Below, piece by piece: positions 1 to 34,125 of a DNA stretch of 34,125 nt (positions within the stretch are counted from its first letter, which is position 1; the number at the start of each line of letters is the position of its first letter). The notes under the pieces were generated by a model. The model was given only the letters and a program-made list of their open reading frames with translations. It was not told where the DNA came from and ran no database searches. The translations under genes and the position numbers were made by a program. Location: IMG/VR virus record IMGVR_UViG_3300046721_000305, positions 1 through 34,125 of that record. The stretch is one strand, 5' to 3'. Origin of the DNA: a virus.

Positions 1-134
1 TCTCCCAAATCTTTTCATAGCGCCACTTTCTTCTAGACCATTCTCATGACGCTTAAATATCATATTCCTCAACGAACCTTCCGTAAATAATTTTTGTTCT
101 GCTATGAATTGTTTAAAAGTATATAAGCTGTCCA
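1..134. repeat. Left copy of the 134-bp terminal repeat
   Basis: This stretch is repeated at 33992-34125 in the same orientation with one mismatch (G at 127, T at 34118). A gene interrupted at position 1 continues in frame from the other copy. The simplest reading is the overlap of a circular or circularly permuted genome opened at an arbitrary point, not a biological long terminal repeat. Confidence 0.9.
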
Positions 135-135
135 C
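1..135 (-). CDS. Excisionase-like HTH protein, N-terminal part (cut by the map joint)
   Basis: The gene starts at a GTG (135-133) with an in-frame stop four codons upstream and AAGGG as a possible ribosome site. It reads off the left edge and is completed by 33866-34125, giving 86 residues in all. The full protein has a small winged-helix or excisionase look: an N-terminal helix (FKQFIAEQKLF), a T-E-G-S-L-R-N turn, then I-F-K-R-H-E-N-G-L and a basic R-F-G-R-K-I-L-I-D wing followed by K-F-F-K-W-I. This pattern is common in small phage or prophage DNA-binding proteins often annotated as excisionase-like. The mismatch between the two terminal copies changes residue 3 (Ser here, Arg in the right copy). 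No integrase is present, so a regulatory role is as likely as excision. Confidence 0.7.
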   Translation of the reverse strand, partial: MDSLYTFKQFIAEQKLFTEGSLRNMIFKRHENGLEESGAMKRFGR

Positions 136-380
136 TATTGGCCCTTATTTGTTGTCATTAATTAGGGAATTTTATAGATGAAGATAGTAATTTGCAATGA
201 GCAATATAATAATTATTTTTATCGCACAATAATGTACTCATAGAAAAGTTATTAAACTATTTAATAGTTTTTAATACTAAAAATCAGTATAAAAGTTGTC
301 CATTTTGTCGGCACATTATTTACACTCATTGCTTAGTATAATATTTATACATGGGCATTGATTTTACTGGGCTCTTCCTC
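136..380. other. AT-rich intergenic region upstream of the excisionase-like gene
   Basis: I see no credible coding sequence on either strand. It lies between the end of the leftward early operon (stop at 381) and the excisionase-like gene start (135), so it should hold a terminator and a promoter. An AT-rich inverted repeat, AAACTAT-TTA-ATAGTTT, is at 254-270. A TATAAA with a TTGCAA 15 bases upstream on the minus strand is a weak promoter candidate. Neither is convincing. Confidence 0.4.
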
Positions 381-635
381 TTAGGTCTGATTATTGTAAT
401 TATCAGGCTTAGTTGATTCTGTTTCGTTAGATCCATTTAATTCACCTTGTGGATTGTCAAAAATAGTACTTAATCGACGACGGGCTTCAGGTCTTTTTTG
501 TAAAGCACAAAAGGCTCTAAAATCTTGTTTGCCTCTTTCGGAGTCGATAAATTTATTTAAGTCATCGGTGCTAAGAGAAGAAACATTCAGTTGCTTGCAT
601 TCATTTAAGAGAAACTTAAAATATTTATTTCGCAT
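381..635 (-). CDS. Hypothetical 84-aa protein, last gene of leftward early operon
   Basis: I do not recognise the family. The start at 635 is chosen because AGGAGAAGGA lies just upstream. The longer reading from 689 would overlap the preceding gene by 31 bases and put the ribosome site inside the gene. The N-terminal two thirds are charged and helical (NKYFKFLLNECKQL, DDLNKFIDSERGKQDFRAF) with a basic patch KRPEARRR. The last 25 residues are polar and probably disordered (E-T-E-S-T-K-P-D-N-Y-N-N-Q-T). It is soluble, with no membrane segment. It probably shares a transcript with the genes at 659-3966. Confidence 0.7.
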   Translation of the reverse strand: MRNKYFKFLLNECKQLNVSSLSTDDLNKFIDSERGKQDFRAFCALQKRPEARRRLSTIFDNPQGELNGSNETESTKPDNYNNQT

Positions 636-658
636 AATTCCTTCTCCTCTTGGCTTAG

Positions 659-922
659 TTAATGATGTACGTCGTAGATTGTTTTGCAATCACCTTCATG
701 ACGTTCAACGCCAAAACAACACGTTATTTTAATATGCTTGTATTCTTTTTTGTCTCGTTCAGGGAATACAATACGGGCATGAGAAACACATCCCTCATAA
801 CTTTCCTCTTGCAAGTACATGGTAGGCAATGAATGATCGTGCTTGTCCCATGTCATGACTTCCATGTACCATCCATTAGGCCAGATTAGAGTTGCGCCCA
901 ACAATGCTGTTTCTAGTAACAT
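659..922 (-). CDS. Hypothetical 87-aa Cys/His-containing early protein
   Basis: Unrecognised. The start has AAGGAAAT upstream at proper spacing. The first 15 residues are hydrophobic (LLETALLGATLIWP) but lack the positive charge of a normal signal peptide, so export is only a possibility. Three cysteines (one in EGCVSH, two in TCCFG) and several histidines could bind metal or form disulfides. It sits between the Gly-rich repeat gene and the 84-aa gene, all in one direction with short gaps. Confidence 0.65.
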   Translation of the reverse strand: MLLETALLGATLIWPNGWYMEVMTWDKHDHSLPTMYLQEESYEGCVSHARIVFPERDKKEYKHIKITCCFGVERHEGDCKTIYDVHH

Positions 923-956
923 CTTGTTATTTCCTTTTTCTGATTATCATTATAAA

Positions 957-1205
957 TTATCCAGATCCATCGCTAGAACCAAAGCCAGAGCCAGAGCCAA
1001 AGCCAAGGCCAAGGCCATCGGCAAAGCCATCGCCAAGGCCATCGGAAAAGCGAGAACCAGAACCAGAGCCAAAGCCAAAGCCAAAGCCATCACCAGAGCC
1101 ATCGCCAAATCTATCGCCATCACCAGAGCCATCGCCAAAGCCAGAGCCATATCCAGAGCCAAAGCCATCGCCAGAGCCATCGCCGACAGGATCTAATATT
1201 GCCAT
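957..1205 (-). CDS. Gly-Ser-Asp-rich repeat protein (82 aa)
   Basis: After a short head (MAILDPVG) the whole protein is an alternating repeat of G with S, D, F or Y, such as GDGSGDGFGSGYGSG. It has almost no Lys or Glu and is strongly acidic. Function unknown; such sequences are flexible and can pack as glycine-rich layers or bind calcium, but nothing here proves either. The ATG overlaps the stop of the DUF6948-like gene by 13 bases, so the two are probably translationally coupled. In my recollection a glycine-rich gene often follows DUF6948 genes in phages. The periodic DNA also opens other frames, but only this one starts in register with the upstream gene. Confidence 0.65.
   Translation of the reverse strand: MAILDPVGDGSGDGFGSGYGSGFGDGSGDGDRFGDGSGDGFGFGFGSGSGSRFSDGLGDGFADGLGLGFGSGSGFGSSDGSG
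960..1190. repeat. Hexamer-based low-complexity repeat inside the Gly-rich gene
   Basis: On the plus strand the DNA is a run of variants of GCCAGAGCCAAA and GCCATCGCCAAA, built from 6-base units. The 6-base period keeps several frames open on both strands and should make the tract prone to slippage and length change. Confidence 0.85.
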
Positions 1206-1492
1206 ACAGGTACGCCTTCTATACTTTTTTTTGATTTCTCTGTTACATCTAATATTTCTATTGCTTGCAATAATAGTACTTTATCTACAGCACAAGGAAA
1301 TTTGCAATTCTCAGGTTTTTTTGTTCCTTCCATGGCAAGTTGTGATAAAGACGCGGCACCATCCCAATACCATAGCCGTCTTGCATTTCTCAAAACAACT
1401 TCTTGTCCCGATCTTGATTCCAAAAATCCGGCAAACACACCTGCCGAATAAGTGCGCACTATATGATATGGCATATCTTTAATTTCTTGCAT
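1193..1492 (-). CDS. DUF6948-like phage protein (99 aa)
   Basis: I match this by memory to the uncharacterised phage family DUF6948. Diagnostic stretches are HIVRTYSAGVFAG, then E-S-R-S-G-Q-E-V-V-L-R-N-A-R-R-L-W-Y-W, then GAASLSQLAMEG, CKFPCAV and EGVPVWQ near the C-terminus. The fold is probably a small beta-rich domain. Biochemistry is unknown; the family usually lies in early or accessory regions. The start has AGGAT upstream. The end overlaps the start of the Gly-rich gene by 13 bases, and a 53-aa gene precedes it by 24 bases, so all three are probably one operon. Confidence 0.75.
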   Translation of the reverse strand: MQEIKDMPYHIVRTYSAGVFAGFLESRSGQEVVLRNARRLWYWDGAASLSQLAMEGTKKPENCKFPCAVDKVLLLQAIEILDVTEKSKKSIEGVPVWQY

Positions 1493-1516
1493 TTTTTATC
1501 CTAATTTGGTTGAAAA

Positions 1517-1678
1517 TTATTCAATTACCTTTGGTTCTTCGGGTTGTTGGTCATTAATAGTTGCCAGCAGGTTTTGTACCTCTTCTACAGATTTATATTC
1601 ACCAAATCTATGTAATGCACTGCAATATGAATCAGCTATACGCATTAATTGTAATATTTGTTTTTCGCTAATTATCAT
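1517..1678 (-). CDS. Hypothetical 53-aa early protein
   Basis: Short but well placed. The ATG overlaps the stop of the preceding gene as ATGA (1675-1678), and the DUF6948-like gene follows 24 bases after its stop. The sequence is helical and mixed-charge (MIISEKQILQLMRIADSY, then HRFGEYKSVEEVQNLLATIN) with a polar tail ending EEPKVIE. Small helical proteins of this look (ISEKQ at the start, an NDQQ-type end) are often next to DUF6948 genes in phages as I recall. Function unknown. Confidence 0.65.
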   Translation of the reverse strand: MIISEKQILQLMRIADSYCSALHRFGEYKSVEEVQNLLATINDQQPEEPKVIE

Positions 1679-2037
1679 GTTAATTCTTCTAATCGTTTAA
1701 TCATCGCATTGATGGCTTCTTGTTTTGATTTGAAATAAAATTTACTATTTTTTGTAAGTCCAGAATTTTTATCTGATAACCAATAATGCGAATCATCAGT
1801 ACTTAGAATGATATAGTTTTTTAGTTCTAGCTCACTGGCATTTAAAAATATGTTTTGGTCGGGACCTTCAAACCACCAAATTGGATCGCCAACTTTGAAC
1901 TCGCAATAGTTATCAATCATTGATTGGACTTTGGATTTCAATGTAGCATATACACCTTCCGGTGGTTGGCTATATTGACAATAAGTATCAACTAAATAAT
2001 TTATTGTTGTTAGCTCTTCTTTCGTGAGGTCATTCAT
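1675..2037 (-). CDS. Hypothetical 120-aa early protein, paralogue of the next gene upstream
   Basis: Start at 2037 is preferred over an in-frame ATG at 2061 because it forms an ATGA overlap with the upstream stop, as do its neighbours. The first 40 residues (MNDLTKEELTTINYLVDTY to SMIDNYCEF) align with the product of 2034-2252 (MSDFTREELIILNN to SMIKNYCGH), so the two genes share a duplicated N-terminal module. The C-terminal half is different: W-W-F-E-G-P-D-Q-N-I-F-L-N-A-S and YWLSDKNSGLTKNSKFYFKSKQEAINAMIKRLEEL. That looks like a small alpha/beta domain in which phage proteins often display a value to a user-specified helix, but I cannot name it. Confidence 0.7.
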   Translation of the reverse strand: MNDLTKEELTTINYLVDTYCQYSQPPEGVYATLKSKVQSMIDNYCEFKVGDPIWWFEGPDQNIFLNASELELKNYIILSTDDSHYWLSDKNSGLTKNSKFYFKSKQEAINAMIKRLEELT

Positions 2038-2252
2038 TTCAATGTTCCACATTTTATACATTTAAAATAACTTGCTGTGCTATGATCCATGTATTCGTAG
2101 TCATGTCCGCAATAGTTCTTAATCATAGATTGGATTTTTTCTGTTAATTTTTGACATTTTTCTAAGTATTCTTTGCTTAAATTCACGCTGTCCGGTAGAT
2201 ATTCAACCCCATTATTTAATATAATCAGCTCTTCTCTGGTGAAGTCACTCAT
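2034..2252 (-). CDS. Hypothetical 72-aa protein with duplicated C-terminal zinc-ribbon-like tail
   Basis: The start at 2252 makes an ATGA overlap with the upstream stop. The N-terminal 45 residues are helical and related to the gene at 1675-2037. The C-terminus reads NYCGHDYEYMDHSTASYFKC then I-K-C-G. Cys-x-His, Asp-His and C-x2-C could form one small zinc site. The same tail, nearly identical, ends the product of 2249-2488. The DNA behind the tail is a 72-bp direct repeat. Function unknown; the tail may be a mobile zinc knuckle for RNA, DNA or protein contacts. Confidence 0.7.
   Translation of the reverse strand: MSDFTREELIILNNGVEYLPDSVNLSKEYLEKCQKLTEKIQSMIKNYCGHDYEYMDHSTASYFKCIKCGTLK
2046..2117. 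repeat. 72-bp direct repeat, copy 1 (zinc-tail module)
   Basis: Matches 2261-2332 at 67 of 72 positions by eye. It encodes the C-terminal zinc-like tail of the 72-aa protein and runs into the start region of the next gene, so the duplicated unit spans a gene junction. Confidence 0.85.
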
Positions 2253-2488
2253 CTGACTGCTCCACATTTTAAACATTTAAAGTAACTTGCTGTGCCATGA
2301 TCCATGTGTTTGTAGTCATGTCCGCAATAGTTATCATCTTGCTCTCTAGCGATGAATCCAAGATGTATAAGAATCTCTTTGATGCCAAGTAAAGCCGTAT
2401 AATCTGTTTCTCTACCCGTTTTATATCGTTCAATTAAGCCCTTTATTGCACAAATTGCAATCCAATCATTTAGTCTCTCTTCATTCAT
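2249..2488 (-). CDS. Hypothetical 79-aa protein with zinc-ribbon-like tail
   Basis: Residues 1-50 form a helical head (MNEERLNDWIAICAIKGLIE and beyond, to HLGFIAREQD) unlike its neighbours. The last 25 residues are the shared tail: CGHDY, MDHGTASYFKC, LKCG. A GAAGGTGA site precedes the ATG. The gene overlaps the downstream gene by ATGA and the tiny upstream gene by 8 bases. The swap of heads on one conserved tail suggests module shuffling by recombination at the 72-bp repeat. Function unknown. Confidence 0.7.
   Translation of the reverse strand: MNEERLNDWIAICAIKGLIERYKTGRETDYTALLGIKEILIHLGFIAREQDDNYCGHDYKHMDHGTASYFKCLKCGAVR
2261..2332. repeat. 72-bp direct repeat, copy 2 (zinc-tail module)
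   Basis: Second copy of the unit at 2046-2117, same orientation, five mismatches. The two copies are 215 bases apart. Confidence 0.85.
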
Positions 2489-2564
2489 TTTCTTTCACCT
2501 TCTTTTTCTTCAAGTAATTCATATGGTGTATTTTCATTAATTCATCTAATGTGAATTCAATCAT
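2481..2564 (-). CDS. Possible 27-aa microprotein
   Basis: The ATG at 2564 follows GGAGAGATTA at good spacing. The stop TGA overlaps the next start in ATGAATGA. The product (MIEFTLDELMKIHHMNYLKK, then K-K-V-K-E-N-E) is a short amphipathic helix with a basic tail. It fills the only gap between two early genes. It may be a real microprotein or a leader that couples translation of the next gene. Confidence 0.5.
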   Translation of the reverse strand: MIEFTLDELMKIHHMNYLKKKKVKENE

Positions 2565-2573
2565 TAATCTCTC

Positions 2574-2765
2574 CTACGGCATCGGCGGTAATGGTTTATC
2601 CAAGTAAATAATGTTTTCCACGGCCTCAATTACCCAATACATCCCTTGCTTTTTTTCCTCTGGCATATGCTTGCCAAGTTCAATAATCACTGATGTTGCG
2701 TAACCTATTACCAGCGACAATCTTTGATTCATTTGTATTAGTTTATCTATATTGTCTTCAGTCAT
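2574..2765 (-). CDS. Hypothetical 63-aa early protein
   Basis: The start overlaps the stop of the Tad2-like gene by 8 bases (ATGACTGA), implying translational coupling. The middle is helical with a hydrophobic stretch (SLVIGYATSVIIELG), probably a core helix and too short and interrupted for a clear membrane span. The end is a proline-rich D-K-P-L-P-P-M-P. Small phage proteins ending in this way are familiar to me, but without a known function. Confidence 0.7.
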   Translation of the reverse strand: MTEDNIDKLIQMNQRLSLVIGYATSVIIELGKHMPEEKKQGMYWVIEAVENIIYLDKPLPPMP

Positions 2766-3138
2766 TTAACACCACCCAGTCGTCTGCTGTAAATGAATCA
2801 AAATCAGGGGTGAATGGGAATATGTATAAGGATTCAAGCACCAAAACTTTGTCTAAAGGATCAAGATACATAACCATGTCTTCCCATCCTTTCCATTTTG
2901 CTCTTGACCCTTGCTGCAATAGTGGGATAAGGTCGCAAAATTTAAATTCTTCTTTATTACCCTCTACAATCCATCCATCTGAAATCATGATGGACTCGTC
3001 ATATTGATATAAATTAATCCTGGGCTGAAATGATTTAATTTCCTTATCTTTCATAAAAAAGTAAATGCCATCACCCCATAGACGCCGACTAACTTTAGCG
3101 CCAGACTTTAATTTCTCTATTGCTTCGCTGAATTTCAT
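2758..3138 (-). CDS. Two-copy Tad2-like (DUF2829) protein, possible anti-Thoeris factor
   Basis: Residues 1-58 read like a DUF2829/Tad2 domain: MKFSEAIEKLKSGAKVSRR, a Trp-Gly turn, a short strand I-Y-F-F-M, and an end like D-x-I-M-I-S-D-G-W-I-V. Residues 64-124 look like a second, diverged copy: FKFCDLIPLLQQGSRAKWKG, W-E-D-M-V-M-Y-L, and a closing F-T-A-D-D-W-V-V-L. Known Tad2 proteins have about 85-90 residues with one domain; they sequester the cyclic ADP-ribose-type signal of Thoeris and so block abortive infection. Here two shortened copies appear fused. Anti-defence activity is inferred from the family. A single-copy relative is at 15232-15489. Confidence 0.6.
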   Translation of the reverse strand: MKFSEAIEKLKSGAKVSRRLWGDGIYFFMKDKEIKSFQPRINLYQYDESIMISDGWIVEGNKEEFKFCDLIPLLQQGSRAKWKGWEDMVMYLDPLDKVLVLESLYIFPFTPDFDSFTADDWVVLND

Positions 3139-3152
3139 TTATTTAATTCCTT

Positions 3153-3377
3153 TTAATTAAACTTTTCTGGGTCAGGAATATTAAAGTCTTTAAAAAATCC
3201 CTTTTTTCTAAATTCTTCTTCTTTATCTTTTAAAGGTTTGTAAAAACCCTTTAATTTTAGATAATCTGTAAAATCTTTTGGAGGATCTATGTCGGCCATA
3301 AGACAAATAAATTGCCACCATAACCATCTTGATTTTCCAGTCCATTTACTATAATTTGGTTTTTTAGGTTTTTTCAT
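3153..3377 (-). CDS. Hypothetical 74-aa basic early protein
   Basis: Begins MKKPKKPNYSKWTGKSRWLW with a Trp-rich patch (W-L-W-W-Q-F-I-C-L-M-A), then Lys/Phe-rich sequence with repeated D-P-P-K-D-F, K-G-F-Y-K-P and K-G-F-F-K-D elements. The hydrophobic patch is too short for a secure membrane call; peripheral membrane binding is possible. There is no clear ribosome site. The start is 3 bases after the preceding stop, so translation is probably by re-initiation. Not recognised. Confidence 0.6.
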   Translation of the reverse strand: MKKPKKPNYSKWTGKSRWLWWQFICLMADIDPPKDFTDYLKLKGFYKPLKDKEEEFRKKGFFKDFNIPDPEKFN

Positions 3378-3380
3378 GAA

Positions 3381-3692
3381 TTACAGCCAGTGAAATCCAT
3401 GTGCCATTACTCCAAAAAGGGTGGCAAATTGTGTAAATATTATACCTAAAACCCATTTGAAATTAGAGTCCATACGGTTATCTAATTTATCTACTCTACT
3501 ATCTACCTTATCGATTTTATAACTAAGTTCTTTTTCTACTTTGTCGATTTTAGTAAGAACTTCTACTTTTAAGTCAACAATACTTTTTTCAATTCTATTT
3601 AGAGATCCTACAAAATTCTCATTCCTTTGCTCTAACATCATAATCCTTACTTGGTCATTGCTAAATGTTTCCTTCTTTACAGCACTACTCAT
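3381..3692 (-). CDS. Coiled-coil protein with C-terminal membrane anchor (103 aa)
   Basis: Residues 20-78 are a heptad coiled coil (I-E-K-S-I-V-D-L-K-V-E-V, KIDKVEKELSYKIDKVDSRV, K-L-D-N-R-M). Residues 79-103 are one hydrophobic segment, WVLGIIFTQFATLFGVMAHG, ending F-H-W-L. This is the architecture of XhlA/haemolysin-type phage membrane proteins, which help lysis in some phages; function here is unproven. The end G-x-M-A-H-G-F-x-W is shared with the 64-aa protein at 6924-7118. It overlaps the upstream gene by 8 bases. Confidence 0.7.
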   Translation of the reverse strand: MSSAVKKETFSNDQVRIMMLEQRNENFVGSLNRIEKSIVDLKVEVLTKIDKVEKELSYKIDKVDSRVDKLDNRMDSNFKWVLGIIFTQFATLFGVMAHGFHWL

Positions 3693-3966
3693 TACGCTTA
3701 CTCCTCATTCTGTCTTTTAAACGGGCTGCATAAACTATGCGGCCCATTAAAAACCGCTCCATTTTCTTTCGCTCACCATCAATATTATCGCCTTCAAGCG
3801 AATTAATTTCATATGCACACACTATTCCAAGGACAGATAGGATATCTTGAGCATATAAGTCTATATTGCCATGATAAGTTTTTATGTCGAGATTTTCTCG
3901 TATTGTATGGATTAATCGATTTGATAAGCTGACTAGCTTGCTTTCGTTGATATACACCAAGGTCAT
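3685..3966 (-). CDS. Hypothetical 93-aa early protein
   Basis: Soluble, mixed alpha. The N-terminus MTLVYINESKLVSLSNRLIH leads into helices with Y-A-Q-D-I-L-S-V-L-G and E-G-D-N-I-D-G-E-R-K-K-M-E-R-F-L. The C-terminal 20 residues are basic (R-L-K-D-R-M-R-S-K-R-N-E) and could bind nucleic acid. AAAAGGATTT precedes the ATG. It is the first protein gene after the candidate structured RNA, which lies 55 bases upstream on the same strand. Not recognised. Confidence 0.65.
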   Translation of the reverse strand: MTLVYINESKLVSLSNRLIHTIRENLDIKTYHGNIDLYAQDILSVLGIVCAYEINSLEGDNIDGERKKMERFLMGRIVYAARLKDRMRSKRNE

Positions 3967-4021
3967 TCTAAATCCTTTTAATAGTCAGTTTAAATAGTTC
4001 ATTAATTGATTTCCTTTAAAT

Positions 4022-4310
4022 GGGGGGATGGCAGGATTTTCACCTGCACCTGCCTCGTTACCCGCTGTTACCAATCCATTCGACTGCATCATTTAAGCAG
4101 CACGGTTTCGCCTATGGCAATATGAGGCGCTCTTCACTTAAAGCTTTTCGAGCTCCATCCCATAATCTTAAATAGTGAGCGCCTTTCACGCCCTCGTATT
4201 CTTTCGATGCGAATATGTACATCCCTAACAAATGAGGCGATCCTCAACTTTTTGGCCGATTAGAGATAGCCTCACGGTCTTAAGTGCACCTAGGACCGAG
4301 TTCTTTGATA
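4022..4310 (-). ncRNA. Candidate structured RNA between SSB gene and 93-aa gene
   Basis: This is about 290 bases with no credible open frame and with GC near 47 percent, above its flanks. Minus-strand helices seen by eye: CGGTC/GACCG near 4299-4277; GGCGCTC pairing with GAGCGCC (7 bp), extended by ACT/AGT past a bulge, enclosing AGCT/AGCT; CGCCT/AGGCG; and a 3' hairpin GCAGG-TGAAAAT-CCTGC that resembles a tRNA T-arm. The hairpin is followed at once by CATCCC and a C-run ending CCA. Upstream GGGATGG can pair with CCATCCC, giving a pseudoknot or tRNA-like closure. It is neither a normal tRNA (no D or anticodon arm) nor a recognisable tmRNA. Exact ends are unknown; it may be processed from the leftward transcript. 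Confidence 0.5.
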
Positions 4311-4314
4311 GCGA

Positions 4315-4803
4315 TCAAAACGCTATATCGTCATCTTTAAACGGATTATCATCTATTTTTTGCTCTAATGGCCTTTGGTCATCTTTCTTCACATAATCGT
4401 CGATCTTATTTTTGTCTGGATACTTCGAGCCAAATGCTTTTCCTTTTAACTTATCTTCGGGGATGAGTCCACCCTGTTCGATAGTAATTTTAACCCTAAC
4501 ATGATTTCCCATTGCTGATTCAGAGCATAGTTTCCCTGCCTCATAAGTCTTTAAAAGTCCTGCTGAATCAGCAAAGTGTATTACCTTCCACATCATAGTC
4601 TTGGTAAATACCAGGAAGTCTCGCACCTCACGTGTACGTCCATTTTCATCAAAAACCTGCAAGGTAAGATCCATCATTGGGTTACCACTACTAGACACTT
4701 TATCTTTGGATGAAGCAATCACAGCCTCATATTCGCCTTCTTTAAGCAAATTGAATCGCTCTTCAATTGCTTCTCTTTCACTCATGACATCATAGGCAAA
4801 CAT
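4315..4803 (-). CDS. ssb: Phage single-stranded DNA-binding protein (DUF669-like)
   Basis: Residues 15-120 show the DUF669-type pattern: LKEGEYEAVIASSKDKVSSS, M-M-D-L-T-L-Q-V-F, WKVIHFADSAGLLKTYEAGK, G-N-H-V-R-V-K-I. This family is an OB-fold-like phage SSB group. The last 35 residues are acidic and disordered and end N-P-F-K-D-D-D-I-A-F, like the SSB tip (DDDIPF) that recruits partner proteins. The ribosome site AAGGAGAG lies inside the end of the Sak4-like gene, so the two are co-translated. It should coat single strands and stimulate annealing by Sak4; cognate Sak4-SSB pairs are known, for example in the P22-like phage HK620. Confidence 0.8.
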   Translation of the reverse strand: MFAYDVMSEREAIEERFNLLKEGEYEAVIASSKDKVSSSGNPMMDLTLQVFDENGRTREVRDFLVFTKTMMWKVIHFADSAGLLKTYEAGKLCSESAMGNHVRVKITIEQGGLIPEDKLKGKAFGSKYPDKNKIDDYVKKDDQRPLEQKIDDNPFKDDDIAF

Positions 4804-4808
4804 AATAA

Positions 4809-5654
4809 TTACTCTCCTTGTATTTTTTTGTTAAGATAATCGATGCATTTTTGGATAGCATCACTTGGCATTTCTTCCCATCGCTCTGAGCTAGATTTGT
4901 CCAGCCATTTACGATAGGTTTCTTCAGGGATCTTTATTAAATCAATGAGCCGCAAAACTTCTTGGATTTGAATACTGCTTGCTAACTCCTGTGCTACTGC
5001 ATCTCTTTCGAGAATCTCTTTACCGTAACGCTTGGCTACTTCATTATAAGAAAAATCAAAAGTCTCTGAATCTGGGAATGACTCTACACGTGATTTTTTA
5101 ATCAATGCAACCCGATGCTTTCCGCGCTTTTGTATTTCAAAGACTAAATCAAAAAGATAATCCAGCTTTTTATAACAATCGAATGTCTGACCCAGCACCG
5201 ACAAATTCTCACCATAAACCAATTTGGCATGACTGGTGATAATGACGTTCATATCAAGCCGAAGCAATAAATTGATTAAATGATTAATCTTTTTGTTGGC
5301 ATCCGAATAATGACGACCAAATTCCGTGCCATTTTTTAAAGCCGATTTGTCAAGCAAGTCATTATAAAGTGTCGTTAATGGATCGATAATCAATGTTTTG
5401 TATTCATGATTTTCTGTTAAAAGTGAATTAACCTCCCTAACGACCTCATCAAAATCGGTGGTCTGAAATATAACGCCGCCCGAATCATGTAGTAATTGCG
5501 TATATTGGTCATTTTCAGCCCCCCTTTCTGTATCTATTAAATAAGGCTTTGGAAATTGAATGGCAGCCGTTGTCTTCCCAACGCCAGCACCACCATAAAA
5601 TAATGCCTTTAATCTTTTTTCAACTGCTTCTGGTTTCTTTGCTCGTAAAGCCAT
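4809..5654 (-). CDS. Sak4-like RecA-fold ATPase / single-strand annealing protein
   Basis: AAA_24-type P-loop protein of 281 residues. Walker A is G-G-A-G-V-G-K-T-T (21-29) and Walker B is K-T-L-I-I-D (86-91). A later strand M-N-V-I-I-T-S-H-A-K fits the sensor strand of RecA-like folds. The C-terminal 80 residues are helical. Phage proteins of this type (Sak4) are distant RecA relatives that anneal complementary strands with their own SSB, which is the next gene. The start has GGGAG upstream. Role: recombination, repair and recombination-dependent replication. A different DnaB- or RecA-type phage NTPase is possible, but the SSB neighbour favours Sak4. Confidence 0.8.
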   Translation of the reverse strand: MALRAKKPEAVEKRLKALFYGGAGVGKTTAAIQFPKPYLIDTERGAENDQYTQLLHDSGGVIFQTTDFDEVVREVNSLLTENHEYKTLIIDPLTTLYNDLLDKSALKNGTEFGRHYSDANKKINHLINLLLRLDMNVIITSHAKLVYGENLSVLGQTFDCYKKLDYLFDLVFEIQKRGKHRVALIKKSRVESFPDSETFDFSYNEVAKRYGKEILERDAVAQELASSIQIQEVLRLIDLIKIPEETYRKWLDKSSSERWEEMPSDAIQKCIDYLNKKIQGE

Positions 5655-5714
5655 GATACAACTCCCGCTTTAGTTTAAATTATGACCATTTAAGGTCTTA
5701 CGAAATAAATTCCA

Positions 5715-5756
5715 TATACGCACTATATTATTGAATCTAATGAAATGATGCGTATA
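5715..5756. promoter_or_regulatory. 8-bp inverted repeat upstream of the Sak4-SSB genes
   Basis: TATACGCA (5715-5722) and TGCGTATA (5749-5756) form a perfect inverted repeat with 26 bases between. It lies in the only sizeable gap (5655-5766) of the recombination region, 61 bases upstream of the Sak4 start. It may be an operator or part of a promoter. I could not place a good -10/-35 pair here. Confidence 0.4.
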
Positions 5757-5766
5757 AAGCGTTTAT

Positions 5767-5895
5767 CTATTCTGGATAACAAACCTCTGCACATGTTTCG
5801 CAACAATAATCTTCTGGTGCTGACCAATCATGATGATGCATGTAGTCTTTTGAGTTTTCACAGTCATGTTTTTCGCAGTAACATTGCATTTCCAT
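5767..5895 (-). CDS. Cys/His-rich 42-aa microprotein
   Basis: A short frame with a good ribosome site (AAGGATAG). Its ATG shares one base with the upstream stop. The product has eight cysteines and four histidines in 42 residues: Q-C-Y-C-E-K-H-D-C at the start, H-H-H in the middle, Y-C-C-E-T-C-A-E-V-C near the end. That strongly suggests one or two zinc sites. It is tightly packed with the preceding 74-aa Cys-containing gene. Function unknown. Confidence 0.7.
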   Translation of the reverse strand: MEMQCYCEKHDCENSKDYMHHHDWSAPEDYCCETCAEVCYPE

Positions 5896-6119
5896 TATCT
5901 ACTATCCTTATAACAATCAATCTGACAATACCAATTACCCTCAACCGTTGTTCTTGAATTATTGTCAAAGTCATCATCCGTCCACCCATCATTCTGTGCA
6001 ATCTCATCCGATGTTTGTCCGCAACCCATACACTCACGGCCTGCAAAATCAATAAGTGCAGGATTTAAAAAATTCAATCGTTCTTTTGCTGTAACAAAGT
6101 CTCGCATTATTAAATCCAT
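5895..6119 (-). CDS. Hypothetical 74-aa protein with CxxC and CxxxC pairs
   Basis: Start at 6119 is chosen because GGAGA lies upstream and because a longer in-frame reading from 6299 would cover most of the neighbouring gene. The N-terminal part is helical (MRDFVTAKERLNFLNPALID). Then come E-C-M-G-C-G and W-Y-C-Q-I-D-C, with an acidic loop (DDDFDN) between them, consistent with a treble-clef-like zinc site. It overlaps the microprotein gene by one base. Not recognised. Confidence 0.65.
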   Translation of the reverse strand: MDLIMRDFVTAKERLNFLNPALIDFAGRECMGCGQTSDEIAQNDGWTDDDFDNNSRTTVEGNWYCQIDCYKDSR

Positions 6120-6120
6120 T

Positions 6121-6327
6121 CTATTTCTCCAATAAATCGTCAATGGCTTCCTGCTCTGTATGCCCGATGCCAATTGGATCTTGACTGGGCGTCTCATAAT
6201 CAATAGGCGCTCCATCGTATCCATCCCACATGGCAACGTAAGGCTCACAACCCCAAAACTTGCGATCTGTATCATAAGTAACAAACACTTTATCGCCATT
6301 AATTACATGCACAGTTTCTCGGCTCAT
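6121..6327 (-). CDS. Hypothetical 68-aa protein, HicB-like fold possible
   Basis: Pattern of short strands, then a closing helix: VHVINGDKVFVTYDT, P-Y-V-A-M-W-D-G-Y, then G-I-G-H-T-E-Q-E-A-I-D-D-L-L-E-K. The last element (G-x-G-x-T-x-x-E-A-I-x-x-L) is typical of HicB-type partial RNase-H folds. No HicA toxin gene is adjacent, so this is not a complete HicAB system. The start overlaps the upstream stop by one base (TGATG). Confidence 0.6.
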   Translation of the reverse strand: MSRETVHVINGDKVFVTYDTDRKFWGCEPYVAMWDGYDGAPIDYETPSQDPIGIGHTEQEAIDDLLEK

Positions 6328-6854
6328 CAGAATTTACTCCCACAATTACCATCATGCTCTAAATCATAATGGGCGTGATTTGATGATTCATTATTAACCA
6401 GATGAAAGTAACTGTTGCAGGCTGTGTCCAGCACGTCTTGAATGGATTTATGATAATAAGTAAGGATGTTTTTACGTGTTACTTGAGCAAAATTCTCTCT
6501 CGTATCAACGCAATCATCTCGTAGCATGGCAAGTAAGGCACAGGTATAATCACTCTCTATCGAGAAGTCATTGCCGTAAACACATTCATTAACTTCACGG
6601 TCGCTCGCTTCAATGAATAGTCTAGCTACCTCGTTTTGCTCATCACCAGGGAGATTTGAAAGAAATAATTCGTATTGGTCATCGACATACTTTGCATAAT
6701 TAGCAACCAATGCTTCAGCATAATCTCTAAGATTAGTCGTATGATTCATGTTCGCAACTCCGGCGAAAGCCCCTTTTAAGTCAAAGGGATCGTCATTCCA
6801 TGACGAGTCTTGTTGATTTTGTATATTATTATGCGATAAACTAATTTTGTTCAT
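6327..6854 (-). CDS. Hypothetical 175-aa early protein
   Basis: Soluble, acidic and helical, not recognised. Residues 1-35 are polar and probably disordered. The middle (D-Y-A-E-A-L-V-A-N-Y-A-K-Y to R-L-F-I-E-A-S-D) and the region around K-N-I-L-T-Y-Y-H-K are helical. The C-terminal 20 residues hold several His and a Cys (S-N-H-A-H-Y-D-L-E-H-D-G-N-C-G). AGGA precedes the ATG at usual spacing. It is the largest unassigned early gene. Confidence 0.65.
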   Translation of the reverse strand: MNKISLSHNNIQNQQDSSWNDDPFDLKGAFAGVANMNHTTNLRDYAEALVANYAKYVDDQYELFLSNLPGDEQNEVARLFIEASDREVNECVYGNDFSIESDYTCALLAMLRDDCVDTRENFAQVTRKNILTYYHKSIQDVLDTACNSYFHLVNNESSNHAHYDLEHDGNCGSKF

Positions 6855-6886
6855 GATAATTCCTGACGGTATTATTGATGCTCCCA

Positions 6887-6914
6887 GATAGAGAAGGTTG
6901 CAGCCTTCTCTATC
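6887..6914. other. Perfect 11-bp hairpin between early genes
   Basis: GATAGAGAAGG (6887-6897) pairs with CCTTCTCTATC (6904-6914) around a six-base loop. It begins 10 bases after the stop of the 64-aa membrane-protein gene and ends 33 bases before the next ATG. No U-run follows on either strand, so it is a weak or factor-dependent terminator, an attenuator or an RNA-processing site. Confidence 0.7.
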
Positions 6915-6923
6915 AACCTATTA

Positions 6924-7118
6924 CTAAATTATCCATTTAAACCCATGCGCCATAAGTCCTAACAATCCTAGAAATCCAGAACCCATGAGCCCAAACATCC
7001 ATCGTTGATTCGATTCAATTCTATCCATTGACTTATAAATGTGGTCGAATGTTTTATAAATCTCTTCATTCTTCTGTTTTAACAACTCTATATTAAGCTG
7101 CTCTTGTGTATAAGTCAT
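6924..7118 (-). CDS. Coiled-coil protein with C-terminal membrane anchor (64 aa)
   Basis: First gene behind the consensus leftward promoter at 7144-7171. A helical charged N-terminus (QEQLNIELLKQKNEEIYKTF) forms a probable coiled coil up to residue 38. Residues 40-64 form a hydrophobic segment with G-L-M-G-S-G-F-L-G-L-L-G-L-M-A-H-G-F. The end resembles that of the 103-aa protein at 3381-3692. AAGAGGTGAT is a strong ribosome site. Strong early expression suggests a role at the membrane soon after infection, such as superinfection exclusion or lysis control; this is inference. Confidence 0.75.
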   Translation of the reverse strand: MTYTQEQLNIELLKQKNEEIYKTFDHIYKSMDRIESNQRWMFGLMGSGFLGLLGLMAHGFKWII

Positions 7119-7143
7119 ACATCACCTCTTAACTAACAATACA

Positions 7144-7171
7144 ATTATACATTTATATCTTTCTTTGTCAA
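7144..7171 (-). promoter_or_regulatory. Consensus sigma70 promoter for the leftward early genes
   Basis: On the minus strand TTGACA (7171-7166) and TATAAT (7149-7144) are both perfect, 16 bases apart. The spacer ends in ATATAAATG. The start site would be near 7137, 19 bases before the 64-aa gene. The promoter overlaps the 3' end of the RHH gene. The same -35 and the 3' half of the spacer recur at 10351-10378. Confidence 0.85.
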
Positions 7172-7327
7172 CTTATCATCAAACTTTTTTTTATATTTCT
7201 CCAAAAGTCGATTAACAATATCGGTCATTGCTTCTTCTTGCTCGGCTGCTCTCAGTTTAAGAAACATCCACATTTCTTTGCTCATTCTCATGTTAAACAT
7301 TTTGTTTTCTTCGCTAAGTTTAGACAT
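7145..7327 (-). CDS. Arc-type ribbon-helix-helix DNA-binding protein (60 aa)
   Basis: Residues 10-48 fit the Arc/MetJ class: a short strand F-N-M-R-M-S (10-15), helix KEMWMFLKLRAAEQEEAMTD, then I-V-N-R-L-L-E-K-Y-K-K-K. Dimers would insert the strand into the DNA major groove. The C-terminus is Lys-rich. AAGGAT precedes the ATG. The 3' end overlaps the strong leftward promoter, and the operator-like element ATAAATGTA occurs both there and 35 bases upstream of this gene, so autoregulation and control of the early operons are likely. It is the only obvious transcription factor here besides the excisionase-like protein. Confidence 0.8.
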   Translation of the reverse strand: MSKLSEENKMFNMRMSKEMWMFLKLRAAEQEEAMTDIVNRLLEKYKKKFDDKLTKKDINV

Positions 7328-7454
7328 TATTATTAATCCTTACCCTCTTATATTTGTTTATATAAATGTATCATTGTTTAAATAATTATGCAAATAGTTT
7401 TGTATAAAAATATTAGATGATTAATTTTTAGTGGGATTAAAATTTGATTTTGTT

Positions 7455-7483
7455 TTGATAAGGTGAGGATTTTAAGTCATAAT
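7455..7483 (+). promoter_or_regulatory. Likely rightward promoter for the replication genes
   Basis: TTGATA (7455-7460), 17-base spacer, CATAAT (7478-7483). Each hexamer differs from consensus at one position. The AGTTAACT palindrome at 7491-7498 covers the expected start site and may be an operator. Confidence 0.6.
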
Positions 7484-7542
7484 CTGTGAAAGTTAACTAG
7501 GTGGTCACTTCAATGTTCCCACCATGAGAACAAAAAACATGC

Positions 7543-7626
7543 GAATGATTATGCGTCGGCCAAGATTCTTAATCATTCTTAGAACAACCGGATGCCAAGT
7601 TTTGGCAAAGTACGGCAAATGCATCC
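7543..7626. repeat. Nested inverted repeats in the leader of the initiator gene
   Basis: GAATGATTA (7543-7551) pairs with TAATCATTC (7570-7578). TGCCAA-GTT-TTGGCA is at 7593-7607, inside the arms GGATGC (7590-7595) and GCATCC (7621-7626). They could be operators or form a structured 5' leader. Confidence 0.6.
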
Positions 7627-7677
7627 ATTCAACGAGACAATCAAATGAACCCAAATATCAATAAAGGACCAAATAAT

Positions 7678-8700
7678 ATGTCGCATGCAAATTATAACAC
7701 GAATGCTCAGGAGTACAACCACCCTGCTTATGTAAATATACCTTTCTTTGTACTTCAAGAAGAGAGACTGGATTTTTTTAATAAATTCTTGTTTTCTTTA
7801 TTTTGGAGCTTTTCTGTTTCTGGCAAACGGATTAATACAAGCAATGGATACTTAGCTGAATTATTTAAAGTATCTGAAAAATACATTCAAATACGAATTA
7901 AAGACTTAGAAGACTTGGGTTTCATCCGCCGCTACAGTCGCAAATACAAGCGCTACATTGAAGTTCTTCACGCCCCTTTTAATGACATAGAAATATCAAA
8001 TAGCCCAAATATTGAACTGGTACCAACCACAGTTGGTGTCAGTACAAATATTATACTGCCACCAACCACAGTTGGTGTCTCCCACCAACTACAGTTGGTC
8101 CCCCCACCAACCACAGTTGGTCCATATAACAAAGAAGATAACAAAGAAGATAACAAAGCTAATACAACACCTATCGGTGTTTCCGAGGGAAAATCCTTTT
8201 TGTTGACTGTAAAAGACATGCTTAAAGACAATCCTCATAACATTGACGAGCCATTGCTTAATGAATGGATGATTATTCGCAAAAATAAGAAAGCGCCTTT
8301 GACTCGTACTGCGTGGAATAGAACGAATAAGGTGATGACACGACTTGTTGAAGCTGGTTTGTTAGCTGTTGATTGTTTTGAGCGAATGGTAGCAAGTGGA
8401 TGGCAGGGGATGGAGTTTAAGTATTTTGAACAAGAATTGATTAAAAACCCTGTATTAAAATATCCAACTCCTAGCGAACGGGCTATTAATGAACAAAAAA
8501 TTCGTGAACGTGAACTAAAATCGAATCAGGAAAAGCAAAAAGAGATTGAAGAAAGTACTTCTTCCTATAAAAATATAAAGCAGCATATAAATATTTTTGA
8601 TATGAAAAAACATCAAGATGCAGATATGGAGAAATTGGGAATGAGCCGTCTTCAGTATCATGATTATATAACCATGGGGAAATCTATCGTTCATAAATAA
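7678..8700 (+). CDS. Replication initiator, lambda-O-like, with winged-helix domain
   Basis: Start at 7678 is preferred because AAAGGA lies 9 bases upstream; an in-frame ATG at 7645 would add 11 residues. Residues about 20-100 are an HTH_36-type winged helix (H-P-A-Y-V-N-I-P, N-G-Y-L-A-E-L-F-K-V-S, ISEKYIQ-like recognition helix, L-G-F-I-R-R-Y). Residues 115-150 repeat P-T-T-V-G because the DNA there is a set of four iterons. N-K-E-D repeats follow. The C-terminal domain (about 185-255) holds W-M-I-I-R-K-N-K-K-A-P-L-T and S-G-W-Q-G-M-E-F, as in other phage O-type initiators. It should bind the iterons in its own gene and recruit the host helicase loader or helicase, as no DnaB or DnaC gene is visible. 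Confidence 0.8.
   Translation: MSHANYNTNAQEYNHPAYVNIPFFVLQEERLDFFNKFLFSLFWSFSVSGKRINTSNGYLAELFKVSEKYIQIRIKDLEDLGFIRRYSRKYKRYIEVLHAPFNDIEISNSPNIELVPTTVGVSTNIILPPTTVGVSHQLQLVPPPTTVGPYNKEDNKEDNKANTTPIGVSEGKSFLLTVKDMLKDNPHNIDEPLLNEWMIIRKNKKAPLTRTAWNRTNKVMTRLVEAGLLAVDCFERMVASGWQGMEFKYFEQELIKNPVLKYPTPSERAINEQKIRERELKSNQEKQKEIEESTSSYKNIKQHINIFDMKKHQDADMEKLGMSRLQYHDYITMGKSIVHK
8022..8121. other. ori: Replication origin: four dyad iterons inside the initiator gene
   Basis: ACCAACCACAGTTGGT occurs at 8022-8037, 8061-8076 and 8106-8121, and with one change (ACCAACTACAGTTGGT) at 8084-8099. Each has perfect 6-bp arms around a 4-base centre. Spacing start to start is 39, 23 and 22 bases. Iterons inside an O-type gene beside an A-rich tract match the lambda ori plan. 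A CRISPR array is excluded by the short, coding, palindromic units. Confidence 0.85.
8126..8158. repeat. A-rich 12-bp direct repeats beside the iterons
   Basis: ATAACAAAGAAG is repeated at 8126-8137 and 8138-8149 with a partial third copy to 8158. The strand bias (purines on the plus strand) and position next to the iterons suit a DNA unwinding element. Confidence 0.7.
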
Positions 8701-8703
8701 ATT

Positions 8704-9027
8704 ATGCTAACCATGGACGAGTGCAAAAAGATGATTTTCAATGTAGGGATTAAGTTAGGCGTGTCACCAAACCTTATTGCAACGCGTCTGTTAAGCGATC
8801 TTGATAAATCCGATATGTTGGCAGGATTAATTAATATCGTTGAACTAGAGGCACATGTGGAGGTTTGGGAGGGTAACGGAATGCCTGATTATGCGCATGG
8901 ATTGACTGAGACCTATGAGGCTGAAAAAAAACGCCTTTACCAGCAATCAATTTTACGCAAAAACAGTGAAGATTCAGAGAGAGTCTATAGAAAACCATTT
9001 GTTGAGTACACAGCAAGTAAGGATTGA
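8704..9027 (+). CDS. Hypothetical 107-aa protein of the replication module
   Basis: Starts 3 bases after the initiator stop and has no strong ribosome site, so it is probably coupled. Helical and acidic: MLTMDECKKMIFNVGIKLGV, then L-I-A-T-R-L-L-S-D-L-D-K-S-D-M-L, a V-E-V-W-E-G-N-G-M-P-D-Y motif, and a charged tail. Its position is that of a helicase loader (lambda P), but it is far too small and lacks a P-loop. It could be a short adaptor for the host helicase; this is inference from position only. Confidence 0.7.
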   Translation: MLTMDECKKMIFNVGIKLGVSPNLIATRLLSDLDKSDMLAGLINIVELEAHVEVWEGNGMPDYAHGLTETYEAEKKRLYQQSILRKNSEDSERVYRKPFVEYTASKD

Positions 9028-9030
9028 TGC

Positions 9031-9198
9031 ATGAAGAAAACAGTAAATTTAGCTGACAAACAGGCAGCGCTTGAGCTATTGAAGCAATTATATCGGGATG
9101 ATGAGGTTAAGGATGCGCCAGAGATTACTGATACCGAGCGAGAGTCAGGAACAAAGAGCATTAGTGACTTGGCTAAGTTACCACCCAATTGTTCGTGA
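9031..9198 (+). CDS. Hypothetical 55-aa protein overlapping the VRR-NUC gene
   Basis: Has a good ribosome site (AAGGA, 8 bases) and a normal composition: MKKTVNLADKQAALELLKQL, Y-R-D-D-E-V-K-D-A-P. Its last 101 bases overlap the VRR-NUC gene in another frame. Either it is a separate small protein, or it is the original N-terminus of the nuclease separated by a one-base frameshift, because the nuclease frame has only a poor start. The part before the overlap (about 22 residues) looks the most protein-like. Confidence 0.5.
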   Translation: MKKTVNLADKQAALELLKQLYRDDEVKDAPEITDTERESGTKSISDLAKLPPNCS

Positions 9199-9499
9199 TT
9201 TCTTTTGTAAGAATAATAACGAGGGAAAGCGAACGGAAGCACAAGGACATAATTTAAAGTTGATAGGATTGCGTCCAGGAGTTAGTGATCTTCTAATTTA
9301 TTGGCCAACAAAAACACACCCAGGATTGTGGTTAGAGGTTAAACGCAACAAAAAGTATACGAAGTCTGAGCGTTCGACACCTACGTGGATTGCGCAGGCA
9401 AAGTTTTTGGAACAAGTAAAAAGTGTTGGGTTTGCCGGCGAATTCTGTTACGGATGGGAAGAAGGTAAACGGATTGTTGAAAATTATCTGCTTACCTAA
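9098..9499 (+). CDS. VRR-NUC domain nuclease (133 aa)
   Basis: PD-(D/E)xK-type fold. Visible motifs: N-N-E-G-K-R (40-45), G-L-R-P-G-V-S-D-L-L (57-66, with D64 as metal ligand), W-L-E-V-K-R (E80, K82), and Q100 in the following helix. The family in phages acts on branched or nicked DNA or in Holliday-junction processing. It usually sits in replication or recombination regions, as here. Length is typical for stand-alone phage versions. The ATG at 9098 has little ribosome-site support and is overlapped by the 55-aa frame, so the true N-terminus is uncertain. It ends 7 bases before a convergent minus-strand gene. Confidence 0.85.
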   Translation: MMRLRMRQRLLIPSESQEQRALVTWLSYHPIVRDFFCKNNNEGKRTEAQGHNLKLIGLRPGVSDLLIYWPTKTHPGLWLEVKRNKKYTKSERSTPTWIAQAKFLEQVKSVGFAGEFCYGWEEGKRIVENYLLT

Positions 9500-9506
9500 G
9501 TAAATA

Positions 9507-9686
9507 TTATTTTGAATGGTTACGAAGTAATTTATCGGCATCTTTTTTGTCAACGTATAAATCATGGACAGTTACTTTTATAAAGTGCATCGGTTTTACT
9601 TCTACATAACAAAATCCATTGTCACGTATTTTTTTTAGAGATTCTACACTAAGCGGCATATATCCGTGTTCTTTCCATGTATCCAT
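9507..9686 (-). CDS. Hypothetical 59-aa protein, last gene of minus-strand cassette
   Basis: Frame of 59 codons with AGGAT upstream of its ATG. Short strands and helices: MDTWKEHGYMPLSVESLKKI, N-G-F-C-Y-V-E-V-K-P, F-I-K-V-T-V-H-D-L-Y, then K-K-D-A-D-K-L-L-R-N-H. The pattern resembles small one-domain DNA- or RNA-binding proteins but I cannot name a family. It converges on the VRR-NUC gene. Confidence 0.65.
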   Translation of the reverse strand: MDTWKEHGYMPLSVESLKKIRDNGFCYVEVKPMHFIKVTVHDLYVDKKDADKLLRNHSK

Positions 9687-9768
9687 GTTTAATTTTTATC
9701 CTAAGTTAGTTATTAAAATAATAGGGTTTTATCGAGTACGACTACATCCTTTGTGAGCATGATTGCTA

Positions 9769-9954
9769 CTAATATTCTGCTGTTTTATGCTTAAACAGTT
9801 CCATGCCATCTTTTATGCCCTTGTTGTAAGCTATAATCATTAATCCAAAAATAGGACTTTCGTATTGATGTAATTCAGCGGGCATAGCGTCTTCTATAAG
9901 CACTAAAAAATCGTTTAAAATGTTTCTATTACGGATTTCTTCAAAGTTGTCCAT
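9769..9954 (-). CDS. Hypothetical 61-aa protein of minus-strand cassette
   Basis: AAAAGGAT precedes the ATG. Acidic N-terminus (MDNFEEIRNRNILNDFLVLI), then P-A-E-L-H-Q-Y-E-S-P-I-F-G-L-M-I-I-A-Y-N-K-G-I-K-D-G-M-E-L-F, which suggests two helices packing in a small soluble protein. Not recognised. An 82-base gap follows that I find empty except for a meaningless 15-codon frame. Confidence 0.65.
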   Translation of the reverse strand: MDNFEEIRNRNILNDFLVLIEDAMPAELHQYESPIFGLMIIAYNKGIKDGMELFKHKTAEY

Positions 9955-9970
9955 ATATTATCCTTTTTGG

Positions 9971-10141
9971 TTATCCCATCTTTGCTAAGATAAGGTACAG
10001 AAACATTGAAAAAGAACTGCCAATTATTGATTCCAAAATTAAACCGGCATCGATGTATTTTTTTATGCATCGGGATATAGCCACGCTACAGCCACTACTC
10101 GCGTATATTGATAATACCGTAATCATTGTGTTTGTTTGCAT
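9971..10141 (-). CDS. 56-aa small membrane protein
   Basis: AAAGGAT lies upstream at correct spacing. Two hydrophobic stretches are visible: residues 6-26 (MITVLSIYASSGCSVAISRC) and residues 33-53 (G-L-I-L-E-S-I-I-G-S-S-F-S-M-F-L-Y-L-I-L-A), separated by a basic I-K-K-Y loop. Two spans and small size would suit a holin or membrane modulator, and the endolysin gene begins about 300 bases away on the other strand. The opposite direction argues against a simple lysis operon. Confidence 0.65.
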   Translation of the reverse strand: MQTNTMITVLSIYASSGCSVAISRCIKKYIDAGLILESIIGSSFSMFLYLILAKMG

Positions 10142-10154
10142 GTTAATTTATCCT

Positions 10155-10322
10155 TTAAGTTAACTTTAATAAGTGAAGAATTACTGGTAGTAAAATAGAG
10201 CCAGCAATAAGACCGAGCCCTAAGTTCATTTTAGCTTCCATCCGCTCTACAAACCTTTCTAGCAGCCTTATTCTTACTTCATGGTCCATGTAGTGGTCTA
10301 TTTCTGATTTATTCATTTTCAT
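10155..10322 (-). CDS. 55-aa coiled-coil membrane protein, XhlA-like architecture
   Basis: First gene of the minus-strand cassette, 29 bases from the promoter's -10. The N-terminal 32 residues are charged and heptad-like (S-E-I-D-H-Y-M-D-H, V-R-I-R-L-L-E-R-F-V-E-R-M-E-A-K). Residues 33-53 are one membrane span (N-L-G-L-G-L-I-A-G-S-I-L-L-P-V-I-L-H-L-L). The plan matches the proteins at 3381 and 6924, making three small coiled-coil/anchor proteins in one genome. A ribosome site is weak: GTGAAATG only. Confidence 0.65.
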   Translation of the reverse strand: MKMNKSEIDHYMDHEVRIRLLERFVERMEAKMNLGLGLIAGSILLPVILHLLKLT

Positions 10323-10341
10323 TTCACTTTTAGTTATGTTG

Positions 10342-10378
10342 ATAAATGTAATAATACATTTATATTTATATATGTCAA
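10342..10378 (-). promoter_or_regulatory. Promoter with palindromic operator for the minus-strand cassette
   Basis: On the minus strand TTGACA (10378-10373), 16-base spacer, TATTAT (10356-10351). A perfect dyad ATAAATGTA-ATAA-TACATTTAT (10342-10363) covers the -10 region. Spacing and the inner spacer (ATATAAATG) equal those of the promoter at 7144-7171, so one regulator, probably the RHH protein, should control both. Confidence 0.8.
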
Positions 10379-10443
10379 CAGATATTTTAAACTTTTTTTA
10401 ATCTTGTGCTAATATCAAAAAATAACTTAACAAGGAGGTGTAA

Positions 10444-10851
10444 ATGCCGAAGTTTAGCCAAGAATCATTTAGTCGTCTATCAACCTGTCATCCTGATTTA
10501 CAGACGTTGTTCTATGAGGTTAATAAGACGTTTGAGTGTACAATTTTGGAAGGTTATCGCAATCAGGATGACCAAGAAAAGGCCTTTGATGCGGGCAAAA
10601 CGAAATTGCATTGGCCTAATGGCAAGCACAATAGTCAACCATCCATGGCCGTTGATGTCGCGCCTTATCCACTTGATTGGTACAACGACAAGCGCTTTTA
10701 TTGGTTTGCGGGGTATGTGATGGGAATTGCCCAAAAGCTTAAAGACGAGGGTAAGATGACGCACGCTGTTAGATATGGCGGAGATTGGGATAGAGATAAA
10801 GATATTACGCATAATAAGTTCAATGACCTTGTGCATTACGAACTTGTTTAA
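10444..10851 (+). CDS. Endolysin, L-alanyl-D-glutamate peptidase (M15 family)
   Basis: 135 residues, the usual length for phage M15-type peptidases. Zinc ligands are visible as H62 in K-H-N-S-Q-P-S-M-A-V-D, D71 in V-D-V-A-P, and H131 in F-N-D-L-V-H-Y-E-L. R-Y-G-G-D-W-D-R-D (110-118) is the conserved region before the last ligand. It should cut the L-Ala-D-Glu bond in the peptidoglycan stem peptide. AAGGAGGTG is an ideal ribosome site. There is no signal peptide, so it needs a holin; candidates are the small membrane proteins on the opposite strand. It is the first gene of the late rightward block. Confidence 0.9.
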   Translation: MPKFSQESFSRLSTCHPDLQTLFYEVNKTFECTILEGYRNQDDQEKAFDAGKTKLHWPNGKHNSQPSMAVDVAPYPLDWYNDKRFYWFAGYVMGIAQKLKDEGKMTHAVRYGGDWDRDKDITHNKFNDLVHYELV

Positions 10852-10886
10852 TACAATCGTGTAAAACCACTAAAGGATTAGTGATT

Positions 10887-11357
10887 ATGGCCGGAAAGCC
10901 TAACCCTCCCAAAGAATACGCTCGAGAAGAAACGGGGCGACCTTCAAAATTTACGCCTGAACGTAGAGCCTCCATCATTGATGCTATATCGCATCGCATT
11001 CCCTATGAAATGGCTGCCGAAGCTAATGGCATTAGTCTATCAACTTTGTATGAATGGTTTAAGATTGGAAGAGGCCATCAGGAAGAAGGGATATCCTCTG
11101 ATTACACAGTCTTTTCGGAAGCTTTAAAAAAAGCTGAGATGACAAAAGTTCGTGAGCACACTGATATTATTGCCGCTCGTCCTGAGCGCTGGCAAGCGGA
11201 TGCGTGGCTTCTAGAACGTAGATGGTACAAGCATTTTGGCCCGAATGCACAACTTAACGAACTTAATCATAAACTAGACCGATTAGCCGAAGGAGATAGA
11301 CAAAATGGACAAGAAAAAACCAATGAAGATGAAAGCAGAGATGAAGAAAGAAATTAA
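10887..11357 (+). CDS. terS: Small terminase-like HTH protein
   Basis: 156 residues; the ATG at 10887 has AAGGA 9 bases upstream, better than a GTG at 10881. A G-R-P-S-K-F-T-P-E-R motif leads into a helix-turn-helix (Y-E-M-A-A-E-A-N-G-I-S-L-S-T-L-Y-E-W). A central helical region follows with A-L-K-K-A-E-M-T-K, W-Q-A-D-A-W-L-L-E-R-R and W-Y-K-H-F-G. This arrangement is common in small terminase subunits, which recognise the pac site and pass DNA to the large subunit. The C-terminal 30 residues are polar and disordered. The pac site is often inside such genes but cannot be identified here. Confidence 0.75.
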   Translation: MAGKPNPPKEYAREETGRPSKFTPERRASIIDAISHRIPYEMAAEANGISLSTLYEWFKIGRGHQEEGISSDYTVFSEALKKAEMTKVREHTDIIAARPERWQADAWLLERRWYKHFGPNAQLNELNHKLDRLAEGDRQNGQEKTNEDESRDEERN

Positions 11358-11463
11358 AAGTGCTGTAAAAAAGTCTGAGAAAAAAGACATGATGCAAGAT
11401 AAGAAGATGATGGGCAATGCTGTGCTTAAAGATAAGATGAAGAAAAAGGATTGCAAATACTAA
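11305..11463 (+). CDS. Lys/Met-rich 52-aa basic protein
   Basis: AAGGAG lies 9 bases before the ATG, within the end of the small terminase gene, which it overlaps by 53 bases. The product is almost only Lys, Met, Asp and Glu (M-D-K-K-K-P-M-K-M-K-A-E-M-K-K), probably disordered or helical. Packaged or DNA-binding small basic proteins of this sort occur in phage late regions; function unknown. Confidence 0.65.
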   Translation: MDKKKPMKMKAEMKKEIKSAVKKSEKKDMMQDKKMMGNAVLKDKMKKKDCKY

Positions 11464-11475
11464 GGAGCAATAACT

Positions 11476-11643
11476 ATGAGTGCTAAATATGTGTCTGAGA
11501 AACCCACCCGTGGGTACAACGATCCGGCGCCTGAAGTGGTGCGTGGCAGGCGAGTTATTCAAGAGGCTTTCGCGAAGGCGGGTGCGTGCCGTAATCTTGC
11601 GCCTCAAACGATGGCAAATTATGGTAAAACGGATTACAAATAA
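11476..11643 (+). CDS. Hypothetical 55-aa late protein
   Basis: TAAGGAG precedes the ATG; the site overlaps the previous stop. The sequence MSAKYVSEKPTRGYNDPAPE, then V-V-R-G-R-R-V-I-Q-E-A-F-A-K-A-G-A-C-R-N, ends in Y-G-K-T-D-Y-K. Basic and proline-containing, without a known domain. It is part of a run of tiny genes between the terminase subunits. Confidence 0.7.
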   Translation: MSAKYVSEKPTRGYNDPAPEVVRGRRVIQEAFAKAGACRNLAPQTMANYGKTDYK

Positions 11644-11655
11644 GGATATTACATC

Positions 11656-11832
11656 ATGAGTTTATTAAGTACGTTTTTGGCAAAACATCTGATCCCATCT
11701 CTGGAATTAGCCTTTATAGCACACGCCCCTGATATGCAAAAGCTATTGATTGACGAGTCGGTTGTTCTGGCTAAAAACATTGTCGATTGGGTTGAATCAA
11801 AGCGCAATCCTGCTGATGACGAGGAAGAATAA
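11656..11832 (+). CDS. Hypothetical 58-aa late protein with amphipathic helices
   Basis: AAGGA precedes the ATG. Residues 1-25 are hydrophobic (MSLLSTFLAKHLIPSLELAF, then I-A-H-A) and might form a membrane-associated helix. The rest is helical (M-Q-K-L-L-I-D-E-S-V-V-L-A-K-N-I-V-D-W-V) with an acidic end (D-D-E-E-E). Hydrophobicity is moderate, so a holin role is only a weak possibility. Confidence 0.65.
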   Translation: MSLLSTFLAKHLIPSLELAFIAHAPDMQKLLIDESVVLAKNIVDWVESKRNPADDEEE

Positions 11833-11835
11833 GTC

Positions 11836-11982
11836 ATGCCACTGGTTAAGGGAGCGAAAGCGCGCACGAAGAAAGGATTCTCTACTAATGTGAAGCGAGA
11901 AATGGACGCTGGTAAACCTCAGAAACAAGCGGTTGCCATTGCTTACTCGGAAGCGGGTGAGAAGAAAAGGAAGAAAAAGTAA
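11836..11982 (+). CDS. DUF6496-like 48-aa basic protein
   Basis: The core K-G-F-S-T-N-V-K-R-E-M-D-A-G-K-P-Q-K-Q-A followed by V-A-I-A-Y-S-E-A-G is the pattern I know from the family DUF6496. Both ends are Lys/Arg-rich. Such proteins are common in phages, often in late regions; no function is established. It starts 3 bases after the previous stop and its TAATG end overlaps the next start. Confidence 0.7.
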   Translation: MPLVKGAKARTKKGFSTNVKREMDAGKPQKQAVAIAYSEAGEKKRKKK

Positions 11983-12233
11983 TGTCAATGGAAGATGAGC
12001 ATGGAGTTGGTAGATCTAAGGGAACGCTGACTGCTGCGAAACGAAAGAAAATCCCTAAATCTGAGTTTGGTTTGCCGGGTGAGAAGAAATATCCTATGCC
12101 TGACCGCTCTCATGCCGCTAACGCTAAAGCACGGGCGTCTCAGATGGTCAACAAAGGCAAGCTATCCGAATCTAGCAAAGCCAAGATTGATGCCAAGGCT
12201 AATAAGATACTTGGAAAGTCTAAGAAGAAATAG
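11982..12233 (+). CDS. DUF6582-like 83-aa basic protein
   Basis: Motifs A-A-K-R-K-K-I-P-K-S-E-F-G-L-P-G-E-K-K-Y-P-M-P, S-H-A-A-N-A-K-A-R-A-S-Q and K-A-K-I-D-A-K-A-N-K-I-L are those I associate with DUF6582, a family of small phage proteins. It is very basic, with a Lys-rich tail (K-S-K-K-K), and probably binds DNA. It overlaps the previous stop by one base. Confidence 0.7.
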   Translation: MSMEDEHGVGRSKGTLTAAKRKKIPKSEFGLPGEKKYPMPDRSHAANAKARASQMVNKGKLSESSKAKIDAKANKILGKSKKK

Positions 12234-12244
12234 GGATTTAAAAT

Positions 12245-12430
12245 ATGGCCACCATTCCCAATACATGGATTGAGAAAGAAAAGAAGAAACGAGCCCAAGA
12301 TACAGCACCAGCATTTGAATCTAACTCAACTGATACATGGCAGCCTGCTAATACAGAGAAGCCTAAAAAGCGGCATTCCCCGGCATCAGTCTCAACAATG
12401 CGTAAAACCTTGCGAGGCATAAGGCGATAA
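12245..12430 (+). CDS. Hypothetical 61-aa basic, mostly disordered protein
   Basis: MATIPNTWIEKEKKKRAQDT, then a Ser/Thr/Pro-rich middle with two Trp and a basic end (M-R-K-T-L-R-G-I-R-R). No ribosome site beyond AT-rich sequence. Not recognised. It lies directly before the zinc-ribbon gene with one base between. Confidence 0.6.
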   Translation: MATIPNTWIEKEKKKRAQDTAPAFESNSTDTWQPANTEKPKKRHSPASVSTMRKTLRGIRR

Positions 12431-12431
12431 G

Positions 12432-12617
12432 ATGCAATGCAAAGCATGCAACTACCCTGATTCTCACGTAATTGAAACAAAGCGAGATAACCACACTAAT
12501 CATGTTATCCGCCGACGTGAGTGTATTAAGTGCGGTGTGCGATTTACAACTCATGAGCAGGCTTATAATAAGTCTGAGTACAAAACCCCGCCACCTAGAA
12601 AGGTGCTTGAGAAATGA
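12432..12617 (+). CDS. NrdR-type zinc ribbon protein (61 aa)
   Basis: The pattern M-Q-C-K-A-C ... S-H-V-I-E-T-K-R-D ... I-R-R-R-E-C-I-K-C-G-V-R-F-T-T-H-E matches the N-terminal zinc ribbon of NrdR, with two C-x2-C pairs and the R-R-R-E-C and R-F-T-T-x-E signatures. Cellular NrdR adds an ATP-cone of about 100 residues that senses nucleotides; it is missing here. The phage version may be a DNA-binding competitor at host nrd promoters or a late transcription factor. Its stop overlaps the large terminase start. Confidence 0.75.
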   Translation: MQCKACNYPDSHVIETKRDNHTNHVIRRRECIKCGVRFTTHEQAYNKSEYKTPPPRKVLEK

Positions 12618-14170
12618 TGACTGCATCAGGAATTGCTAAGCGCATAGCTGAGATTGAACACCAGAGAAAGAAAGGAATTGAGCGCCAGATAACGATTAAC
12701 GGAAAAGGAATGATTGTCCATGCTAACGAACAAGATAAGCTTTATATCCCCACCGCAACTGGTCATGTTGCTCATAATGACGATAGTTTCGTGCGCATCA
12801 TTATGGGCCCTTACGGAAGCGGTAAAAGTACATGGGCAATTACAGAAATTGTCCGACGAGCTTGTGAAGGTCCAGTATGGCATGCAGGACGACGCAGAAG
12901 CCGCTGGGGGATCGTACGTAATACGAGTGGAGAATTGCAGTCAACCACTCTAGCGACATGGCTTGCATGGTTTGAAGAGCTAGGCGATGTTCGTAAGCGC
13001 CAAAAGCCTATTATGACCTATGAACATAGTTTTAATGATGGGCATGGAATTGTGGAGCTTGAGCTTTTATTTATTGCTTTGGATAGACCAGAGGATGTGC
13101 GCAAGATTAAATCTCTGGAGCTCACAGGTTGCTACATTAATGAACTCTCTGAAGTTCCGAAAGCAGCTCTTGCACACATGAAAGGACGGGTTAATCGTTA
13201 CCCATCGAAAGCATTTTGTCAAGAAGCCTATTGGTCAGGTATCATAGCTGACACGAATCCGCCTGAAGATGATCACTGGATTTACAAGGATTTTGAAGAG
13301 CATCAATATGACCATCATAAGTTATTTAAGCAACCTCCAGGACTGATTAAAAATGATGATGGCAAATGGATACGAAACCCTTGCGCAGATAATGCTGATC
13401 ACCTTGCTGCTAATTATTACGAAATGTTGGCAGAGGGACAATCTCAAGAATTTATTAAGGTATTTTGTCTTGGTGAGTATGGCTCTGTTGGTTTTGGTAA
13501 ACGTGTTTATCCTGAATTTAATCCAGATGTTCATGCGGTTGAGTCTTTATCTGCTATCCAGGGCGAACAACTCATTCTTGGTTGGGATTTCGGTCTTACT
13601 CCTGCTTGCGTTGTTGTGCAGTTGTCAGCTCGTGGACAATTGCTAGTATTGAAAGAATATGTTGGGGATGGAATGGGGATTAGAACCTTTGCCGAAGCTA
13701 TTGTAATTCCTGGTATTGCTAAGGATTTTCCTTACTGTAAGGTAGGATTATCCATAGGTGATCCAGCAGGTAATGCGAGGAACGAAATTGTTGAAGAGAT
13801 GTCCTGTATCGGGGAGCTTAATAGTTTGGGAATACCTACGACTTCTGCTCGGACCAATGACATTGACCCTCGCTTGGGCTCTGTCCGTTATTTTCTCAAT
13901 AGAATGGTTGATGGCAAGCCTTCATTGCTTCTTGATCGTCGCCATTGTCCTTCTCTTTTTAAAGGCTTTGTTAAGGACTATATTTATGCACGCATTGCTG
14001 TATCGGGTGAGGAACGCTATAAAGATAAGCCTAATAAAAATATGGCCAGTCACCCGATGGACGGCTTGGGTTATGCATGTCTTGAGATAGCCAGTGATAG
14101 AATTACCGCTGATAAGATAGGCGAACAAAAGCATGTTGATATGTTTAATCCGGTTATGAGGATATTTTGA
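12614..14170 (+). CDS. terL: Terminase large subunit
   Basis: 518 residues, a normal length. ATPase: Walker A G-P-Y-G-S-G-K-S-T (65-73), Walker B with E177 in Y-I-N-E-L-S-E, and a coupling region D-T-N-P-P-E-D-D-H-W near 213. RNase-H-like nuclease: D325 in G-W-D-F-G-L-T-P, D383 in I-G-D-P-A-G, and D483 in H-P-M-D-G-L-G-Y. It cuts concatemers and pumps DNA through the portal, most likely by headful packaging given the P22-type head genes and circular map. All catalytic residues are present. It overlaps the zinc-ribbon gene by 4 bases and the next gene by one. Confidence 0.95.
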   Translation: MMTASGIAKRIAEIEHQRKKGIERQITINGKGMIVHANEQDKLYIPTATGHVAHNDDSFVRIIMGPYGSGKSTWAITEIVRRACEGPVWHAGRRRSRWGIVRNTSGELQSTTLATWLAWFEELGDVRKRQKPIMTYEHSFNDGHGIVELELLFIALDRPEDVRKIKSLELTGCYINELSEVPKAALAHMKGRVNRYPSKAFCQEAYWSGIIADTNPPEDDHWIYKDFEEHQYDHHKLFKQPPGLIKNDDGKWIRNPCADNADHLAANYYEMLAEGQSQEFIKVFCLGEYGSVGFGKRVYPEFNPDVHAVESLSAIQGEQLILGWDFGLTPACVVVQLSARGQLLVLKEYVGDGMGIRTFAEAIVIPGIAKDFPYCKVGLSIGDPAGNARNEIVEEMSCIGELNSLGIPTTSARTNDIDPRLGSVRYFLNRMVDGKPSLLLDRRHCPSLFKGFVKDYIYARIAVSGEERYKDKPNKNMASHPMDGLGYACLEIASDRITADKIGEQKHVDMFNPVMRIF

Positions 14171-14544
14171 TGAGTTTAGATTGGGATATATATTCAGAAA
14201 ACATTCTGGAGCAGATTGAATCAAAGAAATCAAAGTTGTTTGAAAGTCTTTTAAGTCCAATAAAAGACTTTATTGATGAAAATATATATTTTATTCATGA
14301 AGAAATGATACCAATTATTGATTTTTCTAGGGATGATTTTACATTGCGATTGTCTTGGGATTGTTCGGCAGATTTTAATGATGATAGAAACATATTGTTC
14401 AGCTTGAAAGAAGAGATAAGTGATTACGATGGAAGCGATATATATTTTGAGAGATTAGATAGGCTAAAAGTAATATTTCAAAACTGTATAGACCTAGTCA
14501 CTGAGCGCACAAAAGAATTAGAGCAAGAGTGGGGCAGAGATTAA
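14170..14544 (+). CDS. Hypothetical 124-aa acidic protein after terL
   Basis: The ATG shares a base with the terL stop (TGATG) and has GAGGA upstream. Acidic and helical: MSLDWDIYSENILEQIESKK, then S-P-I-K-D-F-I-D-E, L-R-L-S-W-D-C-S-A-D-F and a final helix ending E-L-E-Q-E-W-G-R-D. It could be a packaging accessory or an inserted moron; no family recognised. Base composition is more AT-rich than in terL. Confidence 0.65.
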   Translation: MSLDWDIYSENILEQIESKKSKLFESLLSPIKDFIDENIYFIHEEMIPIIDFSRDDFTLRLSWDCSADFNDDRNILFSLKEEISDYDGSDIYFERLDRLKVIFQNCIDLVTERTKELEQEWGRD

Positions 14545-14594
14545 ATTGAAGAAATATTGATAGAAATGAAATTGCTAAAGGGACTTGCGGACTG

Positions 14595-14909
14595 ATGATA
14601 GATGTTACAACTATAATAAGCTACGGGCTTGAACATATATGGGTGAACAAAATGGATAATGAGCCACCAATGCCAGACGCCGAATTAATTATGCATAGCT
14701 TGCTTCATGATCTAAAGAGCATGGTTGTTGATTTGCAGAATTTAAAAGCCAGCCAGGAATACATGCGTTCACTGATGGATGATTTGATTGACGCACAAAT
14801 GCATAAGATTAAAATACCTCATCGATGCCCGGTGTGTAATGGCTCTACATTCGACGACCAAAGCGCATTGTGTCATCCTTGTGATGGTCGAGGTATCGTT
14901 TGGGGTTAA
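14595..14909 (+). CDS. Hypothetical protein with DnaJ-like zinc-finger tail (104 aa)
   Basis: The C-terminal 27 residues are C-P-V-C-N-G-S-T ... C-H-P-C-D-G-R-G, two C-x2-C-x-G units as in DnaJ-type zinc knuckles. The N-terminal part is helical (M-H-S-L-L-H-D-L-K-S-M-V-V-D-L-Q, a probable coiled coil). The start is uncertain: ATG 14595 has AAGGGA rather far upstream, and ATG 14652 (85 residues, MDNEPPMPD) has GGGTGAA close by. Function unknown. Confidence 0.65.
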   Translation: MIDVTTIISYGLEHIWVNKMDNEPPMPDAELIMHSLLHDLKSMVVDLQNLKASQEYMRSLMDDLIDAQMHKIKIPHRCPVCNGSTFDDQSALCHPCDGRGIVWG

Positions 14910-14943
14910 TAAGGATTTAAACGTAAATTAAAAGGAGAACACC

Positions 14944-15204
14944 ATGACAGCACAGGCAGCAATCACACTAAAATTACATTTTGCTAGTGACAATAACAAC
15001 GTTATACCGCGCATTGGGCGATTGTATGCTCCAAACAACACCTTGTCTCAAATTGCGGGCGCTGCTTTTTTAGATGGCTATTTATCGGCCAATGGGAATG
15101 ATTTGCTGGCTACTGATTTTGTCGCTGCTGTGGGTTCTGATGGTCACCAATGGTATAAGCCAGTATTTACTAATGGCTCATGCCAGTTAACTGTATTGCC
15201 CTAG
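14944..15204 (+). CDS. Hypothetical 86-aa late protein
   Basis: AAAAGGAG is a strong ribosome site. Beta-rich with small residues: MTAQAAITLKLHFASDNNNV, R-L-Y-A-P-N-N-T-L-S-Q-I-A-G-A-A-F-L-D-G-Y, and Q-L-T-V-L-P at the end. The composition recalls head-decoration or small structural proteins, but I do not recognise a family. Confidence 0.7.
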   Translation: MTAQAAITLKLHFASDNNNVIPRIGRLYAPNNTLSQIAGAAFLDGYLSANGNDLLATDFVAAVGSDGHQWYKPVFTNGSCQLTVLP

Positions 15205-15231
15205 GGATTATTAACAAAAGGAGAAGTAGAA

Positions 15232-15489
15232 ATGTTATTGCAAGCTGCACTTGAGCTATTAAAGGATGGCGAAAGCTTATACAGGACAGGCTGGGATCCA
15301 CAAGATGGTTATGTGGTTTTTATGAAAGGCATGACGCACGTTTGGAAGATTGTGCTCAAACCTCAACCCAATGCCGGTAATTATATCTTCTCGCTAGAAG
15401 ACTTATTGGCGAATGACTGGGAATTATTTGTGATTACCAAAGAACCCATTGAGGAAATTGCGATAGGCGAGCCTCATTCAGTTGAATAG
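15232..15489 (+). CDS. Single-copy Tad2-like (DUF2829) protein (85 aa)
   Basis: MLLQAALELLKDGESLYRTG, then W-D-P-Q-D-G-Y-V-V-F-M-K-G, and a closing S-L-E-D-L-L-A-N-D-W-E-L-F are the start, Gly-Trp turn and end signatures of DUF2829/Tad2. Length equals that of known Tad2 proteins, which hold the Thoeris signal molecule in a tetramer. A second, two-copy relative is at 2758-3138. Placement in the late structural region is unusual for an anti-defence gene. A different ligand or only a structural use of the fold remains possible. AAAAGGAG precedes the ATG. Confidence 0.65.
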   Translation: MLLQAALELLKDGESLYRTGWDPQDGYVVFMKGMTHVWKIVLKPQPNAGNYIFSLEDLLANDWELFVITKEPIEEIAIGEPHSVE

Positions 15490-15566
15490 TTAAGTGGGCT
15501 ATAGGTAGCTTTGTCCGATAGATGACAGGGCTGCCTTTAAAGACAATATCTTAATTAACCCAAGGA

Positions 15567-17783
15567 ATGGGGAATAAGAATATGGAAATCATTGCTGAGC
15601 AAATGGCCATTGAGGACATTGACAGCATTAATGAAGCACTTCAAGACAGGCTTGAAGATGCGGGCATTGATGAAGCTGAAGTTTTAAAGAAAGCGCGCGA
15701 AGATTTAGTCCTCTGGCAAGGCTACTTTGGTGAGAATGTCACCAGAGGTAAAGATGACATGAATTTTCTATTGCGCGATCAATGGTCAGCGGTAGAGCGA
15801 TCGGAATTTACGCGGTTCTTTAAGCCTGCGATGGTTTTTAACAAGTTATATGACACCACGAAAAAAGTAGTGGCTGAACAGCGTAAAAATAAGCCGGATC
15901 TTATGGTTCGCTCTTTAACGGGTAAGGCCAGTCAGAAACAAATTGATTTAAGAGCCGATCTGGTTCGTACTATTTCTTATCAAAGCCAAAATGATCTAGT
16001 GTACCAAACGGCATTCAAGCAATCCTTGATGTTAGGCTTTGGTGCGTTTGAAATAGGATTAGAGTATGAGAATCCAACATCATTTAACCAAGTTATTCGT
16101 TATGACCTTATTCCTGATGCCACTCGAACATCGTTCGATCCCACAGCATTAAAGCCGCATAAAGGCGATGGCAACTTTTGTGCACGACAATATATTTATA
16201 CCAAAGAAGAATTCTTTGCCACTTTCCCTCATGTTGTGAATCCCGTGTCGTATTCCGATCCAAGGTCTCTGCTTGATTTTCAATGGGAGACACGAGATAG
16301 CATTGTTGTTTGCAAGTACAGCAGGAAAGAATGGTTCCCCGTTAAACTTTACCTATTATCGAATGGTCAGAGCGTCACGGAAGACCAATGGAAGGACATG
16401 CAAGAAGCCATTAAGATGCAGACGCAGCTTGCGGAGTCGTCTCAAGTGGTAGGCGATATGATCCGAAAAAATATACCCACCATTACGGGTGAGCGTATGA
16501 GCAAAAACTATAAAATACGCCAATATGTCCTTACTCAAAATCAAATTATTGAATTTACTGAATGGCCCTCTAAATACTTACCGATTATCTTTGTTGATGG
16601 GGACTCGAACTATATCAATGGTCAGCAATATACGCGCTCATTTATCCATGAGGCAAAAGATGCGCAAAAGTTTGTCAACTATGTCGGATCTGAAATTGCG
16701 GCTGAAATTAAAAATAGACGTCGTGAACAATGGCTCGGTACACCTGATAATATCCTCGGTAATGAGCAAATGTGGCGTAACCCTGAATTGCAAAGCGGCA
16801 TATTGTTAGCAAAACCGGATCCAAAAACAGGAGCGATGCCTCAAAAAATGCAAGCATGGGAGCTTTCTCAGACTCTCTTACAACAGTTTCAGCGTGGCTC
16901 ACAAGACATGCGAGAAATTCTTGGATTTTCAGAAAATGAAGCGCTTGTTGGCCATGATATGTCCGGTAAAGCGCGACGCGAGCGTAAACTTGAAGGCTCC
17001 ATGTCCGCGTATGTGTGGTTTGATAATTTAAATCAGGCTATTGAACAAGGTGGGCGCGTAGTTCTTGATTTGTTGCCTGTTATTGCCGGTGAAGAAGAGC
17101 GGCACATGGTTGTCTCAAAAGCAGATGGTCGTACGGACTCAATCACCTTGAATAAAATTACAGGGCAAGATGAAGACGGTAACCCCATGCGAGAAAACAC
17201 CCTGGATGATTCGGATTATGATATCGAAATTGATACAGGGCCTAGTTTTGCGGTACAAAAAGATATTGCCCTGGAATTTTTTCAACAAACATTACAAGCT
17301 AATCCCCAGTCTTTCCCGCTTATTGCCGATTTGTGGGCTAAAAACTTGGATGTTCAGTTTATGCCGCAAATTGCTGAGCGCTTTAAAACCATGGTTCCCC
17401 CTGAAATTTTGGCGAAAGAAGAGGGCAAGCAACTACCGCCGAAGCCACCTTCTCCTCAAGAACAGATGATGCAAGCTCAAATGCAGCAGCAACAACAGAA
17501 AATGGCCATGAATGAACAAAAAATGAAGATTGAAGAGCAACAACTTATGGAGCGTGCGGAAGAACTTCGTATTCGTAAAGAGAAGCATATGCTTGAACAG
17601 GCAGAGATGATTTTAAAGGCCCAGGGTATGAAAGCAAAAATGGGGCTTGAGAGTCAAAAGCTTAAAGTAGAACATGGGCGCCTCTTGCTCGATGCTGATA
17701 AAACTGAGAAAGATTTTTCAGCTAAAATAGCGGCAGTATTAACGGATATTCACAAACATCAAAACCCTCATGATAAAGGATAA
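15567..17783 (+). CDS. P22-type portal protein
   Basis: 738 residues, close to P22 gp1 (725). Recognisable from the N-terminal helix pair, W-Q-G-Y-F-G-E-N, D-Q-W-S-A-V-E-R, V-A-E-Q-R-K-N-K-P-D, then the wing/stem region and E-I-L-G-F-S-E-N-E-A-L. The last 110 residues (about 630-738) are Gln/Met/Lys-rich coiled coil, which matches the long C-terminal barrel of P22-like portals. It forms the dodecameric entry ring that docks terminase and, later, the gp4-like closure protein. ATG 15582 is an alternative start, since AAGGA is too close to ATG 15567. Confidence 0.9.
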   Translation: MGNKNMEIIAEQMAIEDIDSINEALQDRLEDAGIDEAEVLKKAREDLVLWQGYFGENVTRGKDDMNFLLRDQWSAVERSEFTRFFKPAMVFNKLYDTTKKVVAEQRKNKPDLMVRSLTGKASQKQIDLRADLVRTISYQSQNDLVYQTAFKQSLMLGFGAFEIGLEYENPTSFNQVIRYDLIPDATRTSFDPTALKPHKGDGNFCARQYIYTKEEFFATFPHVVNPVSYSDPRSLLDFQWETRDSIVVCKYSRKEWFPVKLYLLSNGQSVTEDQWKDMQEAIKMQTQLAESSQVVGDMIRKNIPTITGERMSKNYKIRQYVLTQNQIIEFTEWPSKYLPIIFVDGDSNYINGQQYTRSFIHEAKDAQKFVNYVGSEIAAEIKNRRREQWLGTPDNILGNEQMWRNPELQSGILLAKPDPKTGAMPQKMQAWELSQTLLQQFQRGSQDMREILGFSENEALVGHDMSGKARRERKLEGSMSAYVWFDNLNQAIEQGGRVVLDLLPVIAGEEERHMVVSKADGRTDSITLNKITGQDEDGNPMRENTLDDSDYDIEIDTGPSFAVQKDIALEFFQQTLQANPQSFPLIADLWAKNLDVQFMPQIAERFKTMVPPEILAKEEGKQLPPKPPSPQEQMMQAQMQQQQQKMAMNEQKMKIEEQQLMERAEELRIRKEKHMLEQAEMILKAQGMKAKMGLESQKLKVEHGRLLLDADKTEKDFSAKIAAVLTDIHKHQNPHDKG

Positions 17784-17866
17784 GTATATTTTTGCCTGGA
17801 GTAACTTTTCGTTACAATGATTGTCACGCGCTTATGTTAACTATCCTACAAATAGTATATATGGGG

Positions 17867-17894
17867 TTGAAATTGTAAAATTTCGGGCTATACT
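17867..17894 (+). promoter_or_regulatory. Promoter for the scaffold-coat genes
   Basis: TTGAAA (17867-17872), 16-base spacer, TATACT (17889-17894): one mismatch to consensus in each hexamer. It lies in the 180-base gap after the portal gene, so scaffold and coat can be made in excess of portal. Confidence 0.75.
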
Positions 17895-17904
17895 GCTAAT
17901 TAAC

Positions 17905-17943
17905 AAGGGATGGATCCCTTAGGGTTTCAGGCCACCGTACGGT
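17905..17943 (+). promoter_or_regulatory. Structured leader upstream of the scaffold gene
   Basis: AAGGGA-TGGA-TCCCTT (17905-17920) forms a tight hairpin just after the expected start site. The perfect 10-bp palindrome ACCGTACGGT is at 17934-17943. It may stabilise the mRNA or bind a regulator such as scaffold protein itself; P22 scaffold is known to autoregulate translation. Confidence 0.6.
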
Positions 17944-17994
17944 CTAGGGTTTATTATCAACCGAATGATAATTGGTATCGGGATAGGTACCAAG

Positions 17995-18849
17995 ATGGAG
18001 AGTCAAGGAATGGACGACGATAAAAACGCGTTTGCTGAACAGGTTAATGGTGAAGATGACGAGGGTCAAAGTGGTGCGGTTGATCCAGGCTTTGTTAATG
18101 AGGCGGAAGTTTCCGCAACAGAGCATGAAGAAAGCCCACAAAGTGACGATGACCATCTAAACAAAGTCCAGAAACGCTTACATGCGCAAGCGAATAAGCA
18201 TCGGAAAGAAATGAGGCACATGCAAGAGCAGATGATGCACATGCAGGCCCAGTTTCAAAATTCGAATATGGATTCGGCTAACCCCGAAAATCATCAAAGC
18301 CATTATAGCAATCCTTATCCGTCCCCAGGACAGCCCAATCCTCCTGGCATGTCGGAAGAGGAGCGAATACACAAGGCCGTACGCTTTGCGCTCGGAGCGA
18401 AGGAACACGAAGAGCAGCAAGCTAAGATGGCTCAACGCCAGGCTCATGTACACAAGCAGTATCAGCGCTTGAATGATGAGTTTGACAGGGCTTCTGAAAA
18501 GTACAGCGATTTTGACGACGTGGTGAGGGAGGGAGATGCTCCATTTACCGATCATGTGCGGGATGCACTGTTGCTCGTTGAAAATCCAGCCGAAGTGGCC
18601 TATAAATTAGGTAAAAATCGTTCTGAACTTGAAAGAATTTCACAACTCCATCCCTTAGATCAGGCTCGCGAAGTTAATAAGCTGTCATTTTCTTTGATGG
18701 GTGGCAATCATGGGAAACCATCGAGTCCCACTAAATCGAATCCATTGGGTTCTATCAAAGCAAATCCAGCGCATGCTTCAACAGCCATTACGGACAAAAC
18801 ACCTCCTTCTGTTATTAGAGCGAGGATGAAGGCTGGCACATGGAAGTGA
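17995..18849 (+). CDS. Scaffolding protein (P22 gp8-like)
   Basis: 284 residues from ATG 17995, chosen because ATAGG lies 7 bases before it; ATG 17965 would add 10 residues without a ribosome site. Highly charged and low in hydrophobics: an acidic N-terminus (E-D-D-E-G-Q), Gln/Met/His-rich helices (M-R-H-M-Q-E-Q-M-M-H-M-Q-A-Q), and a basic C-terminal end (V-I-R-A-R-M-K-A-G-T-W-K). P22-type scaffolds bind coat through a basic C-terminal helix-turn-helix and leave the procapsid intact. The position between portal and coat is conserved in P22-like phages. Confidence 0.85.
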   Translation: MESQGMDDDKNAFAEQVNGEDDEGQSGAVDPGFVNEAEVSATEHEESPQSDDDHLNKVQKRLHAQANKHRKEMRHMQEQMMHMQAQFQNSNMDSANPENHQSHYSNPYPSPGQPNPPGMSEEERIHKAVRFALGAKEHEEQQAKMAQRQAHVHKQYQRLNDEFDRASEKYSDFDDVVREGDAPFTDHVRDALLLVENPAEVAYKLGKNRSELERISQLHPLDQAREVNKLSFSLMGGNHGKPSSPTKSNPLGSIKANPAHASTAITDKTPPSVIRARMKAGTWK

Positions 18850-18850
18850 G

Positions 18851-18886
18851 CCAAGGGTTTTAAGGATAAAACTCGAGAGCTCTTGG
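18851..18886 (+). promoter_or_regulatory. Stem-loop between scaffold and coat genes
   Basis: GTTTTA-AGGA-TAAAAC (18857-18872) is a perfect 6-bp hairpin, enclosed by CCAAG (18851-18855) and CTTGG (18882-18886). The palindrome AGAGCTCT (18876-18883) overlaps it. It may set the scaffold-to-coat ratio or be a processing site. No U-run, so not a standard terminator. Confidence 0.5.
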
Positions 18887-18931
18887 TTATACGAACGTGC
18901 CATTTAAAGGATTAAATGGAGACCATAGGAA

Positions 18932-20143
18932 ATGGCTAACCAATTTATTACAACTGACCTCGTCAGTAATACCGCATTGGCAATGTTTGCTAACAATGCC
19001 CCCTTTGTAATGACTGCTTCTCGAATTTACCAGGATGATTTCGTATCGTCCGGTTATAAGATTGGCGATACCTTACAAGTTAGACGTCAAAACCACTTCA
19101 TCGTCGGCGATGGCTCCGTTGCAACGCCACAATCCATCATTGAAACGGTGGAGACGATTGTTATAGCACATCAATACCACGCATTGATTGCTTATACTAT
19201 CCAAGATTTATCCCTTCGAATTGAGGATTTCTCTCGTTTGTTTATTGCTCCTGCTATTCAGGAAGTAATTACTCAAATGGAAAAGGACATCGCATCTTCT
19301 GCTGAACAAGAACTCAACTTCTTCACAGGTACTGCTGGTGTTGCCATTAACTCCTTCACAACCGTTGATACAGCTGGTGCTAAATTGCTTGAGCAGGGCG
19401 TTAATATTGCCTCCGATGCTTACATGGCAATGACTGTTCGTGATGGTTCCTCGTTGAAAGGCGCATTGTTAAATAACTTCACGCCAGTATTCAATGAGGA
19501 CATCGTGCGATCATCAGCGATTGGTCATCTGTCTTATTTTGATATTTTCCAATCTCAAAATATTAAACGACACATTGCTGGTGCAGGTCCAAGACTTCAT
19601 TCAAGCGATCCGCTTCTCGTTAACGGTGCTGTTGCTTCCGGCAATACGATTATTATGGATGGCGCAACCATTAGCATTACCGACTACTTTGTTGTAGGGG
19701 ATGTTATCTCTATTGCAGGTGTTCAATCTGTTAACCCAGTGGGTCGTGCATCAACCGGTCAAGATATGCAATTTGTTGTGACCGCCAATGCAAGTTCTGA
19801 TGGGGCTGGGAACATTACCGTTCTGGTTAATCCTACTATCATTTCCGATACATTGAATCCTAACCGCAACGTAAGTAATGCCGTCCCTGATGATGCGCCT
19901 GTCACCATGGTCGGAACGTACAACTGTAATGTGGCTTATCCAAGTCGTGGTCTTGATATCGTTTGTCCTCCACTTTACAAATTGCAAGTTCCTTATGCAT
20001 CGGTTGCAGTTGATCCAGAGACTGGTTTATCACTTGCGGTAACGCAAACTGGTGACATCTTAGGCTATCAAAACTACATGCGTATTGACTTATTGTGTGG
20101 CTTTAAGTGGCATGCACAATACGCTGTTAAAGTACTGTCTTAA
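18932..20143 (+). CDS. Major coat protein (P22 gp5-like, HK97 fold)
   Basis: 403 residues (P22 gp5 is 430). N-terminal arm MANQFITTDLVSNTALAMFA, then V-R-R-Q-N-H-F-I-V and helical spine I-A-P-A-I-Q-E-V-I-T-Q-M-E-K-D-I-A. Residues about 230-318 (G-N-T-I-I-M-D-G, F-V-V-G-D-V-I-S-I-A-G-V) look like the inserted I-domain of P22-like coats, including the G-D-x-I-S-x-A-G-V motif seen in gp5. The end (T-Q-T-G-D-I-L-G-Y, L-L-C-G-F-K-W-H-A-Q-Y) matches the gp5 C-terminal pattern. Forms the T=7-type shell. Confidence 0.9.
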   Translation: MANQFITTDLVSNTALAMFANNAPFVMTASRIYQDDFVSSGYKIGDTLQVRRQNHFIVGDGSVATPQSIIETVETIVIAHQYHALIAYTIQDLSLRIEDFSRLFIAPAIQEVITQMEKDIASSAEQELNFFTGTAGVAINSFTTVDTAGAKLLEQGVNIASDAYMAMTVRDGSSLKGALLNNFTPVFNEDIVRSSAIGHLSYFDIFQSQNIKRHIAGAGPRLHSSDPLLVNGAVASGNTIIMDGATISITDYFVVGDVISIAGVQSVNPVGRASTGQDMQFVVTANASSDGAGNITVLVNPTIISDTLNPNRNVSNAVPDDAPVTMVGTYNCNVAYPSRGLDIVCPPLYKLQVPYASVAVDPETGLSLAVTQTGDILGYQNYMRIDLLCGFKWHAQYAVKVLS

Positions 20144-20154
20144 GGAGATCCTCG

Positions 20155-20358
20155 ATGTTGACTTGCGTATACCATCCAATTCACGACTTTCAAGTGGTTG
20201 AAGAAGAGGAAGCTAATCGCATGAAGGCATCGGGGATTTGGTTTGATAGTCCGGTGAAAGCGGCTCAATATCGCAAAAATGTTGAAAATGAGATTAAGAA
20301 TGAGCCAAAGAAGAAACCTTCAATGACCAAATTAAAGGAGAAATCCCATGAAAGATAA
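20155..20358 (+). CDS. Small head-module protein (67 aa)
   Basis: Follows coat with AAGGAG upstream. Motifs M-L-T-C-V-Y-H-P-I-H-D-F, E-E-E-E-A-N-R-M-K-A-S-G-I-W-F-D-S-P-V-K-A-A are those of a family I often see directly after coat genes in P22-like phages of environmental origin. A short beta hairpin followed by a helix and a Lys-rich tail. Function unknown; it may bind the capsid interior or DNA. Overlaps the next gene by 11 bases. Confidence 0.75.
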   Translation: MLTCVYHPIHDFQVVEEEEANRMKASGIWFDSPVKAAQYRKNVENEIKNEPKKKPSMTKLKEKSHER

Positions 20359-20551
20359 CAAAATGGTTCAATCAAACAATGAGTTTGTAAGAAATGAGCA
20401 AATGAAGATGAAAAAAATGATGGGAAATCGTCCTGTTATGAAGCGAGAAATGGAAGAATTCAATGCCTATATGAGCAATGATGGGGCTAATGCAAAGGAA
20501 TTTGGCCGCAAGCTTTGCAAGGGCATGGACGATGCGTTCCCTTTGAATTAA
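20348..20551 (+). CDS. Hypothetical 67-aa Met/Lys-rich protein, end of coat operon
   Basis: AAAGGAG precedes the ATG. MKDNKMVQSNNEFVRNEQMK, then Met/Lys-rich helix and N-A-K-E-F-G-R-K-L-C-K-G-M-D-D-A-F-P at the end. Basic and helical. It is the last gene before the terminator at 20559-20593. Not recognised; an internal head or DNA-binding protein is possible. Confidence 0.7.
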   Translation: MKDNKMVQSNNEFVRNEQMKMKKMMGNRPVMKREMEEFNAYMSNDGANAKEFGRKLCKGMDDAFPLN

Positions 20552-20558
20552 TCGATTT

Positions 20559-20593
20559 AGTTAACACGTTATTCATGGCGTGTTAACTTTTTT
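20559..20593 (+). terminator. Rho-independent terminator after the coat operon
   Basis: AGTTAACACG (20559-20568) pairs perfectly with CGTGTTAACT (20579-20588) around a 10-base loop, followed by TTTTTT (20588-20593). With the promoter at 17867-17894 it bounds a scaffold-coat transcription unit. The tail genes need read-through or another promoter. Confidence 0.9.
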
Positions 20594-20619
20594 GTATTTA
20601 TTCGACATAAGGAAATCAT

Positions 20620-21354
20620 ATGTCTCAAGTCACGAAGACGACCAATCAATTAATTATTAACTCCCTTTATCTCCTTGGTGAATTAGGCGTTGGTGAAACA
20701 CCTGATTCATTTATGTTGTCATCGGGGCTTGAGTTAATTAACGAACTTCTTGACAAATTTTCAGCCGATAGTATTTATATCCCTTATTTAACTGAGTTAA
20801 GTTTTAATTTAGTTGCAGCACAGGCTACTTATAGTATCTCAGATATGGTGCCGGCGGATGTGGTTGGCGATCGTATTGTTGATCTATCCTTTGCGAACTT
20901 TACTGTACCAAGTGCAGGACAGGGTATTATTTATCCTTTGCAAATCATTAATAAAGCGCAATTTTTTGGTGTAACGCGATTAAAGCCTTTAAATACACGG
21001 CCAGGATTCATCTATCTAGATAAACAAGATACCGAGAGTTTTATAACGCTCTATCCAGCTCCCGATCAGCCTTACCCGTGCTTGCTTGGTGTAAAGAGCA
21101 TGATTAATAAATTGGCTGCCAATCAAAGTTTAACGGAGTTACCACCTTTTTATTATGGGTTTTTAAAATATTGTTTAGCACGAAAGTTTTTATCCTACTA
21201 TCCTTCTGGAAACTGGCCGGATACGGCCGAGCAGGAATACCAGGATTATTTTAGTACGATTAAAAATGCTAATGAGACCGATGTAACCATACGACCATCG
21301 GCCATATTAAGCAGGCCAGAGCCGTTCTACTGGCAAAATATTTTGGCATATTAA
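20620..21354 (+). CDS. Head-closure/tail accessory protein (P22 gp4-like)
   Basis: 244 residues. Residues 1-50 form the helical head-tail adaptor start (T-T-N-Q-L-I-I-N-S-L-Y-L-L-G-E-L-G-V-G-E and E-L-I-N-E-L-L-D-K-F). Then come L-T-E-L-S-F-N-L-V-A-A-Q-A-T-Y-S-I and L-Y-P-A-P-D-Q-P-Y-P, and a C-terminal segment L-A-R-K-F-L-S-Y-Y-P-S-G-N-W. This is the order in P22 gp4-type proteins, though P22 gp4 itself is shorter (166). It binds the portal after packaging and seats gp10. AAGGAAAT precedes the ATG. Confidence 0.8.
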   Translation: MSQVTKTTNQLIINSLYLLGELGVGETPDSFMLSSGLELINELLDKFSADSIYIPYLTELSFNLVAAQATYSISDMVPADVVGDRIVDLSFANFTVPSAGQGIIYPLQIINKAQFFGVTRLKPLNTRPGFIYLDKQDTESFITLYPAPDQPYPCLLGVKSMINKLAANQSLTELPPFYYGFLKYCLARKFLSYYPSGNWPDTAEQEYQDYFSTIKNANETDVTIRPSAILSRPEPFYWQNILAY

Positions 21355-21356
21355 TT

Positions 21357-23240
21357 ATGCCTAGATCATCCCGTAAAGATTACGATCTTATTGGCAGTTA
21401 TGATAACCAGCGTGTTAGTTCTATTAATGCCGAGCGCACTGTTAATCTATTTGAATATATGGATGCAGATGGAAAGCGTCCTAAAGTTCTTCTTCCTACA
21501 TCAGGTCTTGTTGATGCCGATCTTGATTTTGGCTCAGAAACAGGTGGCGCAAGACAGTCATTTGTTTTTGATGGTGCAATTTTCCAGGTTTATGGTGCAT
21601 CTGTTTTTAGAACAAAAGGCACAACGGGGGCCTTATCGACGATTAAAATTGGAACGCTACCTTCTGTGCAAGGGTATGTTGGCATTGATGCGAATACGAA
21701 TCAGGTTATCTTTGTTGATGGCCAAGAGGGATCGACGGGTTCTGGATGGATCTGGAATGTCGATACTGAAATTTTTGTACAAATTACCGATCCAGCCTTT
21801 CCAGCTAATCCGGTTGATGTTTGCTTCCTGGATGGATTTTTTTTAGTCGCCAATGGTGGAACCAATAATTTTCAGCTTTCCATGATAAATCAGGGTTTGG
21901 TGTGGGGCCCTGATTTTACCAGTGGAACAGGAAATACCTTTGTAGCAACAAGTGGTGGTTCGCCTAATCTAGTTTTAACTTCAGGCACCACATTAAATTA
22001 TCAGGCAGGTACTCCTATTCAATTTAATGGCGGAGGGACATTGCCTGTTGGGACACCGCCCATTTCAAATGGTGTTACCTATTATGTGAAGAGTGTCATT
22101 AACTCGACAACGTTTACTATATCCACAACACCAGGTGGGCCTGCAATTACCTTTTCTACAACTGGTAGTGGGTCAATTTTTATTAGTAATAATGGTCAAT
22201 TGCAATTAGGATCGATAACCTCCCATCCTGGCACTATTGTTGGCTGTCGAACCCTGCATCGACGTATATTTTTGTTCTCACAAAACTTTACCGAAGTCTG
22301 GGAAAACGCAGGCAAAGGGACTAATTTGCCATTTAGGCGAAATAATTCGCTCCTGATGGAAATAGGAACGCCAGGTGTTGGCAGTATTTCAGTAGGCTTT
22401 GACCGCATGTTTTTTCTGGCACAAGATAAAGATGGTCTAGCCGGTGTTATGGAAGTGAAAGGCAGCGAATCTGTCCTGGTGAGTAATAGGGCGCTTGATT
22501 TCCAGTTGGCACAATATGCCGCTGATCCAGATACAGGGGTTGCTGATGCACGTGGCGTTTTGATCAAAGAAAATGGTCTCATTTTTTATCGATTAAACTT
22601 TACACTTGCGAATCATACTTTTGTTTTAAATGTGACGATGAGTACGAGTGAATCACCTAAATGGCATGAAGAAGAAATACTAAATGGTGATAGGCATCCC
22701 GCCCAAACACATGCCTACTTTGATGGAATTAACTATTACGGCGATTATAGGACGGCACTATTTTATGCAGTAGATGACAGTGTTTCGACCAATAATGGTG
22801 AAACCATCCGGCGCATGCGAATTGGCCGTCAAATGACACCCGAAGGATATGATAGATTAAGAATTGATAGATTCCAGGTGGATTTAGTCCAGGGTGCTCT
22901 GCAGGGTGATGAATTAATTGATATCGATTTATTGACCGAAGATTCTCAAGACTTGTTAACGGAATCATCCGTTAACATTGTCTTAGAGCAAACAATTAGT
23001 ACGGTGACAAGCGGTCAACCAGTCGTATTTTTATCTATCTCCAGAGATGGCGGTCAAACTTATGGCAATCGACTGCAGGCGAATATGGGAAAATTAGGCG
23101 AGCGAACCTTCCGGACTGTTTGGCGAAAATTAGGAACAACCCCTCGTGGGCAAGGATATGTGCCTAAAATTGAGTTTTTTAATGAGATCCCTTTTGTTGT
23201 TTTAGGGGCGGCCTGGGATTTTGAAGTATTACCGGAATAA
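21357..23240 (+). CDS. Packaged-DNA stabilisation/tail hub protein (P22 gp10-like) with inserted domain
   Basis: 627 residues (P22 gp10 is 472). The start MPRSSRKDYDLIGSYDNQRV and S-S-I-N-A-E-R-T-V-N-L-F-E-Y and the repeated beta-propeller-like strands (A-I-F-Q-V-Y-G, Q-V-I-F-V-D-G, F-F-L-V-A-N-G-G-T-N) fit the family. Residues about 191-278 (G-N-T-F-V-A-T-S-G-G-S, S-N-G-V-T-Y-Y-V-K-S-V, T-T-F-T-I-S-T-T-P-G-G) look like an inserted small beta domain, absent from P22 gp10. The C-terminus follows with R-L-R-I-D-R-F-Q-V-D and G-L-G-type strand pairs. It plugs the tail hub. Begins 2 bases after the gp4-like gene. Confidence 0.85.
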   Translation: MPRSSRKDYDLIGSYDNQRVSSINAERTVNLFEYMDADGKRPKVLLPTSGLVDADLDFGSETGGARQSFVFDGAIFQVYGASVFRTKGTTGALSTIKIGTLPSVQGYVGIDANTNQVIFVDGQEGSTGSGWIWNVDTEIFVQITDPAFPANPVDVCFLDGFFLVANGGTNNFQLSMINQGLVWGPDFTSGTGNTFVATSGGSPNLVLTSGTTLNYQAGTPIQFNGGGTLPVGTPPISNGVTYYVKSVINSTTFTISTTPGGPAITFSTTGSGSIFISNNGQLQLGSITSHPGTIVGCRTLHRRIFLFSQNFTEVWENAGKGTNLPFRRNNSLLMEIGTPGVGSISVGFDRMFFLAQDKDGLAGVMEVKGSESVLVSNRALDFQLAQYAADPDTGVADARGVLIKENGLIFYRLNFTLANHTFVLNVTMSTSESPKWHEEEILNGDRHPAQTHAYFDGINYYGDYRTALFYAVDDSVSTNNGETIRRMRIGRQMTPEGYDRLRIDRFQVDLVQGALQGDELIDIDLLTEDSQDLLTESSVNIVLEQTISTVTSGQPVVFLSISRDGGQTYGNRLQANMGKLGERTFRTVWRKLGTTPRGQGYVPKIEFFNEIPFVVLGAAWDFEVLPE

Positions 23241-23242
23241 TA

Positions 23243-23542
23243 ATGGCACGAGATTTTGATGACTTCCCAACATACGATCCTGTGATTAAAGATCAGATTT
23301 ATTTGAGTAACGTTTGGTCTGATTTTATGGCAACGTTTATTGAATCATTGCAAGAGTATTTAACATCATTTGGGATATTCATCCCCGTTCTTACGTTAGA
23401 GCAACGCAATGAGATCCAAGACCCTCAAGAAGGGCAAATTATTTACGTAAGCGATTCAAATACACCGGTAACACCCAGAACGGCTCAGCTTCAAATATGG
23501 CAGGTTAAAGCAGGAGTTGCTGCCTGGACCGTGATTGTTTAA
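23243..23542 (+). CDS. Hypothetical 99-aa tail-module protein
   Basis: Begins 2 bases after the gp10-like gene. MARDFDDFPTYDPVIKDQIY, then a helix (F-M-A-T-F-I-E-S-L-Q-E-Y-L), then I-P-V-L-T-L-E-Q-R-N-E-I-Q-D-P-Q-E-G-Q-I-I-Y-V-S-D, a strand-rich half with W-Q-V-K-A-G-V-A-A-W. The second half resembles small C-terminal beta units of tail proteins that display a value string (I-I-Y-V-S-D). Probably a tail-tip or fibre adaptor; not firmly recognised. Confidence 0.7.
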   Translation: MARDFDDFPTYDPVIKDQIYLSNVWSDFMATFIESLQEYLTSFGIFIPVLTLEQRNEIQDPQEGQIIYVSDSNTPVTPRTAQLQIWQVKAGVAAWTVIV

Positions 23543-23561
23543 ATGAATTTGATGTGGAATT

Positions 23562-23595
23562 AATTTATACTATTTAAAATTCACAAGGAATGTGA
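23562..23595 (+). promoter_or_regulatory. Leader element with ribosome site in a hairpin loop, copy 1
   Basis: TATACTATTTAAAAT followed by TCACA-AGGAA-TGTGA, a 5-bp stem that presents the Shine-Dalgarno core in its loop, 2 bases before the ATG at 23598. A near copy precedes the gene at 26883. The TATACT may double as a -10 box. Confidence 0.65.
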
Positions 23596-23597
23596 TT

Positions 23598-24206
23598 ATG
23601 GCTTTTAATCCGCAAATGTTTACAAGTGGTCTCGGGGGGCTTTTTGGAGGCTTATTTGGGCATTCAGGCAGGCCTTATGATGAAGCCCAACGACAATATC
23701 AGGAGTGGGGCGATAAAGGAGCAGGCGTTCAACAGCCTTATCAGAATGCAGGAACCGGCGCTCTTAGTGACTACCAGACCTGGCTACAGGGACAAAAAGA
23801 CCCGGCAAAGTTCATCAACGATCAAATGAAGAACTACAACGAAAGCCAATATGCTCACAATCTGCAACAACAATCTGTGAATGCCGGACAAAATGCTGCA
23901 TCCGCGGCTGGACTTATGGGTAGCACCCCATTAATGCAGCAATTGCAGCAAAATGCTGGAAATATTACGTCTGCCGATCAAAACCAATGGCTACAAAATG
24001 TCTTAGGCGTCAATACACAATATGGCCAAGGCCAACAAAATCTTATTAATGGTGGCCAGAATGCCGCTAATTCGCTGACTAATTTATATAACAATATGGG
24101 GCAGAGAATGGGTGAGGCGGCCTACGGAAAACAAGCAGGCAAACAGCAAGACTTCTGGAACACCTTAGGCGGGATTGGCAGCACGATTGGAAGCTTTTTC
24201 TTATAA
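23598..24206 (+). CDS. DNA ejection-type protein 1 (202 aa, gp7-position)
   Basis: Gly/Gln/Asn-rich, low-complexity: MAFNPQMFTSGLGGLFGGLF, then Y-D-E-A-Q-R-Q-Y-Q-E-W-G, N-A-G-T-G-A-L-S-D-Y-Q-T-W, and helix W-N-T-L-G-G-I-G-S-T-I-G-S-F-F. Small, glycine-rich and with weak amphipathic ends, it fits the first of three internal ejection proteins in P22-type order (gp7, gp20, gp16). Such proteins travel in the head and form a channel through the envelope. Identification rests on order and composition. A GTG at 23592 is a weaker start. Confidence 0.7.
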   Translation: MAFNPQMFTSGLGGLFGGLFGHSGRPYDEAQRQYQEWGDKGAGVQQPYQNAGTGALSDYQTWLQGQKDPAKFINDQMKNYNESQYAHNLQQQSVNAGQNAASAAGLMGSTPLMQQLQQNAGNITSADQNQWLQNVLGVNTQYGQGQQNLINGGQNAANSLTNLYNNMGQRMGEAAYGKQAGKQQDFWNTLGGIGSTIGSFFL

Positions 24207-24215
24207 GGATTGATT

Positions 24216-25694
24216 ATGGCATTACCATTACCGAAGGTTGTTTCAGATGTGGGTCCTGGCGGCCCTCTTGTTACGGCTATGGGAGGCATGAACTCATTAG
24301 CTAATGACATGCTATTACAAAAAATAAATCAAGTTAAAGCTAAATATGCACCTATGACCACGCAGGCTGAGGCTGCCTCAAAACTTGCCTATGCTAATAT
24401 GATGGGCCCGCAGTTTGTAGCTAAAATATTAGGCAATGAAAACCTTTTGGCTGGCATGGGTGATGCGAATGCAAAAGCTGCCTTGGCAAAAGTATTAGGT
24501 GCTGGTATGGGTCAAGGAGGCGTTGGCGATTTAAATGCCTTAAATCAGACGCCGCAAGGTGGCGGTTTTGGACAATCTACAGGAAATTCTCTTTTAGGGT
24601 GGTTAACAGATAGATTCAAAAATGCTATTGGTAGCAACCAGGGGATTAGTCCTCAGTTAAATAGAACTATGCAAGGAATCGACCATGTAGAAAGTGGTGG
24701 TGCGCAAAATCCATATTCATTGATAGGAAAAGATACAGGGAAAGGGGACCATGCTTATGGTAAACATCAGATCCTAGGATCTAATATTGGCCCATGGACA
24801 AAAGAAGCGTTAGGCAAAAGCATGACGCCACAAGAGTTTCTAGCTTCTCCAGAGGCGCAAGATAAGACCGCGGCCTATATCCAGAATAAGTATTTAAACG
24901 CTGGTCATAGTCCTCAGGATGTAGCGTCCATATGGTTTACAGGTAAGCCACTTGCCAAAGCTGGAAATGTTCATGACTCTTATGGAACTACGAATAGCCA
25001 GTATATTAAAAAATTCAATGAAGGAATAAATCAGGCTGCTGATAAAACTATAGCTGAAAAAACTGCAGACTTCCAAGGGACGAAAGCGCAAGGCGTAGAG
25101 TCTGGAAAAATTAGAGCGCGAAGCCAAGACGAATTAGATAACGAATACCAACAAGCCTTAAACATGAAAACACCTATCGATACTTTAGGGGGGCTTATCG
25201 CTAACCCAAAATTTCAAAACATGAGGAATTTACCAGGATTCCAGAAATTGCAATTGGATGTTAAATCAAATTTTGGTACCCCAGAAGAGCAAGAGATGGC
25301 AGGTAAATGGACGCAGGCCGCAAGAGCTCTTGTTTCTAATACTATAAAGGGATTTGGTGGCCGTATTTTAGCTAGCGAAATTCCTTTAGCCGAAAGTATG
25401 AAGCTTGCTGACAAAGATACGAATGGAGTTCTTATAGGTAAATGGCCTGGCATTAAAGCATTTAATGATATGACATTGTTGCGCTCTAGAATCGCCTCGA
25501 AACTAATAGAGCAGAAGCATTTAAATAAGGGAGATGCTTTAGAGATGGCAGACAAAATGGTCAATGGTGAGGCTATAAGAAAACAAGCTGAAAAACAATT
25601 GGATTACTCAGTAACTATAACAAATAGTAAAACAGGAGAAAAAAGAACCGTACCTGTTTCAGAGGCCAGGAAATTAGGAGTTCCTAATGTCTGA
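24216..25694 (+). CDS. DNA ejection-type protein 2 with lysozyme-like domain (492 aa)
   Basis: Residues about 150-250 look like a transglycosylase/lysozyme-like domain: I-D-H-V-E-S-G-G (E159 the likely catalytic acid), N-P-Y-S, H-A-Y-G-K-H-Q-I-L (179-187), W-T-K-E-A-L-G, and D-V-A-S-I-W-F-T-G. The rest is helical and Ala/Lys-rich. In short-tailed phages one ejected internal protein often carries such a domain to open the peptidoglycan during DNA entry. ATG 24216 has AAGGA 8 bases upstream; a TTG at 24210 is unlikely. It overlaps the next gene by 8 bases. Confidence 0.8.
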   Translation: MALPLPKVVSDVGPGGPLVTAMGGMNSLANDMLLQKINQVKAKYAPMTTQAEAASKLAYANMMGPQFVAKILGNENLLAGMGDANAKAALAKVLGAGMGQGGVGDLNALNQTPQGGGFGQSTGNSLLGWLTDRFKNAIGSNQGISPQLNRTMQGIDHVESGGAQNPYSLIGKDTGKGDHAYGKHQILGSNIGPWTKEALGKSMTPQEFLASPEAQDKTAAYIQNKYLNAGHSPQDVASIWFTGKPLAKAGNVHDSYGTTNSQYIKKFNEGINQAADKTIAEKTADFQGTKAQGVESGKIRARSQDELDNEYQQALNMKTPIDTLGGLIANPKFQNMRNLPGFQKLQLDVKSNFGTPEEQEMAGKWTQAARALVSNTIKGFGGRILASEIPLAESMKLADKDTNGVLIGKWPGIKAFNDMTLLRSRIASKLIEQKHLNKGDALEMADKMVNGEAIRKQAEKQLDYSVTITNSKTGEKRTVPVSEARKLGVPNV

Positions 25695-26619
25695 TTGGCA
25701 ATTGGCTGATACAAATACAACCAATGGTGAAAAATCAAATAATATTCCGAAATCAGATTGGACTTTGTCTGATTCAGAACCGCAAGAAGGATTTTTAAAG
25801 AATATTTCCAGAGATGCACTGATAGGCTTAACCCATGCTGGAAGAAATTTACATAATTTGCCGCATGACTTAACCCAAGGGTTAGAGAATGCTACCAGTG
25901 GATTTGGGAATCTATTCGGACAATTGCCTGGCCCAAAAATTTCTCAAGGAAGGCCAATTTCTAGCTATCTACCTTATGATCCAAATAATTATGGCAATAT
26001 TTTTGGGCAAAATGGCCCTCCCACAGGTATGCATAATTTAATCCAGAAAGGATTTGAATATGCGCCAGAAGCATTAACCGCAGCAAATATGATCAGGCGC
26101 GCAGGTTTCCTTCCTCATTTGACAAAACGAGGCGCTACTAAAAAATTAAATAAAGCGCAGACATTAGCACAGGAAAGAGATATAGGAAAAATGAATGTTA
26201 ATCCTGAATTAATTGAGGATGCTAGACAATTTCTGCCGGATCTTCTTCAGCAACGTAATGCATTTAATTCGTCACATGCAGGCGATTACAACTCATTATT
26301 TAATTTACAATCTGATTTAGGAAAGATTTCACATGCTAGAACTGGAAAGATAAGATCGCTATTTGCACCGGAAGCCGCTATTAAGGGACAGGCGGGATTG
26401 GAATCAAGAGGTAATTTATTGAATGCTATCCATGAAAATTTACAATCACAAGGCCATCATGATATTTCTAATTTATTAAGACAAGGACAAAATGATTACC
26501 GAAAATACATGAAATTTAGAAAATATCCTAAAATGGTGGGAGGAGCAGCAGCTGCATATGCTATTCCTAAGAATGCATTAACCGATCTAATTAAAAAACT
26601 TTGGATGCATAGCGATTAA
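25687..26619 (+). CDS. DNA ejection-type protein 3 (310 aa)
   Basis: MSDWQLADTNTTNGEKSNNI contains the repeat D-W-x-L-x-D-x-x (also at residues 24-30), typical of the N-termini of internal virion proteins in this position. A helical middle with R-N-L-H-N-L-P-H-D and T-A-A-N-M-I-R-R-A-G, and a hydrophobic C-terminal helix (M-V-G-G-A-A-A-A-Y-A-I) follow. Overlaps the upstream gene by 8 bases. Expected role is envelope penetration with proteins 1 and 2. Order supports it; sequence alone is not decisive. Confidence 0.7.
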   Translation: MSDWQLADTNTTNGEKSNNIPKSDWTLSDSEPQEGFLKNISRDALIGLTHAGRNLHNLPHDLTQGLENATSGFGNLFGQLPGPKISQGRPISSYLPYDPNNYGNIFGQNGPPTGMHNLIQKGFEYAPEALTAANMIRRAGFLPHLTKRGATKKLNKAQTLAQERDIGKMNVNPELIEDARQFLPDLLQQRNAFNSSHAGDYNSLFNLQSDLGKISHARTGKIRSLFAPEAAIKGQAGLESRGNLLNAIHENLQSQGHHDISNLLRQGQNDYRKYMKFRKYPKMVGGAAAAYAIPKNALTDLIKKLWMHSD

Positions 26620-26882
26620 GGATAATAATGGTATAAAGGGTCAGTCTTTCGAGCCTTAAGATCTCGCTCGTAAGATCGAATTCCAGAGAAATCAAAAATA
26701 ATATCAAGAACATTATAACAAGTATAGCAAATTAGTATGAAAGAAATTAGTGACCACATAATTAACAGCTCCAAATGATTAATAAGTGTCCATTATAAGG
26801 CATCGCATGGACAAAAAACAAGCATTATTTTTATAAGAAGAAATAATATACAATAGTTTAAATTTCACAAGGAATGTGAAGC
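26620..26882. other. Intergenic region before the tail-fibre cluster
   Basis: No credible gene on either strand. It holds a GC-richer inverted repeat CGAGC-N11-GCTCG near 26650 without a U-run, a direct repeat TAAGATC, then a long AT-rich stretch with possible -10 boxes (TTTATAA, ATATACAAT) but no good -35. The ejection genes end and the fibre genes start here, so a fibre promoter is likely. Confidence 0.4.
26846..26880 (+). promoter_or_regulatory. Leader element with ribosome site in a hairpin loop, copy 2
   Basis: ATATACAATAGTTTAAAT followed by TTCACA-AGGAA-TGTGAA, a perfect 6-bp stem with AGGAA as loop, ending 2 bases before the ATG at 26883. Same design as 23562-23595. The two genes would share a translation control or a duplicated promoter-leader. 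Confidence 0.7.
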
Positions 26883-28475
26883 ATGGCAATAACGTATTTA
26901 TTAGCGCCCGAGCCCTTTTGGGTCATAATCAATAATGAAGGCACCGTTGCTGGCGGTGCCCAAATGTTTACTAGACGCTCGCTTAATAAAATTCAAGATA
27001 AAATAGTTTATATGGATCCTGCTGGTACCATTCCTTGGACCAATCCTATTATTTTTGATTTAAACGGCGTTCAGGGCCCCTTTTATTGGTCTGTCGATTC
27101 TTCCAATTTGAATGAGACCTATTATATTTTTGTTAATGATGCTGATGGTAATCTTATTTGGGATATTGATAACTTTGCACCACCTGGCTCAGGCGGTGGT
27201 GGGAATGTAAACACTTTCATACCAATTACCAATTATATTGCAAATAATCAGTTCATCGATCATATCGACGCAACGGTCACAACCAACACAACCAATTTAG
27301 TTATAGCCCCATCGAATCATCAAGGATTCACGCCGGCATTAATCAATCCAGTTATAGGAACTAATGGTGCATTAGGTCCTGATATACGATTTGTAAAAAA
27401 TAGTACCGCAAACACAGACCAACTATCATTCCCTACCTTCCCACTTGCCAGTGCGCCATTAACAGGCGATGTAACGCCGGTTGATTATGTTCGATATCAA
27501 TGTACCACAGGCAATCCTGGTGAAACCTTTAAAGCCTTTCAATTTCCTATTACCCAAAAAGTTAAAAATTTATCCAATCAAGCGATGAGTTTTAATATTT
27601 GGGCGGCTACTCAAACAGGAACAGCAACGGTGCAGGTATATTTGCGTCAATATTTTGGTTCTGGAACGGCTGCAAGTGCCGAAGTGTTAACACCTATTGG
27701 GGCGTCGATTAACTTAACGACTACATGGACCCGATCGCTTATTCAATTTTCAGTTCCTGATGTAGCGGGAAAATCGCTTGGAACGCCTGGCCAACAAACA
27801 GATGATGATGCTGTCTATATACAATTTGGCATGCCATTAAATACACCGTGTGATGTGATATTTACAAAACCTGCGCTCTACATTGGGACTATTAACCCTA
27901 ATTTAGATTTTCAAAATTACGATCAAATCAATTCTGTGAATTCAACCCCAAGAACAGGTGACATTAGAACGAGCCTTAGCTCATCCGCGCCAAATGGGTG
28001 GGTTTTAATGAATGATGGATCTATTGGAAATGTAGGCTCTGGTGCTTCAACACGTGCTAATCAAGATACATTTCAGCTTTATAAAACTATTTGGGATGGT
28101 GTTATTGATACCTGGGCGCCCGTATCAACAGGTCGCGGTGGAAGTGCAGTTGCGGATTTTATTGCAGGAAAAACATTAACCTTGCCTCGTTCTTTAGGTC
28201 GGGCATTGGCAGGGGCAGGTTCTGGCTCAGGATTAACCGCACGTGCATTAGGTCAATTTGTTGGTTCTGAAATCATATCAATTGCCGCAATGCCTGCGCA
28301 TTCACACCCACCATTAGCCCCCATGACAACATTTTGGGGTGATGGTACGGGCAATACTGTACAAGGAGGAGCCGGTATTATTGGTAAAGCCAATGCAACT
28401 GGTTCAACCGGTGGAAGTGCCGCTGATGGAAATATGGAACCGACCAGTTTCTTTAATGTATTTATCAAATTATAA
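26883..28475 (+). CDS. Tail fibre with C-terminal collar-type domain (530 aa)
   Basis: Residues 1-100 form an N-terminal attachment domain (E-P-F-W-V-I-I-N-N-E-G, Y-I-F-V-N-D-A-D-G-N-L), then a G-S-G-G-G-G hinge. The middle (to about 350) is a beta-sandwich that looks carbohydrate-binding-like (W-T-R-S-L-I-Q-F-S-V-P-D). Residues 359-530 resemble the phage tail collar domain: G-D-I-R-T-S-L-S, G-W-V-L-M-N-D-G-S, L-P-R-S-L-G-R-A-L-A-G, A-M-P-A-H-S-H-P and F-F-N-V-F-I-K-L. It is a receptor-binding candidate. No endorhamnosidase-type tailspike like P22 gp9 is visible. Confidence 0.8.
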   Translation: MAITYLLAPEPFWVIINNEGTVAGGAQMFTRRSLNKIQDKIVYMDPAGTIPWTNPIIFDLNGVQGPFYWSVDSSNLNETYYIFVNDADGNLIWDIDNFAPPGSGGGGNVNTFIPITNYIANNQFIDHIDATVTTNTTNLVIAPSNHQGFTPALINPVIGTNGALGPDIRFVKNSTANTDQLSFPTFPLASAPLTGDVTPVDYVRYQCTTGNPGETFKAFQFPITQKVKNLSNQAMSFNIWAATQTGTATVQVYLRQYFGSGTAASAEVLTPIGASINLTTTWTRSLIQFSVPDVAGKSLGTPGQQTDDDAVYIQFGMPLNTPCDVIFTKPALYIGTINPNLDFQNYDQINSVNSTPRTGDIRTSLSSSAPNGWVLMNDGSIGNVGSGASTRANQDTFQLYKTIWDGVIDTWAPVSTGRGGSAVADFIAGKTLTLPRSLGRALAGAGSGSGLTARALGQFVGSEIISIAAMPAHSHPPLAPMTTFWGDGTGNTVQGGAGIIGKANATGSTGGSAADGNMEPTSFFNVFIKL

Positions 28476-28487
28476 AGGAGTGTCACG

Positions 28488-28790
28488 ATGGCTGTACAAC
28501 TAGTTAATGTTCCTGCTTTAGATCCCAATGCTTACACAGGTCCAACACGGGTTATGGCAGGGGTTGCTCGTACGGGCAGTGTTACGACCAATATCATGTA
28601 TGGGGATAATGGTTCAGTAGAATTCGCACGCTGGTTGTATGTTGGCGTGACAGGTAACGTTTCCTATCGAAAATGGGACGGTACCGATCAGACTCTAATC
28701 GGGTTAGCTGCAGGCGTTTGGCATCCCATATTCTCCATTATGGTGAATAGTTCGGGGACTACAGCAACTAGTCTGGTATGGGGAAGTTAG
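28488..28790 (+). CDS. Spike-base-like 100-aa structural protein
   Basis: The order A-R-W-L-Y-V-G-V-T-G-N-V, W-D-G-T-D-Q, L-A-A-G-V-W-H-P-I, and S-S-G-T-T-A-T-S-L-V-W-G-S follows the pattern of small spike-base or head-fibre-base proteins. Those have an alternating A-R-G-I-Y-V-G-x-x-G-D-V, a G-x-x-x-P-I and a G-T-T-A-T motif. All-beta, about 100 residues, likely trimeric. AAAGGAG precedes the ATG. It probably supports the neighbouring fibres. Confidence 0.65.
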   Translation: MAVQLVNVPALDPNAYTGPTRVMAGVARTGSVTTNIMYGDNGSVEFARWLYVGVTGNVSYRKWDGTDQTLIGLAAGVWHPIFSIMVNSSGTTATSLVWGS

Positions 28791-28834
28791 CTAACTTCAA
28801 AGGGTAATATTACTAATTTAAAAAGGAATTTAAA

Positions 28835-30139
28835 ATGACCACAAGATTCTCACAAACCGTATTTTCACCTTGGTTGACTCCTGTACGATTAGCGTCAACA
28901 TCAAACATTGCAGGCACCTATTTTAATGGTCCTAATAATAATGGTGTCGGGGCTACATTAACAATTGCTGCCTCTTCATTGACAGTAGATAGCGTTGTAG
29001 CGGCAGTTGGCGATCGTATATTACTTCAAACTCAAACAGCGACTGCTCAACAAGGTATTTATATTGTAAAAAGTATTGGCTCAACGGTCGTGCTTGAACG
29101 TGCTGCAGATCAACAAAGCTTAGAACAATTAAAAGCGGGCGAATATGTTGCAGTAGGTGCTGGTTCTGTTAATGCCGGTAACTTCTATACATTAGTTGAG
29201 CCATTACCACTAAATATAGGCATAGATGCAATGGTATTTAATGCCGATCCTTCTGCCGGTGGCGTATCTTTCTCAGGCCCCGCATCAACTGCTAATGCCT
29301 TGGCTGTATTCTCTGATACTGCGGGTAATCTTAAAGCTGCAAGCACTACTACAACTTTAGGTCAGGCTTTAAGTATTACGGGTGCGCTTGGCGTGTCTGG
29401 AACGATTATTTCTTCCTTATCAATTACTTCATTATCTGGCGATATTACGTCTGGATCATCAGGTGATGCTGGTAGTTTTGTTTCTTTTCCAGCAACTGCT
29501 GCTAATGGCACATTTATAGTTAAAGCAGTCAATGCTGGAGCTGCATTTGATACAACCCTTAGCAATAGTACAATGGGACAATCTTCTGTAATTTCATTCC
29601 CTGATCCAGGTGCTGCTACTGCTAATGTATTATTAGATACTGGAACATCTAATATCTTAGCAATGCAACAATTTGTAGGATTAAAAGATATTTTAAATTT
29701 TTCAGCAGGTACTTGGACCACTACAAGAATTGCTCAAGGCAATTATGTATCACGCCATACAGCTGCTGCTGATACAACAATCATTGGCATTGATATTACG
29801 CCAATGATACGAACCACGGCATCAAAAGGATTCAGGTTGGATAGTTTTGATGTGATTTATAGTATCGGAACATTAGCATTGAATGCTCATACAGCAACAC
29901 TGGATAGGATTGCTTATGCTAATAACGTAGCTGTAAGTATAACAAGTGTTCCTATTACTGTAACACTTGCAACTGCAACACAAGCCCAGCCTTATGCCAC
30001 TAATGCTGCTATTAATACACCAGCTTTTGATATAACGGCTGATAGTAAATATATCATTGAAGTTACAGTTAATGCGGCTGCAACCTCTGCTTATGATTTT
30101 TACGGCATCATGTTGAAGTTTTCCCAAACGATTGGTTAA
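28835..30139 (+). CDS. Tail fibre/receptor-binding protein (434 aa)
   Basis: Residues 15-130 carry the fibre-base pattern V-R-L-A-S-T-S-N-I-A-G-T-Y, G-A-T-L-T-I-A-A, V-G-D-R-I-L-L-Q-T-Q-T-A-x-x-Q-Q-G-I-Y-I-V and L-E-R-A-A-D-Q. This is common in phage tail or capsid fibres that show N-G-I-Y-V motifs. A low-complexity Ser/Thr/Ala stalk follows (about 135-300). The last 130 residues are a beta-rich head (T-T-I-I-G-I-D-I-T-P, F-D-I-T-A-D-S-K-Y-I-I-E-V). AAAGGAATT precedes the ATG, as in the other fibre genes. Confidence 0.8.
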   Translation: MTTRFSQTVFSPWLTPVRLASTSNIAGTYFNGPNNNGVGATLTIAASSLTVDSVVAAVGDRILLQTQTATAQQGIYIVKSIGSTVVLERAADQQSLEQLKAGEYVAVGAGSVNAGNFYTLVEPLPLNIGIDAMVFNADPSAGGVSFSGPASTANALAVFSDTAGNLKAASTTTTLGQALSITGALGVSGTIISSLSITSLSGDITSGSSGDAGSFVSFPATAANGTFIVKAVNAGAAFDTTLSNSTMGQSSVISFPDPGAATANVLLDTGTSNILAMQQFVGLKDILNFSAGTWTTTRIAQGNYVSRHTAAADTTIIGIDITPMIRTTASKGFRLDSFDVIYSIGTLALNAHTATLDRIAYANNVAVSITSVPITVTLATATQAQPYATNAAINTPAFDITADSKYIIEVTVNAAATSAYDFYGIMLKFSQTIG

Positions 30140-30144
30140 TGAGG

Positions 30145-30166
30145 ATGAGGGGCGCAAGCCCCTCAT
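30145..30166 (+). terminator. GC-rich hairpin after fibre gene, probable weak terminator
   Basis: ATGAGGGGC-GCAA-GCCCCTCAT, a 9-bp perfect stem with a GNRA loop, starts 5 bases after the stop. Only TATTT follows, so termination would be partial, allowing some reading into the genes downstream. Confidence 0.7.
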
Positions 30167-30184
30167 TATTTAAAAGGAATTTTA

Positions 30185-30325
30185 ATGCAAGGTGCCTATG
30201 GTGGTTTGATTATGGTCATCCTCTATGGAGGTGGTGCAAATTCTCCGGAGGAATTCTTTCTAATCACTCAAAATAATTTGGATATATTAACTCAAACGTC
30301 GCAGCGCATTTTCGTACAGGAGTAA
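30185..30325 (+). CDS. 46-aa small protein between fibre genes
   Basis: AAAAGGAATTTTA precedes the ATG, the same leader type as its fibre neighbours, and the stop is 4 bases before the next start. MQGAYGGLIMVILYGGGANS, then P-E-E-F-F-L-I-T-Q-N-N-L-D-I-L. The hydrophobic first part (G-G-L-I-M-V-I-L-Y-G-G-G) could insert in a membrane or pack in a fibre. Not recognised, but the site quality and fit between genes argue for expression. Confidence 0.6.
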   Translation: MQGAYGGLIMVILYGGGANSPEEFFLITQNNLDILTQTSQRIFVQE

Positions 30326-30329
30326 TAAC

Positions 30330-32060
30330 GTGGCAGGAATCAAAATTACGGACTTACCAGCAGCGCCATCAGCGCAACTGACCGATGTATTTCCTGTTGA
30401 CCAATTACCAGGGCCAATTACTTACAAAGAATCAAATCAACAGCTTTTAACTTTGTTCCAATCCAATGGGAACGCCCTAACCGAAGTTAATGATACTAAT
30501 GTAACGATGACTCTCGGTGGCTCACCGAGTATAGCACTTTTAAATGCAACGTCGATGACACTAGGCTGGTCAGGGCAACTTAGTGTGCCACGAGGTGGTA
30601 CTGGAACAAGTTCCTTTACCGCATTTTCTGTTATTTGCGCAGGCACAACAGCAACAGGTGCTTTCCAGAATGTCGTCGGATTAGGCAGTTCAGGGCAGCA
30701 ATTAACATCAAATGGACCAGGATTGCTCCCAACTTGGCAAGCCAGTGGTGCTGTAACGCCTGCAGCACTGACAAAAGTAGATGATACGAATGTTACTTTA
30801 ACTCTTGGTGGGACCCCAGCGACCGCTCTGTTGCAAGCTACTAGTATTACCGCAGGCTGGGCTGGAACATTGGCTGAAACGAGGGGCGGTACCGCTCAGT
30901 CCACTTATATTTTAGGTGATACATTATATAGTTCTGCTGCAAATACTTTATCTAAATTGCCAGGGAATATTACTACAGCTAAGGAATATCTTTCTCAAAC
31001 AGGAACAGGCGCTGTTTCTGCAGCACCCGCCTGGGCAACTATATCAGGAGCAGATATTACAGGGGCCGCATTAACCAAGACGGATGATACAAATGTTACG
31101 TTGACACTTGGCGGCACGCCGACTACAGCCTTGTTGCGTGCTGCATCAATAACGGCAGGATGGACGGGGCAATTAAGTCTTACGCGAGGAGGAACTGCTG
31201 CTAGCTTGACTGCTTCCAATGGCGGTATTGTTTATTCATCAGCCAGTGCATTAGCTATTTTGTCTGGAACAGCAACCGCCGGACAAATAGTAAGATCTGG
31301 ATCAAATACTGCGCCAACCTGGTCAACAGCAACGTATCCGGCAACTGCTGGAACATCAGGGAATGTACTGACGTCCGATGGAACTAATTGGATCTCAAGT
31401 CCTGCCGCTGCTTCTGGGATAACTACAGTTGCAGTACAAACATTTACCTCTAATGGAACGTATACACCAACCACAAATATGAAATATTGTATTGTTGAAG
31501 TAGTTGGTGGCGGAGGAGCTGGAGGCAGCGTAGCTGGTGCTGTTGGTAATTATGCCGGAGGAGCAGGCGGAGGCGGTGGCGGTTATTCCAAAAAACTATT
31601 TAATGCCGCGACTATAGGCACATCACAGACTGTTACCATCGGAGCCGGCGGGACTGCGGGAGCCGCCGGCCCAAATCCTGGGAATGCGGGAGGAACTTCT
31701 TCGCTGGGCTCGCTAATAACTGCTACCGGTGGGACTGGCGGAGGCGGTACGGGAGCCACAACAACCGCTCAGGCTCTAACTGTTGGCGGCACTGGCGGAG
31801 TTGGAACGAACGGCGATGTTAATGCAGCCGGCGTTTCAGGATTTTCAGGAATTGCCTTTGGTACTATATTTGGATTATCCGGATTAGGAGGAAGTTGCCT
31901 TTATGGAGCAGGAGGGACTTCACTAAATAATAGTAACGATGGAAATGCAGGATTGGGATTTGGAGGCGGCGGCGGCGGTGGTTCGTCTGCCAATTCGGGA
32001 AGTACATTTATAGGTGGAGTAGGAACTCCAGGAATAATCATCATAACTGAATATATATAA
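30330..32060 (+). CDS. Tail fibre with three repeats and polyglycine-rich tip (576 aa)
   Basis: GTG start at 30330 with CAGGAG upstream. N-terminal domain (I-K-I-T-D-L-P, L-T-D-V-F-P-V-D-Q) is shared with the next fibre. Three repeats of about 42 residues (50-92, 147-188, 247-289) share D-D-T-N-V-T-L-T-L-G-G-T-P, A-T-S-I-T-A-G-W and a closing R-G-G-T-A/G. Residues 390-576 are a glycine-rich domain starting V-E-V-V-G-G-G-G-A-G-G with repeated G-G-G blocks to the end (I-I-I-I-T-E-Y-I). Glycine-rich tips of phage adhesins form packed polyGly-II helices and carry variable receptor loops. Likely a host-range determinant. Confidence 0.85.
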   Translation: MAGIKITDLPAAPSAQLTDVFPVDQLPGPITYKESNQQLLTLFQSNGNALTEVNDTNVTMTLGGSPSIALLNATSMTLGWSGQLSVPRGGTGTSSFTAFSVICAGTTATGAFQNVVGLGSSGQQLTSNGPGLLPTWQASGAVTPAALTKVDDTNVTLTLGGTPATALLQATSITAGWAGTLAETRGGTAQSTYILGDTLYSSAANTLSKLPGNITTAKEYLSQTGTGAVSAAPAWATISGADITGAALTKTDDTNVTLTLGGTPTTALLRAASITAGWTGQLSLTRGGTAASLTASNGGIVYSSASALAILSGTATAGQIVRSGSNTAPTWSTATYPATAGTSGNVLTSDGTNWISSPAAASGITTVAVQTFTSNGTYTPTTNMKYCIVEVVGGGGAGGSVAGAVGNYAGGAGGGGGGYSKKLFNAATIGTSQTVTIGAGGTAGAAGPNPGNAGGTSSLGSLITATGGTGGGGTGATTTAQALTVGGTGGVGTNGDVNAAGVSGFSGIAFGTIFGLSGLGGSCLYGAGGTSLNNSNDGNAGLGFGGGGGGGSSANSGSTFIGGVGTPGIIIITEYI

Positions 32061-32074
32061 AGGGAATTTAAATT

Positions 32075-32851
32075 ATGGGCATTAAAATAAGTGCGCTACC
32101 ACCCATTGTAACCCCAGCATTGACGGATATTTTTCCTGTTGCCCAGGGTGGCGTTACTTACAAAGAAACGATTACCCAATTAGCCAGTTTATTTATTCCT
32201 TTTGTAGTAGGTCCTGTTGGAACAATCTTACGATCAAACGGTACTAATTGGGTTGCATCAACAGCTACCTTTTCTGATACCTACCTTGCAAGCAGATTAC
32301 TTTATTCCAATGGTGCAAATACAGTTACAGGACTTGCAACGGCCAACAGCGCAACGCTTATTACTAATTCAACAGGTGTTCCTTCATGGTCGGCATCAAT
32401 GACTAATGGCCAAATATTAATTGGCTCAACAGGAGCATCGCCTACTCCATCTACATTAGTGGGAGGCACAGGGATTACGATTTCAAATGGCGCAGGTGTT
32501 ATAACGATTTCAGCTGCGGCCACTTCAATTTCATGGAATACCATCGCAGGGACTACTCAAGCGGCTGCAGTTTTCAACGGTTATGTCGTAGGCAATGCAG
32601 CCCAAACTACGATCACTCTCCCGACCACATTCGGCGTTGGCGAAGTAGTGATTATTAAAGGATTGGGGGCTGCGGGCTGGATCTTGAAGGCTGGGGCTGC
32701 CACGACTATTCAATTAGGCCAAACTGCTACCTCGGCCGGAGGAACATTAGCCTCGGCACATAATTTTGATATCGTCTATGTTAGTGGGCTTGTGGCTGAT
32801 ACAACATGGTCCGTAGATTATACATTCTCGACAGGGCTAACTGTCGCATAA
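32075..32851 (+). CDS. Tail fibre (258 aa), N-terminal paralogue of the preceding fibre
   Basis: M-G-I-K-I-S-A-L-P ... L-T-D-I-F-P-V-A-Q-G ... T-Y-K-E-T-I-T-Q-L copies the N-terminal domain of the 576-aa fibre, so both probably attach to the same base. The stalk is Thr/Ser/Gly-rich (G-T-I-L-R-S-N-G-T-N-W-V-A, T-G-V-P-S-W-S-A-S). The C-terminal 110 residues are a beta domain (T-I-T-L-P-T-T-F-G-V-G-E-V-V-I-I-K-G, W-I-L-K-A-G-A-A). GGGAATTTAAATT precedes the ATG. Confidence 0.8.
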   Translation: MGIKISALPPIVTPALTDIFPVAQGGVTYKETITQLASLFIPFVVGPVGTILRSNGTNWVASTATFSDTYLASRLLYSNGANTVTGLATANSATLITNSTGVPSWSASMTNGQILIGSTGASPTPSTLVGGTGITISNGAGVITISAAATSISWNTIAGTTQAAAVFNGYVVGNAAQTTITLPTTFGVGEVVIIKGLGAAGWILKAGAATTIQLGQTATSAGGTLASAHNFDIVYVSGLVADTTWSVDYTFSTGLTVA

Positions 32852-32860
32852 GGAGAGATG

Positions 32861-33418
32861 ATGGCAACTGTAAACCAAGTTGGTGTTGGCCTATCAGGTT
32901 CAACAGGAACCGGAAGTTTTGTAGGCTCGGCAAGCCCGACTTTTACGGGAACTCCTATTTTAAGTACCCCAAGCGCAACCAGTTTAACGTTTTCAAGTAC
33001 GTCGGGCATTATAGGGACAACGACAAATGATAATGCTGCCGCAGGCAGTGTTGGGGAATTAATATCTAATGTTGTTGCATTTGGATCATCTACCTCAATA
33101 CCGACTAGTACACCAACTGATTTGACAAGCATTATGTTACCGGATGGTGATTGGAATATTTTTGGTAATATTTTTTTCAATCCTAGCGTGGGAGCATCTA
33201 CGCTTTATGCATGGATAAGTCAAACGTCTGCTACGCAACCCGATCAATCTTTATTAGCAGGATATGTCAATGCAATAGCCGGAGGAACTGCAATAACAAC
33301 GGCATTTTTTAGAGCTTCCTTATCTTCACCAACTACTATTTATTTAACAGGATATGCTGGGTTTGCATCAGGCACTTGTACTCAATGCGGCGGTATATAT
33401 GCTAGACGAGTTCGATAA
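32861..33418 (+). CDS. Tail fibre tip protein (185 aa)
   Basis: Start at 32861 is preferred over an ATG one codon earlier for its distance from AAGGAG. Residues 1-60 are fibre-type low complexity (G-S-T-G-T-G-S-F-V-G-S-A-S-P-T-F-T-G-T-P). Residues 80-185 form a beta-sandwich of a kind seen at the end of phage fibres: L-P-D-G-D-W-N-I-F-G-N-I-F-F, T-L-Y-A-W-I-S-Q-T-S-A-T-Q-P, Y-L-T-G-Y-A-G-F, and a basic end A-R-R-V-R. Last gene of the late block; its stop is 10 bases from a convergent gene. Confidence 0.8.
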   Translation: MATVNQVGVGLSGSTGTGSFVGSASPTFTGTPILSTPSATSLTFSSTSGIIGTTTNDNAAAGSVGELISNVVAFGSSTSIPTSTPTDLTSIMLPDGDWNIFGNIFFNPSVGASTLYAWISQTSATQPDQSLLAGYVNAIAGGTAITTAFFRASLSSPTTIYLTGYAGFASGTCTQCGGIYARRVR

Positions 33419-33428
33419 CTTAAATTGG

Positions 33429-33662
33429 TTATAATGGTGCAATAAGATCATAGCCACGATACTTGCGCCGTTTCATCATTTTATCAATGATTGCTTGCAC
33501 CTCGTCATCGGTCTGAACCAATAAATTCTTCTTACCACCGCGATTTGAATGACAGCCACCCCAAGTGTGACTAAGAATAATGTCGTTTGTAACATCCTTT
33601 TTTACAACAATTGTGTAAAACCGTGATTTCTCATGATTTAACCATTTATATAATGTAGACAT
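33429..33662 (-). CDS. WGR-domain-like protein (77 aa)
   Basis: A single small WGR-like domain: a first strand L-Y-K-W, then R-F-Y-T-I-V-V-K-K-D, I-I-L-S-H-T-W-G-G-C-H-S-N-R-G, D-E-V-Q-A-I-I-D-K-M and a final R-R-K-Y-R-G-Y. The W-G-G with a basic residue three on stands where WGR has W-G-R, and the R-G-Y end is conserved. WGR domains bind nucleic acid ends in PARPs and bacterial proteins. Stand-alone copies occur in phages and plasmids; role here unknown. Overlaps the upstream 43-aa gene by 17 bases. Confidence 0.7.
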   Translation of the reverse strand: MSTLYKWLNHEKSRFYTIVVKKDVTNDIILSHTWGGCHSNRGGKKNLLVQTDDEVQAIIDKMMKRRKYRGYDLIAPL

Positions 33663-33777
33663 AGTCGCTTAACATCTCTTCTATGGCTTCCTGCAGATTC
33701 AGCATAATTTCTTCATCGATGAAAAAACCAGGATCTTGTACATCGTCTTCAACACCGTCGAGATTATAGAATCTCAT
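33646..33777 (-). CDS. Hypothetical 43-aa acidic protein
   Basis: AAAAGGTG precedes the ATG. The product is strongly acidic (MRFYNLDGVEDDVQDPGFFI, then D-E-E-I-M-L-N-L-Q-E-A-I-E-E-M-L). Such small acidic proteins may mimic DNA or bind a basic partner; this is inference. It overlaps the WGR-like gene by 17 bases, implying coupled expression. Not recognised. Confidence 0.65.
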   Translation of the reverse strand: MRFYNLDGVEDDVQDPGFFIDEEIMLNLQEAIEEMLSDYVYII

Positions 33778-33790
33778 GTGTGCACCTTTT

Positions 33791-33844
33791 ATACATCAAA
33801 GGCGATGTATGCTACAAGATTATTTTTGAGGGCGCAAGCATACA
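33791..33844 (-). promoter_or_regulatory. Inverted repeats and possible promoter before the WGR operon
   Basis: ATACATC-AAAGGC-GATGTAT (33791-33810) is a perfect 7-bp dyad. TGTATGC (33806-33812) and GCATACA (33838-33844) form another. On the minus strand TTGTAG, 18 bases, TATAAA lies across the first dyad, giving a repressible promoter. The excisionase-like gene ends 22 bases beyond and could supply the regulator. Confidence 0.55.
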
Positions 33845-33865
33845 AAAAATTGGAATTATTTTCAT

Positions 33866-34125
33866 TTATCCACCTTCTGTAATTTGATTTATACCATCTT
33901 CAATAGGTTCTTTTACTGTATTATGGGAATAATCTTTATTTGGCAAGGAATTAATCCACTTGAAGAACTTATCCTTGTCGATTAAAATTTTTCTCCCAAA
34001 TCTTTTCATAGCGCCACTTTCTTCTAGACCATTCTCATGACGCTTAAATATCATATTCCTCAACGAACCTTCCGTAAATAATTTTTGTTCTGCTATGAAT
34101 TGTTTAAAAGTATATAATCTGTCCA
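33866..34125 (-). CDS. Excisionase-like HTH protein, continuing across the map joint
   Basis: The right-end copy carries the complete gene except the first base of its GTG start, which is at 135 in the left copy. Total 86 residues. The region described at 1-135 continues here into the basic wing (R-F-G-R-K-I-L-I-D-K), the K-F-F-K-W-I-N-S-L helix, and a polar 25-residue tail (P-I-E-D-G-I-N-Q-I-T-E-G-G). Small HTH proteins like this can be recombination directionality factors or regulators. No integrase or att-like site was found, which favours regulation. Confidence 0.75.
   Translation of the reverse strand, partial: DRLYTFKQFIAEQKLFTEGSLRNMIFKRHENGLEESGAMKRFGRKILIDKDKFFKWINSLPNKDYSHNTVKEPIEDGINQITEGG
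33992..34125. repeat. Right copy of the 134-bp terminal repeat
   Basis: Same orientation as 1-134, one mismatch (T at 34118 for G at 127). Removing one copy gives a circle of 33,991 bases with an intact excisionase-like gene. Confidence 0.9.

Follow-up and report, generated by a model that had tools for sequence, protein, structure and literature searches.

The closest described relatives of the protein analysed here are Tad2 proteins (Thoeris anti-defence 2), i.e. SPO1 gp34.65, ModTad2 of Myroides, HgmTad2 (AcrIIA7) and SptTad2. Known Tad2 proteins are symmetric homo-oligomers, so changing one binding site alone is hard. The PDB titles of HgmTad2/AcrIIA7 and SptTad2 name cADPR isomers and cGG as ligands. 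In the review PMC12043709, cyclic dinucleotides are described as bound through an insertion between β2 and β5, the gcADPR pockets as including loops of two protomers, and the β3–β4 loop as part of the gcADPR pocket. SPO1 Tad2 and ModTad2 share an N-terminal F..A...L..G....R..W signature and a C-terminal P-x9-W ending with A-x-D-W, and their first and last Trp are 61 residues apart. Two Clostridia phage proteins (i.e. gp19 of Ruminococcus phage phiRg507T2_3 and its counterpart in Dorea phage DO134P1) carry two stretches matching PF11195 (Tad2-like) in one reading frame, so that two-domain Tad2-like proteins are not unique to the phage group described below. We found no paper on tandem or interlaced Tad2 in the open-access literature, which leaves the absence of such a report unproven.

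We analysed a 34,125-bp virus record over its full length (hereafter the window). Its terminase shares 41% identity with the Pelagibacter phage Hodr terminase across 84% of the query, and its portal protein is of the P22-like type according to the annotation of its best matches. The gene under study encodes a 126-aa protein (hereafter P0001; Table 1). Its stop codon overlaps the beginning of the following minus-strand ORF (2574-2765), and an AAGGA motif 9 nt before its ATG resembles a ribosome-binding site. In 48 of the 50 loci that carry an orthologue, the SAK4-like and DUF669 genes lie upstream of the Tad2-like gene and share its strand; in the remaining two, the Tad2-like gene is within 1.7 kb of the locus start, where the contig ends. 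Because the gene order in the window is identical to this arrangement, we place P0001 in an early-type recombination block, which is probably expressed early judging by its gene content.

Table 1. Positions in the window of the two-copy Tad2-like gene, its segments, its conserved neighbours and the second Tad2-like gene.
Feature	Position	Strand	Remarks
Two-copy Tad2-like protein ORF (P0001, 126 aa)	2758..3138	-	ATG start, TGA stop at 2758-2760; orthologues found
Copy 1, residues 1-61	2956..3138	-	PF11195 score above the cut-off when taken alone
Copy 1 front, residues 1-33	3040-3138	-	Canonical Tad2 N-terminal signature F..A...L..G....R..W
Copy 1 back, residues 34-61	2956-3039	-	No Tad2 likeness detectable by simple pairwise comparison
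Copy 2, residues 62-126	2761..2955	-	PF11195 score below the cut-off when taken alone
Copy 2 front, residues 62-96	2851-2955	-	Diverged; signature Arg gone in most members
Copy 2 back, residues 97-126	2761-2850	-	Canonical P-x9-W ending with A-x-D-W
AAGGA, 9 nt before P0001 ATG	3148..3152	-	Read from sequence
DUF669, matches phage ssDNA-binding protein family	4315..4803	-	Upstream of P0001; conserved neighbour
SAK4-like ssDNA annealing protein (AAA_24)	4809..5654	-	Upstream of P0001, same minus-strand block; conserved neighbour
Second, single-domain Tad2-like protein (85 aa)	15232..15489	+	Between large terminase and portal; PF11195; both Arg and Asp present

P0001 as a whole matches PF11195 in two stretches (47.9 bits, 1.9e-12), above the curated cut-off of 25 bits. 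The two halves resemble each other beyond chance: shuffled sequences reached their global alignment score in 0/5000 and their local score in 2/5000 trials, and a profile–profile comparison gave an E-value of 1.8e-8. These results bear out the proposal of the initial annotation that two shortened Tad2 copies are joined in 126 residues. Copy 1 alone scores 32.9 bits (9.9e-8) and passes the cut-off, but copy 2 alone stays below it (21.3 bits, 3.9e-4). Neither NCBIfam nor PADLOC gave a match to P0001; PADLOC gave none to the single-domain Tad2-like protein either.

Related viral contigs were gathered through terminase and portal searches. Among the 73 listed loci, 50 were searched (48 relatives and the two Clostridia phages), and a full-length P0001 orthologue (32–58% identical) is present in 23 of the 48 relatives. 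Considering only the relatives of at least 30 kb, 16 of 23 contain an orthologue and seven have none on record. One of these contigs (G005) ends inside DUF669, and another (G031) contains neither SAK4 nor DUF669. No orthologue was found downstream of DUF669 in G009, G020, G030, G032 and G036, and in the last of these a 298-aa ORF (L196 793-1689) ends in a Tad2-like domain. The early block of G009, from which the two-copy gene is absent, contains a 68-aa ORF with a Tad2-like ending (ADDW; L211 2731-2937); this ORF has no Pfam match and matches phrog_643 weakly (0.023).

An alignment of 21 family members (A1) was then used to search further loci, and 49 viral loci and one locus in a metagenome-assembled genome (MAG) were found to carry the orthologue; these 50 loci and P0001 make up a second alignment (A2) with 46 distinct sequences. 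In the 50 pairs whose divergence was usable, dN/dS has a median of 0.12, with similar values for the two halves (0.10 over 50 pairs and 0.12 over 47 pairs). P0001 is thus a real gene with both copies conserved under purifying selection. A spurious ORF or chance repeat might be suspected because copy 2 alone falls below the Pfam cut-off and a close relative is absent from all phages of the annotated collection; the 50 orthologues that share the two-copy build, the purifying selection and the conserved place rule this out. Terminase and portal relatives, and then A1, led to the family: viral contigs searched with P0001 alone, or with SPO1 Tad2, returned nothing, and a tblastn search of 50,697 phage records with P0001 returned three weak matches, none covering 80%. 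The only genome match is a 34-kb contig (JAHFOW010000001.1) binned into a Planctomycetota MAG. This contig belongs to the same phage group and carries both Tad2-like genes. Planctomycetota were considered as the host and not accepted, since the link is weak and PF11195 was found in 0/293 other Planctomycetota genomes of the sample.

The signature residues of Tad2 are divided between the two copies. Arg18 is present in all 46 distinct sequences, while its equivalent in copy 2 is Met (20), Leu (17), Arg (5), Trp (2) or Ile (2). Conversely, Asp120 is present in 46/46, and its copy 1 equivalent is Gly in 43, Asp in two and Ser in one. The copies have therefore diverged from each other, as the initial annotation had supposed, with the Arg invariant only in copy 1 and the Asp only in copy 2. 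Taking each copy on its own, the Arg before Trp occurs in copy 2 of 5/46 and the Asp of Asp-Trp in copy 1 of 2/46 sequences; the presence of both in one copy is an observed habit of the family (i.e. SPO1, Mod and 26 single-domain rows) rather than a curated rule. A unit composed from both copies, if real, would contain the two residues together. Counted from the conserved Pro, the last Trp lies at a spacing of 11 in copy 2 (46/46), which matches SPO1 Tad2 and ModTad2, and of 18 in copy 1 (46/46). At the level of sequence, the Arg/Asp split and this spacing suggest a composite Tad2 unit that combines the front of copy 1 with the back of copy 2.

Pairwise segment tests against SPO1 Tad2 and ModTad2 agree in part with such a composite unit, and alone are insufficient to decide. 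Shuffled segments reached the observed score in 0/2000 trials for the front of copy 1 with both references, in 70/2000 (SPO1) and 15/2000 (ModTad2) for the back of copy 2, and in 138/2000 and 276/2000 for the back of copy 1. A Tad2-like appearance is also seen in the front of copy 2 (0/2000 and 1/2000). A PDB profile search placed the C-terminus of SPO1 Tad2 and ModTad2 on profile positions 105-123, i.e. in copy 2, with weak second pieces, and placed the C-terminal piece of SptTad2 weakly in copy 1 (profile 27-62).

Structure prediction gave the Tad2 fold rather than an unrelated one. AlphaFold2 models were obtained for P0001 (pLDDT 92.3, with a moderate pTM of 0.67) and for an orthologue 35% identical to it (L188; pLDDT 94.2, with a moderate pTM of 0.74), and in each predicted copy a helix is followed by strands, a long strand, a short helix and a final strand. 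For both models, Tad2 proteins (SPO1, Spt, Mod and Hgm/AcrIIA7) fill the top ten PDB rows, with Z values of 9.5–10.8 and rmsd of 1.6–2.0 Å for P0001 (next row Z 3.9), and Z values of 10.1–11.4 and rmsd of 1.2–1.6 Å for the orthologue (next row Z 3.7). SPO1 Tad2 gave the best Z for both (10.8 and 11.4); its fold matches the P0001 model at 1.6 Å over 62 residues, and HgmTad2/AcrIIA7 and SptTad2 match the same model with Z 9.5–10.5. In a second look at the structure lists, no family other than Tad2 stood out. Foldseek itself matched Tad2 with weak E-values (at best 5e-3 in PDB and 4.4e-4 in BFVD), probably due to a long gap that breaks the match.

These alignments comprise 61–63 residues, yet their range in the models runs from residue 1 to 124-126 and covers the Tad2 chain from near its start to its end. 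Because one copy is only ∼61 residues long, such a range needs both copies, so the matched Tad2 fold combines the front of copy 1 with the back of copy 2; this interlacing is read from the first and last aligned residues rather than from contacts, and the break point between the segments is an estimate. Identities to SPO1 Tad2 are 14/33 in the front of copy 1 and 5/28 in the back of copy 2, which fits 32% of 62. The signature residues and the aligned ranges of the two models agree in suggesting interlacing. The two copies thus appear, in the predicted models, to form one canonical composite unit and one degenerate unit rather than beads on a string, and the degenerate unit would join the back of copy 1 to the front of copy 2. 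By comparison, SPO1 Tad2 and ModTad2 share both terminal signatures with P0001 but lack its two seemingly interlaced copies per chain.

P0001 also differs from the known Tad2 proteins in length between the signature residues. The Trp-to-Trp stretch is 36 residues in copy 1 (44/46, with one 35 and one 38) and 37 in copy 2 (46/46), compared with 61 in SPO1 Tad2 and ModTad2. According to these lengths, both P0001 copies lack the β2–β5 insertion, which in HgmTad2 and SptTad2 bears the cyclic-dinucleotide site, according to PMC12043709. Its absence argues against binding of CBASS dinucleotides through the known Tad2 site. The β3–β4 loop, part of the gcADPR pocket in that review, is probably lost too. 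In the composite arrangement, residues ∼34-96 would occupy the place of the Tad2 insertion.

Taken together, we tentatively favour the explanation that P0001 is an early-expressed, interlaced two-repeat Tad2 protein that acts as a dimeric sponge for a TIR-type signal, although this falls short of an even chance. Two minimal Tad2-like repeats would exchange their C-terminal elements within one chain, so that the front of copy 1 combines with the back of copy 2 into one canonical Tad2 unit in the AlphaFold prediction, while the other two segments would take the place of the β2–β5 insertion as a second, degenerate unit. Two chains may then pair and mimic the known Tad2 tetramer, and the canonical composite may hold a small TIR-made ADP-ribose-type signal, with the result that a Thoeris-like defence of the host would not be triggered. 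Cyclic dinucleotides should not bind at the known Tad2 site because the insertion is gone. A fuller version, in which a swapped dimer of minimal Tad2 has been fused into one gene to give an asymmetric sponge, with the second repeat at the place of the cyclic-dinucleotide site, one conserved and one degenerate site and possibly an undescribed signal, is roughly a one-in-three proposition in our judgement. The fixed place beside SAK4 and DUF669 and the strong purifying selection count against a sponge, being less typical of a swapped-in anti-defence gene, as does the missing record of an orthologue in seven of the 23 relatives of at least 30 kb (in G005 through the contig end).

The fixed place and the purifying selection favour the serious, main rival, a role in recombination or replication, though we consider it unlikely on balance. 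The interlaced fold would then be a protein- or nucleic-acid-binding module of the SAK4–SSB early operon that holds no immune signal. Consistent with this are the upstream SAK4 and DUF669 genes (the two loci without them begin near the gene), the low dN/dS and the absence of the pocket-forming insertion; moreover, the single-domain copy of this clade weakly matches phrog_643, labelled transcriptional regulator (1.7e-4), so that the fold may have uses other than a sponge. However, all the Tad2 proteins with solved structures that we found are named anti-defence or ligand-bound in their title or molecule name, and the genes just downstream of DUF669 vary among relatives, as they do in accessory-gene blocks.

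Two independent Tad2 domains, with separate pockets for different signals and forming a pseudo-tetramer by dimerization, seem less probable still. PF11195 does match both copies, and the Clostridia phage proteins show that two Tad2-like stretches can share one frame. However, the aligned ranges of both models span both copies, the canonical Arg and Asp are in different copies and the canonical spacing occurs only at the end of copy 2, whereas the second domain of the Clostridia proteins has Arg and Asp-Trp in one stretch. Those proteins are longer, their second domain is complete and canonical (71.8 and 75.8 bits) with no sign of interlacing, and P0001 aligns poorly to them (28% and 25%). On model ranges and signature residues, this arrangement is weaker than the composite one, and the two pockets for two signals envisaged in the initial annotation are less likely than one Tad2-like site and one degraded site. 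Inhibition of type II CRISPR-Cas, after the name AcrIIA7 of some Tad2 proteins, is highly improbable: AcrIIA7 structures are among the matches, but only the fold is shared and they are no closer than other Tad2 structures (Z values within 1.3).

The second Tad2-like protein of the window offers a contrast within the same genome. It is 29% identical to copy 1 of P0001 over 63 columns and consists of one domain encoded in the late gene block, whereas P0001 has two copies and lies in the early-type block. Both Arg and Asp are present in 26/26 rows of its family in this clade, and a separate PF11195 match of single-domain size (frames of 80–136 aa) occurs on all 23 relatives of at least 30 kb. Its core, PNAGNYIFS..DL..DDW, is very conserved. 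Anti-defence proteins are not usually encoded in the late block, where this Tad2-like gene lies.

A clade with two unlike Tad2-like genes, one in an early-type and one in a late block, provides a ready comparison. If P0001 is an interlaced sponge, a natural two-copy asymmetric form would allow mutation of a single site and show how phage sponges shift specificity. If it is a recombination partner instead, a Tad2-like annotation cannot be taken to mean anti-defence without a test.

Several other features lie near P0001 or elsewhere in the window. A DUF6948 protein is encoded at 1193-1492 on the minus strand (strong Pfam match, 2e-31). Two adjacent small minus-strand ORFs (2034-2276 and 2249-2488) end in near-identical Cys/His-rich tails (NYCGHDY..MDH.TASYFKC.KCG), which gives the impression of a duplicated zinc-finger-like tail. 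Positions 961-1184 contain an array of 6-, 12- and 30-base repeats with several frames open, whose translations are rich in Lys-Ala, Pro-Glu or Gly-Asp. Finally, almost three copies of a 22-base repeat (8059-8123) lie within a replication-initiator-like ORF and encode repeated PTTVG stretches.

Follow-up and report, generated by a model that had tools for sequence, protein, structure and literature searches.

The window, i.e., the whole 34,125-base stretch analyzed here, is an IMG/VR virus record whose terminase has its best cultured-phage match in a Pelagibacter phage, at 41% identity. On its minus strand, a 348-nt non-coding gap separates an open reading frame (ORF) at 3685-3966 from an SSB-like gene (ssb) at 4315-4803. 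No plausible gene could be identified in this gap, and six of six frames are broken throughout. GC content, computed over 60-nt segments, is 0.43-0.55 across approximately 4021-4320 versus 0.23-0.38 just before, the mean of the window being 0.40. A first-pass annotation had pointed out this elevated GC content and proposed one undescribed structured RNA of about 290 bases, carried by the minus strand just downstream of SSB. Its position, strand, and non-coding, structured nature were borne out, but the gap harbors two structured RNAs in tandem, RNA A and, directly upstream of it on the same strand as ssb, RNA C. The accompanying statement that genes otherwise touch or overlap is only partly true, as gaps of more than 100 nt exist elsewhere in the window, some of them filled by small ORFs. 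The features of the locus are the following.

2758-3138, minus strand: Tad2-like gene of the same early block, with a Pfam Thoeris anti-defence 2-like domain (E 1.9e-12)
4016-4164, minus strand: RNA A, full extent of the modelled region (covariance model R1, covariation, and alignment A1 with its 16 copies)
4156-4162, minus strand: RNA A, 5′ strand of the acceptor-type stem; GGGAUG pairs, 4162 is unpaired in the window; helix 1, 6 of 7 pairs changed on both sides
4129-4153, minus strand: RNA A, D-type arm, with the stem GCUC/GAGC at 4150-4153 and 4129-4132
4124-4128, minus strand: RNA A, 5′ strand of the anticodon-type stem, GCCUC (helix 3)
4057-4123, minus strand: RNA A, structured domain of 67 nt replacing the anticodon loop
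4052-4056, minus strand: RNA A, 3′ strand of the anticodon-type stem, GAGGC (helix 3)
4048-4051, minus strand: RNA A, variable loop of 4 nt, AGGU
4031-4047, minus strand: RNA A, T-type arm GCAGG-UGAAAAU-CCUGC (helix 5, 4 of 5 pairs changed on both sides)
4021-4030, minus strand: RNA A, 3′ strand of the acceptor-type stem (CAUCCC), discriminator C and encoded CCA
4173-4303, minus strand: RNA C, which likely belongs to a second structured family as a divergent copy (based on alignment A2 and a count of pairs)
4271-4300, minus strand: RNA C, 5′ hairpin (CGGTC/GACCG)
4177-4193, minus strand: RNA C, T-type arm GGGCG-UGAAAGG-CGCUC
4315-4803, minus strand: SSB-like gene (DUF669, phrog_378), upstream neighbor of the RNAs

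The mature ends of RNA A likely lie at approximately 4161 and 4021. Its 17-nt D-type loop (GAAAAGCUUUAAGUGAA) is devoid of GG and could form a mini-hairpin, and the 67-nt domain consists, in order, of AUAUU, the hairpin GCC-AUA-GGC (4110-4118, helix 4), a variable part, and UAAC. Constraining the fold to a cloverleaf costs no stability relative to the free minimum (-47.2 versus -47.1 kcal/mol). Five-base-pair hairpins with a UGAAANN loop and a G-C closing pair occur only twice on the two strands of the whole window, both times in the gap. Single-sequence folding energies gave z scores of -1.26 for the whole gap and -2.0 for RNA A alone. They are weak evidence for the RNAs of the gap; as the value of the whole gap is unexceptional, homologues were required, and conservation and covariation are decisive.

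Homologues of RNA A were collected from IMG/VR relatives of the SSB protein and then by pattern scans. Related non-coding sequence was recognizable downstream of ssb in L002-L006, and RNA A was found in 16 uncultivated phage records beyond the window (L002, L003, L004, L005, L006, L021, L024 [same contig as L016], L025, L026, L030, L031, L034, L035, L040, L043, and L061). Alignment A1 comprises the window and 15 of these records, without L061, which was picked up later with the model. The counts of homologues are lower bounds, the collections having been searched by patterns, and the alignments of the inserts are approximate. The copies share the same layout: an acceptor-type stem, a GA joint, the 4-bp D stem GCUC/GAGC, a 5-bp stem GCCUC/GAGGU, a 4-nt AGGU loop, a 5-bp arm closing a 7-nt loop (GCAGG-UGAAANN-CCUGC), and the 3′ strand of the acceptor, behind which ACCA or ACCC usually comes. 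Of 17 copies, 7 encode CCA, and several more have ACC and another base. This order and spacing of helices is that of the tRNA cloverleaf.

Over the 24 pairs of A1, 95.1% of the cells are paired, with an invariant D stem. Changes on both sides affect 15 of the 24 pairs, in 41 cells, compared with means of 6.0 and 11.0 in shuffled alignments, none of which reached these values (0 of 500), and pairing falls to 39-45% when the partners are slid by 1-3 columns. Given no structure, RNAalifold returned the same four stems as in the tRNA cloverleaf. The compensated variants include GGGAUG/CAUCCC, GGGAUA/UAUCCC, GGGGUUG/CAACCCC, and UGAAGCA/UGCUUCA in the acceptor; GCCUC/GAGGC, GCCUA/UAGGU, and ACCUU/AAGGU in the anticodon-type stem; and GCAGG/CCUGC, GCGGG/CCCGC, GAGGG/CCCUC, and GCGUG/CACGC in the T arm. 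The acceptor of L043 is poorly paired. Many cells of A1 hold G-U pairs, up to 12 of 16 copies at one position; these would be A-C mismatches on the other strand and are in keeping with an RNA on the minus strand, that of ssb. We consider it almost certain that RNA A is a tRNA-like RNA, although this assessment rests on sequence comparison, without transcript, processing, or binding data.

The first-pass annotation had named lack of covariation among homologues as grounds for refuting the RNA, a test that it passed. The tRNA-like core that it had suggested to be closed by GGGATGG/CCATCCC corresponds to the conserved, covarying 6-bp acceptor stem GGGAUG/CAUCCC, and its T-arm-like hairpin GCAGG-TGAAAAT-CCTGC is likewise a conserved, covarying helix. 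CGGTC/GACCG is a real helix, except that it belongs to the second RNA as the 5′ hairpin of RNA C. We rejected the 7-bp stem GGCGCTC/GAGCGCC, which would join the neighboring RNAs and whose upstream partner did not appear in the homologues read; its GAGC is part of the D stem, and GCCTC has GAGGC as its partner. The claim that the structure was undescribed also held, as no Rfam family, RF00005 included, reached its gathering threshold for the RNAs of the gap, which are absent from Rfam 15. The only matches at E values up to 10, Mahella-1 (E 0.73) and SpR08 (E 7.6), were dismissed as noise. BLASTN against annotated phages and plasmids yielded no match, the exact T-arm pattern was not found in IMG/VR, and no description of RNAs A, B (see below), or C was found in the open-licence literature. 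Pattern matches in bacterial genomes (L045-L047) and in other viral contigs (L032, L033, L036-L039, L041, L042, L044, and L065) were set aside as apparent chance matches in coding or unrelated DNA.

Conservation of RNA A is strongest in the frame, where the most conserved letters are GAGCUCGAAA, GAAGAGC, AACGAGGUAGGUG, and GGUGAAA. The insert measures approximately 45-150 nt in the homologues, begins with AUAUU or AUUUU, ends with UAAC, and, in most copies, includes a short hairpin that covaries. Inserts differ strongly between subgroups, so that no common target surface is evident. Many copies lie just past the ssb stop codon, on the same strand as their neighbors; others follow different small genes or sit within tRNA clusters (L016, L031, L035, and L040).

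RNA A shares with canonical tRNA (RF00005) the same helices in the same order and spacing, the 4-nt variable loop, the 7-nt T loop, and often ACCA. It differs by the absence of a 7-nt anticodon loop with a readable anticodon, replaced with a structured domain; by a D loop of the GAAA... type without G18G19; and by a UGAAANN T loop (GGAAGUU in two copies) without U55/C56, which fails the U54U55C56 test. ARAGORN in its bacterial modes, with introns allowed, recognized RNA A neither in the window nor in any of the 16 copies, and none of the 16 cores was called in bacterial mode when the insert was cut out. The permissive mitochondrial mode called 3 of the 16 cores, with inconsistent anticodons. 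An unfiltered run of R1, a model of RNA A only, on the tRNA region of T4 gave as its top matches tRNA-Thr (17.0 bits, E 1.4e-5) and tRNA-Pro (14.8 bits, E 8e-5); in L062, tRNA-Pro and tRNA-Arg rank first. The remaining canonical tRNAs there scored weakly or not at all, as is expected from a distant resemblance. With its anticodon loop replaced and its D and T loops altered, RNA A is predicted not to be a decoding tRNA, no aminoacylation data being available. tmRNA also combines a tRNA-like end domain with a large insertion, but it lacks a true D stem and contains pseudoknots and a tag reading frame, whereas the D stem of RNA A is invariant. ARAGORN detected no tmRNA in the window or in the loci scanned.

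RNA C of the window can be aligned to a family, likewise called RNA C, with records in L026, L040, L043, L049, L051, L053, L054, L055, and L061. The covarying elements of this family are the T arm, two hairpins (one at the 5′ end, the other CUGC/GCAG), and a GGUC/GAUC pairing, which would be a pseudoknot; 96.8% of the cells are paired, and 13 of 19 pairs show changes on both sides. An acceptor stem was not found in this family. In the window copy, the sequence between 5′ hairpin and T arm has diverged while these two elements are kept, so that 4173-4303 is a likely, not a certain, member of the family. A third family, RNA B (GACAAUCG...CGAUUGUC, with a D arm and a T arm), is absent from the window and was aligned from 14 records. 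It keeps the frame of acceptor, D arm, and T arm around a hypervariable middle that cannot be aligned and varies widely in length. In the frame, 98.3% of the cells are paired and 9 of 17 pairs have changed on both sides; L051 has, e.g., the compensated acceptor GACCGAUU/AAUUGGUC.

Related phages carry A, B, and C in tandem or as neighbors of canonical tRNAs. L061 has the row ssb, C, B, A; RNA B of L062 is located between canonical tRNA-Pro and tRNA-Met within a seven-tRNA cluster; RNA A of L040 immediately precedes tRNA-Tyr; and RNA C follows a tRNA in L051 and L055. A descriptor combining T arm, acceptor, and D arm matched 24 times in the family loci, a few of these matches being canonical tRNAs and others probably due to chance, compared with 3.7 times in shuffled sequences.

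Further tRNA-like pieces were observed in these records. The family B RNA at 9549-9679 of L035 (minus strand) holds in its middle a second such piece (GGTGTAGCTGGTCAACGTCCGATGGGTTCGATTCCCTACC), i.e., nested tRNA-like structures. Candidates outside families A-C are present at 1229-1416 of L026 (minus strand) and 1935-2060 of L034 (plus strand), with, e.g., the acceptor AGAAGGU/ACCUUCU and the T arm GAGGG-UGGAAUU-CCCUC, or GACAAGUGU...ACACUUGUC-GCCA. GG in the D loop seems to accompany a T loop with C56 in most family B copies, and its absence goes with UGAAANN in family A and L035. This pattern in families A and B might possibly reflect tertiary covariation of the elbow, with no statistics behind it.

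The band C and D RNAs of T4 have been known since the 1970s. Among described RNAs, this pair (rnaC/rnaD, or species 1/2) is of the kind closest to RNA A: both are phage small RNAs, of approximately 120-140 nt, beside tRNA genes, and a T arm (CCGGG-UUCGAAU-CCCGG) lies close to the 3′ end of rnaC. R1 gave only noise at rnaC and rnaD over the T4 region. RNA A is set apart by a full cloverleaf supported by covariation, with D and anticodon-type stems, by its UGAAANN T loop, and by its place in an early operon beside ssb together with families B and C, whereas the T4 pair was reported as late RNAs. RNA A thus adds a new family to a known but obscure kind of RNA, with a structure that is better defined by comparison. 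Bacterial Y RNAs (YrlA), which are non-coding and mimic tRNA, also carry a tRNA-like module; the two ends of RNA A form an acceptor stem, in contrast, and no Ro-type stem is evident, although the sequences were not compared. Phage tRNAs of T5 are used against tRNA-cleaving defenses. The T4 RNAs are stable and their function is still unknown (PMC4933390, PMC9697503), and phage T6 counters the tRNA-cleaving defense Septu when its own tRNA-Tyr is present in additional copies (PMC13096335). Opposition to tRNA-targeting host factors was shown for the T5 and T6 RNAs, which are functional tRNAs, while it is only proposed for RNA A, which has no recognizable anticodon.

Our best overall explanation, which we hold with not quite even confidence, is that RNA A is a tRNA-mimicking non-coding RNA that is excised and acts in trans as a decoy or regulator. 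The host's tRNA-processing machinery (RNase P, 3′ processing, or CCA addition), acting at the tRNA-like ends, would release the RNAs from the early transcript in stable form. The tRNA body, with its acceptor and modified D/T elbow, would then engage host tRNA-recognizing proteins in trans, and the anticodon-side domain may block or redirect the proteins so engaged. The putative target would be tRNA-directed host functions or defenses, no host or defense system being known. That not every copy encodes CCA, that the acceptor of L043 pairs poorly, and that the inserts offer no evident common target surface count against this explanation. The role in trans is a tentative inference, for which transcript, processing, and binding data are lacking. 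It is our first choice because of the early position beside ssb, near the Tad2-like gene, and the relatives in tRNA clusters, and its anti-defense form rests on the presence of that gene in the early block and on the T6 precedent (PMC13096335). A wider reading, possible but doubtful, is that families A, B, and the T-arm-bearing C form a modular island of tRNA-scaffolded viral effector RNAs, early and directed against the host, in which tRNA-like ends are constant and the anticodon side is swapped for structured or hypervariable domains.

The tRNA-like frame might instead serve only processing or stability, the anticodon-side domain being the payload, such as a base-pairing sRNA or a protein-binding element. 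The family B frame, kept around a middle of such variable length and sequence, fits this proposal, as do the quite unlike inserts of RNA A subgroups, but the conservation of RNA A is strongest in the frame itself, beyond what processing alone should need, and we regard this possibility as rather unlikely. Still less probable in our estimation is a mark without any role in trans, whose fold would only process or stabilize the boundary between the ssb mRNA and the downstream early mRNAs. The many copies right behind the ssb stop codon, on their neighbors' strand, would be explained, whereas those behind other small genes or in tRNA clusters would not, and a cut site needs neither a conserved extra domain nor tandem A, B, and C copies.

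A genuine tRNA gene whose anticodon loop is interrupted by an intron, or a tRNA in decay, would account for an insert exactly at the tRNA intron site and for the presence of every tRNA helix. Removal of the insert leaves no tRNA recognizable to ARAGORN in bacterial mode, for which we rejected the intron; detection with introns allowed also failed, neither the mitochondrial-mode calls nor the flanking loop bases give a consistent anticodon, and the D loop without GG and T loop without U55/C56 speak against it as well. Compensatory changes indicate selection, not decay, making this explanation very improbable. Hardly credible, finally, is a DNA-level element forming single-strand hairpins for replication, packaging, or attachment. 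The locus adjoins replication genes, and phage attachment sites frequently correspond to the 3′ ends of tRNAs; however, the G-U pairs are frequent and strand specific, and an attachment site requires only the 3′ part of a tRNA, not a covarying cloverleaf.

To our knowledge, few non-coding RNAs have been described from virulent phages. Families with a structure backed by covariation, many natural variants, and links to tRNA clusters and an anti-defense gene make the role of tRNA-shaped phage RNAs testable. As standard annotation with Rfam and ARAGORN misses these families, they are possibly commoner than known.

Other observations concern neighboring genes and repeats. In L005, L006, and L043, the gene that immediately follows the RNAs starts with MKF..EAMDKLK.G.KVTR, like the Tad2-like gene of the window, as judged by eye. 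The adjoining small early ORFs 2034-2276 and 2249-2488 (minus strand) have a common C-terminal motif, DNYCGHDY.HMDH.TASYFKC.KCG, and the start of ORF 1675-2061 (minus strand) resembles that of ORF 2034-2276; the ORFs within 1675-2488 are a small paralogous family that may have a zinc site. The small proteins encoded at 3381-3692 and 6924-7118 (minus strand) each have a coiled-coil stretch and an identical membrane-like C-terminal end, GLMAHGF.W. Between early genes, 961-1184 is a GC-rich array of degenerate tandem repeats, with CCAAAG-like units of 6 and 30 bases; several of its frames are open and read as repeats of P-E-P-K or A-K-A. A 22-base tandem repeat of 2.9 copies (CCACCAACCACAGTTGGTCCCC) at 8059-8123, within an O-like replication gene, is possibly an origin iteron.
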